Origin: a virus
Virus record (IMG/VR): IMGVR_UViG_3300029258_004337
Location: 1 to 64,000 of that record
Reading direction: 5' to 3' (one strand)
Length of the DNA stretch: 64,000 nt
Shown: piece after piece, positions 1-64,000 of the stretch
Numbering within the stretch: the first letter of the stretch is position 1
How the letters are laid out: each line of letters starts with the position of its first letter
The notes under the pieces: generated by a model
What the model was told of the DNA's origin: nothing
The model's database searches: none
The model's input: only the letters and a program-made list of their open reading frames with translations
Made by a program: the position numbers and the translations under genes

Positions 1-287
1 CGATCACCGGCACGTTCACGGACCAGGCGGAGGCACCCCTCGAGGGTGTCCGTGTCTCGGTCTACGTGCCTCCGACGCCGGTGACGTCCGTCGCTGCCCA
101 GGAGCGGACCTACGAGTCCGATGACGCCGGCCTGGTGTCCTTCGACCTGGTGCAGGGCATCCGTGTCCGAGTCTCCATCCTGCAGCGCGGACTGTCGCGG
201 GAGTTCGACGTTCCTGCGGAGGACACGGCTGACCTCTTCACGTTACTGTCCGACGTACCCGATCCCTTCACCGTGGCGGCAACATGA
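1..287 (+). CDS. Partial transthyretin-like-domain protein (tail region)
   Basis: The reading frame is open from base 3, so the gene begins before the window and only its last 94 or so codons are seen. A GTG at 66 is an internal codon rather than a convincing start. The visible part is a small beta-rich domain of the carboxypeptidase-regulatory/transthyretin-like type: a G-T-F-T-D strand, a P-L-E-G-V-R-V-S-V strand, then SDDAGLVSFDLVQG and a DVPAEDTADL turn. The same order of motifs occurs in the first 100 residues of the protein at 2826-3464, so the two are paralogous. The stop overlaps the next start as ATGA, which indicates translational coupling. A structural role in the tail or baseplate is inferred from the neighbours only. 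Confidence 0.6.
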   Translation, partial: ITGTFTDQAEAPLEGVRVSVYVPPTPVTSVAAQERTYESDDAGLVSFDLVQGIRVRVSILQRGLSREFDVPAEDTADLFTLLSDVPDPFTVAAT

Positions 288-1261
288 GCATTCGCGACAC
301 CATCTCCAGGTTCATGGACGGGTCTTTCAAGGCATTCTCCAGCCGCCTGACCCGGGTCCAGGGCTTGGGCGTTCTGGAGTTCGCGCGAGGGGCATACGCC
401 TGGGAGGGCTTCCCTGACGTCGCCATCCGCTCAGGAGGAGTCCTGCAGCCCCACCTGGGTGTGCGCACGGAAACCGACACGGGCAGTGACCTGTTCGGGA
501 CGGAGTACTCGACGGCCTCGGATGACGGCTCCTCCCTGACCTGCACGTCGGGTTCTCCGAACGTCAGTGGACCTTCCGGGCAGTTCGCCAATGTGGAGGA
601 AGGCGACTACTTCTACATCCAAGGGGACGAGACTCCGTTCACGGTGAGCACGAAGACGGACGACGAGAACCTCATCCTCAGCACCAACGTCAGCGTCGAC
701 CGCGCCGGGTCCGGTACTTGGCGCAGCGCGACGCCTGGCGTCAACGTGGAGATGATGTTCGCAGCGTCGGCCTTCCAGCCCATCCTTCCCATCATCCTGG
801 AAGGCTTGCCCATCGTCGTGCAGATGGCCGCAGACTGGGTGCCCTCTGGTGCTCTGAGGGTCATCCAGTGGAACACCACGGGGGTGAAGACGGACCTGTA
901 TGCTCGCCTCGACCTGAGTCACATCCTCTACAAGCTGGACGGATTCAACAACGCGACGGCGCACTGGAAGTTCGTCGAGATCGACCCGCAGTGGGGCGAC
1001 TCGGCCACAGGTCTCAAGCTGCGCTTGGTGCGGGTGTCTTCGAGTGGGAGCCGGGACGTTCTACTGGAGATCGATTCTGCAGGGAGCTCGCACACCTTCT
1101 CGCCTCTGCAGGATCTGATTCCGTACGCGTACGCGTACGTCCTCGAGCTGTTCTGCGCCACGGGCGACCTCGAGGACATCGGGGCGGGACCTGCGGGGTA
1201 CCAGACCCCGGCGTCCCTGGACGCGGTGCGCCTGGTCTTGCGTCAGTACGCCGGCGCGTAG
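284..1261 (+). CDS. Tail-region structural protein with a VGD-type beta module
   Basis: This 325-residue protein has no recognised family. The ATG overlaps the upstream stop (ATGA). Residues 94-152 contain a module (FANVEEGDYFYI, then KTDDENL, then a W near 146) that matches residues 48-105 of the small virion protein at 60021-60431 almost position by position. The region after it is beta-rich and ends in a segment with a PYAYAYV run. It has no signal peptide or membrane segment. The gene ends in TAG, which is the first base triplet of the repeated TAGCGAAGAAG element, followed by a strong hairpin, so it is probably the last gene of its transcript. A tail or baseplate role is inferred from context. 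Confidence 0.65.
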   Translation: MSIRDTISRFMDGSFKAFSSRLTRVQGLGVLEFARGAYAWEGFPDVAIRSGGVLQPHLGVRTETDTGSDLFGTEYSTASDDGSSLTCTSGSPNVSGPSGQFANVEEGDYFYIQGDETPFTVSTKTDDENLILSTNVSVDRAGSGTWRSATPGVNVEMMFAASAFQPILPIILEGLPIVVQMAADWVPSGALRVIQWNTTGVKTDLYARLDLSHILYKLDGFNNATAHWKFVEIDPQWGDSATGLKLRLVRVSSSGSRDVLLEIDSAGSSHTFSPLQDLIPYAYAYVLELFCATGDLEDIGAGPAGYQTPASLDAVRLVLRQYAGA

Positions 1262-1269
1262 CGAAGAAG
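1259..1269 (+). repeat. TAGCGAAGAAG gene-end element, copy 1
   Basis: This 11-nt sequence includes the stop codon of the gene ending at 1261. It recurs exactly at 3462-3472 and 62920-62930, each time starting with a gene's TAG stop and followed 16-19 nt later by a GC-rich hairpin. Its function is unknown; a role in 3' end formation is an inference. Confidence 0.6.
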
Positions 1270-1284
1270 GCGACGTAGGCTCAG

Positions 1285-1311
1285 GCGCCGGCAGCACGTT
1301 GCTGCCGGCGC
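1285..1311. terminator. 12-bp hairpin between convergent genes
   Basis: A perfect 12-bp stem (left arm GCGCCGGCAGCA, right arm TGCTGCCGGCGC) closes a CGT loop. It lies between the + gene ending at 1261 and the - strand gene ending at 1318, so it may terminate from both sides. There is no U-tract, so this is a non-canonical intrinsic terminator candidate or an RNA-stabilising stem. Confidence 0.6.
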
Positions 1312-1317
1312 TCGTCC

Positions 1318-2016
1318 TCAAGGGCAGGCGCCCTCGTTGTCCTCGATGACGTAGAAGCCGTCGGCGAGTCCCGCCAACGCGGTGAACGCGTAGGTCTGGC
1401 AGAGGCCGACGTTGTCCGTCACCAGGATGTCGGTGGCGGAGACGAGGCCCTCCAGCGTCCCGAGGTCTCGTAGAGCATCGTTGTCGACCACCAAGAGGAC
1501 GTCCAGGTGGCCCGGCACTGCCGCGGAGAACGCCTCGAGCGAGTCGTTGTCCGTCATCTCGACGCGGCCGAGGGACAGCAGGCCGTCGAGGCCGCTGATG
1601 TCCTCCAGGTCATCGTTCGAGCGGAAGCGCAGTCCTTCGACGTCCTCGAGGCTGGACAGGTCGTCGAGGTCCCGCAGGCGCGTGAACTCGAACGCGACCA
1701 TGCCACGGACCTGACGGAGATCTGCCAACGTGGGGAGGGAGTCCACGTTGCGGACGGTCAGGTCTCCGTTGATTGCGGCGAGCCCCTCCAGGCCTTCGAG
1801 GTCGCGGCTGTTCTCGATGGTCAGGTCGCCCGTGATGATCCACGGCTCGACCTCGTCGCTGTCCTCAGGCAGGCCTGTGTCCGCCCCTCCGGTGTCGACG
1901 ATGTCCTCCGAGGTGTCCGCGGCCTCGGGGCCGGTGTCCTCGACGGTGACGGTACCTCGAGAGGCGAGGCACCCGGTGAGCAGGACGGCCGGGATGATGA
2001 TGGTCAGGGTACGCAT
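1318..2016 (-). CDS. Surface lipoprotein with receptor-L/LRR-like repeats
   Basis: This 232-residue protein has a lipoprotein signal: M-R-T-L followed by a hydrophobic core and the lipobox LTGC, with Cys16 as the lipidation site. A linker of about 40 residues is rich in Asp, Thr and Gly (DTG units), as in many surface lipoproteins of Myxococcota. The remainder is a run of roughly 20-24-residue units of the form G-[DL]-L-x-[VI]-x-N-x-x-x-L-x-x-L, resembling receptor L-domain or leucine-rich folds, ending with a Cys near each end of the last unit. I chose the ATG at 2016 because AAGGAGGT precedes it by 4 nt; the longer open frame upstream has no such site. It lies alone on the - strand between tail genes, so it looks like a moron. 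Roles in superinfection exclusion or in altering the host surface are possible but not shown. Confidence 0.75.
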   Translation of the reverse strand: MRTLTIIIPAVLLTGCLASRGTVTVEDTGPEAADTSEDIVDTGGADTGLPEDSDEVEPWIITGDLTIENSRDLEGLEGLAAINGDLTVRNVDSLPTLADLRQVRGMVAFEFTRLRDLDDLSSLEDVEGLRFRSNDDLEDISGLDGLLSLGRVEMTDNDSLEAFSAAVPGHLDVLLVVDNDALRDLGTLEGLVSATDILVTDNVGLCQTYAFTALAGLADGFYVIEDNEGACP

Positions 2017-2075
2017 GGAACCTCCTTGGGTCTCAAGCTCTTGTGCGCCGCTCGTCTCGCGGATTTCATCCTCCC

Positions 2076-2088
2076 ACGCTAGTATCCC
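2076..2088 (+). promoter_or_regulatory. Promoter-like element ACGCTAGTATC
   Basis: ACGCTAGTATCCC matches the element RCGNTAGNNTA seen before the genes at 3675, 11059 and 45031. Its TAG begins 24 nt before the ATG of the gene at 2104. No TTGACA-like -35 hexamer is visible at the usual spacing. The element lies in the gap between divergent genes. Confidence 0.45.
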
Positions 2089-2103
2089 GACGGAGGTCTG
2101 CCC

Positions 2104-2826
2104 ATGAAGCCAGCGGCTGCCCGAGCCCTCGAGTTCCTTCTCGGTGCTGCCCCAGGGGCGGCCGCCGGGGCCGCTACGGGCGCCGCCACCTACGAGCCCT
2201 CGGAGGAGCAGTTCTGGCGCGACCACACAGGGCAGGTCCAGGGCCGGAACCTCACGCGCCCCGAAGTTCGTGAGCGCATCGGGCGCATGCTCCGGGGCGC
2301 TGCGCTGGGGGCGGCGCTCGGCGGCACTGCCGCGGTGGGGGGAGGCCGGGGCCGAGAGGTCATGGCTCGCCGAGCGGACCTTGCTGACGCGAAGGTCCTG
2401 TCTCGCATGTTCGGGCTGGGCAAGCCCGAGGTCGCTGCCGGCGTGACCCACGTCCCGTCGCAGCACCTCGTGGACGCCATCGAGGCCGCCCGGGCGTCCC
2501 GCGCGAGGCACGTCTTCGGCGGCCAGAGCGCGATGGTGGACCGTCAGACCCGTCGGGTGCTGGGCCCTCACCCGGACAACACCGCCAGAGGCCAGTTCTA
2601 CCGCCGGCAGGGCATGTCCAAGCAGGCGGGTGCCGCGAAGATGGCCCTGAAGCTGCTCAAGCCCCTGGCGAAGCCGAAGACGCCCTCCTTCAAGGTCAAG
2701 ATGAAGCCGCCCACTCTACCCAAGGCGTCCGTGGGCAGCTTCGGGACCACGAAGATCAAGGCCCCGAAGCCGCCAAAGCTCGTGTCTTCCTCGCCCTCGG
2801 GGGCTCTCGCCAAGGTCAAGACCTGA
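2104..2826 (+). CDS. Gly/Ala-rich protein with basic C-terminal tail
   Basis: This 240-residue protein is not recognised. The N-terminal 30 residues and residues 62-85 are Ala/Gly-rich hydrophobic stretches of the glycine-zipper type that could insert in membranes. The C-terminal 70 residues are Lys/Pro-rich and very basic (repeated K-P-x-K-x-x units), which suggests DNA or membrane binding. Near residue 172 it has M-S-K-Q-A-G, one instance of the K-x-A motif frequent in other virion proteins of this window. The start is supported by CGGAGG 7-9 nt upstream and by the promoter-like element. The gene couples to the next by TGATG. It may be an internal or ejection protein, which is inference from composition only. 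Confidence 0.6.
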   Translation: MKPAAARALEFLLGAAPGAAAGAATGAATYEPSEEQFWRDHTGQVQGRNLTRPEVRERIGRMLRGAALGAALGGTAAVGGGRGREVMARRADLADAKVLSRMFGLGKPEVAAGVTHVPSQHLVDAIEAARASRARHVFGGQSAMVDRQTRRVLGPHPDNTARGQFYRRQGMSKQAGAAKMALKLLKPLAKPKTPSFKVKMKPPTLPKASVGSFGTTKIKAPKPPKLVSSSPSGALAKVKT

Positions 2827-3464
2827 TGCCCCTTCCCGACCCCGTACCTCCCGCCCTCTGCACCATCGCCGGCTACCTGCTGGACGTGAGCGGCCGCCCG
2901 CGCGTGGGGATCCCTCTCCGCATCCGGAACCTCGAGGTTCCGATGACGACGGACGCCATGAACTGGGTCACGGGACAGGGAGTCGAGGCGACGAGCGACG
3001 GGAGCGGCCTCGTGGCCTTCCAGCTCATCCAAGGCGCGACGGTGCAGATCGACCACCCGTTCCGCTCGGACATCACGCTCCGTCGTACGGTCCCGGCCCA
3101 GGACGAGGCCGTCCTCATCGACTGGCTGTTCCCCTACGTCAAGGTGGTGCGGTACGACGGGGACGACCCCCTCCTCCTGGACGTCGGCGAGGTCGCCGTT
3201 CTCGACCTGGTGGCCGAGATGTCGGATGGGACGGAGGCGGAGATCCCTCCACAGTACGCGACCGTGGCCTCTGACGACGAGGCGGTGGCTCTGCACGGGA
3301 CCTCCGGCCTGTGTGCCGAGAGCGTGGGTGCGGCGTCCCTCGAGGTCACGGCCATCGACCAGGGCTTCGTCGGGACGAACCAGACCAGCGAGGGGGAGGT
3401 CCTGGAGCACATCAGCCTGCCGGACCCCACGCTTCCCGCGGCCTTCGGCGTCGTCGTCTCGTAG
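2826..3464 (+). CDS. Transthyretin-like plus Ig-like (BIG2-type) tail protein
   Basis: This 212-residue protein has two beta domains. Residues 10-100 repeat the transthyretin-like module of the partial gene at the left end (AGYLLDVSGRPRVGIPL, then SDGSGLVAFQLIQG, then VPAQDEAVLIDWL). Residues 103-190 look like a bacterial Ig-like group 2 domain: V-x-V-V-R-Y-D-G, L-D-V-G-E, M-S-D-G-T, A-T-V-A-S-D-D and A-S-L-E-V-T-A fall in the usual order. Such domains decorate tails and fibres and bind cell-surface sugars. The ATG overlaps the upstream stop as TGATG. The stop codon starts a TAGCGAAGAAG element and a 14-bp hairpin follows. Confidence 0.65.
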   Translation: MPLPDPVPPALCTIAGYLLDVSGRPRVGIPLRIRNLEVPMTTDAMNWVTGQGVEATSDGSGLVAFQLIQGATVQIDHPFRSDITLRRTVPAQDEAVLIDWLFPYVKVVRYDGDDPLLLDVGEVAVLDLVAEMSDGTEAEIPPQYATVASDDEAVALHGTSGLCAESVGAASLEVTAIDQGFVGTNQTSEGEVLEHISLPDPTLPAAFGVVVS

Positions 3465-3472
3465 CGAAGAAG
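3462..3472 (+). repeat. TAGCGAAGAAG gene-end element, copy 2
   Basis: This is an exact copy of the element at 1259 and 62920. It begins with the stop codon of the gene ending at 3464 and precedes the hairpin at 3488-3520. Confidence 0.6.
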
Positions 3473-3487
3473 CACGAGGTGCGACAC

Positions 3488-3520
3488 CTGGAGGCCCGAG
3501 CTGCGCGCTCGGGCCTCCAG
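3488..3520 (+). terminator. 14-bp hairpin after the Ig-like gene
   Basis: A perfect 14-bp stem (CTGGAGGCCCGAGC pairing with GCTCGGGCCTCCAG) has a 5-nt loop TGCGC. It lies 24 nt after the stop at 3464. No run of T follows. It is probably the end of the transcript covering 2104-3464. Confidence 0.65.
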
Positions 3521-3644
3521 GGCCGCGGTCAATGGAGAACCTCGGAGGGCAGAGAGACCAACCTCCTGCCGCTCGGTGGGGGACGCCGAGGGGCCCTCTC
3601 CACCAAGCCCTTATGCGACGCCGCAGGGCACGGTTTCACGGCGT
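3521..3644. other. Intergenic region with no gene
   Basis: I see no convincing coding sequence between the hairpin and the promoter-like element. It contains CTTATGCGACG at 3610-3620, an 11-mer that recurs at 41299-41309 in the gap where the leftward replication genes and rightward head genes diverge. Confidence 0.4.
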
Positions 3645-3657
3645 GCGATAGGGTAGA
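3645..3657 (+). promoter_or_regulatory. Promoter-like element GCGATAGGGTAGA
   Basis: GCGATAGGGTAGA differs by one base from GCGCTAGGGTAGA at 45001, upstream of the RNA polymerase gene. In both places the TAG begins 26 nt before the start codon and an AGGAGGGG ribosome site lies between. No -35 hexamer is visible. Confidence 0.55.
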
Positions 3658-3674
3658 TCCGGCAGGAGGGGCCC

Positions 3675-6600
3675 TTGGCGATTGAGCGCGACGATGTTGT
3701 GGATGCAGTCGGGAAGGTCATCCCGACGACCACGAACTTCGCGCGCAGACCGGACGCATCCGAGGCGCCCGACCGCTACTACAGCCAGCTGTCGAACACG
3801 GTCCTGGCGGCCATGCACGCCGATGACCGCGCCGTGTTCTACCTCGCCTACCTCGCTGCGACGCGCTTCAGGACCGACATCGAGTCTGTCCTGGCGCTCA
3901 CGGAGACGATGCTGTCGGACGGCGGCATCCGAGCGCTGGAGAACCCGGAGCTCACGCGCATCGTGACCACCGAGGGCCTGTCCTCGGCCAGGGCGTCGCT
4001 CGGCCGCCTGGACGCCCACCTGGTGACGGGGGCCTACGCCGACGAGCAGGTGTCGGCCTTCAGGCAGCAGGTGAAGGAGTACCTGCAAGACGCTGTGGCT
4101 CCGAACCTGCGCAGTGGCGGATCTCGCACGGGGGCTCGCGCACTCCTGCGAGGAGTTCTCCCCTCCCTGGAGCGCGGCCTCGCCCGCCTGGAGGGCGGGA
4201 AGGCATCGGTCAGGGCCAGCGTGGATGAGGGAGCTGCCCTCGACCTCCGGACGCTCATCTCGGCGCGCGTGAGCACTGCGTGTGCGACCTTGCTGCGGGC
4301 CCTCGAGCAGGAGGTCCCTCTCCTCAACGACGAAGATCAAGCAGCCCGGATGGAGAGCATCGCGACCGAGCTCGCAGCGGCCTACGCCGCGATGGGCGCC
4401 GTCGGGACCGCGCAGACACCTCTGGGCGAGGTCGTGACTGGTCCTCGCGACGACGCCTACACGGAGCGGGCCTTCAAGGCGGCGACGGGCCTTGCCGCCG
4501 TAGCGCCTCCTGCGGCAGTCCTGGCAGGATTCAACGGTCGGGTCTACGTGGACCCGCTCGTCTTGGGTACGCAGGGCTTTGCTCAAGACGACCTCGACGG
4601 CGACCTGACCACCCCCAAGTTCCAGGACACGTCCACGCCGGACTGGTCTGTGCTCGGGCTGAGCGTGGGCGACAGCCTGTTCCTCTACGCCACAGGCGTC
4701 ACGCACCGCGTCGTCTCGGACCCTGCGACCACGGTCGACCACCTGCGCGTGGTGCCCGAGATCTCGAAGAACATCGCCGACACGAAGTGGTTCGTGACGA
4801 GGGAGCCCGCCGGGACGTACTTCGAGGACCCCAACGTCGACTTCTGGGTCAAGTACGAGGATGGGCAGACGGCCTCGTCGGTCATCTCGTCAGGCACGAA
4901 GGGCTTCTACCCCCGCACCGTCGAGGCCTCGGGCAGCGGCGCGACGCGTGTGCTGCTTGCCGGCGCCGCAGGGGAGGGTGACCCGTGGTTCTTGTCGGGA
5001 CCGCCGGACGGCGCTCTGATCATCCCCGGCTACTACTTCACCTACCTCGGAGCGTCCTTCATCACCGATGGCGTTGCTCCGGGATGGGACCTGGAGCTTG
5101 GGGACGGGGCGTCGACCGTCCTCACCATCCAGTACGCCCTCTCGGAGGACTACCTTGTCGTGGACCCCCCGTTCACGGTGGACGTGTACCCCAACTGGCG
5201 CATCGTGCGGTGGCCGTCGAACGACAGGGTTCTCTCGCAGCCCGGCGCGGGCTTCCTCACGGCGAATGTGCAGGTGGGGTCTGTCGTCGAGATCTACGGG
5301 ACAGCATCCAACGACGGGCTCTACTCGGTGGTGGAGGTTCTGTCGGACGATGCAGTCCGGCTGGACTCTACGCTGCTGCACGAGACAGGGATGGGGTGGC
5401 GAGTCCTTCTGCCCGACGACGAGGTCGTAGACACGGACGCCGCGTTCTTGTCGGATGGCATCACCGCGGGTGACGTCGTGTACCTCGACGGCTCCCCTCA
5501 CGCGGTGGACGAGGTCTTGAGCCAGACCAGGCTGCGCCTCACCTCATCCTGGGTCCAGACGGACTTCGTCTCGGGACACGAGTGGCTCACCTACCGGGAC
5601 GATGCAGTGTCCCAGTCCTTCGACCAGGACGACGGCATCGACCTGTCCCTCCTCCCTCCGGTGGTCAACGGCTACCCCGTGGCCCTCCGCGTGGCGGGGT
5701 CGGACGTGCCATGGTCGAGGCCCACGCCGGGCCGCAGCACTGCCCTCGACCTGCGTGCAGGCGTCCCCTACGATGACGCGCCTCTGCTGGAGTGGAGCGT
5801 GCGCGCCGGGGACTGGACGGACAGGTTCTCCGACTTCGCCAACAGCCCGTTCGATGGCCTACCCCTCGGCACGACCTTGGCGCTCTGGCCGGGGGAGGCC
5901 AACGAGCAGAGGGTGCAGGTCCTCGAGATCTACGGGGCGAGCGAGGTGCGCGTATCCGGGCGCATCCCCCAGGGAGTGTCCGGCATCCCCTACGCCCTGT
6001 ACGACCCGGTCTACCCCCGGCACGAGCTCCTCTACGAGGGCGTCCGGTACCCCATCGACCAGATCGTGGACGGCAGGCTGCGCCTGTCCCGCCCGGTCCC
6101 GCCCGCCGTCGGCATCGACCTCGACTACTTCATCGTGGAGCCGACAAGCTCCGACGTGTCGGACCGCCTGACCGACGAAGACGGTGCTCTCGAGTACGAC
6201 GCCGTCGGAGGCTTCGGGCAGGAGCTCGTGGGGACGCTGCTCAAGATCAACTCCACGCCGACCTACAAGGTCCCTGTCCTTGAGGTCATCGACCTGGACG
6301 GCGACGGCGTGAACGACACCTTGACGGTCCGGACCAAGTTCAACGTGGGGCGGTCACGGGTGCCCTACGAGGTGTGGGCCGAGGTGGAGGGCCGCACGAC
6401 GGAACTGCGGCTTCCCGGGGCTGCGGTAGGGGCCGAGGAGGGGGACCTCCTGACGCTCTGGACTGTTCCGGCAACCCGCGCAGTCGTGTCCGAGGACCCC
6501 ACAGGTGGCTACACCGAGGTGAGCCTCACGGAAGTCATCCCCGCCGGCGTGGCAGGCGCCCTGGCCGTTGTGACCCGGGGCGGTAGCAACGAGTACGGTC

Positions 6601-7574
6601 GCTGGCTTCTCTTCGACCACCAGCTTGAGGCCCTGCCTGTCCCGGGCAGCGACCTCACCCAGCTCTCCGCCTTCTTGGCGCGCGCCTTCCAGGACGGAGG
6701 AGAGGAAGGGGACTCCGTGGCCTCTGGCGGTCCTGTCGTTGTGCGCAACGACGGCGACGACGACGACCTCACGCCCCTACTGGAGCTCGACGTCGACGTC
6801 GAGCTCGCTGGTGCGCGGTACGGCGAGCTCATCACCCTCACGCACGCCGGCGGCGCGCGCAGCCGCCACTACATCACGCAGGTGGACAGCGACCGCGTCT
6901 CCATCACCCCCGAGGTGGACGTCGCTCTGGTCGTGGCATCCTGGGCGATGGAGCGGACCTCCATCAGCGAGGCCCTGTACCGCACGAGCGTCATCGACTC
7001 CCGGCTTCGGGAGATCGCGGCTCTCCTGGACCAGTACGAGGTAGCGCCGTCGGAGTCCGTACGCGCGGCTCTTGCTCTCTTGGTGGAGTCCGGGCTCGAC
7101 CGGGCCTCCGACACCCTCCGCAGCGGCAACCTCCCGGGCCTGTCTTCGCTGTCGAGAGAGGCAGCCTCGTACTTGGGCAACGCAGCCTCCGCCCTCCGCT
7201 CGGCAGGCGGCTCCGTCGACAGCGCCGGCCGGGGGCGTCCTGGAGACGGGAACCTGGCCCGCGGCGACGGAGCGGCCGCGCTGGGGGCCCTGGGGGGCGC
7301 GCATGCGGGCATGGGCCAGGCCGCTCTCCGGCTGGGCGCAGACGAGCACGCCAAGAGGGTGTCCGAGGTGAGTCCGGAAGACGAGAGGAACCGGGCGGTG
7401 TACGAGTTGGTGGGCACGCCGGTCACGGACGCGGTGTCGGAGCAAGACGACACGCTGCCTTGGCTGGCACAGACCGGGTCGAAGGTGGACCGCATCAACA
7501 GAGACATCGAGGGCGCCAAGGCAGCTCTGCAGTACATCATCGACCACCCTGACGAGTTCACGGAGGTGGGATGA
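3675..7574 (+). CDS. Very large tail/baseplate structural protein
   Basis: This 1299-residue protein is not recognised as a family. The TTG start is supported by GGAGGGG 5 nt upstream and by the promoter-like element. Residues 1-280 are alpha-helical and Ala/Arg-rich. From about 290 to 1060 the protein is beta-rich and carries several small modules centred on a V-G-D or A-G-D turn followed by a hydrophobic strand, for example SVGDSLFLY near 330, TAGDVVYLDG near 598 and EEGDLLTLW near 922. The last 220 residues return to helix with an Ala/Gly-rich stretch. It heads the cluster with the gp25-like and gpJ-like genes and its stop overlaps the next start (ATGA), so a baseplate or tail-hub role is likely. 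It has no signal peptide and no Cys-rich motif. Confidence 0.7.
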   Translation: MAIERDDVVDAVGKVIPTTTNFARRPDASEAPDRYYSQLSNTVLAAMHADDRAVFYLAYLAATRFRTDIESVLALTETMLSDGGIRALENPELTRIVTTEGLSSARASLGRLDAHLVTGAYADEQVSAFRQQVKEYLQDAVAPNLRSGGSRTGARALLRGVLPSLERGLARLEGGKASVRASVDEGAALDLRTLISARVSTACATLLRALEQEVPLLNDEDQAARMESIATELAAAYAAMGAVGTAQTPLGEVVTGPRDDAYTERAFKAATGLAAVAPPAAVLAGFNGRVYVDPLVLGTQGFAQDDLDGDLTTPKFQDTSTPDWSVLGLSVGDSLFLYATGVTHRVVSDPATTVDHLRVVPEISKNIADTKWFVTREPAGTYFEDPNVDFWVKYEDGQTASSVISSGTKGFYPRTVEASGSGATRVLLAGAAGEGDPWFLSGPPDGALIIPGYYFTYLGASFITDGVAPGWDLELGDGASTVLTIQYALSEDYLVVDPPFTVDVYPNWRIVRWPSNDRVLSQPGAGFLTANVQVGSVVEIYGTASNDGLYSVVEVLSDDAVRLDSTLLHETGMGWRVLLPDDEVVDTDAAFLSDGITAGDVVYLDGSPHAVDEVLSQTRLRLTSSWVQTDFVSGHEWLTYRDDAVSQSFDQDDGIDLSLLPPVVNGYPVALRVAGSDVPWSRPTPGRSTALDLRAGVPYDDAPLLEWSVRAGDWTDRFSDFANSPFDGLPLGTTLALWPGEANEQRVQVLEIYGASEVRVSGRIPQGVSGIPYALYDPVYPRHELLYEGVRYPIDQIVDGRLRLSRPVPPAVGIDLDYFIVEPTSSDVSDRLTDEDGALEYDAVGGFGQELVGTLLKINSTPTYKVPVLEVIDLDGDGVNDTLTVRTKFNVGRSRVPYEVWAEVEGRTTELRLPGAAVGAEEGDLLTLWTVPATRAVVSEDPTGGYTEVSLTEVIPAGVAGALAVVTRGGSNEYGRWLLFDHQLEALPVPGSDLTQLSAFLARAFQDGGEEGDSVASGGPVVVRNDGDDDDLTPLLELDVDVELAGARYGELITLTHAGGARSRHYITQVDSDRVSITPEVDVALVVASWAMERTSISEALYRTSVIDSRLREIAALLDQYEVAPSESVRAALALLVESGLDRASDTLRSGNLPGLSSLSREAASYLGNAASALRSAGGSVDSAGRGRPGDGNLARGDGAAALGALGGAHAGMGQAALRLGADEHAKRVSEVSPEDERNRAVYELVGTPVTDAVSEQDDTLPWLAQTGSKVDRINRDIEGAKAALQYIIDHPDEFTEVG

Positions 7575-8227
7575 GGGACTTGCAGACCATGCAACTGGTG
7601 GACGACTTCACGGTCACCGGTGCTTCCGAGGTGGAGACCTTCTCCGGCGAGCCCCGGACGTTGCTGCTCGAGGCCAGCGGTGGAGGCCTCGGAGCAGCAA
7701 CGCGCGTCCTCGTCAACGACCTCGGGATCGACGACTTCACCATCGTCAACGACTACGAGGTCTTGCTGCGCCTCCCGTCCACGCTGGACGATGCGCCGCT
7801 CACGAACATGGTCTTCGTGGTCTACGGCTCGTTCGCCACGGGCAGGCACCGGGTCCGGCTCATCCACGCCATCACCCGCCGCCCCCGGGCACAGAGCGGG
7901 CTCCAGAAGCTCATCCAGCAGGTTGTTCGGGTGATGCTGTCTGGGCCGAGGTCCAACAAGTTCGACCGGTCGAGCGGAGGCGGGCTCGGTGAGGAGATCA
8001 CGAACAGCATCTCCAACGGCACAGACCCCGCGGCGGCGGTCGCCCAGGCCGTGGACGCCACGCAGGCGTACTTCACCTCCAGGCAGCGCGGACAGAAGAT
8101 CCCGGCCAACGAGAGGCTGCGCTCCTTCTCCTTCGAGGGCATCCTCTACGAAGACAATCAGGCCGTCGCGCTGGTCCGACTCAAGGACTACTCCGGCGGC
8201 TCCTACCAAGTTCCCGTGGTGCTCTGA
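7571..8227 (+). CDS. gp25-like baseplate wedge protein (probable)
   Basis: This is a 218-residue protein. The middle segment, around residues 107-140 (SGLQKLIQQVVRVMLSGP followed by SNKFD and GGGL), and the C-terminal strand region ending YQVPVVL fit the pattern of gp25/W-type wedge proteins in large myoviruses. In those, a 'G-x-x-K-L-x-Q ... LLT-x-x-G-S-x-x-x-D' segment leads to a beta sheet. The assignment rests on that pattern and on the next gene being gpJ/gp6-like, which is the usual order. Stop and start overlap on both sides (ATGA at 7571, TGATG at 8227). In T4, gp25 joins the wedge and starts sheath assembly; the same role is inferred here. Confidence 0.5.
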   Translation: MRDLQTMQLVDDFTVTGASEVETFSGEPRTLLLEASGGGLGAATRVLVNDLGIDDFTIVNDYEVLLRLPSTLDDAPLTNMVFVVYGSFATGRHRVRLIHAITRRPRAQSGLQKLIQQVVRVMLSGPRSNKFDRSSGGGLGEEITNSISNGTDPAAAVAQAVDATQAYFTSRQRGQKIPANERLRSFSFEGILYEDNQAVALVRLKDYSGGSYQVPVVL

Positions 8228-10827
8228 TGGCGATCAACCTCATCGACGACACGCTGCTCACGCTGTTCCGTGAGCTCATGGCGTCCTACGACCCCGACAT
8301 CGACACCGGGCGCGACTCGGCCTTCTACTCCTCGGTCATGAGGCCGCTCCTGACACGCGTCGGGCCGGACCCCCTGTCGGGGGATGCCGAGGAGTTCGTG
8401 GCCGCGGTCCTGGATGCGGAGTTCGGGGACGAGCTCGACACCAGCCCTGTCTCCGACCTTCGGCAGCTCCTCATCCGGCCCCTGGCCGTGGTGGTGAAGG
8501 CGTGGCGCAGGGAGGCGAGCGAGAATCGCGCAACGCGCGCGCTCGAGGACTACGAGTTGATGACGAGGGCCGAGCTGAGTGCCCGCCTCTCGGACTTCTT
8601 CATCACGCTGCGGGACGGTGGGACGGTGCAGCTCCCCGTCCGCGTCTACTTCTCCGCCGCGCAGTCCCGGACCTTCACGCCCTCGACGCGCTTCTTCACC
8701 GGAGGCGGGCTGAGCTTCTACCCGACGACCACGCAGTCCATCTCTCAGGCCGAGATGTCCTTCCAGGTCGAGAACGGGCAGTACTTCGTCGACGTGACCG
8801 TGCGTGCCGACGGAGCAGGCAGCGAGTACGTCGTCGAGGCGGGCGCCATCATCGGCGTCGACGGCATCGCGGGCGTGGTGCGCGTCACCAACCTCGTCTC
8901 GGCCGAGGTCGTGCAGGACGACGAGACGAAGGCCGAGGGCGTCGAGCGCGCGCAGGACTCCATCACGCAGCGCACCCTGACGACGACGCGAGGCGTCCGA
9001 GTGACGTTGCCCGAGTCCCTGGGCACCTACGACGACCTCCGGGTCGTCGACTCCGGGCACCCCCTCATGCAGCGCGACCTTCTGCGGGGACCCACCTCCT
9101 TGTCCGGCATCCCGGGGGGTGTGCGGGGGAAGACGAGCCCAGACCTCACGGGAGGGCAGTCCCTGCACCTCGGAGGCCACACCGACGTCTACCTGCGCCG
9201 CGGGGAGCCCGTCCTGTCTTCGCTGGACATCAAGGACCTCCGTGACGTGGGGTACCGCGTGTGGCGGTCGGACCGCGGGTTCACCGCCGGCGGCCCCGAC
9301 ACCAGCCTGTGGGAGGACGCCACCGGCAACTACGTCGTCAACGGCGTGAAGGCAGGAGACTGGCTGCGGGTGGGCAGCGAGGAGCGGCAGATCTCCACGG
9401 TCGGCGCCTACTCCCTCGACCTCTCCGGGGACCCCCTGCCCGGCGGCATGTACTCGCGCACCTACGAGATCACGCGACGCGACAGCGAGCGCATGTCCAT
9501 CCCCCTCTACGACCTGGTCGGTGAGGTCGAGGGGGAGGCCGCCTTCTCGAGCGACGACGAGCCGCTCGCCGCACTCCCCGGGTCTTCGAGCAAGGAGCCT
9601 CTGGTCGAGGGCGGGGTCTCGGTCCTCGCCTCCTCCAACATCGCCCGCTCGAACGTGCCGCTCCCGCTTCTGCGCATCCGGCAGATCGAGCTGCTCAACT
9701 CGACGACCCTCGCACCGACCGGCATCGTGTTCCCTCACGCCCGGGCGGTGGGTTGCCGTGTCGTGGAAGACCTCGAGGGGGGAGGCGCCGCCTCCAAGGC
9801 AGCGGGTGTGGTGCGCGTCTACTTCTTGGACCCGTGCTCGGCCTACGCGACGCCGGACGCGCGCTTCACCCTGGGCTCCTGGTCCTACGCCGTCAAGGAC
9901 TACGACGCGGTCGAGGAGACGCGCGGCTACGTCAACGTGACAGCCCAGGTGCAGGACGTCGGAGGCGGGACCCTCCGCATCGTGGTGTCCGGCGAGTACG
10001 CCGACCGCATCCAGGCAGGCGACAGGCTCTTGGGTAGCGCGTTCCTGGGCACCTACGCCATCACCAACGTCGCCGAGACCGGAGGCAACACCCACCTCAC
10101 CGTGCGTGAGGAGGGGGGCGACTGGTTCGCTGCCGCGACGCCCGCCTTCGAGGACGTGGTCATCTGCCCGGGGGTCCTCAGCGGGGACGCCCTCGTGGAC
10201 TCGAACGGCCTGGCCTACATCGACCTCCACGTCGAGGCGACAGCCGTCGGCGCCGGAGGCAACCTCGACCGGGGGGTCTACCTCGACTTGGAAGGTATCT
10301 CGGCTGATGGGTGGCAGCTTCGGTCGCCCTCGCAGCACGAGTCCTTCTCGTCGAGGGACACGCCCTACCTGTCGTTCTCGGCATGGCCCGACGACGACAC
10401 GTACCTGATCGACGACGAGGCGTCGTTCGCGGTCCGCATCACCTACGCCTCGGCGGCCTACATCGCTGAGGCGCAGGAGTTCGTGGAGGACGACGAGAAC
10501 GCGCCCGTAGGCGAAGACCTCCTCCTACGCCACTTCCTGCCCTCCTACGTCCGGCTGGACATCGTGTCGGACGCTCCGGAGCAGGGGCAGAGCGACCTCG
10601 AGCAGCATCTTCTCGGCCTGTCGTCGGGCGACCCCCTCCAGGGCAGCGACCTGGTGGACGTCTTGTCGGCCTCCGGAGCCACGTACACCGTGCTGCCCCT
10701 CCCCCTCCTCGTCCTTCGCCACAACGACGACAGGTCGATCTCCCTGCAGGCCAGTGAGACGGAGGTAGGTTCCGACGAGGCGCACAACTTCCTGCCCGAC
10801 GCGGACTACATCTCGGTCTCGGAGTGA
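8227..10827 (+). CDS. Baseplate J-like (gpJ/gp6-type) protein
   Basis: This is an 866-residue protein. From about residue 95 to 290 the order of motifs is that of the baseplate J family: an A-T-R-A pair, V-x-V-Y-F-S-A-A, a T-F-T-P-S-T-R-F-F turn, G-L-S-F-Y-P-T-T, V-D-V-T-V-R-A-D-G-A-G, Y-V-V-E-A-G-A-I and V-x-R-V-T-N. A D-x-E-T-K and then S-I-T-Q-R-T-L segment follows. In T4 the homologous gp6 dimers tie the wedges into the inner ring. This version is longer than P2 gpJ and closer to gp6 of large phages, with a long beta-rich C-terminal extension. It is translationally coupled to the gp25-like gene. The stop region overlaps the tail of the - strand zinc-ribbon gene by 22 nt. Confidence 0.7.
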   Translation: MAINLIDDTLLTLFRELMASYDPDIDTGRDSAFYSSVMRPLLTRVGPDPLSGDAEEFVAAVLDAEFGDELDTSPVSDLRQLLIRPLAVVVKAWRREASENRATRALEDYELMTRAELSARLSDFFITLRDGGTVQLPVRVYFSAAQSRTFTPSTRFFTGGGLSFYPTTTQSISQAEMSFQVENGQYFVDVTVRADGAGSEYVVEAGAIIGVDGIAGVVRVTNLVSAEVVQDDETKAEGVERAQDSITQRTLTTTRGVRVTLPESLGTYDDLRVVDSGHPLMQRDLLRGPTSLSGIPGGVRGKTSPDLTGGQSLHLGGHTDVYLRRGEPVLSSLDIKDLRDVGYRVWRSDRGFTAGGPDTSLWEDATGNYVVNGVKAGDWLRVGSEERQISTVGAYSLDLSGDPLPGGMYSRTYEITRRDSERMSIPLYDLVGEVEGEAAFSSDDEPLAALPGSSSKEPLVEGGVSVLASSNIARSNVPLPLLRIRQIELLNSTTLAPTGIVFPHARAVGCRVVEDLEGGGAASKAAGVVRVYFLDPCSAYATPDARFTLGSWSYAVKDYDAVEETRGYVNVTAQVQDVGGGTLRIVVSGEYADRIQAGDRLLGSAFLGTYAITNVAETGGNTHLTVREEGGDWFAAATPAFEDVVICPGVLSGDALVDSNGLAYIDLHVEATAVGAGGNLDRGVYLDLEGISADGWQLRSPSQHESFSSRDTPYLSFSAWPDDDTYLIDDEASFAVRITYASAAYIAEAQEFVEDDENAPVGEDLLLRHFLPSYVRLDIVSDAPEQGQSDLEQHLLGLSSGDPLQGSDLVDVLSASGATYTVLPLPLLVLRHNDDRSISLQASETEVGSDEAHNFLPDADYISVSE

Positions 10828-11027
10828 CCCTCGGAGGGAGTCTCCTCATCGCACCACGGGCACCGCCACTTCACTCCCTGACGCACGGTGGGGTGGGGGG
10901 ACAGGTGCCTCTCGCAGGAAGGACAGGTGCGCGCTTCGGTGAAGCCCTGGCGTCCTTCCACCAGCTTCAGTACAGTGCCGACGTCCAGTAGGCGGGCGCC
11001 GGTACCCCTCGGGCGGTTATCGTTCAT
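10806..11027 (-). CDS. Small zinc-ribbon protein on the opposite strand
   Basis: This 73-residue protein has two Cys pairs, C35-P-S-C38 and C56-P-W-C59, which form a typical zinc ribbon. The rest is hydrophilic with an acidic C-terminal tail. It is the only coding candidate in the 231-bp gap between two + strand tail genes and overlaps the end of the gpJ-like gene tail to tail. The ATG at 11027 has no good Shine-Dalgarno sequence. The start sits against the promoter-like element of the next + gene, so the two could share a control region. The paired CPxC motifs are the main reason to accept it. It may be a regulator or nucleic-acid-binding accessory protein; its function is unknown. Confidence 0.55.
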   Translation of the reverse strand: MNDNRPRGTGARLLDVGTVLKLVEGRQGFTEARTCPSCERHLSPHPTVRQGVKWRCPWCDEETPSEGHSETEM

Positions 11028-11040
11028 GCGGTAGCCTAAC
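11028..11040 (+). promoter_or_regulatory. Promoter-like element GCGGTAGCCTAAC
   Basis: The element matches RCGNTAGNNTA. Its TAG begins 27 nt before the GTG of the gene at 11059, with GGAGGG between. No -35 hexamer is visible. Confidence 0.5.
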
Positions 11041-11058
11041 GCGCAGGAGGGTCGTCTC

Positions 11059-13065
11059 GTGAGCTCACGCCGCAAGTTCTACATGGTGACCAACGCAGGG
11101 ACCCCCGCCACGGGCCAGTCTCCTGGGTCCTACCTGTGGGTCAAGTCGGACGGCAACCCGCCCGCGCCCTCCGCTCCCGTCGTCGCCGAGGTCGGGAACG
11201 GCATCTACACGTTCGAGGTCCCCGCCGACCTCGATGCCGACGCCGTCTACGTCATCGACAACGATCCGGGCGGGTCGACGGGCATCCCGGCTGCCGAGCG
11301 GTACACCACGTTCCAGATCTTGCTCACGGACCACAACCTCGGACCGATGGTGCGCTGGGCGCATCCCCGTGGAGAGCCTCGGGGCATCTTCGACGCGGGT
11401 AGCGCGGAGGGGCACTACACCTGCTACGTCTACCTCGAGGGCCGCGACGGCGAGCCCCTGACCGGAGTCACAGACGGAGACTTGGAGACCCTCGAGTGGC
11501 TCGGTCTGGGCGAGATGTCGGCCCAGATCACCAGGTCCATCGACCCCACCGCAGTCAGCTGGGGTGAGATCGGGGCCGCCTTCCCCGGCATGTACAGCTT
11601 CCGGCTGGACAACAACAACGGCGGCGCAGGAGATCTGGGCGGAGCACGCCACCACTACGTCTCGATCCGCCTCACGGCCGACACGGGCCTCACCCACGTC
11701 TGGTCGATGAACGGAGACGGCAGCAGCAGCAGCAGCGGCGGAGGCGGTGATGATGGTGACTTCATCGGGGTCTTCGCCCTCATGCTCCAGCTGTTCTCCG
11801 GGACCAACGGCGTCTACGAGTACACCTCCTTCGCCGCCGACGGCAACCCCACGTCGGGCCGCCTGGACACGTACATGGACGCGACAGCGGCTGACGACCG
11901 CGACGCCGAACGCCTCATCTACTCGACGGACGTGTCCTTCGAGTATGACGGCATGGGGAGACTCTCTTCGCAGTCGCGCACCTTGGACGAGACGAACCAG
12001 GCCGCGCTGTTCGCCTACTTGTCGCAGTTCGCCGGAGGCGGTGATGGCGGCGACGGGGGCGATGGCGGCGGTGGCATCGCGGGTACTGTGTGGCTCGTCC
12101 CACGCTCCGACGTGACCGAGACGTTCTTCTCCGAGGACGGAGTCGCCTTCTCGGCGTCCGGCATAGGCATAGACAGCATGCGCGCCGCCGACCACGTCCC
12201 CAGCGGGGGCGGGGACTACGGCCTCTACGTCATGGCAGGCATCAACGGTGTCGTGGCCCAGACCGCGGCCGGCGGAGACCTGTCCTCCTGGTCCGTGGTG
12301 TCCGGTCTCCTGGGTGAGACAGACACGTTCAACGACATCGCCGTCCTCGATGACGGGATGGGCTCCGGCTACGTCGTGGCCGTGGGCGACAACGGCCTCG
12401 TCGCGTGGTGTGCCGTCAACGAGGTCGCCAACGCAGCGTCGTGGAACAGCACCACGGTGGCCGGCAACCCCGACTTCACCTCGATCGACACAGACGGCGT
12501 CGAGGCGTTCATCGCCACGGGTTCGGACGGGCCCTACTGGGCGAACACCGGAGATCTGTCCTCTTGGGCCCAGTGCACGATGAACTCTGCCGTCGCTCCT
12601 GTGTGGGCGGTCACGCACGACGCCAACCTCGGTGGGGGCGGCGAGTGGATCATCATCTCCCAGGCTGGTGTCGTCGAGGCGCAGAGCACCGGAACGACAC
12701 CCACCGCGTTCGGGGCACGGGGCACCGGCCTGCCCACGCACTGCCGCGACGTCGATGTTGCTCCTGACGGGACGCTGTGCGCCGTCGGAGGCGACACCCT
12801 GGCTTCCTGGTCGCGTGCTTCTGGTGACGACGGAGCGAACTGGAGCGACACCGGTGCCCCGACGCCAGGTCAGGTGGCTCGTCGCATCAAGTGGGGCGAG
12901 ACGGGCGGCGACACTCCGCTCTCGCAGTTCCTGGTCGTGGGCGACGCCAGCCTGACGGCGCGTCAGAGCCTGCCCCTCTCCGTGGGCGATGGCTGGACCA
13001 AGGCCACCCTCGGTGGGGGTTCGGATCTCCTCGGCGTGTACGGGCCCCAGACCTTCGGTGAGTGA
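11059..13065 (+). CDS. Tail protein with beta-propeller-like C-terminal half
   Basis: This 668-residue protein starts with GTG, preceded by AGGAGGG. The N-terminal 220 residues form two beta-rich domains (the first ending near HNLGPM). A Ser/Gly/Asp linker follows near residue 220 (GDGSSSSSGGGGDDGD). A short domain of about 90 residues comes next, then a second Gly/Asp linker near 330 (GGDGGDGGDGG). The C-terminal 330 residues carry blades such as GLYVMAGINGVVAQT, YVVAVGDNGLVAWC and EWIIISQAGVVEAQ, the look of a BNR or WD-type beta-propeller with 5-6 blades. The linkers suggest flexible arms, as in fibre or adhesin proteins. The stop overlaps the next start. A host-binding or tail-decoration role is inferred. 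Confidence 0.6.
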   Translation: MSSRRKFYMVTNAGTPATGQSPGSYLWVKSDGNPPAPSAPVVAEVGNGIYTFEVPADLDADAVYVIDNDPGGSTGIPAAERYTTFQILLTDHNLGPMVRWAHPRGEPRGIFDAGSAEGHYTCYVYLEGRDGEPLTGVTDGDLETLEWLGLGEMSAQITRSIDPTAVSWGEIGAAFPGMYSFRLDNNNGGAGDLGGARHHYVSIRLTADTGLTHVWSMNGDGSSSSSGGGGDDGDFIGVFALMLQLFSGTNGVYEYTSFAADGNPTSGRLDTYMDATAADDRDAERLIYSTDVSFEYDGMGRLSSQSRTLDETNQAALFAYLSQFAGGGDGGDGGDGGGGIAGTVWLVPRSDVTETFFSEDGVAFSASGIGIDSMRAADHVPSGGGDYGLYVMAGINGVVAQTAAGGDLSSWSVVSGLLGETDTFNDIAVLDDGMGSGYVVAVGDNGLVAWCAVNEVANAASWNSTTVAGNPDFTSIDTDGVEAFIATGSDGPYWANTGDLSSWAQCTMNSAVAPVWAVTHDANLGGGGEWIIISQAGVVEAQSTGTTPTAFGARGTGLPTHCRDVDVAPDGTLCAVGGDTLASWSRASGDDGANWSDTGAPTPGQVARRIKWGETGGDTPLSQFLVVGDASLTARQSLPLSVGDGWTKATLGGGSDLLGVYGPQTFGE

Positions 13066-14672
13066 TGATCTCGACGTGGATGACCAATGTCGCGCCGTTC
13101 GCGTTGAGCCCGAGGCCCCTCGTCGAGGACGTCGGTCCCGCGCCGGAGACGCCTCTGCACTCCTCCAAGGTCGATGCGGCAGGCAACCCCAGGCTGGTGT
13201 CTGACCGCATCCAGCTCGTGAAGGCGTACGACACCGGCTCCAGTCGATTCCGTCGGCCGGACAGGCACTACAGCGGGTACGGGGCCGACGGGTTCTGGTA
13301 CACCGACGGCGAGCTGGACCCCGGCCACCCCCGCCCGGAAGCGAGCTGGGCCCTCGAGGCCGCGGGGCCCCACCGGGGAGACGCAGCGTCCTTCCCCCGC
13401 CGCATCATCGTCGTTGCGACGCGAGAAGAGCTCTGCATCATCAACGCCTCGAACTACGAGGTGTGGATGAGGTTCTTGGCGGGAGGCAGCCTCGGCACCG
13501 CCCTCGGGCCGGTGGGCTGGACCTCGACCGTGCAGGACTTCGACTTCATCGACGGGATCTTGGTCCTGGGCACGCCGCGCGGCGTGCTGACCCTCGACTT
13601 CGGCTTCGACGTCGTCTACTGGACCTTGCCGGGCGGTCTGCTCTACTGGCAGGGGATGACGAACCGCAACGACCCCACCTACCGGGGCTCGGTCGTCTAC
13701 GACGGGCCGGTGCCCGACTTCCAAGGCACGGGCACCCCTCTCACCGGAGAGAACAAGGGATACCTCTGGCTGCGGACCTACAAGGTCAGCGCGATGCGGG
13801 TGGCGCGCAACTACGGGGAGGATGCGTACGAGCCCACGTTCATCCTCTCGTCATCCAACGGGATCGTCGTTCTTCGCGCGCGCTCCAAGACGGACGGGCA
13901 GCCCAACTACCTGCACTCGAACACGGAGGCGAGGCAGCCTCCCTTCGGCCTTCAGACCGGCTTCGAGGACCGGGGAGAGGACTACTTCCCTCCTCCTGGA
14001 GTCCCTTGGATGGAGTTCCTGTACCAGCCCGTGCAAGGAGACCAAGTTCCGGTGGACCTCCGAGACCACTTCAATGTCGGCGACAAGATCGTGACCCAGG
14101 ACCTCTGGACACAGCGGGTGGTTGCGGTGCAGGAGACCTACCTCGAGGTCCACAACGCCGCGCCCTTCGGCTTCTCCGATGACTACGAGGTGCACGAGCC
14201 GCTGATGGGCATCGGATTCCCTACGAGTGGCCTCGCCCTCTCATCGGCCCTAGGGTTCGCCTGGACGCAGGACCCCTCCTGGCTGGAAGACCCCGCCGCT
14301 GCTCTGAATGAGGTCACGGTCCGAGCCTGGCCTGCTGGCATGGTCACGAACGTGCGAGACATGGTTCACTGGCCCGAAGAGAACACGGTGTTCGTGGCCA
14401 CGGACGGCGGGGTGATGCAGTTCCGCATCGAGGAGGGTGCCGTCGGCGAGGCTGCCTACGGGGCGGGCGAGTCGTACCTGTACCCGATCTTGCCGGGTAA
14501 CGACGTGATGGCCTTGGCCTGGGATGCGTCGGCACGTACCTTGGGCGTGGCCGTGCGCGACGGCGACTTCACCAACATCGTCGAGGTCGATCTCGCGCGG
14601 AAGACGGTCCTCAAGACCACGAGGGTCCGAGGGCACGTGACTCGGCTCGCCACCACCCCGCGGGAGGTCTGA
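13062..14672 (+). CDS. Tail-associated beta-rich protein
   Basis: This 536-residue protein has no recognised family. It contains strands with repeated turns such as RRIIVVATREELCIIN, GILVLGTPRGVLTLD, TFILSSSNGIVVLRA, TVFVATDGGVMQF and ARTLGVAVRDGD, consistent with a beta-propeller related in style to the C-terminal half of the upstream protein. A region near 340-390 contains DHFNVGDKIVTQD, a VGD-type turn like those in other tail proteins here. It has no signal peptide. It overlaps the upstream stop by 4 nt and its own stop overlaps the next ATG (TGATG), so the three genes 11059-18634 are likely translated as a unit. Confidence 0.6.
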   Translation: MMISTWMTNVAPFALSPRPLVEDVGPAPETPLHSSKVDAAGNPRLVSDRIQLVKAYDTGSSRFRRPDRHYSGYGADGFWYTDGELDPGHPRPEASWALEAAGPHRGDAASFPRRIIVVATREELCIINASNYEVWMRFLAGGSLGTALGPVGWTSTVQDFDFIDGILVLGTPRGVLTLDFGFDVVYWTLPGGLLYWQGMTNRNDPTYRGSVVYDGPVPDFQGTGTPLTGENKGYLWLRTYKVSAMRVARNYGEDAYEPTFILSSSNGIVVLRARSKTDGQPNYLHSNTEARQPPFGLQTGFEDRGEDYFPPPGVPWMEFLYQPVQGDQVPVDLRDHFNVGDKIVTQDLWTQRVVAVQETYLEVHNAAPFGFSDDYEVHEPLMGIGFPTSGLALSSALGFAWTQDPSWLEDPAAALNEVTVRAWPAGMVTNVRDMVHWPEENTVFVATDGGVMQFRIEEGAVGEAAYGAGESYLYPILPGNDVMALAWDASARTLGVAVRDGDFTNIVEVDLARKTVLKTTRVRGHVTRLATTPREV

Positions 14673-17600
14673 TGCCTCTCTTGTTCGGGACCGTGGACGG
14701 CGCCCTCGTCTACGAAGTCCAGCCCGCCGCCTCGGACTTCGACCCTGTACAGCAGGACCGCGTAGACACGCCCATCTTCTGGCAGCTCCTCGACGACGCG
14801 TACGCCTACATGGAGGACCGCGACATCATCGAGGAGTTCTGGACTGCGATGATCGAGCTCGGGGCTGGAGATCTCCTGCAGGCGTACATCCAGGACGCGA
14901 CCACGAGTCTCGACGAGACCCCGCTCCTCTCGCCGCGGAGGTGGGTGGCTTTCGACCTCACGAAGCGCCTGGACTTCAGCAAGTCTCCGGCTCCTGCCGA
15001 AGCGGGCGGGCGGAGCCTCACGTCCGATCGCTACTCGTACGCAAGCGGCGACCTGACGGCTCTGTGGAGGACGAGCGTCGACGCCACACCGCACTGGTTC
15101 GCCCTCTCCTCCGAGGTGTCCGAGAGGGCATCCTTGCGGTGGAGCTACGAGGTCCTGTACACGAGCTCGGACAGGGCTGGTGCGTGTCGCGTCGGCTACT
15201 TCGGTGAGGAGGGCGACGGCGGTCTGTACTCCGGGATCACGCGCCGCATCGACGAAGACACCGACCAGGCCGTCCTGTACGCAGGCCACGAAGGGACCGG
15301 CGGGACCGTGGTGCTCGAGCAGGGCGGTGGCGTCCTGCTGCCCGGTGTTCGCTACCGCATCGACAACGAATACGAGGCGGTCACGGCCACGCTGTCCTGC
15401 GATGCGTGGGAGCTCCGCGCGCTCAAGTACACGACGTCTGTAGGACAGACAGACGCCTCGACGGGGTCCCTGCCCTACGTCAACCGCGTCGAGGTCCCTG
15501 GCTTCGACTGGGCGGGCGCCGGGGTGGTGGAGGGGGACCTCGTCGTCTACGAGGGCAAGGAGACGCCCGTCACCTCCATCGCGGGCGATCAGCTCACGGT
15601 GCAGGCTTACATCTTCCCGGCGGACGCAGCGGCCCTCGAGTTCGACGTTCGTGGCGAGGTCCTCGTCGCCAGCGTGACCCTGGACGTAGAGGCACGGACG
15701 GGGGACACAGCCCATCGTCTCGCGTACTTCGGGACCTCGAACGTCCGGTCAGGCGACCTCGTCGACGACCTGTACCCCCTGCAGTACACGACTGGGCTCG
15801 GCGTCGTCGTCACCGCGTGGGACCAGCAGATGAGAGGCTCGACGTCGGCGTGGGCCTACTTCGACCCGAGCTCCCCCTACCGCATCAGGGAGGTTCCGAG
15901 CCTCGTCGACAAGGTGAAGAACGCGACGCAGACCTGGGTGGGGGGTCTGGACGTGCACCTGCACTACCCCGGAACCGGCACGGTCCTGGAGTTCCAGACG
16001 CTTCCTCCAGACCGAGTGTGGGCCGAGCACGTGGCCTACGACGAGCACCTGCTCGCCTCCATCTACGGACGGAACATCGGCCTCGACGGGGACTCCACGG
16101 AGACGTACAAGCTCCGGCTCCAAGGCCTCTACTACGCGTACTTCCGCGGGCCGGCGCGCGGCGCCATCCGCACGGGAGTTCACCTGCTGCTGGGCCTTCC
16201 CGTGAGCGGGCAGGACGGCGTCGTGGAGGAGCTGGAGCTGACCTACACGGGCGCGCTGTCCCGTATCCGCGTCGCCGGCGTCGACTACACCTTCCCGCGG
16301 ACCATCGGCACGCCCTTGTCCGTGGGCGACGCCGTCTCGACGTTCCAGCCCCTCTGCTACGGCGTCGACGTCGTGGACTGGACCACGGACCCATTCTGGT
16401 TCGAGCGCCACGCGAACGTGCACGAGCTCCAGAAGTACCACTCCTTCGAGATCGCAGCAGAGGCAGACAGCCCCGACCTCGAAGCCCTGCCCTTCGCCCT
16501 ATCGTTCCTCTCGAGGATCAAGCCCACCTGGAAGCAGGCCTACTTCCTGGCGGTGAGCCGCCACTTCGATGACCTCGACATCTCCGATGCCCTGGAGTTC
16601 GTGGCCCAATTGGAGCTGTGGGACCTCCCCTGCGACGTCACCATCCCTCGGTACGACAGCTACGACTACCAGCAGCACGTCACGGACTGGCGCTACGACC
16701 AGGTGGAGGGTCCTTCCTGGGCAACCACGGCGGGCACCCAGCGCCACCCCCAGAACCCGGGGGTCCGGGACTGGCTCACCGACCTTGACGGGAAGTGGGA
16801 CCTCGACCCGTCTGCCGAGTCGGACTGGCGAACCGTGGACCTGGCCGACGCCATCACCGAGTTCGACACCGACCTTTCTGGCCAGAGCGACGACATCGCG
16901 GATGAGGGCGACGACGTCTACTACGTGCGGCTGGCGGCCTCGAAGTTCTTCACCCGCAAGTACCCGGACGACACCCAGCAGTTGCACACCTGGATCCTCG
17001 AGATCTTGGACTCCGACGGCGTCGTTGTGGCGGACTTCTGGGGCTCCAACAACCGCATCGAGTGGTACATCGAGGTCGTGGAGACGTGCCCCGACCCCGC
17101 AACCCGCTACCATGCGTGGATAGGCGTCGTGGAGTCCAACGGCCTTCCCAACGGCGCGGGCAAGCACTCCATGATTGGGGTGGAGCTCGGGACCTCTCCC
17201 AAGGTGCACGTCTGGAACAACGCCGCCAACAAGACCAGCTTCGCCGTGCCTGACGGAGCCTCTGCCTACGGCTACGTGGATGCAGCGTCCGCCTCCGCCA
17301 TCGAGACACACGCCATCGGCTACGACTCCCACGAGGGCCCTGAGGCAGGCACGACGTCGGACTCCAACACGTCCCCGGCGTCTGGCGGGTACCTGGCCGT
17401 GCAGCTGGGCACGGACGCCCTCCGGGACCCCACGGGCGTGTGGGCCGAGGGCTTCCACGTCCGCTTCCACTACAGGGTCTCCGAGGAGCGGGGGGAGCCG
17501 GCGGGCAGCTTCACCCAGCTCCCTCTGGTCGAGGGCGTAGACGGAGCCCTCTTGTCCCAAGTGGGCGGCCCAGGCGCGGTGTCGCGCAAGTACGTGGCCG

Positions 17601-18634
17601 CTTCTCGGTACATCACCGGGACGGAGGGCGAGGTCGTCGACGGCTCCCTCTCCTTCGTCGACGCCACGCCGGGCGCGATGGACGACGTCCAGGTCGGCGC
17701 GCGAGTTCAGTGCGGTGGTCAGACGCGTCTCGTGACGGGTGTCTCGGGCAGCACGCTCACGCTGAAGACCCCGTTCGACTTCAGCGGGACCGGGTACCCC
17801 TGGGCGGCGGTCAACGACGCCTTCCTACGTGGGCAGATCGCGACCGTCGTGGACGACAACTCCCTCCGCTTCGCCGAGACCTTCACGGGGGATCCTGGGA
17901 CCTACTGCCTCTCGCTCATCGACCTGGCAGTCATGAACGTCTACTACGACTGGCAGGACGAGAACTGCCCCGAGGAGGAGCTGGAGTTCGTGGCCACGCT
18001 CGGCGCCGGCCTGTTCGGGACGACGTTGCTGCCGGACAACTTCCACGAGCTTGGCCTCGGCAACAGCTTCATCCAGCAGTTCGACGATGCGGTATCGGAC
18101 ATCGGTCCCGTGGGCCCCGTCACGGAGAGGTACCTGTGCGACCCTCGCGGGCGCTGGTACCAGATCGACGAGGTCGTGGACACGATCGAGGTGAGCCTCA
18201 TCCAGCCCATCGAGGAGGAGTACGACGGGTGCGTGCTCTACCTCTCGGCCAAGGCGTACGATGGCACCTTCGACTTCACGAACGGCTCCGCCTCGGTCCC
18301 CTGCACCAACGACATGCGCGGCGTCATCGAGGTCGGGGACTACATCCAGGCGGTTCCTGCCTTGGGCACGACGCCCGTGGACGACAACCCGCCCGTCGAG
18401 GTCCTGGCCATCGATGCAGGAGACGGCCTGACCATCACCCTCGCTGCGAACTACCCGGGGTTGACCAACGCCGGCACGAAGGTCATCAACCGGGGTGACA
18501 CGACGCAGTTCCCCATGTCCCAGGACCTCCCAGACGGGAGAGAGGAGGCTGACGTGGTTAGCCAGGACTTCACCGACTTCTTCCCTGCCACGGGCTCCAG
18601 CATGAGCAGCACCGTCGAGGAGCCAGAGCCATGA
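14672..18634 (+). CDS. Very large baseplate/tail structural protein
   Basis: This 1320-residue protein is coupled to its neighbours. The N-terminal 100 residues are helical with charged segments. From about residue 120 the chain is beta-rich, with a possible lectin-like sandwich at 120-250. VGD-type turns occur near 285 (VVEGDLVVYEGKE) and 1005 (DDVQVGARVQCGG). Around residues 490-560, YYAYFRGPARGAI followed by HLLLGLPVSGQDGVVEE resembles a conserved block in baseplate proteins of large myoviruses. Two further stretches are rich in Asp and Tyr. No catalytic motif is evident. Position after the gpJ-like and propeller proteins suggests a baseplate-periphery or fibre-attachment protein. Confidence 0.65.
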   Translation: MPLLFGTVDGALVYEVQPAASDFDPVQQDRVDTPIFWQLLDDAYAYMEDRDIIEEFWTAMIELGAGDLLQAYIQDATTSLDETPLLSPRRWVAFDLTKRLDFSKSPAPAEAGGRSLTSDRYSYASGDLTALWRTSVDATPHWFALSSEVSERASLRWSYEVLYTSSDRAGACRVGYFGEEGDGGLYSGITRRIDEDTDQAVLYAGHEGTGGTVVLEQGGGVLLPGVRYRIDNEYEAVTATLSCDAWELRALKYTTSVGQTDASTGSLPYVNRVEVPGFDWAGAGVVEGDLVVYEGKETPVTSIAGDQLTVQAYIFPADAAALEFDVRGEVLVASVTLDVEARTGDTAHRLAYFGTSNVRSGDLVDDLYPLQYTTGLGVVVTAWDQQMRGSTSAWAYFDPSSPYRIREVPSLVDKVKNATQTWVGGLDVHLHYPGTGTVLEFQTLPPDRVWAEHVAYDEHLLASIYGRNIGLDGDSTETYKLRLQGLYYAYFRGPARGAIRTGVHLLLGLPVSGQDGVVEELELTYTGALSRIRVAGVDYTFPRTIGTPLSVGDAVSTFQPLCYGVDVVDWTTDPFWFERHANVHELQKYHSFEIAAEADSPDLEALPFALSFLSRIKPTWKQAYFLAVSRHFDDLDISDALEFVAQLELWDLPCDVTIPRYDSYDYQQHVTDWRYDQVEGPSWATTAGTQRHPQNPGVRDWLTDLDGKWDLDPSAESDWRTVDLADAITEFDTDLSGQSDDIADEGDDVYYVRLAASKFFTRKYPDDTQQLHTWILEILDSDGVVVADFWGSNNRIEWYIEVVETCPDPATRYHAWIGVVESNGLPNGAGKHSMIGVELGTSPKVHVWNNAANKTSFAVPDGASAYGYVDAASASAIETHAIGYDSHEGPEAGTTSDSNTSPASGGYLAVQLGTDALRDPTGVWAEGFHVRFHYRVSEERGEPAGSFTQLPLVEGVDGALLSQVGGPGAVSRKYVAASRYITGTEGEVVDGSLSFVDATPGAMDDVQVGARVQCGGQTRLVTGVSGSTLTLKTPFDFSGTGYPWAAVNDAFLRGQIATVVDDNSLRFAETFTGDPGTYCLSLIDLAVMNVYYDWQDENCPEEELEFVATLGAGLFGTTLLPDNFHELGLGNSFIQQFDDAVSDIGPVGPVTERYLCDPRGRWYQIDEVVDTIEVSLIQPIEEEYDGCVLYLSAKAYDGTFDFTNGSASVPCTNDMRGVIEVGDYIQAVPALGTTPVDDNPPVEVLAIDAGDGLTITLAANYPGLTNAGTKVINRGDTTQFPMSQDLPDGREEADVVSQDFTDFFPATGSSMSSTVEEPEP

Positions 18635-18816
18635 TCCGCAAGCTCCGAAGGCTGATTCGATCCCTCCGTGGTACGAAGGGACTCGTCGACGACCTCCCCT
18701 CAACCGAGGCGCTCCACCTTCGTCTCATTCCCGTGAAGGGAGACCAGCGAGGGCCTGCCCTCTACTCCTCCCCCCGCGGGGAGGTACGATCTCCAGTACA
18801 GGAGCCGAAGCCGTGA
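18631..18816 (+). CDS. Small basic protein, 61 residues
   Basis: This short frame begins with ATG overlapping the upstream stop (ATGA) and ends with a stop overlapping the next start (GTGA). The tight overlaps on both sides favour a real coupled gene. The N-terminal 15 residues are very basic (repeated R/K with L and I) and could form an amphipathic helix. A 7-bp hairpin and a TACGAT box lie inside its 3' half. No family is recognised. It may instead be a non-coding spacer carrying the regulatory signals of the next gene. Confidence 0.4.
   Translation: MIRKLRRLIRSLRGTKGLVDDLPSTEALHLRLIPVKGDQRGPALYSSPRGEVRSPVQEPKP
18767..18784 (+). terminator. Short GC hairpin before the gene at 18813
   Basis: A 7-bp perfect stem (CCTCCCC with GGGGAGG) has a CCGC loop. 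It lies inside the 61-codon frame and just before a TACGAT box. It could attenuate read-through or shape the 5' end of the next mRNA. Confidence 0.3.
18785..18790 (+). promoter_or_regulatory. TACGAT -10-like box
   Basis: TACGAT lies 28 nt before the GTG at 18813, a spacing close to that of the RCGNTAGNNTA elements, but it lacks the upstream RCG. No -35 is visible. Support is weak. Confidence 0.25.
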
Positions 18817-19415
18817 CCCTGCGAGACCGCTACAACGCGATGGTGAGGTGGTGGCGCGGGCTCCTGAAGGTCGGCGGCGACTTCGTCGACATCTTCAAGC
18901 CGCGCGCGTACGTCGAGTTCCGGCTCATCCACGCCACGGGCCCGAAGAAGGGGCAGGTCGCCAAGCGCGCCTTCGTCGGCCGCAACGTGGTCACGTCTCT
19001 GCTGAACGGCAGCGGTAGCGCTCCCACGGGCGGGCGAGACATGATCCGGCGCAAGCTCGTGCCCGCCGACATCACGGGCATCACGGGCTCTCTGGCGGAC
19101 GACAACGACGTGGTCATCCAGTGGTGCGAGCTCGGCACGGACGGCACGACTGAGAGCGCCGCCGACACTGGCCTGGGAGCCGCCCTTGTTCCGTCGTCGC
19201 TGAAGCAGGTCTCAGAGGTCGAGTTCGATCCCACGAACCCCTACGTCACCTTCGTCTTCGTCTACGACCAGACCGAGGTGAACACGACCTTCCGCGAGCT
19301 CGTCATCCTGTCTGACCGAAGCCCGGACAAGGACGTGTTCGCTCGCAAGACCTTCGGTGCATTCACCAAGACCTCGGACTTCGCCTTGCAGGTCCGCTAC
19401 ACACTTCGCCTCTGA
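18813..19415 (+). CDS. Tail fibre-type protein
   Basis: This 200-residue protein starts with GTG, preceded by GGAG. The segment KKGQVAKRAFVGRNVVTSLL followed by a G-x-G region, then a long strand-rich half ending in F-A-R-K-T-F-G-A-F-T-K-T and a final V-R-Y-T-L-R-L strand, resembles small fibre or collar proteins in which a G-R-N-x-V-T segment precedes a beta sandwich. The assignment is from pattern only. It sits between the large baseplate protein and a series of fibre-like proteins. Confidence 0.45.
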   Translation: MTLRDRYNAMVRWWRGLLKVGGDFVDIFKPRAYVEFRLIHATGPKKGQVAKRAFVGRNVVTSLLNGSGSAPTGGRDMIRRKLVPADITGITGSLADDNDVVIQWCELGTDGTTESAADTGLGAALVPSSLKQVSEVEFDPTNPYVTFVFVYDQTEVNTTFRELVILSDRSPDKDVFARKTFGAFTKTSDFALQVRYTLRL

Positions 19416-19432
19416 CCTCCAGGGAGACCCCC

Positions 19433-19885
19433 ATGAACCCCACCCGTGAAGACATGTACAGCCGCATCATGGCCCGAGCCCAGGTCGATGAGCTGCAGAA
19501 GCTCGCCGGCGTCAAGGACCGGATCGGTGCGGCCTGGAAGGGCGGCAAGTCCTTCGCCTCTCGCCACCGCGGCAAGGTGGGCCTGGCCGGCGGTCTGGCT
19601 GTCGGCGCCGGCGCCGGCGCGGTCGGAGGCTACAAGCTCGAGCAGAACCGGCTGTCGCCCAAGGAGGCCCGCTTCACGGCCAGCGTCGCGCGTCGCGCAC
19701 ACACGGCCGGACGCGCGCAGCAGTTCGCCGCCCTGCCTGCCGACGTCCGCGTCAAGCTCATGAAGGCCAAGGCCAAGCCCATCTCGGACGCGCCCCCCGC
19801 CCTGCAGCGCCACGCCGCGGCCCTGCGCGCCAAGGGCGGCAAGTTCATCCGCAACCCCAGCACCGGCCAGGTCTACTCCCTCTGA
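19433..19885 (+). CDS. Gly-zipper small protein with N-terminal LQKLA motif
   Basis: This is a 150-residue protein. GGGAG precedes the ATG by 7 nt. Residues 20-25 read ELQKLAG, the K-x-A motif also found near the start of the proteins at 51268, 54080, 56194 and 58119. A hydrophobic Gly/Ala segment follows at about 49-65 (GLAGGLAVGAGAGAVGG), long enough for one membrane span. The remainder is basic. Similar architecture in five scattered genes suggests a family of packaged or membrane-active virion proteins. The function is not known. Confidence 0.6.
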   Translation: MNPTREDMYSRIMARAQVDELQKLAGVKDRIGAAWKGGKSFASRHRGKVGLAGGLAVGAGAGAVGGYKLEQNRLSPKEARFTASVARRAHTAGRAQQFAALPADVRVKLMKAKAKPISDAPPALQRHAAALRAKGGKFIRNPSTGQVYSL

Positions 19886-19905
19886 GCGTCTCGCTGTAGG
19901 ACTCC

Positions 19906-22491
19906 ATGACCACGTTCAAGCTCAAGACCGAGATCGGCTCGGAAGACACCTGGGTTCAGCTCCTCGAGGAGCTGAAGTCCGGGTCGTTGGGTGCCGGCGA
20001 GGGCATCAACAGGCTGCTCGAGCGGCTCGCCGTCAACGACGACGCGCTCTTCGGGGCCGTGCAGGCCACGGCCAACTCGTTCCTGACGGGCGGCACCACG
20101 TGGTCCTACGCAGGCAACACCCTCACGTGGTCGGGCCAGTTCCAGGTGAGGTGGGCGGAGATGGGGACGGCGGTCGTCTCCAATGTCGTCGCAGGAGGCA
20201 GCCAGGCGTTCCCTGACGACGGCGGCGTGGCCTACCTGGTATTGGACAAGACCTCGGACGGCGCGACGGTCACGGTCTCCTACGCAGCCTCGATGACGGC
20301 GCTCAGGACCGTCATGGTGGGGGCGCAGACCCGGGCCGACATCTTCCTCTTGGCCTTCCGCTCCGGCTCCACCGTCATCTTCGCGGACGGCCTCCGACTC
20401 CAGCAGAACCACAGCCTCACCCTGGAGCGCGGGCGCGACAGCCAGTACGCCCTCCAGTCGGAGTTCACGGAGGTCCAGCGCCGGCAGGGCCAGAACCACA
20501 ACCTCCGGCTCATCGGAGGAGGCACCCTGCAGTGGAGTGTTGGAGCTCCGACAGGCACGTGGACGTGGGACGCAGACCTGCACGTCATGGTCTCCGGGCC
20601 GGAGCCTGCTGCAGGCACGGACCAGAGCGCGGACTACGTGATCGCGGCCGGGAACGAGGACCTGGAGCCTGGAGAGGTCCTGTACGTCGACCTCTCCACT
20701 CGAGACCCCGGGACTGGAGGTGTGGGAACGGGTCCGACGGTCCTCCGACCCGTCGTGGCCTACGCGACGGCCTTTGCTGCCGTTGGCAGCCTCCGCGACA
20801 AGCTCGTCATCGCCTACTACCACTCGACGGACAGCCGCCTCTACCTGATGAACGGCCAGTCCCTGGGCGACGGCGACACTGCCGTCCTCGGTGGCGCCGC
20901 CACCGGCCTGCAGTGGAGGTACGCCGATCACGGACCCAACCCTGCAGAGCAGCTCCTGGACCTGGGCAACACCTACCCGGTCGGCTCCGGCGCCCTGATG
21001 GTGTTCAGGAACGGCGTCAAGCAGAAGGCTAGCTCGGCCGTGTGGTCCGGCGCGTGGCCTGGCGGCTCCCTGACGGGCACCATCGCCGTCGACGACGACT
21101 ACCTCGAGTACGACGACGGCACGGGCTCCGGTACGCAGATCTTGTGGGTACGCGACATCCTCCCAGGAGACCGCGACGGCGACGAGAACACGAGCCTGGT
21201 GACCCGGTGGTCCGGCGACACGGACCCCCTCGACGGCACCACCGACGGCAACGCCAACGACCCCGAGCGGTCCTGGCCTGGAGATGGGGACTGGGTAGAG
21301 GCGTTCATCGGTGTCCAAGGCGACGGCCCGAGCCCGGTCGAAAGCATCGGCGTCATGGGCGGCGACCCGGCCGACCGCCTGGACGGGCACGTGGAGCTGG
21401 AGGGCGGAACCGGCATCGTCGTGGAGTACGACTCCGGACGCATCCGCATCCGCACATCCGTCTCGGGCGGACACGTCGTCTCCCTCGAGGTGGACGGAGG
21501 TGGCGCGGGCGCTCAGGGAGGGTCGCTCGTCCTCAAGACGGGCGCTGGCCTCGAGGTGGACGACTCGACTGCGGGCGAGCTGCTCTTCAACCTCACGGCG
21601 CGTCTCCGCGACATCGTCGGCCTGTCCGAGAACATCGAGAACTCGGTGGAGGCGCTGCACGACCCGTCGAGCACGAACGCGGCGCTGACCGCGAACGCCG
21701 TGGAGGCGCTCCAGGGCTTCGACGTGGTCTGGAGCCCCGGCTCCACTCTGGTCCGGGCGGCGGGAGGCTCCCTCAACCGCGCAGGCCTCACGTCCCAGCA
21801 CGCGACCACCGCGACCAACAACGTGCTCGAGGGCTCCACCGCAGACCCGCACTACGGAGGTCCTCCGGTCGTCAACAACTGGATCTACGCCTACGCCGCG
21901 CACGACGGGGCTGAGCCCGAGATCTTGTGGTCCGCCGACGCTCCTGACCGGTCGGTGGGCTACGGTCACCACCCCTCGAGCTCGCAGCACGCCTTCCTGG
22001 CGAGCGCCTGGTTCGACGGGACGGGGAACCTCTACCCATTCGCCAAGCAGAGAGGCACGGTCACGCTGGGCCGGGAGCTGGACGTCTCGCCAAACTTCTC
22101 GGCCGCCATCGGGACGCCCAGCGCAGGGTTCGCCTGGCAGCCCGTCACTCCATCCCTGCCTCTCACGGCCGGAGCCGTCGTCCGACTCCGGATGCGCATC
22201 GAAGCCAACGACCCCGTGGCAGACCGGGGGAACTTGATGCCTCTGTACGTGCGGGCCACCGGGGCTCCGGGGTACCGGCGCTTCACGTCCGTCATGGGCT
22301 CCCAGCGCACCGAGGACGGTTCTCGCGTCGACGAGGACTTCGTCGAGTTCGAGTTCGAGGCTGTCCTCGACGGTAACGGGGCCTTCGAGATCAGCGTACC
22401 GGACACCTTGTACACAGGGTCCCCCGACGTCTACCTGGTCGGCTACGACGAGCCCACCGCGTCGGCTGCGGCCGCCGCCAGGAGCGCCTGA
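19906..22491 (+). CDS. Tail fibre protein with duplicated domain
   Basis: This is an 861-residue protein. AGGA precedes the ATG by 6 nt. A domain of about 120 residues occurs twice: residues 65-175 (NTLTWSGQFQVRW, then VAYLVLDK, then IFLLAFRSGSTVIFADG) and residues 197-325 (GTLQWSVGAPTG, then LYVDLSTRD, then KLVIAYYHSTDSRLYLMNG). A third copy is the N-terminal domain of the next protein. The middle is Asp/Gly-rich and the C-terminal 250 residues form a separate beta-rich region ending in an Ala-rich tail. Modular beta repeats fit a long fibre or receptor-binding protein. The stop overlaps the next ATG (TGATG). Confidence 0.55.
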   Translation: MTTFKLKTEIGSEDTWVQLLEELKSGSLGAGEGINRLLERLAVNDDALFGAVQATANSFLTGGTTWSYAGNTLTWSGQFQVRWAEMGTAVVSNVVAGGSQAFPDDGGVAYLVLDKTSDGATVTVSYAASMTALRTVMVGAQTRADIFLLAFRSGSTVIFADGLRLQQNHSLTLERGRDSQYALQSEFTEVQRRQGQNHNLRLIGGGTLQWSVGAPTGTWTWDADLHVMVSGPEPAAGTDQSADYVIAAGNEDLEPGEVLYVDLSTRDPGTGGVGTGPTVLRPVVAYATAFAAVGSLRDKLVIAYYHSTDSRLYLMNGQSLGDGDTAVLGGAATGLQWRYADHGPNPAEQLLDLGNTYPVGSGALMVFRNGVKQKASSAVWSGAWPGGSLTGTIAVDDDYLEYDDGTGSGTQILWVRDILPGDRDGDENTSLVTRWSGDTDPLDGTTDGNANDPERSWPGDGDWVEAFIGVQGDGPSPVESIGVMGGDPADRLDGHVELEGGTGIVVEYDSGRIRIRTSVSGGHVVSLEVDGGGAGAQGGSLVLKTGAGLEVDDSTAGELLFNLTARLRDIVGLSENIENSVEALHDPSSTNAALTANAVEALQGFDVVWSPGSTLVRAAGGSLNRAGLTSQHATTATNNVLEGSTADPHYGGPPVVNNWIYAYAAHDGAEPEILWSADAPDRSVGYGHHPSSSQHAFLASAWFDGTGNLYPFAKQRGTVTLGRELDVSPNFSAAIGTPSAGFAWQPVTPSLPLTAGAVVRLRMRIEANDPVADRGNLMPLYVRATGAPGYRRFTSVMGSQRTEDGSRVDEDFVEFEFEAVLDGNGAFEISVPDTLYTGSPDVYLVGYDEPTASAAAAARSA

Positions 22492-23786
22492 TGGGCATCA
22501 ACCGCGACCAGCTCAACGGCATCGAGGCCAGCTTCCACACGAGGCAGGACCGCAACGCCACCCTCTCCGCCGGCGGCCTCATCGGCTGGGACACCTCGGT
22601 GGCCGGAGGCACCATCACGTGGTCCTCCAACCTGGTGCTCTACCTGCCTGGTGTCGGGATCGCGACGGTCAACGACGGTGGAGGCGTAGCCACGGTCTCG
22701 TCCGATCAGTGCGTCTACGTCGACATCAACCGACTGGTCGGCGGCGCCGCGACCCCCGTCATCGCCAACATGAACGACGCGGACCTGCTCGAGGACAACA
22801 TCTTCGTGCTCTGCGTCCGCGGCTCCGACGACCGTCTGCATTGGCGCGACGGCACCGTGATCGACGACGGGCAGACGGTCCGGCTGGGTACCTCCAGCCC
22901 GGGCGTGAGTCGCAACGTCGTCGTCTCTGCCGGAGTCGAGGATGTGCTCGTCGGGTTCGACTATGTGGTGGGCACGGGCCAGCTCCTCGTCGTGGTCGGC
23001 GGCATCGTCCAAGAGTTGGGCCGGCACTACTCCGAGACGGCAGGGAGTCCAGGAGAGGTCGCATTCGATCCGCTGTACACCCCGAGCTCGGGCGAGCGCA
23101 TCGTCTTCATGAACCTGAACGGGTCGCAGGGGCCTTCTGGCGTGGGCAACAACCTGCAGGAGTCCTACACCGAGTTCGGCCTCGGGGTCGACCGGCGCAT
23201 CGTCGTCGACACGGGGATGCCCCTGGAGGTCGTCCACGCGACAGGCAGCGAGGTCGTCCAGACGTGGGGCACCCCCGGTACGCCGGACAACGCCCGGGTC
23301 TCTGCGGCAGGCGCCTTCCTCATGCAGGCTCTGCAGATGGGGGCCGACACCTACATCCACTACGAGGGCGCCACGGTGGTCGTCCGGGAGACCGCGACGG
23401 ACCGCGCCATCCTCCTGGACCCCGTCAACGGCGTCCGGTTCGGCACCTCCGACGGCGCCACCTTCACACCGGACGACGTGGCCAGTGATGGCCCCCTGCG
23501 CGCCGCCTACTACACGGTCATCCTCGACAACTCGGGTCCCACGGAGATCGCCTTGGCCGACGAGGTGGCCGACAACTTCAAGGGTGCTCTCTGCTCTGCC
23601 TACAACGGTGCCCAGACGAAGTGGTACAGCGCCGAGCTCGCCGCCGGTCAGAACGCCGGCGGAGACTTCTTCCTCCTCTTCGACCCGACGGCCAAGGACG
23701 TGATCATCTCCGGGGACTACAGCGGGGCCGCCGCCGTGGGCTCAAGTCTGCAGAACCAGGAAGCGCGCGTCGTGGTCTTCTACTGA
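22491..23786 (+). CDS. Tail fibre protein paralogous to its neighbour
   Basis: This is a 431-residue protein. Residues 35-135 (GGTITWSSNLVLYLPG, then CVYVDINRLVGG, then NIFVLCVRGSDDRLHWRDG) match the domain duplicated in the upstream protein. The following segment, near 150-215 (VLVGFDYVVGTGQLLVVVGG), has a beta-hairpin character. The C-terminal 200 residues end in a strand-rich region with Q-N-Q-E-A-R-V-V-V-F-Y. A fibre or receptor-binding role is inferred. It follows its neighbour by a one-base stop/start overlap. Confidence 0.55.
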   Translation: MGINRDQLNGIEASFHTRQDRNATLSAGGLIGWDTSVAGGTITWSSNLVLYLPGVGIATVNDGGGVATVSSDQCVYVDINRLVGGAATPVIANMNDADLLEDNIFVLCVRGSDDRLHWRDGTVIDDGQTVRLGTSSPGVSRNVVVSAGVEDVLVGFDYVVGTGQLLVVVGGIVQELGRHYSETAGSPGEVAFDPLYTPSSGERIVFMNLNGSQGPSGVGNNLQESYTEFGLGVDRRIVVDTGMPLEVVHATGSEVVQTWGTPGTPDNARVSAAGAFLMQALQMGADTYIHYEGATVVVRETATDRAILLDPVNGVRFGTSDGATFTPDDVASDGPLRAAYYTVILDNSGPTEIALADEVADNFKGALCSAYNGAQTKWYSAELAAGQNAGGDFFLLFDPTAKDVIISGDYSGAAAVGSSLQNQEARVVVFY

Positions 23787-23793
23787 GGTCTCC

Positions 23794-24132
23794 GTGTTCT
23801 ACTACGTCATCAACTCCAACGGCCTGATCCGGCAGAAGCTGACCGCGAAGCCTCGCGACTCCGTCTACAAGCGCTCCCTCGTGGTCGAGAGTGACCGAGA
23901 CCTCGCTCTCCGGGAGTGGCGCTACGTGGACGGCGCGTTCCTCCGCTACCGTCCGCGGTCTTCTGACACGGCTCCGGCTCCCCACGAGACGCAGCACCAG
24001 CAGGACATCGCCGCCGTGAAGCACCACCTCGGAATGGTGCAGGACCCTGCCGTGAAGGCCTTGCTCCAGATCTTGGTGCGACAGGTGGGTCTGAGCGAAG
24101 AAGGGCCGGCCGGGACGACCCCGCCCCCCTGA
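23794..24132 (+). CDS. Small tail-end protein, 112 residues
   Basis: GTG start preceded by GAGG. The first 50 residues form a strand-rich segment (FYYVINSNGLIRQKL, then a W-R-Y-V-D-G turn) and the second half is helical with a Pro-rich tail. It has no signal peptide. It is the last gene of the rightward tail cluster and its 3' end overlaps a hairpin. A fibre-tip or fibre-chaperone role would fit its position but there is no direct evidence. Confidence 0.5.
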   Translation: MFYYVINSNGLIRQKLTAKPRDSVYKRSLVVESDRDLALREWRYVDGAFLRYRPRSSDTAPAPHETQHQQDIAAVKHHLGMVQDPAVKALLQILVRQVGLSEEGPAGTTPPP

Positions 24133-24148
24133 ACGGGAGACGGGGTCG
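24116..24148. terminator. Hairpin between convergent operons
   Basis: An 8-bp stem (CGACCCCG with CGGGGTCG) has a 17-nt loop that can pair further. It spans the end of the gene at 23794 and the 31-nt gap before the - strand gene ending at 24164. It is positioned to stop both operons. No T-run is present. Confidence 0.45.
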
Positions 24149-24163
24149 GGTGGGCAGGCGACG

Positions 24164-25402
24164 TCAGTCGAGCAGCTGGTCGCGCTTCGCGAGCGACAGC
24201 ACCCGGTTGACGAGCAGGCCGCGGGTCGGAGCGCCCGGAACCTCGCCGAAGGCCTCGATGATCTTCTTGAGCACCGGCACGCCGTACTCGGCGCGCAGCA
24301 TGTCCTCGCTGAAGTTCACGCGGCGCAGGTCGATGTCGCCGGCGTCGATGTCCTCGAGGTCCGCCGAGGAGTAGAGGTCGCCGGAGGGCTCGGCCTTCTT
24401 CTTCTCGGGGGCCTCCTCCTTCGTCGAGGCCTCCTCCTTCGGCGGGGCCTTCACCGGCTTCTCCTCGACCTCCTCCTTCGGCGGGGCCTTCACCGGCTTC
24501 TCGTCCGGAACCTCGGCGTCGACCACGTTCTCCTCGCCGACCAGCGTGCGCGCGGAGGCGATGAGGCTCTGCAGCGCGTTCACGGGGGCCTCGGGGAACT
24601 CCGCGCCCTCGAACTCGGGGTCGAGGTAGCAGCCGAGGACTTCGAGCGTCTCGGCGAGCGCGTCCTGACGCTGCAGGATGGAGGTGAAGACGTGCGCCGC
24701 GGCGTGCTGGCCCTTGCCGACGACCGCGAACGAGCGCTGGATGCCGGGGGCGAGGAGATGCGCGACCTTGGTCGCCACGTCGTCGGACAGGCCCTCGAGG
24801 TCGAGGTCGACGTGGGCGGTGGGGTGCGGACGGGTGTCCTTGTCGGGCGCGGGCTTGTCGGCCACGGGCTCCTCCTGTGGGGTGGGGGTCTCGGCAGCGG
24901 CGGGCTTGGGCTTGTCCTCCTTCTTCGAGGACGAGGACTTGCGGGGGGCCTTGCCCTTCGGCACGACCTTCTTGAACGACACCTTCGGCACCTTCCCTCC
25001 GACCTCGTTGGCCGGGGGGAGGAGGTCATCGATGTCGATCTTCTCGTACTCCTCGTCGTAGGCGGCCTCGATGGCGGCCATGATCTTCTCGGGCTTGGGG
25101 TAGGTGTAGGTGCCCTCCTCCTTGCCGTCGGGCGTCTTGCGCGGGAACACGAGCGCGCCGAAGTCGAACACGCCATGGCGTGCCGCAACGGTGACGCGCA
25201 CCAGGTCCGCGCGATCGAACGAGGACAGCACCTTCATGCCGCTCACCGTCCCGAGGTCGAACACCTTCTGCGCCGCGTTGACGACGTAGACCTTGTTCAC
25301 CCCCTTCGTCTCGGTGAGGGTCTTGTAGGCCTCCTGGGCCTCCTCGGTGGTGCTCTCGGGGGTGACCCCCTCGATGATGTCCAGGACTTCCTTCTTCTTC
25401 AC
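24164..25402 (-). CDS. Charged low-complexity protein, end of replication operon
   Basis: This is a 412-residue protein; the GTG at 25402 is preceded by GGAGG. Residues 1-130 form an ordered-looking N-terminal domain that includes K-V-Y-V-V-N-A-A-Q-K-V-F-D. A Lys/Pro/Ser/Glu-rich linker follows (about 150-215), then a helical middle domain, a second linker with the tandem repeat EKPVKAPPKEE, and a helical C-terminal domain. The alternation of folded parts with charged linkers suggests a scaffold or nucleic-acid-binding protein. No known motif is visible. It is the last gene of the leftward operon and its start overlaps the upstream stop. Confidence 0.55.
   Translation of the reverse strand: MKKKEVLDIIEGVTPESTTEEAQEAYKTLTETKGVNKVYVVNAAQKVFDLGTVSGMKVLSSFDRADLVRVTVAARHGVFDFGALVFPRKTPDGKEEGTYTYPKPEKIMAAIEAAYDEEYEKIDIDDLLPPANEVGGKVPKVSFKKVVPKGKAPRKSSSSKKEDKPKPAAAETPTPQEEPVADKPAPDKDTRPHPTAHVDLDLEGLSDDVATKVAHLLAPGIQRSFAVVGKGQHAAAHVFTSILQRQDALAETLEVLGCYLDPEFEGAEFPEAPVNALQSLIASARTLVGEENVVDAEVPDEKPVKAPPKEEVEEKPVKAPPKEEASTKEEAPEKKKAEPSGDLYSSADLEDIDAGDIDLRRVNFSEDMLRAEYGVPVLKKIIEAFGEVPGAPTRGLLVNRVLSLAKRDQLLD
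24433..24502 (-). repeat. Two 31-nt direct repeats inside the charged linker
   Basis: Copies at 24433-24463 and 24472-24502 are identical over 31 nt, starting 39 nt apart. They encode the tandem K-P-V-K-A-P-P-K-E-E units of the protein at 24164-25402. They could recombine in frame, because 39 is a multiple of three. Confidence 0.6.
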
Positions 25403-25758
25403 GGTTCCTCCAGCTGGATCGGGTCGACTCTGTCGTGGTTGATGGCGTAGCACTGGACCACCTTGTCGTGCGGACAAGTGGGGCAGTGCAGGTCGCAGTT
25501 CATGACGGTGCGGAGCAGCTGCTTGCCCCGCACCTTCTTGTGCGTCTTCAGTCGGATCTCGTGCAGCAGATCCGGTGGGGCCTCGATTTCCATGCGAGCG
25601 AGGCTGATGAGGTCGTCACGGTGCATGGCCCGCGATGCGGTGAGGAACCCCAGCTTCCGGCAGATGGCGACGAGCTCGCTGTCCGAGCACTCGCCCAGTC
25701 GGGTGGGGTCCAGTTCAGGGTCCTTGCGGAGCCTGCGGTAGCGTCTGGCGGTGGCCAT
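25399..25758 (-). CDS. Small SAP-like protein with Cys cluster
   Basis: This is a 119-residue protein; GGGAGG precedes the ATG. Residues 22-58 (CSDSELVAICRKLGF, then RDDLISLAR) resemble a SAP or Rho-N type helix-turn-helix that binds nucleic acid. The C-terminal third has a Cys cluster, C-x3-C-x2-C-x7-C (CDLHCPTCPHDKVVQC), likely a zinc site or iron-sulphur site. It overlaps both neighbours by a few bases. Its place beside the RusA-like gene suggests a role in recombination or repair, which is inference. Confidence 0.5.
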   Translation of the reverse strand: MATARRYRRLRKDPELDPTRLGECSDSELVAICRKLGFLTASRAMHRDDLISLARMEIEAPPDLLHEIRLKTHKKVRGKQLLRTVMNCDLHCPTCPHDKVVQCYAINHDRVDPIQLEEP

Positions 25759-26273
25759 CAGGCCTCCCCGTGGATGGCGGCGTAGAGGAGCTCGGGGTCG
25801 AACTCGAAGGGGTCGAAGCCGCCCTGGAGGTTGAGCTCCATGACGGCGATCACGACACCCCGCTCTCCGCCAGGTTGGATGGGTCGCTTGCTGGCCTGGG
25901 TGGTCATGAAGCTGCGGTCGTTGAAGCCCAGGAGCTCTGCGGTCGCGTCCTTCGTGACCTTGATGAGGCCGTCCTCGTCCCAGCCCTTGTGGCGGTGCTT
26001 CACCCGCTTGTCCCGCTTCTCGTACCCGACGATGCTCTCGTGGCGCTCGTTGTAGACCTCATCGAAGCGCTTGAAGAAGCACATGATGATGGCCCAGTCC
26101 TTGTGGGGGTCGCAGCGGATCTTGGCGAAGCGCGCGGGCCGTAGGTTGCCGCGGCTCTCCTTGAACCTGTTCTTCCAGCGCTTCCCCGCCGTCTTGAGAC
26201 GGAAGCGGCCTCCCTGGAAGAAGTACAGGTTGTTGACCGAGGGAGGGAACTCGGTGGTCCACAGCACGATCAT
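25758..26273 (-). CDS. RusA-like Holliday junction resolvase
   Basis: This is a 171-residue protein starting at the ATG at 26273, inside a longer open frame, because the upstream gene's stop overlaps there. The N terminus has P-P-S-V-N-N-L-Y followed by a Lys/Arg-rich segment, the usual RusA opening. Around residue 118, W-D-E-D-G-L-I-K-V-T-K-D-A, then F-N-D-R-S-F, supplies acidic residues and a Lys in the arrangement that binds metal in RusA. RusA-family enzymes cut four-way junctions made during recombination and packaging. It is longer than E. coli RusA (120 residues). It sits in a block with RecA and a Cas4-like nuclease. Confidence 0.7.
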   Translation of the reverse strand: MIVLWTTEFPPSVNNLYFFQGGRFRLKTAGKRWKNRFKESRGNLRPARFAKIRCDPHKDWAIIMCFFKRFDEVYNERHESIVGYEKRDKRVKHRHKGWDEDGLIKVTKDATAELLGFNDRSFMTTQASKRPIQPGGERGVVIAVMELNLQGGFDPFEFDPELLYAAIHGEA

Positions 26274-26899
26274 CAGTCCCTCCCCCAGCTGCCGGCCTTG
26301 GGCCCTGGGCGCGGTCCCTTGCCGGGGTTGTAGCCCCCTCCGACACCGTGTCGCTCCATCTCGTCCTTCCGGCGCGTCTGCTCCCGGCTGAGCTGGTTGC
26401 CGGTGCGCTTGAAGGCGGCGTGCTGGCGCATCACCCCACGCTTGAACTGCTTCGCCTTGTTGAGCTCCTTCACCCACTCGGCGTAGCGGTTGTCGGTGGT
26501 GACCTTGTCGCTGATGAGGTCGACAGGGAGGTTGTGGTCCTCCCGGTAGTAGAGCGTGAGCGCCGACTTGATGACCTTGGTCTTCTCGTCGAGGATGTCG
26601 ACCCGCGCCTCGCCCGCAGACAGCAGGGTCTCGTAGTAGTTGGTCCAGGCGCCCCAGTACGACGCCAACTTGCCCAGGATGACCGGGCTGAACTCGGTCA
26701 GGTCGTTGGGCGTCAGCGGCGCTCCGGAGGAGTCGTCGTAGGTGACGTACCCCTCCAGGTCGCCCGACAGGCTCGGAGGTACTGGGGTGGTCTGGACTCC
26801 GGCGTCATGGAGCTCCTGCTCGACCATCTCCATGATGTTGGAGTAGCGGTCCAGGATCTCGTCGACGTCGAGGCTCGTTCCCTTGGGGATCTCGCTCAT
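26273..26899 (-). CDS. Helical protein of unknown function
   Basis: This is a 208-residue protein; AGGAGG precedes the ATG. The N-terminal 60 residues are acidic. Residues 75-180 are strongly helical and charged, with a segment of the type VKELNKAKQFKRGVMRQHAA and then L-S-R-E-Q-T-R-R. The C-terminal tail is Gly/Pro/Lys-rich and disordered. No catalytic motif is visible. It lies between the Cas4-like nuclease and the RusA-like resolvase with overlaps on both sides, so a recombination accessory role is possible. Confidence 0.5.
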   Translation of the reverse strand: MSEIPKGTSLDVDEILDRYSNIMEMVEQELHDAGVQTTPVPPSLSGDLEGYVTYDDSSGAPLTPNDLTEFSPVILGKLASYWGAWTNYYETLLSAGEARVDILDEKTKVIKSALTLYYREDHNLPVDLISDKVTTDNRYAEWVKELNKAKQFKRGVMRQHAAFKRTGNQLSREQTRRKDEMERHGVGGGYNPGKGPRPGPKAGSWGRD

Positions 26900-28206
26900 G
26901 CGGGCCTCCTCATGCGGCGTTTCTGGGATGCGGTGATGACTCGGGACACCGGGGCGAGGTGGCCGAACTCATCGGGCTTGCAGACGTAGGCGACGGGGCA
27001 GTTGTCGCACTCGCTCGTCTTGTCTGTTCGAGGCGGCATGTCGCCGGCCTTGAGCGTCTCGTTGATGCCCTTGCAGCGCGAGGCGATGCGGTGCCACTCC
27101 GAGCTGTCAGCCTTCGTGGGGAGCTCCTTGATGGTGTAGAGCTCCTTGTCCACGTACAGGTAGATGACCACCTTGAAGATGAGCGACCCGGCCCGGGCGT
27201 AGATGGTGGCCTGGACGCAGTGGTCGCTCTTCGGCGAGCGGAGCTTCTTGTGCTGGTGGGTGGACATGCTCTTGATCTCGAGCATCACCATGTCGGCTAG
27301 GTCCCCGACGTCGGCGCTGCCGTAGATGCGCAGGCTCTTGTTCTCGACCGTCATCTCGTCGACCAGGTCGGGCAGAGCGTCGAGCAGGAGCCTCTGGGTG
27401 AGGTTGTGGATGGCGGTGCCGTAGGCGAACACCCGGTACAGGTGGGTCGGGAACCGGTCCACCTTGGGCGTCTTCTTCAGCGCGTAGGCGATGCGTCGGT
27501 CGCATGATGTGATGCTGACCTCGGAGGGGCTGATGACTCCTCCCCGGCGCTTCGCGCTCTCCACGAGGGCGAGCTCCTTGACGATGGACGCCATGCGCTG
27601 CTCGTCGGTCACGTGCCGCGTGGAGACCACCGGGTAGCCTTCCACGCCAGGAGCCCGGTCCCTGCGGTGACCCTCGTAGGCCTCCTCGTAGGCCGCCGCA
27701 CGCTCCCGGAACTGGGCGAACAGCTTCTCGAGGTAGCTGGGCCGAGGGACCTCGACCTCCCACAGCGCCCACTTGAGGCTGTTCTGGTTGACGACCAGGA
27801 CGTACGCCCCGTCGCAGCAGCCGGTGGCGTGGGCCTTCACCAGCGCCGCGCTTGCCACGGCCTGCTGCAGGATGCCGTCGTTCCAGCCCTTGAGCGGGAT
27901 CATCACGGAGTCGACCAGGTAGCGGCCGTGCTCGGTCTCGAGGATCCCGTGGCCCGTCATGTCCAGGCCGTGCATCACCATCGTCGGCGCGTCGGTCATC
28001 TTCAGCCCGAAGTGGGCACGCAGCCACGTGGCGAGGACGGGCCGCATTTCGGCATGGCAGAGGCGGCGGAACGCGGTGGTGGGCAGGATCGTGTCCGCGA
28101 GCTCGGCTCCGAGGTCTCGAGGATCTCGGGTCATCAGCTCGTGGACGGTCGGGGCCGGAGCGTGCCCGACCGCGGCATCGTAGATGTGCTTGGAGTAGTT
28201 CTTCAC
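26896..28206 (-). CDS. Cas4/RecB-like exonuclease with Fe-S cysteines
   Basis: This is a 436-residue protein; the GTG at 28206 overlaps the upstream stop (GTGA). The C-terminal half is a PD-(D/E)XK nuclease of the RecB/Cas4 type: H267 in a T-x-I-H helix, D299 in G-S-A-D-V-G-D, E310-I-K312 and Q332 in the Q-A-T-I-Y-A motif. Four cysteines (C235 in S-C-D-R-R, then C400, C403 and C409 in CDNCPVAYVC) match the 4Fe-4S arrangement of Cas4 and AddB. The N-terminal 220 residues look like a second, degenerate nuclease-type domain with DGAYVLVVNQN but no ExK. Such enzymes resect DNA ends for recombination. It stands next to RecA and a second nuclease-like gene. Confidence 0.7.
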   Translation of the reverse strand: MKNYSKHIYDAAVGHAPAPTVHELMTRDPRDLGAELADTILPTTAFRRLCHAEMRPVLATWLRAHFGLKMTDAPTMVMHGLDMTGHGILETEHGRYLVDSVMIPLKGWNDGILQQAVASAALVKAHATGCCDGAYVLVVNQNSLKWALWEVEVPRPSYLEKLFAQFRERAAAYEEAYEGHRRDRAPGVEGYPVVSTRHVTDEQRMASIVKELALVESAKRRGGVISPSEVSITSCDRRIAYALKKTPKVDRFPTHLYRVFAYGTAIHNLTQRLLLDALPDLVDEMTVENKSLRIYGSADVGDLADMVMLEIKSMSTHQHKKLRSPKSDHCVQATIYARAGSLIFKVVIYLYVDKELYTIKELPTKADSSEWHRIASRCKGINETLKAGDMPPRTDKTSECDNCPVAYVCKPDEFGHLAPVSRVITASQKRRMRRPA

Positions 28207-28817
28207 TGGGAGTCCTTGAAGAGCTGGAGCCACGTGTCGAACGGGAGCACGACGGCGGGAGGCTCGAGGCCCGGCACCGCGCGAGGCTCACGCGGCAGAG
28301 GCTTCATGTGGTAGGTGGTTCGAGCCAACGGGTCCGTCGTCTCGAGAGGAGCCCCGACGTCGCCGTCCCACGCCGCGCGGCGGATGAGGGACAGGCGCTC
28401 CGTCGAGCTGTTCTGGGTGAGGAAGTCGACGACGAGCATCGGCTCCTCGTCGTTGCGGAGGCCGCGCTCGCAGAGCGTGGACCAGAACTTGGGCGTCACC
28501 ACCCAGCGTTCCTTCTCCGTGCTCTTGGCCTCGAAGCGCCATCCGCCGACCATGCGGGCGTCGTTGTCGGCGTTCAGGGCTCCCGAGGCGGGGGTCAGAC
28601 GCACCAGGCCGGCGGCAGCCTCGGCGAGGTCGACCTCCTGGCGCTGGACGCGCTTCCTCCGCTTCTTGAAGTGCTCGGGCTGCACCGGAGCGTGCTTGCA
28701 CCAGCCCCGGTGCTTGTGGTTCTCGGTCACGCGCCCGTCGTCGTGGACGGTCACGGTCCCCTTCACGCAGCAGTGGCGGCACCGAACCTTGCGGTAGACG
28801 CCGGGCGGCAAGTCCAT
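28203..28817 (-). CDS. Zinc-finger plus PD-(D/E)XK-like protein
   Basis: This is a 204-residue protein; GAGG precedes the ATG. The N terminus holds C-R-H-C-C and, 24 residues later, W-C-K-H, a probable zinc finger. Near residues 85-135, D-A-R-M-V-G-G-W-R-F-E-A-K is followed by V-V-T-P-K-F-W and P-M-L-V-V-D-F, which has the D-x(n)-E-x-K order of restriction-like and Hjc-like nucleases. The similarity is short, so the nuclease call is tentative. It overlaps the Cas4-like gene and follows RecA, giving a cluster of three possible nucleases around the recombinase. Confidence 0.5.
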   Translation of the reverse strand: MDLPPGVYRKVRCRHCCVKGTVTVHDDGRVTENHKHRGWCKHAPVQPEHFKKRRKRVQRQEVDLAEAAAGLVRLTPASGALNADNDARMVGGWRFEAKSTEKERWVVTPKFWSTLCERGLRNDEEPMLVVDFLTQNSSTERLSLIRRAAWDGDVGAPLETTDPLARTTYHMKPLPREPRAVPGLEPPAVVLPFDTWLQLFKDSQ

Positions 28818-28825
28818 CAGTCACC

Positions 28826-29899
28826 TCAGTCGTCTTCGGGGTCTGCGCGGCTGGTGCGCAGCTCACGCAGCGCGATTTCGCGCATGCGGTCGATGAACTC
28901 GGGGTGCTTCTTGAGGGTGTGCTTCGCGTGCACGCGACCCTGTCCGATGCGACTCCCTGCGATGGCCGAGAGCTCGGTTCCGAGCACCGAGACGTCGCCG
29001 AAGCTGTACCAGGAGCCGCTCCGGTCGAGCGCCCCGATCTCCAGCCCGATGTCGATGCACTCTCCGAGGATGGAGGTGCCTTCCCCGAAGATGAGGTCGA
29101 ACTCCACGACTCGGTAGGGAGGGGACAGCTTGTTCTTCAGGACGGTCACCTTGTCGCGCTGTCCGACGGTGATGTCCCCCTCCTTCACGTTCCCGATGCG
29201 GACGACCTCGCACCGGATGGAGGCGTAGAACTTCAGGGCGTTGCCTCCCGACGTGGTCTTCGGAGAGCCGAACTTCACGCCGATCTTCTGCCGCGTCTGG
29301 TTGAGGAAGATGACGCAGCACTGGCTCCTGCCGATGGCTGCCGTGATCTTGCGGAGGCTCTGCGACATGAGCCGCGCCTGCGCGCCAGGGTGGTGGTCTC
29401 CGATGTCTCCCTCGAGCTCGGCCTTGGGTGTGAGCGCCGCCACGCTGTCGACAACGATGAGGTTGACCTTGGGCACGAGCTCGAGGACGACCTCCATCGC
29501 CTGCTCGCCGTTGTCGGGCTGCTTGATGAGCATCTCGTCCAGGTCGCAGCCGAGGTCCTTGGCGTACTCCACGTTGAGCGCGTGCTCGGCGTCGACGAAG
29601 GCCACGATGCCGCCCATCTTCTGGCAGTTCGCCGCGGCCTGGAGGGCGAGGGTGGTCTTGCCCGAGCCCTCCGCTCCGAAGATCTCGACGACCCGGTGGA
29701 TGGGCCACCCGCCGATGCCCAGCCCGACGTCCAGCCGGATGCTCCCGGTCGGGATCACCGTGACGTCTCGGATGGGCATCTTCCCCAGGACCGCGAGGTC
29801 CTGCTTCGAGTCCTTGATGAGCTTCTTGATGTGGGCGTCGCGCTCCTTCTTGGAGGCTCCGAACTCGAAGGCATGCTCTGGGGTCTTGCGGGCGGCCAT
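28826..29899 (-). CDS. recA: RecA recombinase
   Basis: This is a 357-residue protein, the usual RecA length. AAGGAGGA precedes the ATG at 29899 by 5 nt, and longer upstream frames are not needed. The Walker A motif is GAEGSGKTT at 75-83. [20 protein letters not shown] and the L2-region [11 protein letters not shown] follow in canonical order. F-L-N-Q and Q-K-I-G-V-K-F-G are also present. It drives strand exchange in repair and in replication restart. It lies between DNA polymerase and nuclease genes, so the phage carries its own recombination system rather than relying on the host. Confidence 0.95.
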
Positions 29900-29900
29900 G

Positions 29901-30083
29901 TCAGTCCTCCTTGGGCTTCTTGGTGGGCGGCTTGCCGAGCTTGTTCTTGAACGCGTCCGCGTCCGGAACAGCACCCGGCCCGGCGCGCTTGGCGCCAGCC
30001 TTCTCGATCTGCTTCTTCGCCTTCGAGGCCGCCGTCTTCTCCTGCTCGGTGTCGACGACGCCGTACTTCTCCATGTCAGCCAT
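29901..30083 (-). CDS. Small Lys-rich protein between recA and DNA polymerase
   Basis: This 60-residue protein starts with an ATG 6 nt after AGGAGA. It is strongly basic, with Q-E-K-T-A-A-S-K and I-E-K-A-G-A-K segments that resemble the K-x-A motifs of the virion proteins. No domain is recognised. The ribosome site and the tight fit between two genes support it as real. It may bind DNA or a partner enzyme. Confidence 0.55.
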
Positions 30084-30097
30084 GCTGGTCTCCTGGG

Positions 30098-32092
30098 TCA
30101 CTTGGCATCCGACCATCGGGTCACGATGGACGGCTCCGCGATGAGAGGCACGCGGAGGGGGTTCTTGAACGGGTGCTCCATGTGGTGCTGGATGATCTCG
30201 ACGGCCTCGTCGGCCGTACGCCGCGGACACCGCCAGATGAGCTCGTCGTGCACCTGCAGCACCATCTCGGCCTTGAGGTCGACCCGGAGGTACGAGTCGA
30301 ACTCGCAGTACAGCATCGCGCGCTTCACGATGTCGTGGGCACTGCCCTGGATGCGCGCGTTGATGGCCTGGCGCAGAGCGCGACGGACCTCGCTCATGCG
30401 GTGGGACTTGGCCTTGGACAGACGACGGAAGCGGCCACGGTAGGTCTGCACGCGCCCTCTGCGACGCGCCGTCTTCTTCGTGGTCTCCATGTAGCCACGG
30501 ACGCCGGGGAAGGTGTCCAGGTACATCTCGATCATCGACAGGGCCTCTTCCTTGGAGACCGGACGTCCGAGGGCTTCGGTGAGCTGAACGGCCAGGCCGT
30601 GCTCGGTGATGCCGTAGACGATGCCGAAGCCGATGGCCTTGGCTGCTGTCCGCATGCCCATGGCCCAGACCTCGCGCTCGAGGAGACGCGCCTCTCCCGG
30701 GTAGTCGTTCTCGTGGACGCCGCTGTCTCGGAGCTCGGCCTGCAGCTTCTCCTTGGCCTTGCCCTCCTTCACGTGGGCCACGAACTCGTCGTAGTCCATC
30801 TCGTTCATGTTGGCGGCCGTGTACGAGTGCATGTCGAGGCCGTCGATGATGCCCTTGATCATCGTCTCGTCGCCGCTGATGTCGGCCAACACCCGCATCT
30901 CCAGCTGGGCGTAGTCGGCGACGATGAGCACGTACTCCTCGCCCATGTCGGTCGGTGCGACGAGGAGTCCTCGGATGCCGTACTTGTCGTTGTCCTTCCG
31001 CGGGATGTTCTGCAGGTTCGGCTCGGCGCTGGACAGTCGTCCGGTCACCTTGATGGGGCTGAACTTGGTGTGGATGCGTCCCGTGTTCTTGGAGATGTGC
31101 TTCGGTAGGCCCTTGACGTAGCCCTCGAGCTTCGCGAGCTCGGACCACTCCACGAGGTCCTGGCAGACCTCGACGCCCATGCCGGCGTACATCTCCATCG
31201 TCTTCGCGTCGGTGGACCCTCCGTTGCCGGACTTGGTCTTGCGCTTCACGGGCAGCCCGAGGCCGCGCGGCGGGTCTGCGTACAGGAGCTCCTGCTTCTG
31301 CGGCGTGCTGTTCGGGTTGAAGGGCCGTCCCAGCTTCGAGTTGATGCGAGCAGCGACCACGGCCATGTCGGCCTCGACCCTCTTGCGCATCGCGGCGAAG
31401 AGGCCTGCGTCGGTGTCCAGGCCGCGGCGCTCCATCTTGTACAGCGTCTGCAGCTGCGGCTCCTCCTCGTACCAGTACTGGTACATGAGGGTCTCGTCGG
31501 GCTTGTCGTGCCACTTCACGAGGTCGGAGAGCTTGTCCAACAGCAGGAGGCAGCACTCGCGGTGCAGCCAGGCATCGAGCGCGGCGTAGTCGACGAAGAG
31601 CTCGTACTTGGGGTGTCCTGGCGTAGCGACGTCCACCATGTTGTCCCGGCCGAACAGGTGCTTGAAGCTGTGGGTCGGGATGCCGAGGTAGTCGTCGCTG
31701 CACTCCTTGAGGCCGTGCCGGTTCTCGCGGAGGTCCTCATCGAACAACCAGTCGAGGACATTGCCGTCCGCCCACCGCCCCCCGACATGGATGCCCATGT
31801 TGGCGAAGCGGTGGACGTCGAACTTGGCGTTGAAGATGGCCCACGTGATGTCCTCGCGCTCCAGCAGGGGCTGGAAGCGGCGGATGAGAGGCCGCGGCAC
31901 GTAGTACCGGGCCTCCGCATCCGGGCAGAGGCTCATGCAGATGATCTGGTCGTCGGTCTTGAGGTGCCCCTTGCCGAGGGTCTCGGTATCCAGGCCGACC
32001 ATCTGGTCGTAGTACCAGCACCGCTCGAACACCTCGTCCAGGTTGTGCTCGCCCACTTCGATCACGGGCGGCACGTCTTCGATGAACCTCAT
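30098..32092 (-). CDS. polA: Family A DNA polymerase with 3'-5' exonuclease
   Basis: This is a 664-residue protein; AGGAGG precedes the ATG by 6 nt. The exonuclease domain starts with G-L-D-T-E-T (D35, E37), followed by N-A-K-F-D-V-H and a Y-A-A-L-D-A motif near 169-174. The polymerase domain has T-G-R-L-S-S-A-E-P-N-L-Q-N-I-P at 350-364, motif A D393-Y-A-Q-L-E-M-R, motif B R481...K485...F489...Y493-G and motif C Q-V-H-D-E at 613-617. There is no 5'-3' exonuclease domain, so it is the Klenow-like form typical of phage replicases. Phe at motif B predicts discrimination against dideoxynucleotides. It is the likely replicative polymerase of the phage. Confidence 0.95.
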   Translation of the reverse strand: MRFIEDVPPVIEVGEHNLDEVFERCWYYDQMVGLDTETLGKGHLKTDDQIICMSLCPDAEARYYVPRPLIRRFQPLLEREDITWAIFNAKFDVHRFANMGIHVGGRWADGNVLDWLFDEDLRENRHGLKECSDDYLGIPTHSFKHLFGRDNMVDVATPGHPKYELFVDYAALDAWLHRECCLLLLDKLSDLVKWHDKPDETLMYQYWYEEEPQLQTLYKMERRGLDTDAGLFAAMRKRVEADMAVVAARINSKLGRPFNPNSTPQKQELLYADPPRGLGLPVKRKTKSGNGGSTDAKTMEMYAGMGVEVCQDLVEWSELAKLEGYVKGLPKHISKNTGRIHTKFSPIKVTGRLSSAEPNLQNIPRKDNDKYGIRGLLVAPTDMGEEYVLIVADYAQLEMRVLADISGDETMIKGIIDGLDMHSYTAANMNEMDYDEFVAHVKEGKAKEKLQAELRDSGVHENDYPGEARLLEREVWAMGMRTAAKAIGFGIVYGITEHGLAVQLTEALGRPVSKEEALSMIEMYLDTFPGVRGYMETTKKTARRRGRVQTYRGRFRRLSKAKSHRMSEVRRALRQAINARIQGSAHDIVKRAMLYCEFDSYLRVDLKAEMVLQVHDELIWRCPRRTADEAVEIIQHHMEHPFKNPLRVPLIAEPSIVTRWSDAK

Positions 32093-32102
32093 GTGGTGCC
32101 TC

Positions 32103-33302
32103 CTACTCGGTGGGCTCGCCGGGGGCCTCGTCCAGCTTCTGGTCGAGGAGGCTCACGGCGTCGTTGATGACCTGCTGACCTGCTGCGTAGGGCATCCAAC
32201 CCCACCACCGCTCGAGCTCGTCGCGTGTGCGCATGATGCTCGTGCGCGCCTCGTTGTCCCGCATCCCCGCCGTCACGTAGCGGAAGCGGCTGTCGGCGAC
32301 GTCGAGCGCCGTCTTGGCCGCGCCCCGCGCCATCTCGTAGTAGACGCCAGGCAGCTTCTCCTCGAACCACGAGGAGATCTCCTCCTCGCTCACGCCACGC
32401 CACCGCAGGACGTCGACGGCGGCGCGGAAGCGGCGCGGGATGATGCCGCAGGAGGGGCCTGCCTTGGATGCCTCGAGGATCTGGTCCAGGCTGACGAGCG
32501 CCGGCTGGTCGAGGCGCACGTCGTGGTGCTTTGCCAGCTCGCGGAGCAGCCACTCCTCGGTCGCCCAGCTGCAGGACAGCGGGCTGTACAGCATGTCCCG
32601 CCCGTCATCGGAGTGCGTCGTCGGCAGCGTCACCTGCTCGAGGAAGCCGAACAGCTTGCTGGGGTCGTCGGCATGACGGAACCCGATGGGCGGGATCCCG
32701 GCGTGCGGCTGGTCGGCAGGCACGTAGGCCCGGAGACCCAGAGCGTGCAGCGCCTTCCAGGGACCGGCCTCGACGTGCACGAGGCGCTGCAGTCCGCTGG
32801 GCGCCTTGAACCGGAAGAGGAAGGTCTCGGCCTGGTGCTTGCTCAGACTTCGGGTCTCGTCCGCCTCGCCGTAGAAGGGCTGAACGTCGCCGGACTTCCA
32901 CAGAGCGGTGAGGTCGACGAGGTCGGGCGCGAACAGGGACGGCGAGGCCGTCTCGATGTTCATGCGAGGGCTGCTGGCCTTGGTGTGCCAGGCGTGGTTC
33001 GAGAGCTCCGTGGGGCGGAAGCCGCCGACGGGCTGGAACAGGTACTCGTGGCTGTGGCCGGTCTCGTGGCGGACGAACGACTTCGGGTCCGCGGTCAGAA
33101 CGGCCATGTCCGCGCCGCGGGTGGGGTGGTCGGTGAAGAACGCCTTGAGGAACTCGGCCGTCTGCGCCGGGATGATGTCGGTGGCCGGGATGGGGGAGGC
33201 GAGGAGCCAGTTGGAGCCGCCGAAGTACAGCATGTCGTCTTCGCACTTGATGATGGCGTCGCCGTTCTGGATGAGGCTGCGCTGGATGTCGATCGTGAAC
33301 AT
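32103..33302 (-). CDS. Unrecognised protein in the replication operon
   Basis: This is a 399-residue protein; AGGAG precedes the ATG at 33302 by 8 nt. The first 200 residues are beta-rich (MFTIDIQRSLIQNGDAIIK, then MLYFGGSNWLLASPIPATD); the C-terminal 150 residues are helical with a short Cys pair and W-W-G-W. No catalytic or nucleotide-binding motif is visible. A clamp-like or replisome accessory role would fit its place between the SSB candidate and DNA polymerase, but I cannot show it. Confidence 0.5.
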   Translation of the reverse strand: MFTIDIQRSLIQNGDAIIKCEDDMLYFGGSNWLLASPIPATDIIPAQTAEFLKAFFTDHPTRGADMAVLTADPKSFVRHETGHSHEYLFQPVGGFRPTELSNHAWHTKASSPRMNIETASPSLFAPDLVDLTALWKSGDVQPFYGEADETRSLSKHQAETFLFRFKAPSGLQRLVHVEAGPWKALHALGLRAYVPADQPHAGIPPIGFRHADDPSKLFGFLEQVTLPTTHSDDGRDMLYSPLSCSWATEEWLLRELAKHHDVRLDQPALVSLDQILEASKAGPSCGIIPRRFRAAVDVLRWRGVSEEEISSWFEEKLPGVYYEMARGAAKTALDVADSRFRYVTAGMRDNEARTSIMRTRDELERWWGWMPYAAGQQVINDAVSLLDQKLDEAPGEPTE

Positions 33303-33363
33303 GAGGTCGCTCCTGGGGCGGCCGGGGAGAGTGTCCCCGGCCGCCGAGATGAAGGGAGGCGGG

Positions 33364-34587
33364 TCAGTCCCGCGCCCCCTCGTAGGAGCGCGACTTGCCG
33401 CCGAAGGGAACGTGGGAGCCGCCGCCCGCCACGTAGGGGTTGTTGATGCCGAGGTCCTCGGCCTGCGCCTGCAGGACCGCCTTGACGTACTCCTCCTTGT
33501 TGAACGCGCCGTTCTTGTTGAACGCGTCGTCGTCGGGGTTCTTGCGCTCGGGCAGGTACTGACGGTCGAGGTCGATGTCCTTGCCGGACAGCAAGGCCTT
33601 GGCGGCATCGGGGTCGTACCCGAAGCCCTCCACCAGGCGCCCGACCTTGTCCTCGGTCAGCACCGCGTCCACCGTGTACTTCCGCACCACCTGTCCGCCC
33701 TGACGCGTCTCGCCGCGGCAGGTGATGTTCACCACGCCGTCGGCCAGCGTGCCCGGCCTGGCCATGTGCTCGGCACAGTCGTCGGTGCCGCGCTTCACCG
33801 CGTTCATGCAGGTGTACGCGCTGTACGGCTTGCCCTTCCAGTCACAGCTCGTGCAGGACACGACCTTCTCGGCGAGCTCCGCAGCGCCCTGCGCGTCCGC
33901 GTGGATCTGCTCGGAGTTCATGAACTCCGTGCCGCACTCGGGGCAGATGATCTGCGTGAGGAAGTTCTTCCCGCGGCAGATGGACCCGTCCTTGTACTCG
34001 TGCATGCAGACCTGGTTCGCCCGGCGGTCGGCGGCGATGATGATGTTCCACAGCTCGCTGGTCGTCCCGACCTCCCAGCGCCGCATCCCCAGGAACCGAC
34101 GCTCGGCGACGTAGGGGTCCTTGTGGTTGCAGTGCGAGCACATGCCGGTCGGGGCGCCCTTGGGGATGTCCTTGTCCGGGTACGCGCACGCCGCGACCAT
34201 GAACTTGCCGTCCTTCTTCGGGTCCGGCACGAAGTGGTGCATCCGGTAGTCGACGACCGGCAGCACGAGGCCGTCGCGCAGCCAGTGCTTGTACTGCTCG
34301 GGGTCGAGTCCCTTCGCCTCCAGCTTCTCGTTGTCCGCGTCCTTCTCGGCCGCGTCGAAGCAGAAGACGCACTTGCCCTCGAAGAGGGGGTTGGACGCCG
34401 TGCACTCGTGCGGGAAGCGGGTCCAGTGGTGCGGCCGCGGGTGCGGCGGCATGTCGACCAGGGCGACCTGGAACTCCTCGCCGGCGTTCACCATGAGGAC
34501 GCCGGCCTGCCAGGGCGGGTACCTCCGCTTGCTCTTGCTTCGCATGTTGGCAGCGGTGCGCTGCCGGTAGTCACTCCATCCGGCCAT
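33364..34587 (-). CDS. Cys-rich protein, possible ssDNA-binding protein
   Basis: This is a 407-residue protein. It contains at least four CxxC-type pairs: G-K-C-V-F-C, M-C-S-H-C-N, I-I-C-P-E-C-G and V-S-C-T-S-C-D, together with further single Cys and His. The N-terminal part (R-Y-P-P-W-Q-A-G, then H-H-W-T-R-F-P-H-E-C followed by a C-V-F-C knuckle) resembles T4 gp32-like binding proteins that coordinate zinc. The C-terminal tail is Gly/Ser-rich after an acidic segment. Position between primase and DNA polymerase fits an SSB. It could instead be a zinc-dependent replication accessory protein. Confidence 0.45.
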   Translation of the reverse strand: MAGWSDYRQRTAANMRSKSKRRYPPWQAGVLMVNAGEEFQVALVDMPPHPRPHHWTRFPHECTASNPLFEGKCVFCFDAAEKDADNEKLEAKGLDPEQYKHWLRDGLVLPVVDYRMHHFVPDPKKDGKFMVAACAYPDKDIPKGAPTGMCSHCNHKDPYVAERRFLGMRRWEVGTTSELWNIIIAADRRANQVCMHEYKDGSICRGKNFLTQIICPECGTEFMNSEQIHADAQGAAELAEKVVSCTSCDWKGKPYSAYTCMNAVKRGTDDCAEHMARPGTLADGVVNITCRGETRQGGQVVRKYTVDAVLTEDKVGRLVEGFGYDPDAAKALLSGKDIDLDRQYLPERKNPDDDAFNKNGAFNKEEYVKAVLQAQAEDLGINNPYVAGGGSHVPFGGKSRSYEGARD

Positions 34588-34588
34588 C

Positions 34589-35707
34589 TCAGCCTCCTGT
34601 TCTCGCGTGTCGTGCGCCGTCAAGGACGACGCTGGTGGGTGTTGCTGCGTTCTCGATTGCGTAGGTGAGCTGGTCCTTGGCCAGGTCGTCTGGTGCGGTG
34701 CCGACGGGACTGTCGGGCGGGTACTTGCCGATGAGGGCGGACGCTCCCTTGCGCTGCAGCCACAGAGCAATCTGTACTGCGTCACATGGACGGGTTCTGT
34801 CCGCTTCCCGGAACTGCTTGTTCAGGAGCAGCTTCGCCCTCTTCTTCATCTGGTCGGGGTCGGGGAACTGCTTCCCCGGCTCGTAGTCGAGCAGGACAAC
34901 GAAGGGACCCCCGAGCTCCAGGAGGACGGCCATCTGCTCGCGCGTCATGAGCGAGCCTTGAAGGCCGACCGAGTACTGGAAGTCCAGGTGCCGCATCCAG
35001 AGGGTCGACTTGTACCCCTCCGTGATGACGACAGGAATCGGAACCTCTCCGTCCAGCCTCTTATGCGACCGAAGTCCCCAGAACGTATGAGCCCCGTACA
35101 GGTGCGCCTTGTTGCGGGGGACGTAGTCCTCCTTGTACTGCCTCAGCGCCCCCTCCGGCCTGTTCCTGTGAGGCTCCGCTGGCCTGGCGTCGTACACCTT
35201 GTACTTGGGCACCTGGTCGGCGAGGGCGGCACGTCCACTGACCCCCACCAGGTTCCCCTCCTTGTCCCGGATCCCGAACGTGATGCGCTGCCGCGCCACG
35301 TCGAACCCGACGTCGTACCGCTCGAGCAGCTGCTCAGGGAACCCTGCTTCGAGCAGCGCCACCGGGCAGTTGTGGAACTCGGCCAGCACGTAGTCGGGGA
35401 GGATGTCGTTCCGGGCCACTGCCGCGGCCTGCTTGCGCTTGAGCTGGATCACCTCGGAGGGCGCGCTGTCGCGGACCTCCTGCGAGATGCTCTTCGCTCG
35501 GCCGACGTCCATGCCCTTGGACGTGAGGAACTTGTACAGCGAGCCGTGGTCATCGCACGACCAGCAGCCGTAGTACCCCGTGTCCTTGTGGAAGTGGAAG
35601 GAGCGCTTGCTCTTGCGTGGGCAAGGGCAGGTGCCTCGGTAGTGGGTGTCGCCGCTCTCCTGGATGTTCTCGACGTACGGACGGTACAGTTCGAGCGGTT
35701 CACTCAT
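34589..35707 (-). CDS. DnaG-type primase (CHC2 zinc finger and TOPRIM)
   Basis: This is a 372-residue protein. The zinc-binding domain is at residues 22-55: C27-P-C29, then F-H-F-H, then G-C48-W-S-C51, the CHC2 pattern of bacterial and phage primases. The TOPRIM domain begins with V-I-T-E230-G-Y-K-S and has V-V-L-L-D274-Y-E276-P-G, where E230 and the D-x-E pair bind metal. The linking region contains the R-I-T-F-G-I-R-D core strands. It lacks a helicase domain and lies immediately downstream of the DnaB-like gene, with which it overlaps by 4 nt, so primase and helicase are made together. Confidence 0.85.
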   Translation of the reverse strand: MSEPLELYRPYVENIQESGDTHYRGTCPCPRKSKRSFHFHKDTGYYGCWSCDDHGSLYKFLTSKGMDVGRAKSISQEVRDSAPSEVIQLKRKQAAAVARNDILPDYVLAEFHNCPVALLEAGFPEQLLERYDVGFDVARQRITFGIRDKEGNLVGVSGRAALADQVPKYKVYDARPAEPHRNRPEGALRQYKEDYVPRNKAHLYGAHTFWGLRSHKRLDGEVPIPVVITEGYKSTLWMRHLDFQYSVGLQGSLMTREQMAVLLELGGPFVVLLDYEPGKQFPDPDQMKKRAKLLLNKQFREADRTRPCDAVQIALWLQRKGASALIGKYPPDSPVGTAPDDLAKDQLTYAIENAATPTSVVLDGARHARTGG

Positions 35708-37056
35708 GAGCGCCTCGCACTTGTGGCGAACGATGCCGCCGAGATCTTGGCCTTCACCCCGGACCCTTCGACCTTGGGCTTGCCCTTCTTCGCTTCGTCT
35801 TCGCCTTGCGTGAGGACGTCGAAGTCCTTCACCCAGGTCGCGTTCTCCTCGATCATGTGGCCGAAGCCGTTGCAGATGGAGCCGCTCATCGTCAGGCCCA
35901 GGAACTTCCTGGCATGACGGCCTGCAACCAAGATGAGGGCGATGCGGTTGTGGTACTCGTCGTTGACCACGCGGAACATGTAGTCGAGGCGGCGGGCGAT
36001 GTGCTTGGAGTGCGCAGCGTCCTGCGTGCTCCGGCCTTGCAGCTTCGCCTCATCGGCGTTGGTGTGGCCGACCGCGATGATGGGGATGTCCTTCTGCTTG
36101 GAGTAGGACGCCAGGTGGTCGGCGGCCTTGGCCACGAAGGCGTGGTCCTTCCCAGCGTTGGACTTCGCGCCCGCCATCGCGTCGTCGGCGAGCGCCTTCA
36201 TGTAGTCGTGGATGATGATGTGCGGACGGTGCTGCTCCATCTTCGCTTGGACGCCGGTGATGCCCTCCTCGACGTTCGTGAAGAGGATGCGGCCGCGCGA
36301 CTTGAAGCCCTGGATCACGAGGCGGAGGCGGTGCTCCTCCTGCGGCGTGATCTTGCCTTCGGTGATGCAGCGCCCGTAGTCGAGCTGGGCGCGCATGCAG
36401 TAGAGGCGGAGGCTGAACTCCTGGTTGCTCATCTCTCGGTTGTGCACCGAGAGCCGGAGCCCCAGGTCCTCGAAGAAGTCGATGAGGAAGGTGAGCAGCC
36501 AGGACTTCTTGCTCTTCTCGGGGCCGTAGATGTAGACGAAGTGTCCGCCGCAGAGGCCTGGCGTGTGCCTGTTGAACAGGTCCCACGGCCAGGGGTACCC
36601 CAGCAGGCCGCCCGTCTCCTTGACCTTCTGGATGAGGGTCATCACCTCGTCGATGTTGTCGCCCGCGAGCAGGTCGGTGTCCTCCTGCTGGTGCCGTGCC
36701 GCGATGTCGGACACGTTCGACATGAGCAGCTGTTTGGCCGCCCAGGGGTCTTGCATCGCGAGCTCGGCCACCTTCCGTGCCGTGTCGTCCAGCTCGTGAG
36801 CCAGCAGCAGGCTCTTGATGTTGTGGACGATGGCGGGCAGCCCGTCCGACGTCACGTCGTGCTCGTACCCCGGGAAGTGGTCCTGGAAGTACCGGACGCT
36901 CGGCACCTCATGGAACTTGGCGTAGTGCGCGTGGAGGAAGTCCCAGTACGCCTTGGCCTCTTCGTTCAGCATGTCGGAGGTGAGGCCAAGCTGGATGACG
37001 TCTTGCAGGTTGCGGTTCTCGATGACGTGGGAGATCAACGCCATGTCGTAGTTCAT
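35704..37056 (-). CDS. DnaB-like replicative helicase
   Basis: This is a 450-residue protein; the ATG at 37056 follows GAGG. The N-terminal 120 residues are helical as in DnaB. The RecA-fold domain begins with G-L-C-G-G-H-F-V-Y-I-Y-G, and its P-loop reads GPEKSKKS at 178-185, with Lys where the second Gly of GxxxxGK[ST] normally stands. The Walker B region is H-I-I-I-H-D-Y-M, and A-V-G-H-T-N fits the next conserved strand. It unwinds DNA at the fork. The missing P-loop Gly is unusual but the surrounding fold motifs are intact. The stop overlaps the primase start. Confidence 0.8.
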   Translation of the reverse strand: MNYDMALISHVIENRNLQDVIQLGLTSDMLNEEAKAYWDFLHAHYAKFHEVPSVRYFQDHFPGYEHDVTSDGLPAIVHNIKSLLLAHELDDTARKVAELAMQDPWAAKQLLMSNVSDIAARHQQEDTDLLAGDNIDEVMTLIQKVKETGGLLGYPWPWDLFNRHTPGLCGGHFVYIYGPEKSKKSWLLTFLIDFFEDLGLRLSVHNREMSNQEFSLRLYCMRAQLDYGRCITEGKITPQEEHRLRLVIQGFKSRGRILFTNVEEGITGVQAKMEQHRPHIIIHDYMKALADDAMAGAKSNAGKDHAFVAKAADHLASYSKQKDIPIIAVGHTNADEAKLQGRSTQDAAHSKHIARRLDYMFRVVNDEYHNRIALILVAGRHARKFLGLTMSGSICNGFGHMIEENATWVKDFDVLTQGEDEAKKGKPKVEGSGVKAKISAASFATSARRS

Positions 37057-37072
37057 GAGGGCCTCGGAGCGT

Positions 37073-37369
37073 CTAGGAGTTCGGCCCGAACGAGCGGGGT
37101 CCGTTCTCTGGGGGCAGTTGGATGTCGAAGGGAGAGGCTTCGGACGGCTGTGCCGAGCCCCCCAGGAACTCGACAAAGTCGCCCTCGATGCTCTCCCGAA
37201 GCTGGGTCAGCAGGGACACGGTCTCTTCGGAGAAGCCAGCCAGCCTGGTCTCCCCCACGTGGGCGCCGTTGCTCGCGTACAGGTGGAGGGTCGCGGCCAA
37301 CCCGGTCGTCGACCCCTCCACCTTGACGCAGACGCACCGGACGATGCCGCCCGCGGGTACGTCCTTCAT
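37073..37369 (-). CDS. Small unknown protein, 98 residues
   Basis: GGAGGTGGTGG leads directly into the ATG. The protein has strands R-C-V-C-V-K-V-E-G and A-T-L-H-L-Y-A, and a Pro-rich C terminus. No motif is recognised. It overlaps the upstream gene by 4 nt and sits just upstream of the DnaB-like helicase gene in the operon. Confidence 0.5.
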   Translation of the reverse strand: MKDVPAGGIVRCVCVKVEGSTTGLAATLHLYASNGAHVGETRLAGFSEETVSLLTQLRESIEGDFVEFLGGSAQPSEASPFDIQLPPENGPRSFGPNS

Positions 37370-37707
37370 CCACCACCTCCGTTCCCGAAGGTGATGGGGC
37401 CGCCCTCGAAGTACTTGTTGATCATGTCGTCGAGCTCCTGGGGGAGCCGCTCATCGACCAACGCGCTGGCACGGTCCATGGCCCGGTGGATGGCCTCGGT
37501 GGAGGTACCACACGGAACCTCCACCGCCACCACCACATCCGCCTTCTCGCGCCCGAAGCCGGACGACCAGCCGATCTTGCGGGAGATGGTGACGCGCGCG
37601 GCTCCGGGCTTCGCGCCCTCGGGGTCGGGCATCAGGGCACGGGTCTTCATGTCGCGCTGCTGGCCCCCGCGCCGGTCGGCCTCGGCGATGACGGTCTCCT
37701 CAGACAT
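37366..37707 (-). CDS. Small unknown protein, 113 residues
   Basis: The middle part (K-I-G-W-S-S-G-F-G-R-E-K followed by V-V-V-A-V-E-V-P-C-G-T) suggests a beta sheet, followed by an amphipathic helix. A Gly-rich C terminus (GNGGGG) could be a flexible tail. No known family is seen. It overlaps its upstream neighbour by 8 nt and its downstream neighbour by 4 nt, so it is translated with the replication genes. Confidence 0.5.
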   Translation of the reverse strand: MSEETVIAEADRRGGQQRDMKTRALMPDPEGAKPGAARVTISRKIGWSSGFGREKADVVVAVEVPCGTSTEAIHRAMDRASALVDERLPQELDDMINKYFEGGPITFGNGGGG

Positions 37708-38362
37708 CGGAACCGTCCCCGTCCGCGACGGCGAACTTGATGCTGGGGTTGCGCTTGAAGGTCTCCTTGCGGTGGGCCTTCAACAGCTCGCGCACGTCCT
37801 CGGGCGTCTCGTCGTCCTCGAGCAGGCGGTCGGCGAGGCCCTCGTTGATGACCAGGCGGAACAGCCGATCGCCGTCCACCTCGACGTCCTTGAGGTCGGG
37901 CCGGGCTTCCAGCACCTCCTCGCCGGCGTAGGTGACCGCGACCTTGTTGGTGCGGGACCGCGCGACGCGGAAGCCGTGCGACTTGAACTCGTAGGCGCCC
38001 TTGCGCTCCGAGAACGTCTGCCGGAGCAGGAACTGCTTGATCTCGTCGTCGATGTCCGCGAGGTCGGTGTCGACGCCGTCGATGTACTCGAACGCCTGCT
38101 GGTTGATCTCGCGCAGCCGCTTCTCGGCCGCCTCGGCCTTCGCGGTGTTGTCGGTCACGGCCTTGACTGCGTCCTGCAGCTTGCGCTTCACGGCGGCGAG
38201 CTCGTCGTCGTCGGAGTCCTGCACGTCGAAGGCGTACTCGACGAGGAGGTCGCGCTCCTCGCTCTTGAGCTTCTTCGCCTTGAGGCGCTCGAGGAGGGCC
38301 GCCTCGATCTCGTCGGCGGTGTAGTTGTCACGGGTGAGGTCGAGCTTGATCTTGTAGGTCAC
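37700..38362 (-). CDS. Coiled-coil protein, possible Gam-like nuclease inhibitor
   Basis: This is a 220-residue protein with a long charged helix from about 60 to 115 (heptad-like L/A spacing), then a beta segment Y-E-F-K-S-H-G-F-R-V-A-R-S and a helical C terminus. Coiled coil followed by a short sheet is the layout of Mu Gam-like end-protection proteins, but sequence support is weak. The ATG overlaps the uracil-DNA glycosylase stop (ATGA). Confidence 0.4.
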   Translation of the reverse strand: MTYKIKLDLTRDNYTADEIEAALLERLKAKKLKSEERDLLVEYAFDVQDSDDDELAAVKRKLQDAVKAVTDNTAKAEAAEKRLREINQQAFEYIDGVDTDLADIDDEIKQFLLRQTFSERKGAYEFKSHGFRVARSRTNKVAVTYAGEEVLEARPDLKDVEVDGDRLFRLVINEGLADRLLEDDETPEDVRELLKAHRKETFKRNPSIKFAVADGDGSDV

Positions 38363-39084
38363 GAAGTGCCTCCGCGGTCGGGGTGTGGGGTGCCGTAGTT
38401 CATGAACGCGTGCTGGTCGGCGACCGAGAACGCGCGGTGGAAGGTGAGGAAGGTGTGGTGCATGTCGGAGCCGGGCGCGTAGAAGCGGTCCTCGCCCATG
38501 TCCCGGAACTGCTTCAGCAGGTACCCGGGGTGGAAGGTGGCGTAGGCGGTCCGCTTCACCGGTACGAAGTGGCCGGGCGTCTCAGCCCAGAGCATCGGCA
38601 GCGTCTTGTCGCGAGCGACCTGCAGCAGCGTCCGCTTGCAGCCGGTGAGCGTCTTCATCGCGGCCTGGCCCATCGTGATGATGACGTAGGGGTCCACGAT
38701 GTCGATGAGGGAGTGGAGCCGCGCCTGGCAGAGTCGGATCTCCTCCTTCGTGGGTGCGCGGTCGAGGTTGGGCCTGTCCTCGGCAGTGGGGCGGCACGAG
38801 ACGAGCGTGGTGATGAAGACCTCGTCGCGGCTGCTGTTGATGCCCTCCAGGAGCGGGTTGATGATGGCCGTACCGTCCTCGTCGATCATCGGACGCCCGG
38901 TGGTGTCCGAGTAGTAGCCGGGGCTCTCGCCCACGATCATGACGCGCGCGCCGGGGTTGCCTTCCCCCAGCACGACGTTCATGCGCCGCCGCCCGGTAGG
39001 CCGGGCCAGCGGGCAGCGCTCGCAGTCTCGGTAGGCGTCGTGCAGCCTCCCGAGGAGCAGGTTCTTGTCTTCTGGTGACCTCAT
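38359..39084 (-). CDS. Family 4 uracil-DNA glycosylase
   Basis: This is a 241-residue protein; GAGGAGGA precedes the ATG. The N-terminal C21-x2-C24-P-L-A motif, C97 in V-S-C-R-P and C119 in R-L-C-Q match the four cysteines of the 4Fe-4S family. The active-site strand is G-E-S-P-G, followed by G-R-P-M-I, and the late motif is H185-P-G-Y-L-L. The enzyme removes uracil from DNA after cytosine deamination or dUTP incorporation. Its presence argues that the phage genome is not made of uracil-DNA. It is transcribed with helicase, primase and polymerase genes. Confidence 0.85.
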   Translation of the reverse strand: MRSPEDKNLLLGRLHDAYRDCERCPLARPTGRRRMNVVLGEGNPGARVMIVGESPGYYSDTTGRPMIDEDGTAIINPLLEGINSSRDEVFITTLVSCRPTAEDRPNLDRAPTKEEIRLCQARLHSLIDIVDPYVIITMGQAAMKTLTGCKRTLLQVARDKTLPMLWAETPGHFVPVKRTAYATFHPGYLLKQFRDMGEDRFYAPGSDMHHTFLTFHRAFSVADQHAFMNYGTPHPDRGGTS

Positions 39085-39094
39085 GGGGTCCTCC

Positions 39095-40480
39095 TCATGC
39101 GTCGATGATGCGGAAGGGGATGTTCCAGCTGGTGAAGGAAGCCTGCATCCGGGCAGCCCAGCGGCGGCAGCGCTTGATCTTGTCGTCGAAGATGATGATG
39201 ACCACCGGGTCGGGCTTCCCTTCCACGGCGCGCTGGATGCGGCCCATGATCTGCTGCAGGGCGTTGCGGTTCTTCATGGCCACCGAGATGACCACGACGG
39301 AGAGCATCGGCTTGTCGAGACCCTCGATGCCGAGCTCCTCGATGGCGAGCAGGAGCTTGCAGTTGTCGACGAGCTCGGGCCGGTCCTTCTGCTTCACGCC
39401 GGCGTGGATGACCGAGACGTTGTCTCCCTTCCACTTGTGCGACAGATCTGTCAGGTGGTCACGGCTCGGGGTGAGGACCATGACCTCGTGGTCGTCGCTG
39501 AGCGCGAGGTTCACGTACTTCTCGATGACGCGATCTCGGGCCGGGTCGCGGAGAAGTGCCGTGTGGAACTTCCCGATGTTGAACTCGCCGCGCTTGTCCT
39601 TGGAGGCGTCCTCCTGATCGCCCGTGAGCTCCTGCCCCGTACGGACGAAGAACACGCCAGGCGTCAGGTCCTGCTCGAGGTCCCGGTAGAGCTGGGGGCC
39701 GATGTGGGCCGAGTAGAGGCCCTCCAGACCATCGGTGCGGTCGGGAGTCGCGGTCAGGCCCCACCGCACGCCGTGGCACAGGTCCGCCGCGAGGTTGAAC
39801 TTCTCGGCCGCCATGTGGTGGACCTCGTCGTAGACCACGGTCCCGAAGTGCCACCGCAGCTCTTCGGGCAAGCGCCCGGCCTCGATGGCCTGCCACAGCG
39901 TCTGGATGGACGCGATGCAGAACGGCTTCCCCTCCCAGTCCAGGGTGCCGTCGCCGATCATCCCGATGTGCTCCTCATCGATGTTCGTGTGCTCGAGGAG
40001 CCGCTCCTTCCACTGCCCCAGCAGGGAGCCGTTGTGGGCCACGAACATCGCCGCGTACCCCACGCTGAGGGCCGCGTGGATGCCGATGACGGTCTTGCCT
40101 CCGCCGCACTTCAGGACTCCGACGCCGTCGCCGCCCTCGACGAGGGCCTTCCACATGGCGACCTGGTTGGTCTTCCCCTCCCCGAACTCGAGGCCTCGCC
40201 GCAGCTCGTGAGTGGGCTTCACCCACCCGGGGATGCGGAAGAACTCGGGCGGGTCGTCGAAGACGATCTCGCAGCCGAGCTCGTCCAGGTCCTCGACCGG
40301 GATGTAGTGCCGCGGCACCACCAGGTGATGCTGCGTCTCGGTGAACGCCTCGAACAGCGAGGAGCTCTTCTTCGTCTGGAACGAGAGGGAGCCCTTCACG
40401 GCCTCCTCTCCCACGTGGCTCTTGGGGAGCCAGAGGCTCGCCCCGCGGTAGGCCACGCCCGCCTTCTTGCTTCGGTTCAT
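39095..40480 (-). CDS. SF2 DEAD/DEAH-type helicase (UvsW-like)
   Basis: This is a 461-residue protein. Conserved SF2 motifs occur in order: motif I K124-C-G-G-G-K-T130, motif II D218-E-V-H221, motif III T-A-T-P at 243-246, and the late Q-I-M-G-R-I-Q-R motif VI near residue 415. The N-terminal 90 residues are a separate domain, as in T4 UvsW and phage recombination helicases. Such helicases move branches and resolve D-loops and R-loops. It follows a small regulator gene (4-nt overlap) and precedes the glycosylase gene. Confidence 0.85.
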   Translation of the reverse strand: MNRSKKAGVAYRGASLWLPKSHVGEEAVKGSLSFQTKKSSSLFEAFTETQHHLVVPRHYIPVEDLDELGCEIVFDDPPEFFRIPGWVKPTHELRRGLEFGEGKTNQVAMWKALVEGGDGVGVLKCGGGKTVIGIHAALSVGYAAMFVAHNGSLLGQWKERLLEHTNIDEEHIGMIGDGTLDWEGKPFCIASIQTLWQAIEAGRLPEELRWHFGTVVYDEVHHMAAEKFNLAADLCHGVRWGLTATPDRTDGLEGLYSAHIGPQLYRDLEQDLTPGVFFVRTGQELTGDQEDASKDKRGEFNIGKFHTALLRDPARDRVIEKYVNLALSDDHEVMVLTPSRDHLTDLSHKWKGDNVSVIHAGVKQKDRPELVDNCKLLLAIEELGIEGLDKPMLSVVVISVAMKNRNALQQIMGRIQRAVEGKPDPVVIIIFDDKIKRCRRWAARMQASFTSWNIPFRIIDA

Positions 40481-40884
40481 CGTCGATCTCGCCTATCGCA
40501 GAGAGGTAGCTGTTCCAGCACCGAAGAGACTGCGTCCTCTGCGGCTTGGCCGGTCAGACCGGCAGCGTGGATGCTCGCCCGGATGTAGGTCTCGGGTGAG
40601 CGGGAGTTGACGTGCACGTCGAGTCCACCAAGACGTGCGCGAGCGAACGCCACCAAGGCCTCGGCCCTCCACTGACCGCGGATACCCAGGACGTCCAGGA
40701 GGTGCAGGTAGGTGGGGACATCCGGTGTCCGGTAGGCGGATTCGTAGCCTCGGATGGCTCTCCCGGTACGTCCCACGAGGGCTCCAACCTCGTCGAAGGA
40801 CAGTCCGAGCTTCCCGCGTCGTCGGCGCAAGATGGAGGCCCACTGCGGTCGGCCCTTGCGGAGCTTGCGGAGGTAGACCTTCAC
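40477..40884 (-). CDS. Xre/Cro-type helix-turn-helix regulator
   Basis: This is a 135-residue protein; the GTG at 40884 overlaps the upstream stop (GTGA). Residues 15-68 form an Xre-like HTH: R-R-R-R-G-K-L-G-L-S-F-D-E-V-G-A-L-V, G-R-T-G-R-A-I-R-G-Y-E-S and T-Y-L-H-L-L-D-V-L-G-I. The C-terminal half is helical and carries Y-I-R-A-S-I-H-A-A-G. It is the second gene of the leftward operon, a natural place for an early regulator controlling the divergent region at 41256-41338. Confidence 0.7.
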   Translation of the reverse strand: MKVYLRKLRKGRPQWASILRRRRGKLGLSFDEVGALVGRTGRAIRGYESAYRTPDVPTYLHLLDVLGIRGQWRAEALVAFARARLGGLDVHVNSRSPETYIRASIHAAGLTGQAAEDAVSSVLEQLPLCDRRDRR

Positions 40885-41255
40885 TGCGGCCGGTCCCAGT
40901 GGTGCTTGGGCACGAACCGGCGACGAGTGAAGTACAGCGCCAGCTCGGAGAACGCTCCGACGAGCGCGGCCTCGAGTGCTCGCAGGCCCATGTCGGCCGC
41001 GATCTGCCAGAACGTCGGAGGTCTCCACTCCTCGATGGTTCCGTCTGGTCGGTTCTGGACGTAGGCGTACGGCCGGTCCGTCGGGTCGCCGGTCGCCGTC
41101 TTCGCGGGGTCGGTCTTCCGGCCCACGACGGCTTCTCGGCTGCTCGACGGGGCGGTCGGCGCCCGGTACGAAGGGCTTGACCCCTTCTTCGTTCCCCAGG
41201 AAGGAGACCCGCCGCCGGACTTGGCTTCGAGCTCCTCCCACAAGTTCTTCCCCAT
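40881..41255 (-). CDS. First gene of the leftward operon, unknown
   Basis: This is a 124-residue protein. I chose the ATG at 41255 because AGGAGG lies 5-6 nt upstream; a GTG two codons earlier overlaps that site. The N-terminal half is Ser/Pro/Lys-rich and probably disordered. The C-terminal half has an Ala/Leu-rich helix (L-R-A-L-E-A-A-L-V-G-A-F) followed by a basic end, perhaps membrane-associated. No family is recognised. Confidence 0.5.
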   Translation of the reverse strand: MGKNLWEELEAKSGGGSPSWGTKKGSSPSYRAPTAPSSSREAVVGRKTDPAKTATGDPTDRPYAYVQNRPDGTIEEWRPPTFWQIAADMGLRALEAALVGAFSELALYFTRRRFVPKHHWDRPQ

Positions 41256-41338
41256 GCACACCTCCTGGCAAGCGCGGAAATGCCTGCCTACGTGTTACTT
41301 ATGCGACGATTGTGCCCACCTCCTTCGTCGGAGCTCCG
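41256..41338. promoter_or_regulatory. Divergent control region
   Basis: This 83-bp gap separates the leftward replication genes from the rightward head genes and should hold at least one promoter for each. It contains CTTATGCGACG (41299-41309, also at 3610-3620) and ATTGTGC (41309-41315). On the - strand it reads GCACAAT followed by GTCGCATAAG. GCACAAT also occurs on the - strand at 63364-63370, upstream of the gene at 62992. No standard -35/-10 pair is evident on either strand. Confidence 0.4.
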
Positions 41339-42424
41339 ATGACCCTGCAGCCTGCGACCCTCGATGTGTTCGACGACGGCGGTGCCCTCCTCAAGGAGCA
41401 CTTCCCCGACCCCTCCACCCTTCCGGACGTCGTGAAGACGGCCGAGGCCACGGAGCGGGAGGGTCACCAGGACGCCGACTTCGCTGTCGTCCTCACGGAC
41501 GGACGCGAGAGGGAGCCGCGCTTCCTCATGTCCAGTCCCGGCCACACCGCGCTGTCGGTGATGTACTTCGGGGAGACGCACGGAGACCTTCCCCCCGAGG
41601 CGGAGAAGGTGGCTGCCGCTCGGCTGGCGTACTCCTGCCGGCGGTACGGCCTCGGCGTCCCTGCACTCCTGGACGATCTCCGCGACACGGAGAATCACGG
41701 AACCCCCTACGTGATGCTGGAGGGTGGCCAGGAGGTGACCAAGGTCGCGGAGGCCCCGGGGGAGGAGAGCTACGCCCTCGGCGAGCGCTTCCCCCTCTCG
41801 TCGGCCCAGGAGATCAAGGCGGCCGTCCACTACTTCGACGACAACGCCGTCCGCATGGACCCCGAGGACCGGCACGAGTTCGCGTTCAACGTCGCCCAGG
41901 CGGCGGAAGACGCCGGCATGCGAGTGCCCGAGTCGCTGGAGAAGAGCGCGGGACGGGACCTCAACCCGTCCTGGCAGTCCCACTTCCTGACCCGCAGGCA
42001 CATCCTCGAGGAGCGTGAGGCGCCGGTCGAGCACGTGCAGGCCCTCGAGAAGATCGCCTCCGTCGCCGGCGACGTCGCCCCGCTCGAGCTCGCACAGGGC
42101 CTGGCCCACTTCGACCGGCGCACCGGGCTCTCCGAGTCCTGGGGACGCGAGCTGTTCGATGCCTACGACTCCTGCATGACGAAGGTCGCCAAGGTCGAGC
42201 GCATCGATCTGGCCACGCAGAAGGAGTACCGAGCAGGAGTTCCCGAGCAGGAGTTCATCGACGCGGCGGCCAACAGCAGCGTCATGGTCCGGATCCGGGA
42301 CATGTTCGGCAGCGACTTCGCGGACAAGTTCTCTCGCGACCCGGTGGCGACCTACAAGTCCGCGCCTCCCCGCCTCTCCACCATCCTCGGTCGCATCGTC
42401 ATGGGATGGGGTGTCGGGGGATGA
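41339..42424 (+). CDS. Head-region protein with repeated K-x-A motifs
   Basis: This is a 361-residue protein; GGAG precedes the ATG by 8 nt. It has no known enzyme motif. It contains repeated short motifs of the form hydrophobic-x-Lys-x-Ala: V-V-K-T-A at 31-35, A-E-K-V-A at 88-92, V-T-K-V-A at 133-137, L-E-K-S-A at 200-204, L-E-K-I-A at 236-240 and M-T-K-V-A at 280-284, with two looser copies (Lys160, Lys340). Spacing between the six is 36-67 residues. The conserved-looking block D-P-E-D-R-H-E-F-A-F-N-V lies at 174-185. The same motif recurs 13 times in the protein at 56194. It is the first gene of the head module, coupled to the next by ATGA. Confidence 0.6.
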   Translation: MTLQPATLDVFDDGGALLKEHFPDPSTLPDVVKTAEATEREGHQDADFAVVLTDGREREPRFLMSSPGHTALSVMYFGETHGDLPPEAEKVAAARLAYSCRRYGLGVPALLDDLRDTENHGTPYVMLEGGQEVTKVAEAPGEESYALGERFPLSSAQEIKAAVHYFDDNAVRMDPEDRHEFAFNVAQAAEDAGMRVPESLEKSAGRDLNPSWQSHFLTRRHILEEREAPVEHVQALEKIASVAGDVAPLELAQGLAHFDRRTGLSESWGRELFDAYDSCMTKVAKVERIDLATQKEYRAGVPEQEFIDAAANSSVMVRIRDMFGSDFADKFSRDPVATYKSAPPRLSTILGRIVMGWGVGG

Positions 42425-43089
42425 CGGCATCCGCGCCACTTCTGCGCGCGCCGGGGCCGTTCGATGACGAGGCAGGCACCCACCTCCTCGTTCTTCATCG
42501 CCTGCTCCTGGCGCACCTGGGACCGTCCTACAGGGACCTCGACTCTGCGGCTCTGCGGGAGGAGATCACCGAGCGCTTCGGAGGCCTCGGCGACGTCGCG
42601 TGGAACCGCGTGCAGGCAGGGCGCCTCCTGGCCACCAACGACATGGCGTGGGAGGAGTGGGGCGTGTTCGAGAAGGTGGTCTCTGCCGTCGCCGGCGAGA
42701 TGCCAGACTTCGCCTACATGCAGCCGCCCGAGGCCGAGGACGTGGCCCGGACGCTCCTGACCATGGCCGAACTCGCCCAGCCCGACTTCCACTACGACGT
42801 GGTGGCCTACATCGGCGCGGCCTGCCTGCACGACGGTCTGTGGTACCTCGAGGCCCCACTGGACATCTCGCGGCCGGTCATCACCGAGTACGTGGAGGAC
42901 AAGAAGCTGGACCTCCCCTTCGACCAGGTGCGTCACCTCCTGGCTTCGCGGAGCCGGCCCTTCGCCAACCCGGACAGTCCCGCCGAGGTACAGTTGAACG
43001 AGGTGTTGGCCGTGCGGGAGGACCTCGCCGAGTTCCGCCAGGAGCTCATGGACCAGGCGGTGCACCTGCGGAGACCACGAAATGGGTAG
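42421..43089 (+). CDS. Head-region protein upstream of portal
   Basis: This is a 222-residue protein; the ATG at 42421 overlaps the upstream stop (ATGA), which I prefer to a start 15 nt earlier. It is mainly helical, with segments L-L-V-L-H-R-L-L-L-A-H-L and Y-D-V-V-A-Y-I-G-A-A-C-L. It has no Cys pairs or nucleotide-binding motif. The 3' end overlaps the portal gene by 8 nt. An adaptor, scaffold or packaging accessory role is possible, but no direct evidence was found. Confidence 0.55.
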   Translation: MTASAPLLRAPGPFDDEAGTHLLVLHRLLLAHLGPSYRDLDSAALREEITERFGGLGDVAWNRVQAGRLLATNDMAWEEWGVFEKVVSAVAGEMPDFAYMQPPEAEDVARTLLTMAELAQPDFHYDVVAYIGAACLHDGLWYLEAPLDISRPVITEYVEDKKLDLPFDQVRHLLASRSRPFANPDSPAEVQLNEVLAVREDLAEFRQELMDQAVHLRRPRNG

Positions 43090-44989
43090 CTTCTCGTCCA
43101 GCGCAGGGACCTCCGGTGCCCCTCTCACAGGCTCGTTCAAGCACGGCTCGCTGGACCACCGCAACCAGTCCAGCCGGTACCCGAGCCCGTGGTGGGACAT
43201 CGCTTCGATGGACCTGCCGAAGAACATCAAGCAGCTGTTCAAGCGCCTGGCCTACCACGCCACGACGAACCCGCTCATCTCATCCGGCGTCCGGAAGATG
43301 GCGGCCTACCCCGTCACCAAGGTCCAGGTCGACGCCAACGAAGAGGAGGGCTTCGACCGCCACGTCCAGCGGTGGGAAGACCTCCTCCACCGGGTGCTGA
43401 ACATCCAGAAGGTCCAGGTCGAGCTGGCCATCGACTACTACACCTACGGCAACGCCTTCGCCTCGATCTACCTGCCCTTCCTCAAGATGCTGCAGTGTTC
43501 GCACTGCAAGGAGAGTCACCGGGTCAAGCGGCTGAAGTTCAAGAAGGACTGGGACTTCAAGGGCTTCCGCTTCCACCTGACTTGTCCCTCCTGTGGGCAC
43601 ACGGGCCGCGCGCGCGCCTTCGACAAGCCCATTCGCTCCCACAAGGACATCCGCATCGTCCGGTGGGAGCCCGAGCAGGTCGACATCGACTTCAACCCCG
43701 TGACGACCAACAAGCGGTACACCTACAAGGTCCCCGCCGACGTCGCGGCCAAGATCCGTCAGAAGGACCCCTGGTTCATCGCGGACATGCCGCAGGCCTT
43801 CCTCGAGGCGGTGAGGCTCAACAGGTCCGTCCGCCTGGTGGACGCCAACCTGTTCCACTTCGCGGCGCCGTCGCCGTCCACGAAGTCGGCCCGGGGCTGG
43901 GGCCTGCCTCCCATCCTGGCTGCGATGAAGGACAGCTACCACCTGCAGATCATGAAGAAGGCGAACGAGGCCGTGCTGCTCGAGCACATGCTGCCCCTCG
44001 ACGTGTTCTTCCCGGCCTCCTCCAGCCCCAACGCGGACCCCTACGTCCACACCAACCTGGGGCAGTGGCAGAAGGACACCGAGCAGCAGCTCGCCTTCTG
44101 GCGCAAGGACCCGAACCACAAGCCCGTCATGAGCCTCCCTCTCGGTCACCAGCGCATCGGAGGCACGGGCAAGTCCCTCATGCTGACGCAAGAGATCCGG
44201 GCGATGTCGGAGCACGTCCTGGTCGGGATGAACGTGCCCCAGGAGTTCGTCTTCGGAGGGCTCACCTGGTCGGGGTCGAGCGTGTCGATCCGCATGCTGG
44301 AGAACATGTTCCTGGCCGACCGGGACATGCAGCACCGCTTCCTGCAGCACTTCGTCATCCCCGTCATCTCGATGTTCATGAAGTGGAGCCCCGTCAAGGT
44401 CCACATGAAGCAGTTCCGGATGGCGGACGACGTGCAGGCCAAGCAGCTGCTGATGCAGCTCAAGACGATGGGCGACCTGAGCGCGAAGTCGCTGCTCACC
44501 GAGTTCGACAAGGACTACGACGACGAGCAGCGGATGATCCGCCACGAGCTCCGCCAGAAGCTGGCCATGCAGAAGATGCAGGTCGAGGCCCAGGCCGACG
44601 TCCAGGCCGAGGTCCAGATGCGGCAGCAGGCGCGAGCGCAGGCCGCCGCAGAGCCTCCCGTGCAGGATGACGTGTCGAACCGGCAGGTCAACGTGCTGGA
44701 CCTCGCCGAAGGCTGGGCCTACCGCCTGGCCCAGCTCGATCCGGCGAAGCGAGAGCAGGTGCTCGCCAGCATGAACGAGAAGATGCCCGAGATGGCTCGC
44801 CGCGTGCGCCACGTCTTGGCGTCGTACCCCACGCCAGAGGCGCCCCACCAAGGCACGACCGACGAGGATCTCCCGGGAGTGGGCGACGGCATGATCTCTT
44901 CAGGGCAAGAGGGGTCCGGCGGCGGGGCTGTCGTCGACATGCGGCCGATGCCTTCCCAGAGGCCCCCACGTCGCGCTGGGGCGGTCTGA
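43082..44989 (+). CDS. Portal protein with inserted zinc finger
   Basis: This is a 635-residue protein. The portal signature Y-G-N-A-F lies at 122-126 after a helix with A-I-D-Y-Y-T. A zinc finger is inserted at 139-171: C139-S-H-C142 and C168-P-S-C171, separated by a Lys/Arg-rich loop. The stretch after it (L-V-D-A-N-L-F-H-F, then P-P-I-L-A-A-M-K) and the C-terminal Q/A-rich coiled coil are usual for large-phage portals. The portal is the dodecameric DNA gate of the capsid. The C-terminal 60 residues are Gly/Pro-rich and likely disordered. It directly precedes the RNA polymerase gene. Confidence 0.8.
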   Translation: MGSFSSSAGTSGAPLTGSFKHGSLDHRNQSSRYPSPWWDIASMDLPKNIKQLFKRLAYHATTNPLISSGVRKMAAYPVTKVQVDANEEEGFDRHVQRWEDLLHRVLNIQKVQVELAIDYYTYGNAFASIYLPFLKMLQCSHCKESHRVKRLKFKKDWDFKGFRFHLTCPSCGHTGRARAFDKPIRSHKDIRIVRWEPEQVDIDFNPVTTNKRYTYKVPADVAAKIRQKDPWFIADMPQAFLEAVRLNRSVRLVDANLFHFAAPSPSTKSARGWGLPPILAAMKDSYHLQIMKKANEAVLLEHMLPLDVFFPASSSPNADPYVHTNLGQWQKDTEQQLAFWRKDPNHKPVMSLPLGHQRIGGTGKSLMLTQEIRAMSEHVLVGMNVPQEFVFGGLTWSGSSVSIRMLENMFLADRDMQHRFLQHFVIPVISMFMKWSPVKVHMKQFRMADDVQAKQLLMQLKTMGDLSAKSLLTEFDKDYDDEQRMIRHELRQKLAMQKMQVEAQADVQAEVQMRQQARAQAAAEPPVQDDVSNRQVNVLDLAEGWAYRLAQLDPAKREQVLASMNEKMPEMARRVRHVLASYPTPEAPHQGTTDEDLPGVGDGMISSGQEGSGGGAVVDMRPMPSQRPPRRAGAV

Positions 44990-45000
44990 GTGCCCTCCTC

Positions 45001-45013
45001 GCGCTAGGGTAGA
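45001..45013 (+). promoter_or_regulatory. Promoter-like element GCGCTAGGGTAGA
   Basis: This element precedes the RNA polymerase gene: its TAG begins 26 nt before the GTG at 45031. It is 12/13 identical to the element at 3645-3657, with the same distance to the start codon and the same AGGAGGGG ribosome site between. No -35 hexamer is visible. Confidence 0.55.
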
Positions 45014-45030
45014 AGCCCAGGAGGGGATGA

Positions 45031-48000
45031 GTGTCCAACCCAGTCGACAGCTTCGAGAGCGTGAAGCGTGAGGTCGCCGAGGCGCTGACCGAGGTGTTCC
45101 CCGTCGAGAACGGCCGGGACAGCATCCGCCTCGAGAACGTCGCGGTCCGCGACACCAAGAACCCCGACGACGTGACGGCCCAGTCGGACGCCATCGACAA
45201 CGGGAAGACGTGGGCAGTGCCTGTCGAGGCCGACGTGGTCCTGTCGCGCAATGGCAAGGACGTGTCGCGCCGCCGGCTCAAGGTGATGGACCTCCCTCGG
45301 ATGACCGAGAGGGGCTCGTACATCTACAACGGCAACGAGTACCACATCTCCAACCTGTTCACGCGAAAGTCCGGTGTCTACCACCGCATGCGCGAGAGCG
45401 GCGATGCGGTAGCCGACTTCAACCTCGCGAACCGCAGCCAGTTCGCGGGCCGGCGGATGAAGGTCCAGTACGACCCCGCGACGTCGGAAGTGGCGGTCAT
45501 GCGGGGGACGTCGAAGATCCCGCTCGTGGACTTCCTCCGCATGGCAGGAACCGACGACTCGAAGATCAAGGCCGTGCTGCCCGAGAGCGTGTGGTCCTCG
45601 AGCCTCAAGGCGTCCCAGCCCAAGAAGTCCCGTGCTCGACTGGCGCGGTGGCTCGGGGTGAAGGTCGACGAGACGGAGTCCGTGCTCAAGGAGAAGCTGG
45701 CCGAGACGGAGCTCTACCCCGAGACGACGCGCCGGACGTTGGGCATGGACGCCAAGGAGGTCACGCCCGACGTCCTGCTGCAGAGTGCCAAGAAGCTGGT
45801 CGGCATCGTGAAGGGAGACCCGGAGGACAACCAGGAGGCGATGGAGTTCCAGCGCATCGCGGGAGCCCCGGAGCTGTTCGGTGACCAGCTCCGGAAGAGC
45901 AAGAAGGCCATCCAGCGCCGGGTGAAGTCGGCGATGGCCCGGAAGGAGAAGGGCGGCGTGCGGGCCATGATGCCCAGCGAGGCGCTGCAGCGTCCCTTCA
46001 ACAGCTTCTTCTCGACCTCCCTGGCGAACCAGACCGAGCTCATCAACCCGCTGCAGGCGCTGTCGGCCTCGCGCCGCACGACGCTCATGGGCCCTCACGG
46101 AGGCATCCGGTCGGAGCACGTCGTCTCCGACGAGGCGAAGATGATCGACCCGAGCCAGCTCGGGTTCCTCGACCCCGTGCACACGCCGGAGGGCCCCCGC
46201 TTGGGCATCACGCTCTCCATCCCCCTGGGCACGCGCAAGAAGGGGCGGAAGCTCGAGTCCCGGTTCATCGACGCGAAGACCGGCAAGACGGTCTGGCTCG
46301 ACCCGACCCAGCTCCAAGGCAAGTCCGTGGCCTTCCCGGACGAGTACCGGGAGTCGGGCCGGAAGCGGGTGGCGCGCAAGAAGCGCGTCCTGGTCCAGAA
46401 GGACGGCGAGATCACCGACGTCGCTCCTCGCAGCGTCGACTACATCATGCCCTCTCCCCGGGAGATGTTCGGCATCACGTCGAACCTCATCCCCTTCCTG
46501 TCCTCGGACCAGGGCAACCGCACCATGACGGCCTCCCGCCAGGCCGAGCAGGCGGTGCCGCTCAAGCACAGGGAAGCCCCTCTGGTCCAGGTACTGTCGG
46601 ACTCGGGCAAGACCTTCGAGGAGGAGCTCGGCAAGCGAGTGGCTCGAACCAGCCCGGTCGCCGGCACCGTGACCCAGGTCCAGAAGGACGCCGTGGTCAT
46701 CAAGGACGCGGGAGGCAAGAGCCACAAGGTCGCCCTATTCCGCAACTTCGGGTCGAAGGCGAATTCGCTCTACGACTCGGAGGTCAAGGTCAAGGCAGGA
46801 GACGCCGTGAAGGCCGGGGACGTGGTAGCCGACACCACCTTCACCCGCGATGGCGTCCTGGCCCTCGGCACCAACCTCCGCACCGGGTACCTGCCTCTCA
46901 AGGGCTACAACTTCGAGGACGGCATCGTCATCTCGGAGACGGCGGCGGGCAAGCTCACCTCCGAGCACGTCCACAAGCCCGAGACGACCCTTGGCAAGAG
47001 CTCCCAGGTCGACCGGCGCAAGTTCGTCAACTCCTACCCAGCCCTGTTCAACAAGGGGCAGCTGGAGAACGTGCAGGACGACGGCGTGGTCAAGGTCGGG
47101 GCACGTGTGTCGAAGGGGGACCCTCTCCTGCTGGCGCTTCACGACCCCACGGACGCGCGCCCGGGTCGTCCGAAGCGAGGCCGGAGGAACTCCCGTCGCT
47201 TCGTCTCCGGTGCCATCACCTGGGATAAGGACGTCGAAGGCGAGGTCGTCCGCATTCAGCGGCTCAAGGAGCGAGGAGTCGAGCGCGTCGTCGTGCACGT
47301 CCGCACGGCCGAGCCCGCCAAGGTCGGCGACAAGCTCGTGGGGCGTCACGGCAACAAGGGCGTCATCACCCGCATCATGACCGACTCTCAGATGCCCTAC
47401 GTCGAAGAGGACGGGGAGAAGAAGGTCCTCGACATCGCCTTGAACCCGATGGGGATCCCAGGCCGCATCAACCTCGGTCAGGTCCAGGAGACGGCGGCGG
47501 GCAAGGTCGCGGCCAGGAAGGGTCAGGTCTACAAGGTCAAGAACTTCGATCCCGAGATCTCGGACTACACGGCGCAGGTGGCCAAGGACCTTGGCGCCGC
47601 TGGGTTCTCCGAGGACGGCAAGGAGGTCCTGTTCGACCCTGAGACGGAGAAGCCGTTCCGCCAGCGCGCCGCCGTCGGCCAGCAGTACTTCTACAAGCTG
47701 CGCCACCAGGTCGACAAGAAGGTGAGCGCGCGCTCTGGCTCTGGGTCGGGCCGCACGGCATCGGGCGGCAGCACCTCCCCCTACGACATCAACCACGCCC
47801 CCAGCTCCGGAGCTCCCCACGGCGGGCAGTCCCTGGGCGAGCTGGGCACCTACGCCCTCCTGGCGCACGGCGCGCGGGAGAACCTGCACGAGATGCAGGC
47901 GTACAAGGGCGAGCGGAACACGGCTCTGTGGGACGCCCTTCGGGAAGGAACGCCCCTGCCTCCCCCGAAGGCGCCCTTCGTGTACGAGAAGTTCCTCAGC

Positions 48001-51000
48001 ATGCTCAACGGCGTGCGAGTCAACGTGCGGCGCAACGGCAACAGCCTCCAGCTCATGCCCTTCACCGAGGACCAGGTGAAGGCCCTGGCTCCCAAGGCGC
48101 TTCCACAGCCAGGCCTCGTGCTCCACTCCACCACGGCGGAGCCGATCCGGGGCGGCCTGTTCGACCCCGAGATCACCGGCGGCGTCGACGGCGACCGCTG
48201 GTCGCGGTTCGAGCTTCCCGAGGCCATCCCGAACCCGGTCTTCGAGGACGCCATCAAGAAGCTCCTGGGCATCAACCAGGCCAAGTTCAACAAGTTGGTG
48301 AGCGGCGAGACGCAGGTCAACGGCAAGCGCGGCGGTGAAGCCATCGAGGAGATGCTCTCCGGCATCGACGTGAAGGCCGAGGAGAAGCGCCTCAAGGAGC
48401 GGCTGTCGTCCCTCAAGCCCGGTGCGACTCGGGACAAGGCGTACAAGCGCTACCGGATCGTGCGCGCGCTCAACGAGGGAGGCCTCGACCCGTCGGTCTA
48501 CATGATGCGGTCGGTGCCGGTCCTCCCGCCACGCTTCCGCCCGGTCACGCCCCAGGCCGACGGCCGGCTCATGACCAACGACCTCAACTTCCTGTACAAG
48601 GACGTCGCGTTCACGGCCGAGGGCCTCCAGAAGCTCAAGGACGTGCACATGGACTACGTGTCCATGGCTCCCATCCGCAAGGGCGTCTACGACGGGGTGA
48701 AGGCCTTGTCTGGCGTCGGCGGCAACATCAGTCGGCGCGCGCGGTCGAGCCAGGACGACAGCTACAAGGGCATCATCGACCTCATCACCGGCAAGGTGCG
48801 GCGCAGCGACGGCAGCGACGGGGGCCGCTCGAAGGAGGGGTTCTTCCGCAAGAACATGCTGCGCAAGCGGCAGGACTTCAGTGCTCGGTCGACCATCACG
48901 GTGGAGCCCGGCCAGGACCTCGACGAGCTGGGAATCCCCGAGAAGATCGCGTGGACGCTCTACCAGCCCTTCGCCGAGCGCGAGCTCGTCCGGGAGGGCA
49001 TGGGCTACCTCGACGCCGAGGAGGAGTACGCCAAGAAGTCGGACAGGTCGCGCCACGCCCTCGAGCGAGCGATGAGCCAGCGCCCGGTCCTGTTCAAGCG
49101 CGACCCCGCCCTCCACAAGTTCAACGTCCAGGCGTTCCGGCCCAGGCTCGTGAAGGGCTCGGCGCTGGAGATGCACCCCCTGGCCGTGGGAGGCTTCAAC
49201 GCCGACTTCGACGGCGATGCCATGTCGGTCTACGTCCCCATCTCGGACCAGGCGGCTCGCGAAGCCACCAAGATGTTCCCCTCGAAGAACCTCTTCAGCC
49301 CGACGACCGGCGCGATCATGCACACCCCGGGGCACGAGGCGCTGCTCGGCCTGTACCTGATGACGAAGCCGGGGAAGAAGACCTCGAAGACCTTCAAGAC
49401 GCAGGCCGAGGCCGAGAAGGCGTTCCGGACGGGCAACCTGAACCTCGACGACATCGTGCGCGTCGGTGGCGCGGAGACGACGCTGGGCCGCCTTCGCGTC
49501 GAGTCCGTCCTCCCCGCGCAGTACCGCGAGACGGGGAAGCGGAAGGTCAAGGACATGACGGTGCTCGACGCCAAGAGGATGAAGGGACTCCTGTCCCGCC
49601 TCGGACGGGAGCACGAGCAGGACTACGGCAAGGTCACCAACGCCCTGACGATGCTCGGGAACGAGCACTCGTACAAGGAGGCCTTCTCCATCGGCCTGGA
49701 CGACTTCCGGGTCGTGAACAAGGCCAAGCGGGACCGGATCATCGGGGAGTCGAACCGGGAAGTCGACGCACTCTTGCGGCAGGGCAGGAAGCGCAAGTCC
49801 GCTGAGGTCCTGTCGATCTTGGACAAGGCGACCGACCGCATCGACGCCTTGACGACCCAGAAGCTGAAGGCGGACCCGACCAACATCTACCAGATGGTGA
49901 CGTCGGGCTCGCGAGGCAAGCCGGAGCAGCTCAAGCAGATCATCTCGACGCCTGGGCTCGTGAAGAACGCCAAGGACGAGGTCGTGCCCTTCCTGGTGCC
50001 GAGCTCGTACTCGGAGGGCCTGGACACTAGTGCGTACTGGGTCACGCTCGCCGGCGCGCGCAAGGGCACCCTACAGAAGACGCAGGGCGTGGCCATGCCA
50101 GGCTACATGACCCGCCTCATGATCAACAGCACCGTGGACCAGCTCGTCACGGAGGACGACTGCGGCACGGGCGACGGGACGAAGCTCTCGGTCGACGACC
50201 ACGACGCCCTGGACCGCTACCTGGCCAAGCCCCTCCGCGTCGGAGGCAAGACCTACCGCCGCGGCTCCGTCGTGACGCCGCACCTCCTGGCCGCCGCGAA
50301 GAAGGGCCGGAAGGGCGCGATCGAGGTCCGCTCCCCGACGAGGTGCCAGTCCGAGGACGGGATCTGCAAGAAGTGCATGGGCCTGTCCGAGAACGGGCGT
50401 CCCTACGACATCGGAGACAACCTCGGCGTCGTCGCCTCTCAGGCTGTCGGAGAGCCCAGCACCCAGCTGTCCCTCAACGTCTTCCACCAGGGCGGGCTGG
50501 CCAAGGGCCGCGGCTCCGACTCGATGGGCACCTTCAAGCGCCTCGAGGAGCTGCTCACCCTCAACACGAACCTGCCGTTCACGGCGCCGCTCGCCCCACA
50601 GTCGGGGACGGTGAAGGACGTGAAGAAGGCCGACCGAGGCGGGCACAACGTCTACATGGGCGACGCCACGCTGTGGGTGCCTCCTGGGCAGGACCTGAAG
50701 GTGAAGAAGGGCCAGCGTGTGGCCCGCGGCACCGCGCTCTCCACGGGGCCCCAGAACCCGCGAGACGTGCTGAACCTACGGGGCCTGCACCAGATGCAGG
50801 ACTACGTGACCGACCAGATCCAGGGCGTGCTCAAGAAGGCAGCCCCGGTGAAGCGGCGCAACATCGAGGTCGTGGTCAAGGCCATGACCGACATCACCCG
50901 CGTCGAGGACCCTGGAGACCACCCGGACTGGGTGCCCGGCGACATCCGCCCCGTGACCAAGGTCAACGCGTGGAACCGCAAGGCCGCCCGGGCAGGGAAG

Positions 51001-51234
51001 AAGTCGGTGGCTCACGAGCCCCAGGTGAAGGGTGTCAAGCTGCTGCCGAAGGAGCTCAAGGAGGATTGGCTGGCCCGCCTCAACTTCGAGGACCTGGGGT
51101 CTTCGCTGACCCAGGCGTTCCGCGAGGGCTGGCGGTCCAACATCCACGGCTTCCATCCCCTCCCAGGGCTGGCGGTGGGCTCCGAATTCGGCAAGACCAA
51201 GGGCAAGGTCAAGGACTGGCGCGGCCAGTACTGA
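45031..51234 (+). CDS. Single-chain RNA polymerase: fused beta and beta-prime cores
   Basis: This is a 2067-residue protein; the GTG start follows AGGAGGGG. The beta part (about 1-1010) has a fork-loop/rifampicin region I-N-P-L-Q-A-L then R-R-T-T-L-M-G-P, H384-T-P-E-G-P, G625-Y-N-F-E-D and G766-D-K-L-V-G-R-H-G-N-K-G, then G-G-Q-S-L-G-E-L and the C-terminal clamp strands. The beta-prime part (about 1015-2067) has G-G-L-F-D, V-L-P-P-R-F-R-P, F-S-A-R-S-T-I-T-V and the catalytic N1390-A-D-F-D-G-D1396. The bridge-helix region is G-A-R-K-G; the second zinc site is C1711, C1772, C1779, C1782; H-Q-G-G follows. The first beta-prime zinc finger is absent, and the large lineage insertions of E. coli beta and beta-prime are missing. 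It transcribes DNA; being in the head cluster it may be packaged. Confidence 0.93.
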   Translation: MSNPVDSFESVKREVAEALTEVFPVENGRDSIRLENVAVRDTKNPDDVTAQSDAIDNGKTWAVPVEADVVLSRNGKDVSRRRLKVMDLPRMTERGSYIYNGNEYHISNLFTRKSGVYHRMRESGDAVADFNLANRSQFAGRRMKVQYDPATSEVAVMRGTSKIPLVDFLRMAGTDDSKIKAVLPESVWSSSLKASQPKKSRARLARWLGVKVDETESVLKEKLAETELYPETTRRTLGMDAKEVTPDVLLQSAKKLVGIVKGDPEDNQEAMEFQRIAGAPELFGDQLRKSKKAIQRRVKSAMARKEKGGVRAMMPSEALQRPFNSFFSTSLANQTELINPLQALSASRRTTLMGPHGGIRSEHVVSDEAKMIDPSQLGFLDPVHTPEGPRLGITLSIPLGTRKKGRKLESRFIDAKTGKTVWLDPTQLQGKSVAFPDEYRESGRKRVARKKRVLVQKDGEITDVAPRSVDYIMPSPREMFGITSNLIPFLSSDQGNRTMTASRQAEQAVPLKHREAPLVQVLSDSGKTFEEELGKRVARTSPVAGTVTQVQKDAVVIKDAGGKSHKVALFRNFGSKANSLYDSEVKVKAGDAVKAGDVVADTTFTRDGVLALGTNLRTGYLPLKGYNFEDGIVISETAAGKLTSEHVHKPETTLGKSSQVDRRKFVNSYPALFNKGQLENVQDDGVVKVGARVSKGDPLLLALHDPTDARPGRPKRGRRNSRRFVSGAITWDKDVEGEVVRIQRLKERGVERVVVHVRTAEPAKVGDKLVGRHGNKGVITRIMTDSQMPYVEEDGEKKVLDIALNPMGIPGRINLGQVQETAAGKVAARKGQVYKVKNFDPEISDYTAQVAKDLGAAGFSEDGKEVLFDPETEKPFRQRAAVGQQYFYKLRHQVDKKVSARSGSGSGRTASGGSTSPYDINHAPSSGAPHGGQSLGELGTYALLAHGARENLHEMQAYKGERNTALWDALREGTPLPPPKAPFVYEKFLSMLNGVRVNVRRNGNSLQLMPFTEDQVKALAPKALPQPGLVLHSTTAEPIRGGLFDPEITGGVDGDRWSRFELPEAIPNPVFEDAIKKLLGINQAKFNKLVSGETQVNGKRGGEAIEEMLSGIDVKAEEKRLKERLSSLKPGATRDKAYKRYRIVRALNEGGLDPSVYMMRSVPVLPPRFRPVTPQADGRLMTNDLNFLYKDVAFTAEGLQKLKDVHMDYVSMAPIRKGVYDGVKALSGVGGNISRRARSSQDDSYKGIIDLITGKVRRSDGSDGGRSKEGFFRKNMLRKRQDFSARSTITVEPGQDLDELGIPEKIAWTLYQPFAERELVREGMGYLDAEEEYAKKSDRSRHALERAMSQRPVLFKRDPALHKFNVQAFRPRLVKGSALEMHPLAVGGFNADFDGDAMSVYVPISDQAAREATKMFPSKNLFSPTTGAIMHTPGHEALLGLYLMTKPGKKTSKTFKTQAEAEKAFRTGNLNLDDIVRVGGAETTLGRLRVESVLPAQYRETGKRKVKDMTVLDAKRMKGLLSRLGREHEQDYGKVTNALTMLGNEHSYKEAFSIGLDDFRVVNKAKRDRIIGESNREVDALLRQGRKRKSAEVLSILDKATDRIDALTTQKLKADPTNIYQMVTSGSRGKPEQLKQIISTPGLVKNAKDEVVPFLVPSSYSEGLDTSAYWVTLAGARKGTLQKTQGVAMPGYMTRLMINSTVDQLVTEDDCGTGDGTKLSVDDHDALDRYLAKPLRVGGKTYRRGSVVTPHLLAAAKKGRKGAIEVRSPTRCQSEDGICKKCMGLSENGRPYDIGDNLGVVASQAVGEPSTQLSLNVFHQGGLAKGRGSDSMGTFKRLEELLTLNTNLPFTAPLAPQSGTVKDVKKADRGGHNVYMGDATLWVPPGQDLKVKKGQRVARGTALSTGPQNPRDVLNLRGLHQMQDYVTDQIQGVLKKAAPVKRRNIEVVVKAMTDITRVEDPGDHPDWVPGDIRPVTKVNAWNRKAARAGKKSVAHEPQVKGVKLLPKELKEDWLARLNFEDLGSSLTQAFREGWRSNIHGFHPLPGLAVGSEFGKTKGKVKDWRGQY

Positions 51235-51244
51235 GCCTTCCTGC

Positions 51245-51250
51245 TACAAC
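51245..51250 (+). promoter_or_regulatory. TACAAC box before the Gly-rich gene
   Basis: TACAAC lies in the 33-nt gap after the RNA polymerase gene, 23 nt before the ATG at 51268. The spacing is like that of the RCGNTAGNNTA elements but the sequence fits poorly. Confidence 0.2.
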
Positions 51251-51267
51251 AGGCACGAGAGGGCCCC

Positions 51268-51873
51268 ATGTTCATCCCGCAAGACGCAGTCCCGTTCTTC
51301 CTCGACGAGATGGAGAAGTGCGCCGTCGCCATCGGCATGGAGCTGGGCGACAACGCCCGCTCCTACGGGATTCGGGCCAAGAAGACGGGGAAGGACGATC
51401 GCGGACTCGCCTACTCCAAGGGCATCGGCGCGGCGGGCGCGGCCGGTGCCGGCCTGGGTGCTGCGACAGGTGCAGTGACAGGGAAGGCGACGCAGATCTC
51501 TCTCCTGCGCAAGGGAGGGACCGCGAAGGCGGTCCAGGAGGGGGTCAAGGACTACCTCACGCTGAAGGGCGCCGCGCGGAAGGCCGGGGTCAACTCCGCC
51601 CTCGAGGGAGGAATTGCGGCAGCGAAGGAATTGCAGGAGAAGGGCTGGAGCTCCAACACGGACGCGACGGTGAAGAAGGTCACGGAGACGGCGACTGACT
51701 CGCTGACGTCGCCCGGCGTCAAGCGCGTCCTCGCCCGTAGGGGTCGCGCGGCGCTCGGAGCCGCGGGCTTGGCGGCTGCCGCCGGGGCGGTGGGCAAGGC
51801 AGCCCCCAATGCAGCCACGTACGAGGCATCGAAGACCCTCGCCACCAGGCCCGGCCGCAAGAAGGGTCGCTGA
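51268..51873 (+). CDS. Gly/Ala-rich protein with N-terminal MEKCA motif
   Basis: This is a 201-residue protein; GAGAGGG precedes the ATG. Residues 15-19 read M-E-K-C-A, the K-x-A motif. Two Gly/Ala-rich hydrophobic stretches follow (about 50-70, GIGAAGAAGAGLGAATG, and about 157-177), each able to span a membrane, and the C terminus is Arg/Lys-rich. This is the same architecture as the proteins at 19433, 54080 and 58119. It directly follows the RNA polymerase gene and may be a co-packaged or pore-forming virion protein. The function is unproven. Confidence 0.6.
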   Translation: MFIPQDAVPFFLDEMEKCAVAIGMELGDNARSYGIRAKKTGKDDRGLAYSKGIGAAGAAGAGLGAATGAVTGKATQISLLRKGGTAKAVQEGVKDYLTLKGAARKAGVNSALEGGIAAAKELQEKGWSSNTDATVKKVTETATDSLTSPGVKRVLARRGRAALGAAGLAAAAGAVGKAAPNAATYEASKTLATRPGRKKGR

Positions 51874-53411
51874 TGAGAGGCCCCACCGACGGCAGGTTGC
51901 GTCCCGTCCGGGTCGTGAAGGGCGTAGTCCAGGCGGTCAACACCCTGGCGCACAACTACGACGTCCTGGACAAGTTCGGAGGCATGCACCGTGGCATCAA
52001 GTACGTGCCCGCCTTCGTGAATTCGGACGGTGCCGGGTCGTTCTTGACGCTGGAGCAGGGGACGGTCGTCTGGCTGCTGTTCCCCTCTACTGCCCGGACA
52101 CCCTTCATCTTCGCCTGCGAGACGCCGCCAAGGCAGCTCGACGAGGGGGACGCGCAGGAAGACCCCAACGACTTCCGTCAGAACCGTCCTGTCCTCAACG
52201 AGGGCGATCACATGCTGGCGTCGAGCGCGCAGGGAGGGTTTGCCGTGCTCCGGGCCAGCGGGGTCCTCGAGTTCGGGGCCACCCAGTTCGCCAAGCGCCT
52301 CTACGTCCCCATCCGCAACACCATCCGGGACTACTTCGAGAACTGGTTCGTGTCCGCGGCGTCCGGCTCTATGTCCTGGACCTCGAGGCGGGAAGACGAC
52401 CGGCACGGTGAGGACCGCACGCCGGTCGAGTTCAAGCTGGACTTCAAGGAGTTCAGCGAGGACGAGCCCATCATCAAGGTCCGAGCCGGGCGGGTCCAGG
52501 AGGAGGACGCCAAGCAGCTCCCCTTCGGCAAGACCGACTCGATCATCGCCGTCCTGAACATCAACAACGGGGCGAAGGTCTGGGTGGACCGGGCCGGGAA
52601 CGTCTCGTCCGTCGTCTACGGCGGCGTGGTGCACGCCTTCGAGGGGCCTGTCGTCCAGTCCTTCGCGTCCCAGCTCTCGAGGACCGTGCGCGGCAAGCTC
52701 ATCGACAAGTTCGGCGACGTCCGTCGAGAGGTGACGCGCACCCGCACCGTCACGACAGGCCAGGCCGACACCGTGTCCGCCGGAACCCTCGTGAGGCAGG
52801 CCCGAGGGAACCACGTCCTGACCGTGGGCGAGAAGCAGCTCGTCGACGTCGGCGGCGACTCCGTGCGCAAGGTCGCGGGCAACCAGGTGCGTTCTACGGG
52901 CGCCTCCCTCAAGGACACGATCGGGGGGAGTGCGAGCCGCACGGTGGGGGAGAACAGTGAGGACATCGTGGCGGGGGCCATGTCCGTCGTCGTCTCCAAC
53001 ATGAACGGCGACGAGTTCGGGTCGGTTCACAAGGTCGCCCAGGGCAAGCTCCTGCTGCAGGCCTCCCTGGACGACATCATGTTCGGCGTCGGACCCACCG
53101 TGGAGTCCCTCCTCTCCAAGGTGACGATGAAGCTCGACGGCACGATCAAGATGGAGGGCGTGGCCGGGACCGTGGTCGTGGAGCTCAACAGCACGGGGGC
53201 GTCCATCACGACGCCGGGAGGTACGATCTCCGTGGACAACTCCGGGACCGTGGTGCAGGGACCTGCGGGCCCAGCGGGAGCCGTGGTCACCACGCTGTCC
53301 CACCCGGTCGACTTCATGACTGGCATCCCGATCAAGGGCACAGGCTCGGTCGGCGCCGGCGGCGCACCCAACGTCATCGCTCTCCCCTCGTCGTTCGCTT
53401 CGATGGGGTGA
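51873..53411 (+). CDS. Baseplate spike/hub-like protein (gp5/VgrG style)
   Basis: This is a 512-residue protein coupled to the upstream stop (TGATG). Residues 1-110 include an OB-fold-like segment (R-G-I-K-Y-V-P-A-F-V, then G-T-V-V-W-L-L-F-P). The middle is mixed. From about 285 to 430 there are short strands in near-regular repeats (R-T-V-R-G-K-L, V-T-R-T-R-T-V-T-T-G, H-V-L-T-V-G-E-K, S-V-R-K-V-A-G-N), like the triple-stranded beta-helix of T4 gp5 and VgrG spikes. It ends with P-A-G-P-A-G and a Gly-rich tip region. No lysozyme motif is apparent. The spike role is inferred from this pattern. Confidence 0.5.
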   Translation: MRGPTDGRLRPVRVVKGVVQAVNTLAHNYDVLDKFGGMHRGIKYVPAFVNSDGAGSFLTLEQGTVVWLLFPSTARTPFIFACETPPRQLDEGDAQEDPNDFRQNRPVLNEGDHMLASSAQGGFAVLRASGVLEFGATQFAKRLYVPIRNTIRDYFENWFVSAASGSMSWTSRREDDRHGEDRTPVEFKLDFKEFSEDEPIIKVRAGRVQEEDAKQLPFGKTDSIIAVLNINNGAKVWVDRAGNVSSVVYGGVVHAFEGPVVQSFASQLSRTVRGKLIDKFGDVRREVTRTRTVTTGQADTVSAGTLVRQARGNHVLTVGEKQLVDVGGDSVRKVAGNQVRSTGASLKDTIGGSASRTVGENSEDIVAGAMSVVVSNMNGDEFGSVHKVAQGKLLLQASLDDIMFGVGPTVESLLSKVTMKLDGTIKMEGVAGTVVVELNSTGASITTPGGTISVDNSGTVVQGPAGPAGAVVTTLSHPVDFMTGIPIKGTGSVGAGGAPNVIALPSSFASMG

Positions 53412-53414
53412 CCT

Positions 53415-54083
53415 GTGGTTGACGCGACATCCCTCGCCGGCGTCCTGTTCGCCGACTACCTGCTGACCTTCCCGCAGGGGGCGTCAGTGACGGTCGACGT
53501 CGCCGGCCAGCCCAAGGTCCCTGCGAAGGAGTACCTGGACGCCCTCTGCGAGGGCTTCACCGGAGGCATCAAGACCGTCACCATCATGGACAACACGACA
53601 GGCACCGCGGACTCGCCTGGGAACGCCCCTCCGGTCCCCGCGCAGATCCCGGGCTCGGCTCTCGGCATCCCGGTGTTCATGGGCATCACGCAGTGGGCAG
53701 GGCCGCAGACGACGCCCATGCTCATGATCTACGTGGACAAGCTGCTCACCCGGTTCGCCGAGCAGGCGCTGGTGACGATGAACCCCAACCCCGGTGTCGG
53801 GACCGGCGTCGGCGTCGTCGGCGCGCTCAACTCGGGCATGGTCTCCGCCTTCAAGGGGGCGACGCCTGCTCTCCTGAAGCAGGCGTTCGAGGGCAAGGCC
53901 ATCTTCTGCAAGGACTTCGACGTGTCCAAGGGCGCGAACCCCGAGGTCCTCCAGACCATCCCCGCCTTCGTGGAGGCGTGGGCTGTTGGTCTGGAGACGC
54001 TGACAGCCACGGTCAGTTACACAGGCACGGGGGCATCTCCTGTGCCACCATCGAGTTCGGTAGGCACCGGGAGGTTCTCGTGA
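53415..54083 (+). CDS. Tail-region protein, 222 residues
   Basis: GTG start after a GGGGTGA site. It has short hydrophobic segments (L-A-G-V-L-F-A-D-Y-L-L, G-I-P-V-F-M-G-I-T) and a Gly/Val-rich part near 130 (GVGTGVGVVGAL). The C terminus is Ser/Pro-rich. It has no signal peptide. Its end overlaps the next gene's GTG by 4 nt. A tail or baseplate part is suggested by its place after the spike-like gene. Confidence 0.55.
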   Translation: MVDATSLAGVLFADYLLTFPQGASVTVDVAGQPKVPAKEYLDALCEGFTGGIKTVTIMDNTTGTADSPGNAPPVPAQIPGSALGIPVFMGITQWAGPQTTPMLMIYVDKLLTRFAEQALVTMNPNPGVGTGVGVVGALNSGMVSAFKGATPALLKQAFEGKAIFCKDFDVSKGANPEVLQTIPAFVEAWAVGLETLTATVSYTGTGASPVPPSSSVGTGRFS

Positions 54084-54976
54084 ACGTATCCGTCGAGATG
54101 GAGAAGGTCGGCAACGCGCGCACCCGGGCCGCCCTCCTCCGCGCGGCGGAGGCCGCCACTGGGGCGGGCATCGGCGGCATCGTCGGGTACGCCCACGGTG
54201 AAGAGGTCGAGCCGGACGAGCGCGGCGTCAACGCCGTGGTGGGTGCCTTGGGCGGCGCGACCATGAGCACGGTCCTGGCGGGACTGCTCCGGGGCGGTGC
54301 TGCTCGGCGCTTCGCAGATCCCACGGCCTACAAGACCTCGACCCACAACGAGGTGAAGCGGCGAGCGCAGGCGTTCGTCGACTCGGTTCCGCTGCAGGAG
54401 CAGAAGGCGCGGCGAGACCGGCTGAGCGCGCTCGTGAACCGCGCCAAGGCCGCGCCCGGCAAGCTCGACTCCCGCATCCAGGGCCAGCGCGACGAGGCCG
54501 CCGCCCTACGCCGCCTCATGGCCGGCTACGGCTCCGGGGCCAGCGCGATGGGCGATGCTGGTGCTCGCGCCCAGGCAGCGTGGCACGCGGCGCGCAACAC
54601 CGCGAGCCACGTGGCGGACGACGTCGACCACATGGAAGACCTCGCGCATCGAGTCCTGTTCCGGCGGGTCACAGACTTGGACCACGCGGCCGGAACCCTG
54701 CAGCGCGACGTTCCTCGTCGGCGGGACCTGATGAGCCGAGCTCACGACGCCGCCCGCACCCGCTTCCGCGACGCGAACCAGGCCGTGACCTTGAGCGAGA
54801 GGATGGTCCGGAACGCGTCCCGCTTCGCCGAGGACCCCGCGGCGGCACTGAAGAAGGGCGGCCTGCCCAAGGACGAGGTCGACGCCATCCGTCGTGTAGG
54901 TGCGCTGGCCGAAGCCGCGGACCGTGCACGTGCTGCCCGACGCGCGGGCCAGACCTTCTTCGGGTTCGGAGTCTGA
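54080..54976 (+). CDS. Gly-rich N-terminus plus long helical protein
   Basis: This is a 298-residue protein; the GTG at 54080 follows GGGAGG. Residues 7-11 read M-E-K-V-G, a variant of the N-terminal K-x-A motif. A Gly/Ala hydrophobic hairpin spans about 25-68 (GAGIGGIVGYAHG and VVGALGGATMSTVLAGLL). The remaining 220 residues are Arg/Ala-rich helices. This architecture suggests a packaged protein that could insert into or cross membranes on ejection. It overlaps the genes on both sides (GTG within the upstream end; TGATG to the next). Confidence 0.6.
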   Translation: MNVSVEMEKVGNARTRAALLRAAEAATGAGIGGIVGYAHGEEVEPDERGVNAVVGALGGATMSTVLAGLLRGGAARRFADPTAYKTSTHNEVKRRAQAFVDSVPLQEQKARRDRLSALVNRAKAAPGKLDSRIQGQRDEAAALRRLMAGYGSGASAMGDAGARAQAAWHAARNTASHVADDVDHMEDLAHRVLFRRVTDLDHAAGTLQRDVPRRRDLMSRAHDAARTRFRDANQAVTLSERMVRNASRFAEDPAAALKKGGLPKDEVDAIRRVGALAEAADRARAARRAGQTFFGFGV

Positions 54977-56184
54977 TGTCCTGGCACTCCCTGGAGTTGG
55001 ACCCCATCGAGACGGACCAGATCGAGGCCGTCATCGATGCCATCACGGAGCCGCTCAACGTGGCTCTCGGGGTGGCCGACCTCGCCATCAGTGCGCTCGA
55101 GCTCGCGCAGGTCCTCCTGCTCGGAGCGGAGAACCTGGCGGCTGTGGCCCTCAACGAGGCCATCAACGCCATCGAGGCCTCCATCAAGGAGGCGATGGAG
55201 TGCAACGTCTCGACGTTCCTGCACATGAACGTGAACTGGGACAAGGAGTGGGACCTCGAGACGTACAAGGATGCGGGCACCTGGCCCTGGAGAGGGACTG
55301 GCCTCTCTGGATGGGGCCTGGACGTGATGTCGTCCCTCCACGACACCTCCGACCCGATGCGCCCACTCACCGACGACGACACCAACGTGTGGGGCCTGCT
55401 CTTCGTGCTGGGCCTGCCGGGCTTCGAGTCCGTGGGCGAGATGGCGAAAGCCGCCGGTGCCTTCGGCGACTTCTCGGACTTCACCAGCATCTTCGACGCC
55501 GAGGCCATCGAGAAGTACGGCGAGGACTACAAGGGCCTGGCCCGCCTCGGCTCTGCCTTCGTGGACCCCTTCGTGCGCGACGCCACGGGGCGCAGTGACG
55601 TGCTCGAGCGGATGCAGGAGAAGTGGGAGGAGGTGGGCGGCAACGTCACCGACACCGAGGGGTACACGCCCCTGCCGGGCAACTACCCCCACTGGTACAG
55701 CGTGCCGATGCAGACGCTGGTGCCTCCTCTCGAGGCCATCTTCGGCGGGCTGCGCAACATCCTGAACGGGCTGCGTCCCGCTCTGGGGCAGATGGACCTG
55801 CTCGGAGATCTGCTCGCCGCGATCCGCGCTCGCATCGAGTACATCCGCTACATCGTCGAGCGGATCGAGGCCGCGATCTTGGCGCTCATCGACCTCATCA
55901 ACTTCCTCACGCAGTGCCACGTCTACGTCATCGACACCGAGTACGGAGACGGGCTGGGCCTCGATGGGGCCATCGCGAAGGCCGTTTCGGACCCCGAAGC
56001 GCCGGACTACGGAGACGATGGGATCGTCCTCGGGATAGGGATGTTCGCGACGGCAGGGAACATGAAGGCGCCGCTCGAGGCCTTCTGGTCCCTTCTCGGG
56101 ATGCAGGCTTCGGCGTATGCTGACACGGCGACAACCCGAGCCACGAACATCCAGGACAGCTACGACGAGCTCTTCCCAGCTTAG
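54976..56184 (+). CDS. Helical tail/virion protein
   Basis: This is a 402-residue protein; the ATG at 54976 overlaps the upstream stop. The N-terminal 80 residues are long Ala/Leu/Ile-rich helices (A-L-E-L-A-Q-V-L-L-L-G-A-E-N-L). A second hydrophobic helical region (about 270-320) contains R-A-R-I-E-Y-I-R-Y-I-V followed by L-A-L-I-D-L-I-N-F-L. The protein lies between two Gly-rich or K-x-A proteins. It may be a tape-like, pore-related or internal protein, but it is short for a tape measure. Confidence 0.5.
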   Translation: MSWHSLELDPIETDQIEAVIDAITEPLNVALGVADLAISALELAQVLLLGAENLAAVALNEAINAIEASIKEAMECNVSTFLHMNVNWDKEWDLETYKDAGTWPWRGTGLSGWGLDVMSSLHDTSDPMRPLTDDDTNVWGLLFVLGLPGFESVGEMAKAAGAFGDFSDFTSIFDAEAIEKYGEDYKGLARLGSAFVDPFVRDATGRSDVLERMQEKWEEVGGNVTDTEGYTPLPGNYPHWYSVPMQTLVPPLEAIFGGLRNILNGLRPALGQMDLLGDLLAAIRARIEYIRYIVERIEAAILALIDLINFLTQCHVYVIDTEYGDGLGLDGAIAKAVSDPEAPDYGDDGIVLGIGMFATAGNMKAPLEAFWSLLGMQASAYADTATTRATNIQDSYDELFPA

Positions 56185-56193
56185 GATGCCTCC

Positions 56194-58119
56194 ATGAAGC
56201 CCCTCTTCCACAAGCCCGACACGTCCCTCGAGAAGCTGGCCTACCGCACCAAGCTGGGCTCGAACCCCAACGACTGGGGCATGGAGGTCCTCGACGCGGT
56301 CTACAAGGAGCACCCCTACCTCAAGTCCTACTCCGTGGACGTCGACATCAAGGACAAGGACGAGGGGTCGGGCACAGCGGTAGGCACGGTGATCGTCTAC
56401 CCGACGATGATGACGAAGGAGGCTGCCGCCGCGAAGCAGCGCGTCATCTCCATGCCGATCATCATCAAGGAGCGCGAGATGGCTCCGCTCGACGTGTACA
56501 TGGGCGGCGAGGAGGGCACGCCCCACCCTGCCAGCCAGGAGGACATCGAGAGCACGCTGCAGAGCCCGGAGCTGTTCGAGGGTCCGGAGCCGAGGCGTTC
56601 CGGTCGTGGAGGGCGCGGAGCGCTGGACCTGAGCGTCCCCTCTCGCTTCGGTACGATGGGCTCCGGTCAGGGCTACGGGATGGGCGGCGCTGACCAGAGC
56701 AGCGGGTCCCTGATGAAGACGGCGTCGGTGTGGGCGGGCATCGGCCCTCGCCTCGACCTCGAGAAGCTCGCCGCCTACCTCAAGCCGGTCGCGCACAGCA
56801 TCGAGCCCACCGTCCGAGAGGTCGCGGCTGCGGTCGATGCCGGGACGGTGGGTCCTTCCGACGCCGACGTCGTGCAGGTGAGCGGCAAGCCCGGCAACCT
56901 CATGGTCAAGACCGCGAGCTGCGGGGCCTACTCCCCTGTCGCGAAGCGCATCGACGACGACGCAGCCCAGAAGCTCGTCGGAGATCGCTGGGGCGAGCTC
57001 GCGGAGCGCGGCTACGTGACCCTCGTCTCGAACCCGGTCGACGACATCGACCAGCTCGAGAAGCTGGCTTCAGTCCAGGAGGCCAGCGTCGGCGAGGTCT
57101 CCATCGGGGGGCGTCGAGTCCGCGCCTCCATCTTCCCGGAGGTTCGGACGCTGCACCACACCCAGCTCCCCGGCACGCTCGTCCTCGGCGACGGCTGGTT
57201 CGCGGAGGCGGAGAAGGTCGCGGCGGCCAACACGATCATGCACCCCGGCATCGAGCCCTTCCGTCCGTCGGGCCGGGTCGTCCCCGTCGACGGTCAAGGC
57301 GTCGCCTACGAGCCGCTGCTCATCAAGTCCTTCGTCGGCTCCTTCGAGAAGCACGCCTGCGTCGCCACCCGTCTCGGTAGCGGACAGGACATCGTCATCC
57401 ACTTCTTCCCCGAACTGCAGAAGATCGCCCACGTAGGCGGCAACGAGTACGCCTTCCCGGTGCCGGGTGCCTACATGGGCTTCCTCCCGTACCCCGACGT
57501 CGACAGCCGGAAGACCATCGACGACGCGATGGTGCAGGACGCCGCCTTCGACCTCCGCCGCATGCCGTCGATGGTGAAGGTCGCCTCCGACGGCGAGGCG
57601 TGGCGTCTGTGGGGACCCGCCCGCATCCAGGGCGAGTACGACGAGGCCGGCGTGATGTTCGCCCTCGGCGCTGCTGGTGTCGCCCCAGACCGTGCCCGGG
57701 GCATGCTCAAGCACGCGTCCCTCTACCGGGAAGCCGTCGAGTTCTCGAACGTGCGCGACATCGAGGAGGCGACTCCTGCGCCGCCGCGTGACCTGGCACC
57801 CCGCTCGACCACCTGGCGTGACGCGGTGGCCTACCTGTTCAACGAGGACGGCCAGGAGCTGATGAAGTCGGCGGGCGTGCGAATGAAGGGGCAGTCGCCC
57901 AGCAGCCTGCTCTCCCTCGACTTCGTGACGCCGGAGAACGCGTCCATGTACGTCAGCTACCTCCCGGACCTCGAGAAGGCGGCGTCTCACCTCGCGGAGT
58001 TGCTCGTTGCCTCCCGACTCGGGTACGACGACATCAGGGAGCGGTCGGCCAAGAACGCGATGACCCAGCTCCAGTCCGTGGTCACCGACCTACGGGAGCT
58101 CGACCACAAGGTGCACTGA
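56194..58119 (+). CDS. Virion protein with 13 regularly spaced K-x-A motifs
   Basis: This is a 641-residue protein. The motif hydrophobic-x-Lys-x-Ala occurs 13 times, with Lys at residues 14, 75, 175, 191, 239, 290, 341, 386, 410, 462, 506, 558 and 594. Typical forms are L-E-K-L-A-S/Y and M-V-K-T-A-S. From 191 onward the spacing is 24-52 residues, mostly 44-52. A Gly/Arg-rich linker is present at 130-170. No known domain is recognised. The protein at 41339 has at least six such motifs. Repeated sites of this kind could be cut by a maturation protease or could bind a partner repeatedly. It overlaps the next gene by one base. Confidence 0.65.
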   Translation: MKPLFHKPDTSLEKLAYRTKLGSNPNDWGMEVLDAVYKEHPYLKSYSVDVDIKDKDEGSGTAVGTVIVYPTMMTKEAAAAKQRVISMPIIIKEREMAPLDVYMGGEEGTPHPASQEDIESTLQSPELFEGPEPRRSGRGGRGALDLSVPSRFGTMGSGQGYGMGGADQSSGSLMKTASVWAGIGPRLDLEKLAAYLKPVAHSIEPTVREVAAAVDAGTVGPSDADVVQVSGKPGNLMVKTASCGAYSPVAKRIDDDAAQKLVGDRWGELAERGYVTLVSNPVDDIDQLEKLASVQEASVGEVSIGGRRVRASIFPEVRTLHHTQLPGTLVLGDGWFAEAEKVAAANTIMHPGIEPFRPSGRVVPVDGQGVAYEPLLIKSFVGSFEKHACVATRLGSGQDIVIHFFPELQKIAHVGGNEYAFPVPGAYMGFLPYPDVDSRKTIDDAMVQDAAFDLRRMPSMVKVASDGEAWRLWGPARIQGEYDEAGVMFALGAAGVAPDRARGMLKHASLYREAVEFSNVRDIEEATPAPPRDLAPRSTTWRDAVAYLFNEDGQELMKSAGVRMKGQSPSSLLSLDFVTPENASMYVSYLPDLEKAASHLAELLVASRLGYDDIRERSAKNAMTQLQSVVTDLRELDHKVH

Positions 58120-58628
58120 TGGATCCGTTCCGCGCAGAACTCGAGAAGCTGGCCAACGTGAAGACCACGCTGGGCGCTGCCTTGCTGTCCGGCCTGGCGG
58201 CCGGCTCGGCCATCCGGTCGAACCAGAAGCCGCAGTACCGCACGGACCAGATCGTGCGCGCGCAGCGGGGCATGACGGCCGACGAGTTCAAGCGACGTGA
58301 GCTCAACCGCAAGCTGACGGCCGGAGCCGGGGCAATCGCCACGGGCGCTGCCGTGGGCCTCGGCATGGCTCCTGCGCGCAAGGCCCTCGTGTCTCGCGCG
58401 CAGCGCTTCGTCACCGACGTGGCCGAGCCGACCCTCGCGCGCATCGACGAGGTGGCTGCCGCGGCGTCCAAGCGTCACGCGGACGACATCGTGGCCGCCG
58501 CCACGGCCAAGAGCGGGGAGGTCGGAGAGTCGTTCGGCAAGGGCGTCAGGTCCGGCCTGGACTTCAGCTCCATCTTCCCGGACGGCAAGATCCGCAGCGT
58601 GCTGGGGCGCTTTGCCGGCAGGGGGTAG
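58119..58628 (+). CDS. Gly/Ala-rich small protein with LEKLA motif
   Basis: This is a 169-residue protein; TGATG overlap with the upstream gene. Residues 8-12 read L-E-K-L-A. Two hydrophobic Ala/Gly stretches (about 18-30 and 66-85, GAGAIATGAAVGLGMAP) could span a membrane. The C-terminal half is helical with acidic and basic patches. This is the same architecture as the genes at 19433, 51268 and 54080. A packaged membrane-active role is inferred from the shared layout. Confidence 0.6.
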   Translation: MDPFRAELEKLANVKTTLGAALLSGLAAGSAIRSNQKPQYRTDQIVRAQRGMTADEFKRRELNRKLTAGAGAIATGAAVGLGMAPARKALVSRAQRFVTDVAEPTLARIDEVAAAASKRHADDIVAAATAKSGEVGESFGKGVRSGLDFSSIFPDGKIRSVLGRFAGRG

Positions 58629-58631
58629 ACG

Positions 58632-59480
58632 TTGCTGTACCCCCACGAGAAGTACCTGAAGTACCTCCTGTCGAAGCAGTGGACGGACGCCCAGATCCGG
58701 GCGGAGTGCGAGAGCCTCGGGCTGGACCTCCCCACTGAGGATGAGCTCGTCGCGCGTCGTGATGCCTTCCCGGAGTACCCCCTCAGCTGGACTCCGGTCC
58801 TGAACAGGTACGACCTCGAGTTCGCTCGGTGGCTTCGGGAGCTCGAGGTCCTGCGCCTCTGGCACGACACTGCGCTGGTCCGCTCGGCGAAGGACATCCT
58901 GACCTCGTTCCGCCTCCGCCGTGCGGTCGAGGTCGTCCTCCTCCTGAACCCGGACCCTGCAGAGACGCGGGCCTTGCTGAAGCAGGTGAAGAACGTCCGA
59001 GTCCCCTCGGCCGCCGTCCTCACCGCCTACCGCGACATCTACTGGAACTTCGAGGTGATGTCGCCGCGGCAGGCGTTCTCCTACATCACCCAGCACGGGG
59101 ACAACCGGCCCGAGCTGCACTTCGCCCTGCACGGCCAGGAGCGCAGCGCGCTGGGTGCCGTGGGCATCATGGCGGACCTCCCTGCCCCAGAGGATGCCCT
59201 CGATGAAGCGCTGGACCTCAGCCTCCAGTTGGCCGAGCGAGCTCGTAGGCAGGTCGACCGCATGCCCGATGCCGGCACCATCCGGCTCATGGGCGGACTG
59301 GGCAAGCTGCTCGAGGCGAGGGACAAGCAGCGTGGCGGTGCCGGCGCAGACATGAGGGAGAAGGCACGCACCTTCAAGCTCGGCCGGGCCCACATCCCTG
59401 CCATTCCGTCCATCGATGATATACAGGGCGGAGACCTGGAGGAACTCGATGCAGCAGACATCGCCGGAGACGCGGGGTGA
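58632..59480 (+). CDS. Head/connector-region helical protein
   Basis: This is a 282-residue protein with a TTG start after GGCAGGGGG. The N-terminal 40 residues (Y-P-H-E-K-Y-L-K-Y-L-L, then W-T-D-A-Q-I-R-A-E-C) look like a helix-turn-helix. The central region contains W-N-F-E-V-M-S and an S-Y-I-T-Q-H-G turn. The C terminus is acidic. No family is recognised; the region suggests a head completion or packaging accessory protein. Its 3' end overlaps the next gene by 32 nt. Confidence 0.55.
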   Translation: MLYPHEKYLKYLLSKQWTDAQIRAECESLGLDLPTEDELVARRDAFPEYPLSWTPVLNRYDLEFARWLRELEVLRLWHDTALVRSAKDILTSFRLRRAVEVVLLLNPDPAETRALLKQVKNVRVPSAAVLTAYRDIYWNFEVMSPRQAFSYITQHGDNRPELHFALHGQERSALGAVGIMADLPAPEDALDEALDLSLQLAERARRQVDRMPDAGTIRLMGGLGKLLEARDKQRGGAGADMREKARTFKLGRAHIPAIPSIDDIQGGDLEELDAADIAGDAG

Positions 59481-60021
59481 CCTGACCCCCGAGCATCTCG
59501 ACAAGATCGCCCGTGGCCGCGAGGCCGTGAAGGACATGCAGGAGAAGGGAGCGGTCGACAAGGCCGGCGTCAAGCCCGTCGCCTTCGACTGGAAGCGCCA
59601 TCGAGGCGAGTCCTTCGACGTCGACTACGCGGAGAGCGGGGACGACGTGATCTACCAGTTCTGGCCGCCGGACGACCAGGACGACTTCCCAGGCGGTCGT
59701 GAGCAGACCAAGATGGGTCTCGTGCCCTCCTTCGCCATGACGGCCGATGAGGTGTTCGGGAACTTCCTCCCCGGCACGGCCGTCGTGTTCGCCGAGCTCA
59801 TCGACGTCGACGAGCAGAAGGCCGTCTCGCAGGTGGAGGGCCGCGAGCAGCGGATCGTGCGTCCTCACCAGGCCGACATCGAGGAGGAAGAGCTCGGCGC
59901 CCTCCCCTACCGCCCCACCCTGTACGTCAAGGTCGAGGGGCAGCTCGCCAACCCCGTCGGCCGCGACGTGCTGCTCAACCGGATCTTCACCGAGCTCGAC
60001 AAGGCTCACGGAGCACGCTGA
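59449..60021 (+). CDS. Acidic head-region protein
   Basis: This is a 190-residue protein. I start it at the ATG at 59449, where GGAGG lies 6 nt upstream, rather than at an ATG 33 nt earlier. It is acidic. It contains I-Y-Q-F-W-P-P-D-D-Q-D-D-F and a possible strand near G-T-A-V-V-F-A-E-L-I. No motif is recognised. It is coupled to the next gene (TGATG). A structural accessory role is suggested by context. Confidence 0.5.
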   Translation: MQQTSPETRGDLTPEHLDKIARGREAVKDMQEKGAVDKAGVKPVAFDWKRHRGESFDVDYAESGDDVIYQFWPPDDQDDFPGGREQTKMGLVPSFAMTADEVFGNFLPGTAVVFAELIDVDEQKAVSQVEGREQRIVRPHQADIEEEELGALPYRPTLYVKVEGQLANPVGRDVLLNRIFTELDKAHGAR

Positions 60022-60431
60022 TGGCCCTCTACGCGACCAAGACCCTCACAGGCGTCCGCGCCTACCTCGACTTCCTGAACGGCACGAAGGTCGCGTCAGG
60101 CGCCCCCCAGCCCGACGCGGGCACCGGCACGGGCCTCACGGCGGCGGCGGCCTCGGCCGACGTCAGCGGCGCCAACGACGCCTTCGCAGACGTGGAGGTG
60201 GGTGACCGCTTCTACATCAGCGGGGTGGCCACCGAGTTCGTCGTCAGCGTGAAGGCCGACGACGAGAACCTGACGCTGGACGATGTCGCCGGCGTCACGC
60301 TCGCTGGCGACATCGGGAAGTGGCAGGCTCGCCGCGGCGCGCGCATCGAGCCGTCGAGCATCCACGAGACCGACATCGAAGGCTCGAACGGACCCATCTA
60401 CCGAGTGACCTACACCGTGGTGGACTTCTGA
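60021..60431 (+). CDS. Small virion protein sharing the VGD module
   Basis: This is a 136-residue protein. Residues 48-105 (F-A-D-V-E-V-G-D-R-F-Y-I, then K-A-D-D-E-N-L and G-K-W) match residues 94-152 of the tail protein at 284-1261. The N terminus (MALYATKTLTGVRAYLDF) and the C-terminal strands add a sheet. It is small enough to be a decoration, adaptor or tail-tube-like protein. The shared module indicates duplication within the genome. It is coupled to both neighbours. Confidence 0.55.
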   Translation: MALYATKTLTGVRAYLDFLNGTKVASGAPQPDAGTGTGLTAAAASADVSGANDAFADVEVGDRFYISGVATEFVVSVKADDENLTLDDVAGVTLAGDIGKWQARRGARIEPSSIHETDIEGSNGPIYRVTYTVVDF

Positions 60432-60940
60432 TGCCGACGAGACGCGACCTCCTCCTCGGCATGACGGCAGCTCTCGCGCTGCCCGCCCTTCCCGGGCTGG
60501 TCCCTCCGGCTCTCGACCTGCCTCTCGGCGTCCTCCGTGCTGAAGACGACGCCGGACCCTTCGTCCTCGTGTGCACCCAGGAGGGTCCCGTCGGCGCCAT
60601 CAAGACCTTGGTGGTCTACAAGGACCGCCTGGTCGGGTACCAGTACGTGGCCGTGAGGGAGTCGGACGGGTGGGTGGCCCTCTTCCCTCCCAAGGACCCG
60701 TACGACCCCGACAAGGTGCCGGATCGCCACGCCCTGGTCTACGACAGGCCCGCCCGCCTCACCGACTGGTCGGACGACGAGCCCGACTTCGACGCCGCCC
60801 CCGTGGGCACGCTCATGCTTCGTCGGCGGGAGTGGCCTCGGGGGAAGGCGTGGGTCCAGCTGCAGGAGGGGTGCGCTCCGGACGGTGATGCTGCGCGCCT
60901 GCTTTCTTCCTGGACCAGGACTCGACCTCCTGGGGTCTAG
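60431..60940 (+). CDS. Protein with a Tat-like N-terminal signal
   Basis: This is a 169-residue protein. The N terminus reads M-P-T-R-R-D-L-L-L-G followed by an Ala/Leu/Pro hydrophobic stretch and a short A-L-D or A-E-D cleavage-like region around 28-40, matching the twin-arginine pattern [ST]-R-R-x-[FL]-L. The rest is a single beta-rich domain (F-V-L-V-C-T, then T-L-V-V-Y-K-D-R-L-V-G-Y-Q) without known catalytic residues. A Tat-exported phage protein would act in the periplasm or outer layers. The similarity of the N terminus to a Tat signal could be accidental. Confidence 0.5.
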   Translation: MPTRRDLLLGMTAALALPALPGLVPPALDLPLGVLRAEDDAGPFVLVCTQEGPVGAIKTLVVYKDRLVGYQYVAVRESDGWVALFPPKDPYDPDKVPDRHALVYDRPARLTDWSDDEPDFDAAPVGTLMLRRREWPRGKAWVQLQEGCAPDGDAARLLSSWTRTRPPGV

Positions 60941-61223
60941 GCCACCAGGTCAGGACGATGATGCCCACGACGGGACGCTCCTCTAGCGTCCCGTCGTCGT
61001 ATTCCCACTTCTTGGGTGCATCGAGGTCCTCGTAGGTGCACCGTGCTCGAAGCGGCGCCACCGACTTCTTGACGACCCAGTCCTTGGCGTAGGTACGGAG
61101 GGTTGCCTCGGTCCTTTCGGGGCCCGTGACCCGTGCAACTACTGGTATCGTGGCCCGGTGAACCTCCCCCTCTTGGTCGCGGGAGGCGTCAGCCAGGATA
61201 CGATCGCCAGACAGGCGGTTCAT
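60813..61223 (-). CDS. Possible - strand gene before terL
   Basis: This open frame is the only coding candidate in the 308-bp gap 60941-61248 and overlaps the Tat-like gene's 3' end by 128 bp. The predicted protein begins M-N-R-L-S-G-D-R-I-L and has a strand P-V-V-G-I-I-V-L-T-W-W-P and a Pro-rich tail. GC at third positions looks coding. Against it: the hairpin at 60967-60997 lies inside it, no Shine-Dalgarno precedes the ATG at 61223, and alternative starts at 61250 or 61295 overlap terL. Confidence 0.35.
   Translation of the reverse strand: MNRLSGDRILADASRDQEGEVHRATIPVVARVTGPERTEATLRTYAKDWVVKKSVAPLRARCTYEDLDAPKKWEYDDGTLEERPVVGIIVLTWWPRPQEVESWSRKKAGAQHHRPERTPPAAGPTPSPEATPADEA
60967..60997 (+). 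terminator. 13-bp hairpin after the Tat-like gene
   Basis: A perfect 13-bp stem (ACGACGGGACGCT with AGCGTCCCGTCGT) has a CCTCT loop, 27 nt after the stop at 60940. It is a strong terminator-like structure but is not followed by a T-run. It also lies inside a - strand open frame. Confidence 0.55.
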
Positions 61224-61248
61224 CGTTCGTAGGAGGGATTCCAAGTTC

Positions 61249-62922
61249 ATGGGTGCTTCTGCTCTAGCCGTTGATGGTGCGTACGACGAGCCCATCGACT
61301 TCACTCCCTACGAGTTCACCCAGATGGCGGTGAACCACAAGGGCGAGTCCATCGAGCTGGGGAACCGCCCTTGGCTGTACCACATCTACAACCTCCCGTT
61401 CTCGCCTCTCCCGAACACCGACTCGGACATCGAGCGCGAGATCTGGCGGCGACGCATCCTCCTGGTCTTCGGGCGTCAGTCCGAGAAGAGCACGACGCTG
61501 GGCAACCTCCTGCTCTCGACGTCGAACCTCATCCCCTACCTGCGCAGCCTGTACGTCACGGCCTCGAACACGCAGATGCTCGAGTTCAGCGACGAGCGAC
61601 TGCGGGCGGTCATCGAGGACAGCCCGATCCTCAAGGACCTGTCGAGCAGCCAGGTCCAGAACGTCCTGACGAAGCGGTGGCTGGGGCAGGCCAAGATCAA
61701 CCTGCGCTCCGTCTACAAGGGCCCGGACCGAGCGCGCGGCGTCATGTGCGACCACCTGTACATCGACGAGCTGCAGGATGTGTACCTCGACGGCCTGCCC
61801 GTCATCGAGGAGACCACGCGCGCCTGCTCCTTCGAGGAGGGCGACCTCAAGGTCTACGCCGGCACGCCGAAGACCTACGACAACAGCATCGAGCACTACT
61901 GGGCGCGGCGCAGCACCCAGAACGAGTGGATGGTCCGATGCACCAGGTGCCGGACGTGGAACGTCATCGAGATCGAGAACGTGCGCCCCGAGGGCCTGTG
62001 CTGCAAGAAGTGCGACCGCGAGCTCGACCCGATGACGCAGGGGACGTGGGTACGGCACGGGGCCAGCAGCGCGGAGTGGGAGGGCTTCCGGGTTCCTCAG
62101 CCCATCGTCGAGTACGTGTACAGAGACCAGCCCAAGATCTTCTGGCGGAAGTGGGAGACCCTGCTCCACAAGGTCCAGAACTACCCTCGCGGCAAGCTAC
62201 AGAACGAGGTCTTCGCCCGCAGCCACGACAGCGGCACGAAGCCCGTCACCTTCCAGCAGGTCCGGCGCTGCGCCCTCCCCGACCTGGAGTTCGTGGACAA
62301 GCCCACCTCCATGTTCCGGCAGAGCGCGAAGTGGGCGGGCATCGACTGGGGCACCGGCGACGCCTCCTTCTCGGTCCTGTCCATCTGGGGCTACGACAGC
62401 TACGGCCGCTTCCGGTGCATCTTCGCGAAGAAGTACGTCGGGCACGAGGCGGACCCCGACTACTCCTGGCGCGACATGGAGAAGATCTGCAAGCGGTACG
62501 GCGTCAACCGCATCGGGGCAGACTGGGGCTTCGGCTTCGAGACGAACCGCCACCTCCTCAAGGCCTTCGGCGCGGAGCGCTTCCACCAGTTCCAGCACTC
62601 CGACGGGCAGGCCAAGCTGGTGAAGTACGACGGCGACCGCAACGTCTACACCACCCACCGGTCGCGCGTCCTGGCCCTGGCCTTCGAGCTCATCAAGAGG
62701 GGGCCGGTGAGCCAGGGGACGTGCTTCCCGAACTGGGAGGACTTCGAGCCGTACGCCAACGACATCCTCGCCGTCTACAGCGAGTACAGCCGGCTGCGCC
62801 GCCAGATCGTGTACGACCACCCCCGGACCCAGCCCGACGACTTCCTGCACACGATGGTCTACGCCCTGCTCGTCTCGATGAACGACGTCCGCCGGAAGGA
62901 CCTGATCAACGCTGTGTCGTAG
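61249..62922 (+). CDS. terL: Large terminase subunit (TerL)
   Basis: This is a 557-residue protein. The ATPase domain has Walker A G75-R-Q-S-E-K-S-T82 (Glu replacing the second Gly, as in several TerL proteins), followed by Walker B L-Y-I-D-E at 171-175. A zinc finger lies at C232-T-R-C235 and C252/C253-K-K-C256. The nuclease domain has G-I-D367-W-G, G-A-D426-W-G and P-D531-D532-F. It packages DNA through the portal. Ribosome-site spacing is long (AGGAGGG 17 nt upstream), so initiation may also use a weaker site. The stop codon begins the third TAGCGAAGAAG element. Confidence 0.85.
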   Translation: MGASALAVDGAYDEPIDFTPYEFTQMAVNHKGESIELGNRPWLYHIYNLPFSPLPNTDSDIEREIWRRRILLVFGRQSEKSTTLGNLLLSTSNLIPYLRSLYVTASNTQMLEFSDERLRAVIEDSPILKDLSSSQVQNVLTKRWLGQAKINLRSVYKGPDRARGVMCDHLYIDELQDVYLDGLPVIEETTRACSFEEGDLKVYAGTPKTYDNSIEHYWARRSTQNEWMVRCTRCRTWNVIEIENVRPEGLCCKKCDRELDPMTQGTWVRHGASSAEWEGFRVPQPIVEYVYRDQPKIFWRKWETLLHKVQNYPRGKLQNEVFARSHDSGTKPVTFQQVRRCALPDLEFVDKPTSMFRQSAKWAGIDWGTGDASFSVLSIWGYDSYGRFRCIFAKKYVGHEADPDYSWRDMEKICKRYGVNRIGADWGFGFETNRHLLKAFGAERFHQFQHSDGQAKLVKYDGDRNVYTTHRSRVLALAFELIKRGPVSQGTCFPNWEDFEPYANDILAVYSEYSRLRRQIVYDHPRTQPDDFLHTMVYALLVSMNDVRRKDLINAVS

Positions 62923-62930
62923 CGAAGAAG
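62920..62930 (+). repeat. TAGCGAAGAAG gene-end element, copy 3
   Basis: This is an exact copy of the elements at 1259 and 3462. It begins with the stop codon of terL and precedes the hairpin at 62949-62975. Confidence 0.6.
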
Positions 62931-62948
62931 AACGGGGGCGCGAGCCAC

Positions 62949-62975
62949 CGCCCGCCCCCACGGTGGGGACGGGCG
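62949..62975 (+). terminator. GC hairpin after terL
   Basis: A 13-bp stem with one mismatch (CGCCCGCCCCCAC with GTGGGGACGGGCG) has a very short loop. It lies between the convergent terL and the - strand gene ending at 62992 and could terminate both. Confidence 0.5.
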
Positions 62976-62991
62976 GCGCCGCCGCACAGCA

Positions 62992-63306
62992 TCAGCCGTG
63001 CGCGGCCATCAGGGGCTCGACGTTGTCGGCACCGGCCAGGTCGGCCTCGGCCTGGGCGAGGCCCTGGCTGACACCGTACTTGTAGCCGCCGACGCCGGCG
63101 GCGACGGTGGTGACGGTGCCGATGGCGGCGGTGGTGGCGATGTCCAGGATGCGGCGGTTGCGCATGGCCTTGAGCGTGGCGTCGGTGACCTCGAGGGTCT
63201 GGCCCGCCTTCAGGCCGCCCAGGTCCTTGACGGTCTCGGCCTTGACGAGGACGTTCTCCTCGGTGGTGGTGGTCTCGGTGGTCTCGGTCTTCTTCTCGTC
63301 GGGCAT
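62992..63306 (-). CDS. Small single-span membrane protein
   Basis: This is a 104-residue protein; GAGGAA precedes the ATG at 63306, so a longer upstream frame is not needed. Residues 1-20 are Thr/Glu-rich. A hydrophobic Ala/Gly/Val segment at about 55-80 (I-A-T-T-A-A-I-G-T-V-T-T-V-A-A-G-V) is long enough for one membrane span, and the C-terminal 25 residues are acidic. Holin-like or superinfection proteins have this size, but no motif supports a specific role. Confidence 0.5.
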   Translation of the reverse strand: MPDEKKTETTETTTTEENVLVKAETVKDLGGLKAGQTLEVTDATLKAMRNRRILDIATTAAIGTVTTVAAGVGGYKYGVSQGLAQAEADLAGADNVEPLMAAHG

Positions 63307-63393
63307 GATGGTGTTCCTCGGCAGTGGTTCAGGGGGGCGGGTTCTCCGTCCTCCATTCTCCTTATTGTGCATTGGAGCACGGTTTTTCACTGT
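63307..63393 (-). promoter_or_regulatory. AT-rich upstream region of the membrane protein gene
   Basis: This 87-bp gap is the most A/T-rich stretch near the right end. On the - strand it reads GTGAAAAACC, then GCACAATAAG. GCACAAT occurs again on the - strand at 41309-41315, both about 53-58 nt before a start codon. It may be a leftward promoter shared by two - strand units. Confidence 0.35.
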
Positions 63394-63978
63394 TCACGAA
63401 CCGGCCGAGATCCGCCTCCGAGCGTGCGTGCGGAGGGCCTCGATACGGACCTGAGCGTCCTCGATGAGCGCGTAGACGTCGGGCATGTCCAGTCGGCGCT
63501 CGTCCTCGAGGTGCCGCCGCATCCTCTGAAGGCGTCGGTCGAGGTCTCCCAGCGCATCGTCACCGTGCTGCTCCAAGTCGAGGACCGTCTCGTCGACAGA
63601 GGTGCGCATCGCCTCCGACACGGCGGCGAGCACCTGCTCGACGGACCAGGGAGGGACGTCTTCCTCCCTCTCCGCGCGCCGAGCGGCCCTGGCCTGGGCT
63701 GTGGGGACTGCTCTTGGGGGGTGGGTCGCGTACCTCGAGCGGAGGGCGGCCTCGTGCTCCAAGATCTCGACGCGTCGCAGCAGCCTGCAGAGGTCCTGGC
63801 GGAGCCGCGCAGGGTTCGCGAGGTCCTCGACCAGAGCATCGATGTCCTCCTGGGCGTAGAGGACCTGCCCTCCCTGATGCGTGGAAGACAGCGCTCCCTG
63901 CCTGCGGAAGACCGCGAGTTCCTGCGCGTCTACCCCCGTCAGAGAGGCCGCCTCGTCCTCGGTGTAGTAGAGTGCCAA
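63394..63978 (-). CDS. MerR-like DNA-binding protein
   Basis: This is a 194-residue protein; the TTG at 63978 follows GGAGGTGG. Residues 3-50 form a MerR/excisionase-type helix-turn-helix: Y-Y-T-E-D-E-A-A-S-L-T-G, F-R-R-Q-G-A-L and G-Q-V-L-Y-A-Q-E-D-I-D-A-L. A charged helical region follows (about 60-185). It could be a regulator or, given the nearby terL, a terminase small subunit, but small terminases usually precede terL on the same strand. The frame is open beyond this start towards the window end, so the start is not certain. Confidence 0.6.
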   Translation of the reverse strand: MALYYTEDEAASLTGVDAQELAVFRRQGALSSTHQGGQVLYAQEDIDALVEDLANPARLRQDLCRLLRRVEILEHEAALRSRYATHPPRAVPTAQARAARRAEREEDVPPWSVEQVLAAVSEAMRTSVDETVLDLEQHGDDALGDLDRRLQRMRRHLEDERRLDMPDVYALIEDAQVRIEALRTHARRRISAGS

Positions 63979-64000
63979 CCACCACCTCCGGCATTGTCGG

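Follow-up and report, generated by a model that had tools for sequence, protein, structure and literature searches.

Single-chain beta-beta' RNA polymerases of bacterial type in tailed phages, and the sigma factor and promoter-like site that accompany them

Introduction

An open frame in the genome of a large, uncultured tailed phage encodes, in one polypeptide, the beta and then the beta' subunit of a bacterial-type RNA polymerase (RNAP), which raises the question of whether this chain is a complete enzyme, how the fusion arose and what use the phage makes of it. The window (the whole stretch of 64,000 nucleotides analysed here) comprises bases 1-64000 of an IMG/VR record of 174,678 bases, which has 67.8% GC and 237 called genes; no end repeats were found in the record, and genes absent from it could therefore sit beyond its ends. 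Single-chain phage RNAPs with two barrels (crAss gp66, YonO, P23-45), the mReC phages and phage Arash were known before. What is new is the fused chain in about 79 loci, the company of a sigma factor and an SNF2 helicase, the site SGYATAAG, and a record in which no alpha subunit was found.

The fused frame

The RNAP frame begins at a GTG codon behind a candidate ribosome-binding site and lies 41 nt downstream of the portal gene.

45031..51234, plus strand: RNA polymerase of 2,067 aa in a single chain, with beta at about aa 1-1000 and beta' following at about aa 1001-2067
45019..45024, plus strand: ribosome-binding site AGGAGG, read from the sequence, 6 nt upstream of the RNAP GTG start

The preliminary description had claimed one uninterrupted frame of 2,067 codons running from beta into beta', and this is borne out by the open reading frame and by the Pfam matches, in which Rpb1 domains 1-5 come after Rpb2 domains 3, 6 and 7 and the native order is kept (best match 1e-57). 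The chain also matches bacterial beta' in phmmer with an E-value of about 1e-108. Third-position GC is 0.90-0.96 in every 600-base window of the frame and codon-position GC is even throughout, so that there is no sign of two genes having been joined.

Active site and predicted fold

Residues were mapped by alignment to Salmonella RpoB/RpoC, eight other bacteria and 15 phage relatives, which located four catalytic or structural elements.

47326..47361, plus strand: beta catalytic barrel motif GDKLVGRHGNKG, with K768 and K776
49198..49218, plus strand: beta' catalytic motif NADFDGD (N1390-D1396), with D1392, D1394 and D1396
50161..50376, plus strand: beta' zinc site 2 (C1711, C1772, C1779, C1782)
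50485..50487, plus strand: trigger-loop histidine H1819

The beta' DxDxD metal-binding motif (D1392/D1394/D1396), the two beta-barrel lysines (K768/K776), R1357 as the equivalent of beta' R425, the trigger-loop histidine and the zinc site 2 cysteines are all kept in the window chain and in the 15 relatives, while R1286 is kept in the window chain and differs in one relative. Active-site residues are invariant across the phage RNAP family despite identities of about 30-40%, and every beta and beta' motif quoted in the preliminary description is present. These residues argue strongly that the window chain is catalytically competent.

The Salmonella stretches missing from the window chain are beta 226-341, 939-1046 and 1128-1181 and beta' 943-1128 and 150-180; all but the last of these are presumably for the most part lineage-specific insertions. 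With the catalytic centre kept and those stretches gone, the chain amounts to a complete core of nearly minimal size. The zinc-1 ribbon (Salmonella beta' 66-97) is absent in all 16 phage chains aligned. The rifampicin-pocket positions D516, H526, S531 and I572 are replaced by E, A, T and T, respectively, and this changed pocket predicts that the window RNAP is rifampicin-resistant. In the beta' coiled coil, the residues that contact sigma (E. coli R275, E295 and A302) are not conserved in the phage chain, so that a canonical sigma contact is unsupported.

AlphaFold models of aa 1-1010 (pLDDT 85.3) and aa 990-2067 (pLDDT 87.8) find their best PDB matches in bacterial beta (TM 0.76-0.78) and bacterial beta' (TM 0.87), respectively, so that the predicted structure contains both the bacterial beta and the bacterial beta' fold. 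The earlier proposal that this tailed phage encodes a compact yet complete beta-beta' enzyme in a single chain is supported.

Relatives, gene architectures and history of the fusion

Alignment-based scans of IMG/VR were effective in finding relatives (282 with the first query, of which 80 were kept, and 50 with the second), and scans with a single protein or with hypersaline relatives gave only one or two loci. Among the relatives found, about 79 loci, some of them near-duplicates, carry a single frame over essentially the whole query; the closest kin of the window chain (about 50% identity) are L020, L038, L049, L068 and L085. At least 16 further loci in public viral contigs carry re-split versions of the same protein, cut as beta-beta'N plus beta'C, in a few cases as beta plus beta'N plus beta'C, and in one or two cases within beta. 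Coverage of 80% of the query is reached at only four places in annotated phage records, namely the Vibrio phages D69, D148 and D181 and one unannotated contig resembling host DNA. Salmonella phage Arash covers 72% of the query in one piece and has a second gene: gp206 (1,525 aa) is beta plus beta'N and gp216 is beta'C. One Omnitrophota contig has a fused frame.

In a quick tree of 64 concatenated chains, including 14 bacteria, all phage chains form one clade outside the bacteria (SH-aLRT 100), which contains one clade of fused chains (99) and one of split chains (100); at its base stand the fused chain L150 and L119, a chain cut only inside beta. In a quick beta' tree computed under a mixture model, the split group is nested next to fused groups (87). 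Phages Carin-5, RHph_TM30 and Va2 have long branches and no firm placement in the beta'-only tree. Rooted on bacteria, this topology is most simply read as a fusion ancestral to the phage clade with later splitting, which is offered as a lead and not as proof.

Gene neighbourhood, sigma factor and SNF2 helicase

The RNAP gene sits in the late block, next to a minus-strand replication block, and the record also encodes a sigma factor and a helicase.

30098..32092, minus strand: family A DNA polymerase
39095..40480, minus strand: DNA helicase, part of the adjacent replication block
43082..44989, plus strand: portal protein, directly upstream of the RNAP; homologue of Arash gp204 (2e-83)
61249..62922, plus strand: terminase large subunit, Pfam GpA_ATPase (PF05876); homologue of Arash gp1
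record 168676-170367: SNF2 helicase g231, homologue of Arash gp217 (2e-38)
record 173624-174409: sigma70-family factor g236, homologue of Arash gp10 (6e-14)

The order of portal and then RNAP is also found in Arash, D69 and many relatives, and Arash homologues exist for the terminase, the capsid protein and several other structural proteins of the window phage. By itself g236 has only weak Pfam matches to sigma regions 3/4, and a search of its own genome with the sigma region 2 family did not pick it up; the profile of its family, built from 11 phage sigmas, matched SigA over regions 2-4 (8e-41). All near-complete genomes of the family that were examined encode sigma homologues; these are present in G001/G005, G008, G011, Arash (two), D69, L065, L066, L091 and L101. 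No convincing alpha subunit gene was found in the 174,678-base record, which lacks end repeats and may be incomplete; the best match (13 bits) was sub-threshold and on the opposite strand of a called gene, and was dismissed as chance.

The promoter-like site SGYATAAG

An unbiased k-mer count upstream of genes in the window's record gave CGCATAAG as the top k-mer, with 15 copies (about 1 expected), of which 14 are intergenic. Almost all lie on the minus strand, 13 of the 15 stand 25-57 nt before a start codon, and none is found ahead of the capsid/tail blocks. Examples within the window are as follows.

2040..2047, minus strand: variant octamer CGCACAAG, lying 31 nt ahead of gene g003 and itself preceded by an AA box
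3610..3617, minus strand: promoter-like octamer CGCATAAG, intergenic, with no close called gene downstream
41298..41305, minus strand: promoter-like octamer CGCATAAG; the minus-strand gene g035 starts 50 nt further on

In close relatives CGCATAAG is mainly found in intergenic DNA, and the same unbiased count in Arash and two distant members gave GGTATAAG. On GenBank gene coordinates, Arash has 31 sites of GGTATAAG, 25 of them intergenic and 25 at most 100 nt before a start, compared with means of 0.7 intergenic (maximum 6) and 0.6 before starts (maximum 4) for 200 permuted octamers. In family member G008, 32 of 33 GGTATAAG sites are intergenic; these 32 show AA at -18/-17 (31 and 30 of them), and T-G is favoured at +13/+14. 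The preferences around CGCATAAG in the window's record are for AA at -19/-18 and for TG at +12/+13. Among 40 records, many family members have a strong one-strand excess of SGYATAAG (for example 34:2, 34:1, 33:3, 29:1 and, in Arash, 31:5), and D69 and several other members have none. Counts of the core octamer were not raised in the control phages Carin-5, RHph_TM30 and Va2, and 12 relatives lack the G000 motif CGCAYAAGNNNTTGGAG in its exact form, only the core octamer being common. From its position just upstream of early-type genes, SGYATAAG is proposed to serve as a promoter; promoters are not mentioned in the Arash paper (PMC10585845).

Particle association and proposed role

In Arash particles from a sucrose gradient, the most counted protein by mass spectrometry was gp206 (3,516 spectra), and the same list includes gp216 (1,210), gp217 (1,148), the sigma factor gp10 (467), the portal (877) and the capsid protein (1,333) (PMC10585845). 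Calculated from these published counts, the spectra per residue of gp206, gp216, gp10 and gp217 are similar (2.0-2.4). The list comprises 116 proteins, so that carry-over may contribute, and its authors propose either early transcription or carry-over (PMC10585845). The window RNAP, g231 and g236 are homologues of the particle proteins gp206/gp216, gp217 and gp10, respectively, and this homology, together with gene position, suggests that the RNAP of the window phage may be packaged in its virion.

The reading favoured here, and considered fairly probable, is that the enzyme is a single-chain, alpha-free, virion-carried RNAP which transcribes early genes with a phage sigma factor. The C-terminus of beta would continue straight into beta' and so tether the two barrel domains covalently, which would make alpha unnecessary for assembly. 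The RNAP would be synthesised late with the capsid genes, packaged as the Arash data suggest, and then injected. The core would pair with g236, and the two together would recognise the minus-10-like box, CGCATAAG here and GGTATAAG in relatives, which in many cases has an AA box some 18 nt ahead of it, and initiate early-gene transcription there. The SNF2 helicase g231 would probably partner the RNAP, as RapA does the bacterial enzyme. Counting against this reading are the unconserved sigma-contact residues, the lack of a site excess in D69 and several family records, and the chance of carry-over in the Arash particle list.

An alternative, unlikely while still deserving weight, is that the phage RNAP is a non-virion enzyme for middle or late genes, that its presence in Arash particles is carry-over, and that the early SGYATAAG promoters are read by the host core with a phage sigma factor in the manner of T4 gp55. 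The resemblance of the Arash site TGnTATAAx to an extended minus-10, the SigA-like character of the phage sigma, the many Arash particle proteins that look like carry-over and a phage core without the canonical sigma-contact residues are all consistent with this. However, the RNAP tops the protein counts of the Arash particle and its gene lies within the capsid operon, the box always ends in G, at a position for which host sigma70 prefers T, and phages that differ widely in GC content have the site in common. It is very improbable that the chain is a decayed or structural remnant of a host polymerase that plays no part in catalysis, since the loss of the sigma-contact residues and of zinc 1 is all that was found in its favour, whereas the active site is invariant across so divergent a family and a sigma factor accompanies the RNAP. 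Least credible is a recent capture of a host rpoB-rpoC fusion, which Helicobacter-type host fusions and the Omnitrophota contig could suggest and the separate phage clade contradicts, or the assembly artefact joining two host genes that the preliminary description had cautioned against, which is ruled out by the same architecture in about 79 loci and by uniform codon bias.

Beyond the window phage, scores of others encode this enzyme together with a sigma factor of their own and, in many cases, a common promoter-like signal, and the set is therefore probably a portable machinery for transcription that may travel in the virion. The chances are evenly balanced for the most general form of the proposal, namely a widespread group of tailed phages with a self-contained, alpha-free single-chain RNAP, its own sigma70-family factor, an SNF2 helicase and conserved bipartite early promoters, delivered by the virion, in which the ancestral fusion was undone stepwise (first to beta-beta'N / beta'C and then to beta / beta'N / beta'C). 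If true, a bacterial-type transcription core would be held in one polypeptide and still use sigma, which would set it apart from the phiKZ/AR9 enzymes, which are split, and from the crAss enzyme, which is divergent. This makes testable the alpha-free assembly of beta and beta', the direction of RNAP gene fusion versus splitting, and the injection by a phage of a sigma-dependent transcription machine; the predicted promoters can be tested in the isolated phage Arash.

Comparison with known systems

The preliminary description had placed the enzyme outside the phiKZ, AR9 and YonO groups, and this stands, the window RNAP being far nearer bacterial RNAP in sequence than the phiKZ, AR9, crAss or YonO enzymes; its suggestion that the enzyme might be undescribed stands only in part, as hundreds of relatives exist and both Arash and the mReC phages were already published. 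The isolated phages Arash and D69 carry a close, split variant, and no published description of the fusion, the sigma pairing or the promoter was found in the searchable literature, outside which most subscription papers and preprints lie.

The nearest of these systems are Arash gp206 plus gp216 and the proteins of Vibrio phages D69, D148 and D181, which are homologous to the window RNAP over its full length (about 32% and 28% identity). Arash and the D69 group resemble the window phage in the placement of the RNAP after the portal gene and in their sigma homologues, with an SNF2 homologue in Arash; unlike in the window, the chain of the Arash/Vibrio group is divided into a part ending with beta'N and a separate beta'C, other genes lying between the two, and Arash has GGTATAAG where the window phage has CGCATAAG. 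The multimeric-RNAP-encoding Caudovirales (mReC) have a deep-branching beta/beta' RNAP (Weinheimer and Aylward, 2020; PMC7481178) and, compared by description, are like the window phage tailed, with near-cellular beta and beta' that contain NADxDGD and branch outside bacteria. Clear cellular similarity, a length of at least 800 aa and NADxDGD are likewise found in the window RNAP (judged by Pfam, phmmer and the frame itself). The mReC capsid and terminase are reported as PF07068 and PF03237, whereas the window capsid has no Pfam match and the terminase is PF05876; fusion, sigma or promoters are not mentioned for this group in PMC7481178.

The virion RNAP gp66 of the crAss-like phage phi14:2 also holds both barrels in one chain but, unlike the window RNAP, is QDE-1-like. 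The crAss enzymes are too divergent for the COG0085/COG0086 profiles (PMC7481178), and the little cellular similarity typical of crAss/QDE-1-like enzymes is not seen in the window RNAP (phmmer about 1e-108). The phiKZ and AR9 phages, like the window phage, have beta/beta' enzymes without alpha, and their virion form serves early genes; in contrast, these consist of four or five chains with weak similarity to the window RNAP, and a sigma70-family factor is undetectable in them by sequence, whereas the window phage has g236. Jumbo-phage RNAPs have been described as lacking homologues of bacterial alpha, sigma and omega, except for the structurally sigma-like phiKZ gp68 (2026 review, PMC13282480). 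YonO and P23-45 are similarly single-chain but are reduced, highly divergent two-barrel enzymes, and the single-subunit T7 and N4 RNAPs have an unrelated fold. Bacterial RpoB/RpoC share with the window RNAP the domain order, active site, zinc 2, trigger loop and fold, from which the phage enzyme differs in being fused, in having no zinc-1 ribbon and no alpha found, and in the changes of H526 to A and S531 to T.

RNA polymerase frames with insertions

Seven relatives of the phage RNA polymerase have frames enlarged to 2,500-3,006 aa (loci L071, L020, L082, L083, L088, L090, and L091), and the large insertions occur at three positions, numbered on the window protein: directly after the beta' catalytic motif NADFDGD (residue 1396), at the beta motif TPEGP (residues 387-392), and near residues 1800-1830. 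All five insertions examined among the seven enlarged frames carry LAGLIDADG endonuclease domains, with an intein-splicing match in one of the five. Inteins probably interrupt the phage polymerase at all three of these active-site positions. A contig assigned by binning to Candidatus Eisenbacteria carries a further frame of this family (L151, 9890-21145), 3,751 aa long, which probably contains several inteins.

Bacterial sequences and fusions

A fused beta-beta' chain of 2,596 aa is also encoded on an Omnitrophota genome contig (L172, 3215-11005); it clusters with bacteria in the beta/beta' tree, and the fusion is apparently an independent cellular event. Several records filed as phage, including OR844998, AFYI01000006, and CAKLQH020000005, contain apparently ordinary bacterial rpoBC operons and so look like host contamination.

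Repeats, tRNA genes, and a second upstream word

Vibrio phage D69 (L003) contains a repeat array of 13 copies of GCTGAAGTAGAA. In the 100 kb region of the window's record (L135), tRNA genes for Pro, Met, Tyr, and Phe, four in all, occupy 16715-17317.

A second recurrent word in this record, about GCGGTAGNCTG, is located 5' of genes g009, g067, g130, and g175. It may represent a class of host-read promoters, and its sequence looks like an actinobacterial-type minus-10 element (TAGNNT).

Follow-up and report, generated by a model that had tools for sequence, protein, structure and literature searches.

The short motif phi-x-K-x-A, in which a hydrophobic residue (phi) stands two positions before a key Lys and Ala follows at +2, very probably acts as the recognition and cutting signal of a phage prohead protease and would thus work like the phi-x-E signal of T4. 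Computation reveals that the motif is enriched, confined to head genes and conserved, that it occurs in homologues of virion proteins, and that a protein with a protease fold and invariant residues is encoded among them. Prohead proteases as such, and cutting at short motifs, are already known. A Lys/Ala code extending over a whole lineage, a candidate enzyme that bears a zinc-knuckle-like insertion, and a list of its predicted substrates appear to be undescribed in the literature searched, the coverage of which is incomplete and in which no mention of the motif (LEKLA; K-x-A) was found.

The motif-rich head protein

The analysed DNA, referred to as the window, corresponds to the initial 64 kb of a phage record (G000) with a length of 174,678 bp. 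Its open reading frame at 56194..58119 on the plus strand encodes a head/virion protein of 641 residues with 13 copies of [LMFA]-x-K-x-A, all of which had been noticed in an original prediction made from the sequence alone. The motif lysines are residues 14, 75, 175, 191, 239, 290, 341, 386, 410, 462, 506, 558 and 595 and thus account for 13 of the 31 lysines of the protein; twelve of these positions had been given correctly, while the last had been placed at 594, which is a Glu. The proposed excess over composition was borne out, as 20,000 composition-preserving shuffles of the protein contained 0.80 copies on average and never more than 6. When every phi-x-X-x-Y pattern was counted in an unbiased way, K/A ranked top with 12 observed versus 0.9 expected occurrences (z 12). 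From residue 191 onward, the intervals between copies are 48, 51, 51, 45, 24, 52, 44, 52 and 37, seven of nine thus falling within the previously described range of 44–52, and the spacing over all 12 intervals is evener than random (CV 0.41, p ~0.01 in a post hoc test).

Searches of this protein against Pfam, PHROG and NCBIfam gave no match, the phage collection held no direct relatives, and a direct scan of viral contigs retrieved the same-sequence contig only; homologues were reached via other head genes. Profile alignment revealed colinearity with the family of gp218 from Salmonella phage Arash, with M30 placed on M1 of the family (local E 0.0026), which leaves an N-terminal extension of 29 residues that includes K14. 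Family membership is confirmed by nearer homologues with E 2e-84 (36% identity) and E 4e-32 (26%). The protein is hence best read, from these alignments, as a divergent gp218-family head protein with a cleavable-looking N-terminal leader.

The individual copies, all on the plus strand, differ in their conservation. K14 (SLEKLAY, 56227..56241) lies within the extension, a candidate cleavable leader, and all near homologues possess an N-terminal copy. K75 (MMTKEAA, 56410..56424) and K410 (ELQKIAH, 57415..57429) are retained in the closest homologue, as is the K-x-A portion at K341 (EAEKVAA, 57208..57222), while K-x-A at K239 (LMVKTAS, 56902..56916) is retained in all near homologues and K558 (ELMKSAG, 57859..57873) in every near homologue that reaches the site. 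At K506 (GMLKHAS, 57703..57717), K506-x-A508 is aligned in nearly all gp218-family members, with Lys in 24 and Ala in 25 of the 26 sequences of a wide family alignment. The copies K175 (SLMKTAS, 56710..56724), K191 (DLEKLAA, 56758..56772), K290 (QLEKLAS, 57055..57069), K386 (SFEKHAC, 57343..57357) and K462 (SMVKVAS, 57571..57585), all detected by the motif scan, are absent from most homologues. The same holds for K595 (DLEKAAS, 57970..57984), which is located in a predicted helix and is possibly incidental. Since these six copies are mostly unconserved and K595 falls into a predicted helix, not all 13 sites need to be cut.

Confinement to head genes

The whole record was covered in overlapping stretches, genes were called, and observed motif counts were compared with expected ones. 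Enrichment was found in the head genes at 64.0–75.5 kb (35 versus 8.0 expected), at 51.3–60.9 kb (23 versus 6.6) and at 41.3–45.0 kb (8 versus 1.9). Elsewhere, the motif is at background, i.e. 6 versus 5.0 in tail and fibre genes, 12 versus 10.9 in replication genes, 34 versus 32.5 in early and hypothetical genes and 0 versus 0.4 in TerL. The original wording, which placed the motif in one virion protein, is therefore correct for the 641-residue protein but understates the extent of the phenomenon, as the enrichment runs through the head genes. K/A also ranked top in the phi-x-X-x-Y scan of the remaining head proteins of the record (35 versus 4.5, z 14) and of Arash gp220-223, 225 and 242 (39 versus 4.2, z 19), and it was not top among tail, early and other proteins of either phage. 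As a positive control, the scan of T4 gp68/gp21/gp22 returned phi-x-E (41 versus 20.6, z 5.5). This is the known protease signal of T4, so that the method does find the genuine code of a prohead protease in a case in which it has been established. Glu at P1, as in the T4/phiKZ-type x-x-E, was not found to be the rule here: Lys is enriched in the head proteins of G000 and Arash, and Glu in the T4 control.

Among the genes of the window, a 361-residue protein with 6 motif copies (0.5 expected) is encoded at 41339..42424 (plus strand) upstream of the portal gene and is a probable head-core protein. The portal protein itself (43082..44989, plus strand), a homologue of Arash gp204, is near background. 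The motif is at background in the RNA polymerase beta-beta' protein of 2067 residues encoded by a single open reading frame (45031..51234, plus strand), which is homologous to polypeptides abundant in Arash virions.

Relatives and lineage

Searches with TerL, RNA polymerase and major capsid protein (MCP) led to Arash and to the Vibrio phages D181, D148 and D69. The lineage is in keeping with the multimeric-RNAP-encoding Caudovirales (mReC) described in PMC7481178: the record encodes both RNA polymerase beta regions and possesses homologues of the RNA polymerase, portal, TerL, MCP, sheath and protease of Arash. It differs in that its RNA polymerase is one fused open reading frame, whereas beta and beta' are separate in Arash, D181 and the contigs L014/L015; in D181, these frames are additionally interrupted by a homing endonuclease gene.

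The head homologues of Arash carry nine (gp220), six (gp222), eight (gp223), six (gp225) and eight (gp242) copies of the motif, along with K27 of the MCP, and those of D181 carry it as well, often at matching positions. Homologous head proteins encoded on about 80 metagenomic contigs of this lineage, whose members encode an RNA polymerase, are likewise full of the motif. When all residue pairs at distances 1–6 were ranked over 1223 non-redundant proteins from 80 contigs, K..A at distance 2 was the second most over-represented pair (3063 versus 1934 expected), with CxxC first and L..K and M..K at distance 2 third and fifth. Arash gp218, gp220-226 and gp242 were found in virions by mass spectrometry (PMC10585845, Table 2). 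In the published proteomics, the motif-rich proteins reach high coverage of up to 100% (PMC10585845), which implies that fragments may be retained or that the proteins may be left uncut. The word “protease” does not occur in PMC7481178, and neither this paper nor PMC10585845 mentions a protease or a cleavage signal. Since a cut after Lys would be invisible in a tryptic digest, this may be why any processing went unnoticed.

A candidate prohead protease in the head operon

Just outside the window, at 65698-67284 of the record, the head operon encodes a 528-residue homologue of Arash gp222 that is the most conserved motif-bearing head protein, with relatives in 315 viral contigs. Its gene lies near that of the MCP (69306-70346; PHROG major head protein), and the gene order is the same in Arash, D181 and L014/L015. 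The homologues in Arash and D181 are unannotated or called “structural”.

The assignment of a fold draws on an AlphaFold2 model, built from 50 sequences, of the homologue L017 (L017:10001-11521) and not of the G000 copy itself. This model contains a confident beta-rich domain at residues 45–208 (domain pLDDT ~90), whose best match among solved structures, obtained with a second-look aligner, is T4 gp21 (5jbl_C; Z 11.6, 142 of 166 residues, rmsd 2.9 Å), followed, among weaker matches, by the VZV, PRV and HSV proteases (Z 6–7.4). Foldseek alone returned nothing significant for the domain against the PDB (best E 0.14), and a PDB sequence search with the family found no protease. For the 528-residue protein, PHROG gave matches of unknown function only; three homologues match phrog_18299, “head maturation protease” (3.1e-9, 2.1e-6 and 6.2e-10). 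Pfam gave no match. Invariant residues of the family are H97 (49/49), S148 (49/49) and D201 (50/50), which correspond to H144, S200 and D252 in G000. S148 aligns with Ser140 of T4 gp21 in a weak local profile alignment (E 0.028), while global alignment to T4 gp21 failed; from position, we infer the equivalence of the family His and Asp to those of T4 gp21. By modelled fold, profile and invariant His/Ser/Asp, the protein is likely a prohead protease with predicted activity.

The edges of the domain carry the motif in coil. Of 49 homologues, 49 have K31 and 46 have A33; of 50, 41 have K218 and 39 have A220. This arrangement is consistent with self-processing, a step that SPN3US gp245 is reported, and T4 gp21 proposed, to undergo (PMC5694885, PMC9958956). 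Between the Ser and the Asp, the family possesses an invariant, zinc-knuckle-like insertion (C158-x2-C161-x10-C172-x-H174) that is absent from T4 gp21.

Capsid protein and N-terminal leaders

Every prohead protease studied so far removes a leader from the N-terminus of the MCP (PMC7411985). Each of the 49 distinct MCPs of the lineage has K-x-A at a fixed distance, either 8 or 9 residues, upstream of the [FY]xRxxLR that is invariant in the N-terminal arm, and the preceding sequence is variable; the MCP of the record reads GIEKTAAVSQAF at K22.

The motif also accumulates at other N-termini. It falls within the first 30 residues of 23 proteins of the record (7.5 expected), including those beginning with MDPFRAELEKLA, MLQDAFVEEMEKLA, MNDAYIQELEKLA and MFIPQDAVPFFLDEMEKCA, and of 328 of the 1188 proteins of relatives (64.5 expected), and several N-terminal copies have the common context F-x-x-E-[LM]-x-K-x-A. 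In T4, capsid-targeting sequences of 10–20 residues are removed by gp21 (PMC7411985). A small protein encoded at 51268..51873 (plus strand) bears the capsid-targeting-like leader MFIPQDAVPFFLDEMEKCA with the motif at the leader end, and another at 58119..58628 (plus strand) bears the leader MDPFRAELEKLA. A third (19433..19885, plus strand), with the motif K23 (VDELQKLAG) near its N-terminus, is a candidate head-targeted protein. The leader MFIPQDAVPFFLDEMEKCA (51268-51330) is nearly identical to MIVPPDAAPFFLAEMEKCA of a small protein at 173069-173130 of the record, and the similarity of the two suggests a duplicated head-targeting leader.

Proposed cleavage code and alternative readings

Cleavage by a head maturation protease was among the meanings initially envisaged for the motif, and the copies are well supported as candidate sites: the motif tracks head proteins only, has a fixed N-terminal place in the MCP and stands at both edges of the gp21-fold domain. 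We infer that cutting occurs, that the 528-residue protease is its agent and that the copies are used as sites. The protease would probably free itself at the two motif copies that bracket its catalytic domain, and inside the prohead it would cut phi-x-K-x-A sites. The cut at the MCP motif would remove a short N-terminal leader, and cuts in small internal proteins would remove their capsid-targeting-like leaders, while scaffold or core proteins would be cut at many sites into fragments that can leave or stay as internal peptides. In the 641-residue protein, the leader site and up to 12 internal sites would give rise to pieces of ~16 to 100 residues. Analogy with T4 would place the scissile bond at K↓x, in a P3/P1 register, and analogy with herpesviruses at A↓[SAG], with Ala as P1; motif conservation does not choose between the two.

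Alternatively, the motif could be a docking or addressing peptide that brings proteins into the head by binding to its shell, scaffold or core and that remains uncut, with multi-copy proteins acting as multivalent core organisers. Such a role would agree with the strong N-terminal enrichment in small proteins, with the F-x-x-E-[LM]-x-K-x-A context that several of these copies share and with the retention of multi-copy proteins in Arash virions. However, docking alone leaves both the fixed place before the conserved MCP arm and the motifs at the two protease-domain edges unexplained, and the analogous T4 signals, which the same scan returns, are cut; as a replacement for cleavage we therefore regard it as unlikely. 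Docking need not exclude cutting, since T4 leaders combine addressing with cutting, and by this analogy the N-terminal copies may serve for docking in addition, as T4 capsid-targeting sequences do.

Much less probable still is the earlier suggestion that the 641-residue protein contains a diverged repeat domain, each copy of the motif marking the same position within a repeat. The seven intervals of 44–52 residues and a flank similarity slightly above random (a level attained by 9 of 500 random sets) would fit a repeat, yet the self-alignment, carried out as self-BLAST, gave the identity match only, with no register-matched self-similarity. Moreover, near homologues possess 5–10 copies, partly in other places and with other spacings, copies fall in helix, strand and coil alike in an AlphaFold2 model that is itself poor (mean pLDDT 50), and the same motif is found in many unrelated proteins, all of which speaks against this suggestion. 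That the motif arises by chance, or from the composition of a high-GC genome rich in Ala codons, has next to no probability: Ala is abundant (68 of 641 residues), but the shuffles, the controls across the genome and the conservation of the motif in relatives exclude this origin.

Returning to the cleavage code, a broader proposal is conceivable, although we place it slightly on the doubtful side: a single Lys-centred code might, throughout the lineage, both address proteins to the head and mark them for cutting, its reader being a zinc-knuckle gp21-like protease with a specificity shifted from Glu to Lys, and the processing being hidden by tryptic proteomics. The cleavage reading would assign the missing prohead protease and its predicted substrates, i.e. 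MCP leader, scaffold or core proteins and leader-bearing small proteins, to a widespread and almost uncharacterised lineage that packs RNA polymerase in the virion. It would also provide a simple sequence rule to predict head-entering proteins and a case of Glu-to-Lys specificity switching in the gp21/herpes fold that is directly testable in the cultured phage Arash, as well as a warning that such maturation can escape tryptic proteomics.

Comparison with known proteases

The candidate resembles T4 gp21 in the fold of its catalytic domain, in its head-operon position beside scaffold and MCP, and in its apparent substrates, which comprise an MCP leader, a multi-site scaffold and short N-terminal leaders. 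The two signals share a hydrophobic residue two positions before the key residue, which here is Lys with Ala at +2 instead of Glu. In contrast to T4 gp21, the candidate has the CxxC...CxH insertion and a C-terminal part of ~270 residues with further motifs, and it lacks a protein-sequence match to PDB entries. phiKZ gp175 and SPN3US gp245 (MEROPS S80) cut after S-x-E or A-x-E, whereas the motif described here contains Lys. Common to both systems are a large phage that has an RNA polymerase in its virion, a short motif in a large number of head proteins, several sites per substrate and auto-processing, the latter predicted in the present case; here, sites are additionally located N-terminal to the protease domain. 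Herpesvirus assemblin belongs to the same fold class (Z 5–7.4). In both cases, a cut site, which is a predicted one here, separates the protease domain from a C-terminal extension, and the Ala plus small residue of the motif echoes its A↓S scissile bond. The consensus of assemblin is another one, and the triad proposed here is His-Ser-Asp in place of the herpesvirus His-Ser-His.

Other features of the record

The tail-sheath protein (76649-79840 of the record) is unusually long with 1063 residues, and only its C-terminal part matches sheath profiles. On the minus strand, opposite tail genes, the open reading frame at 1318-2016 has a lipoprotein-like N-terminus (MRTLTIIIPAVLLTGCLAS). The open reading frame at 60431-60940, which has a low coding score, starts with MPTRRDLLLGMTAALALPALPGL, a sequence resembling a Tat-type signal that is odd beside head genes.
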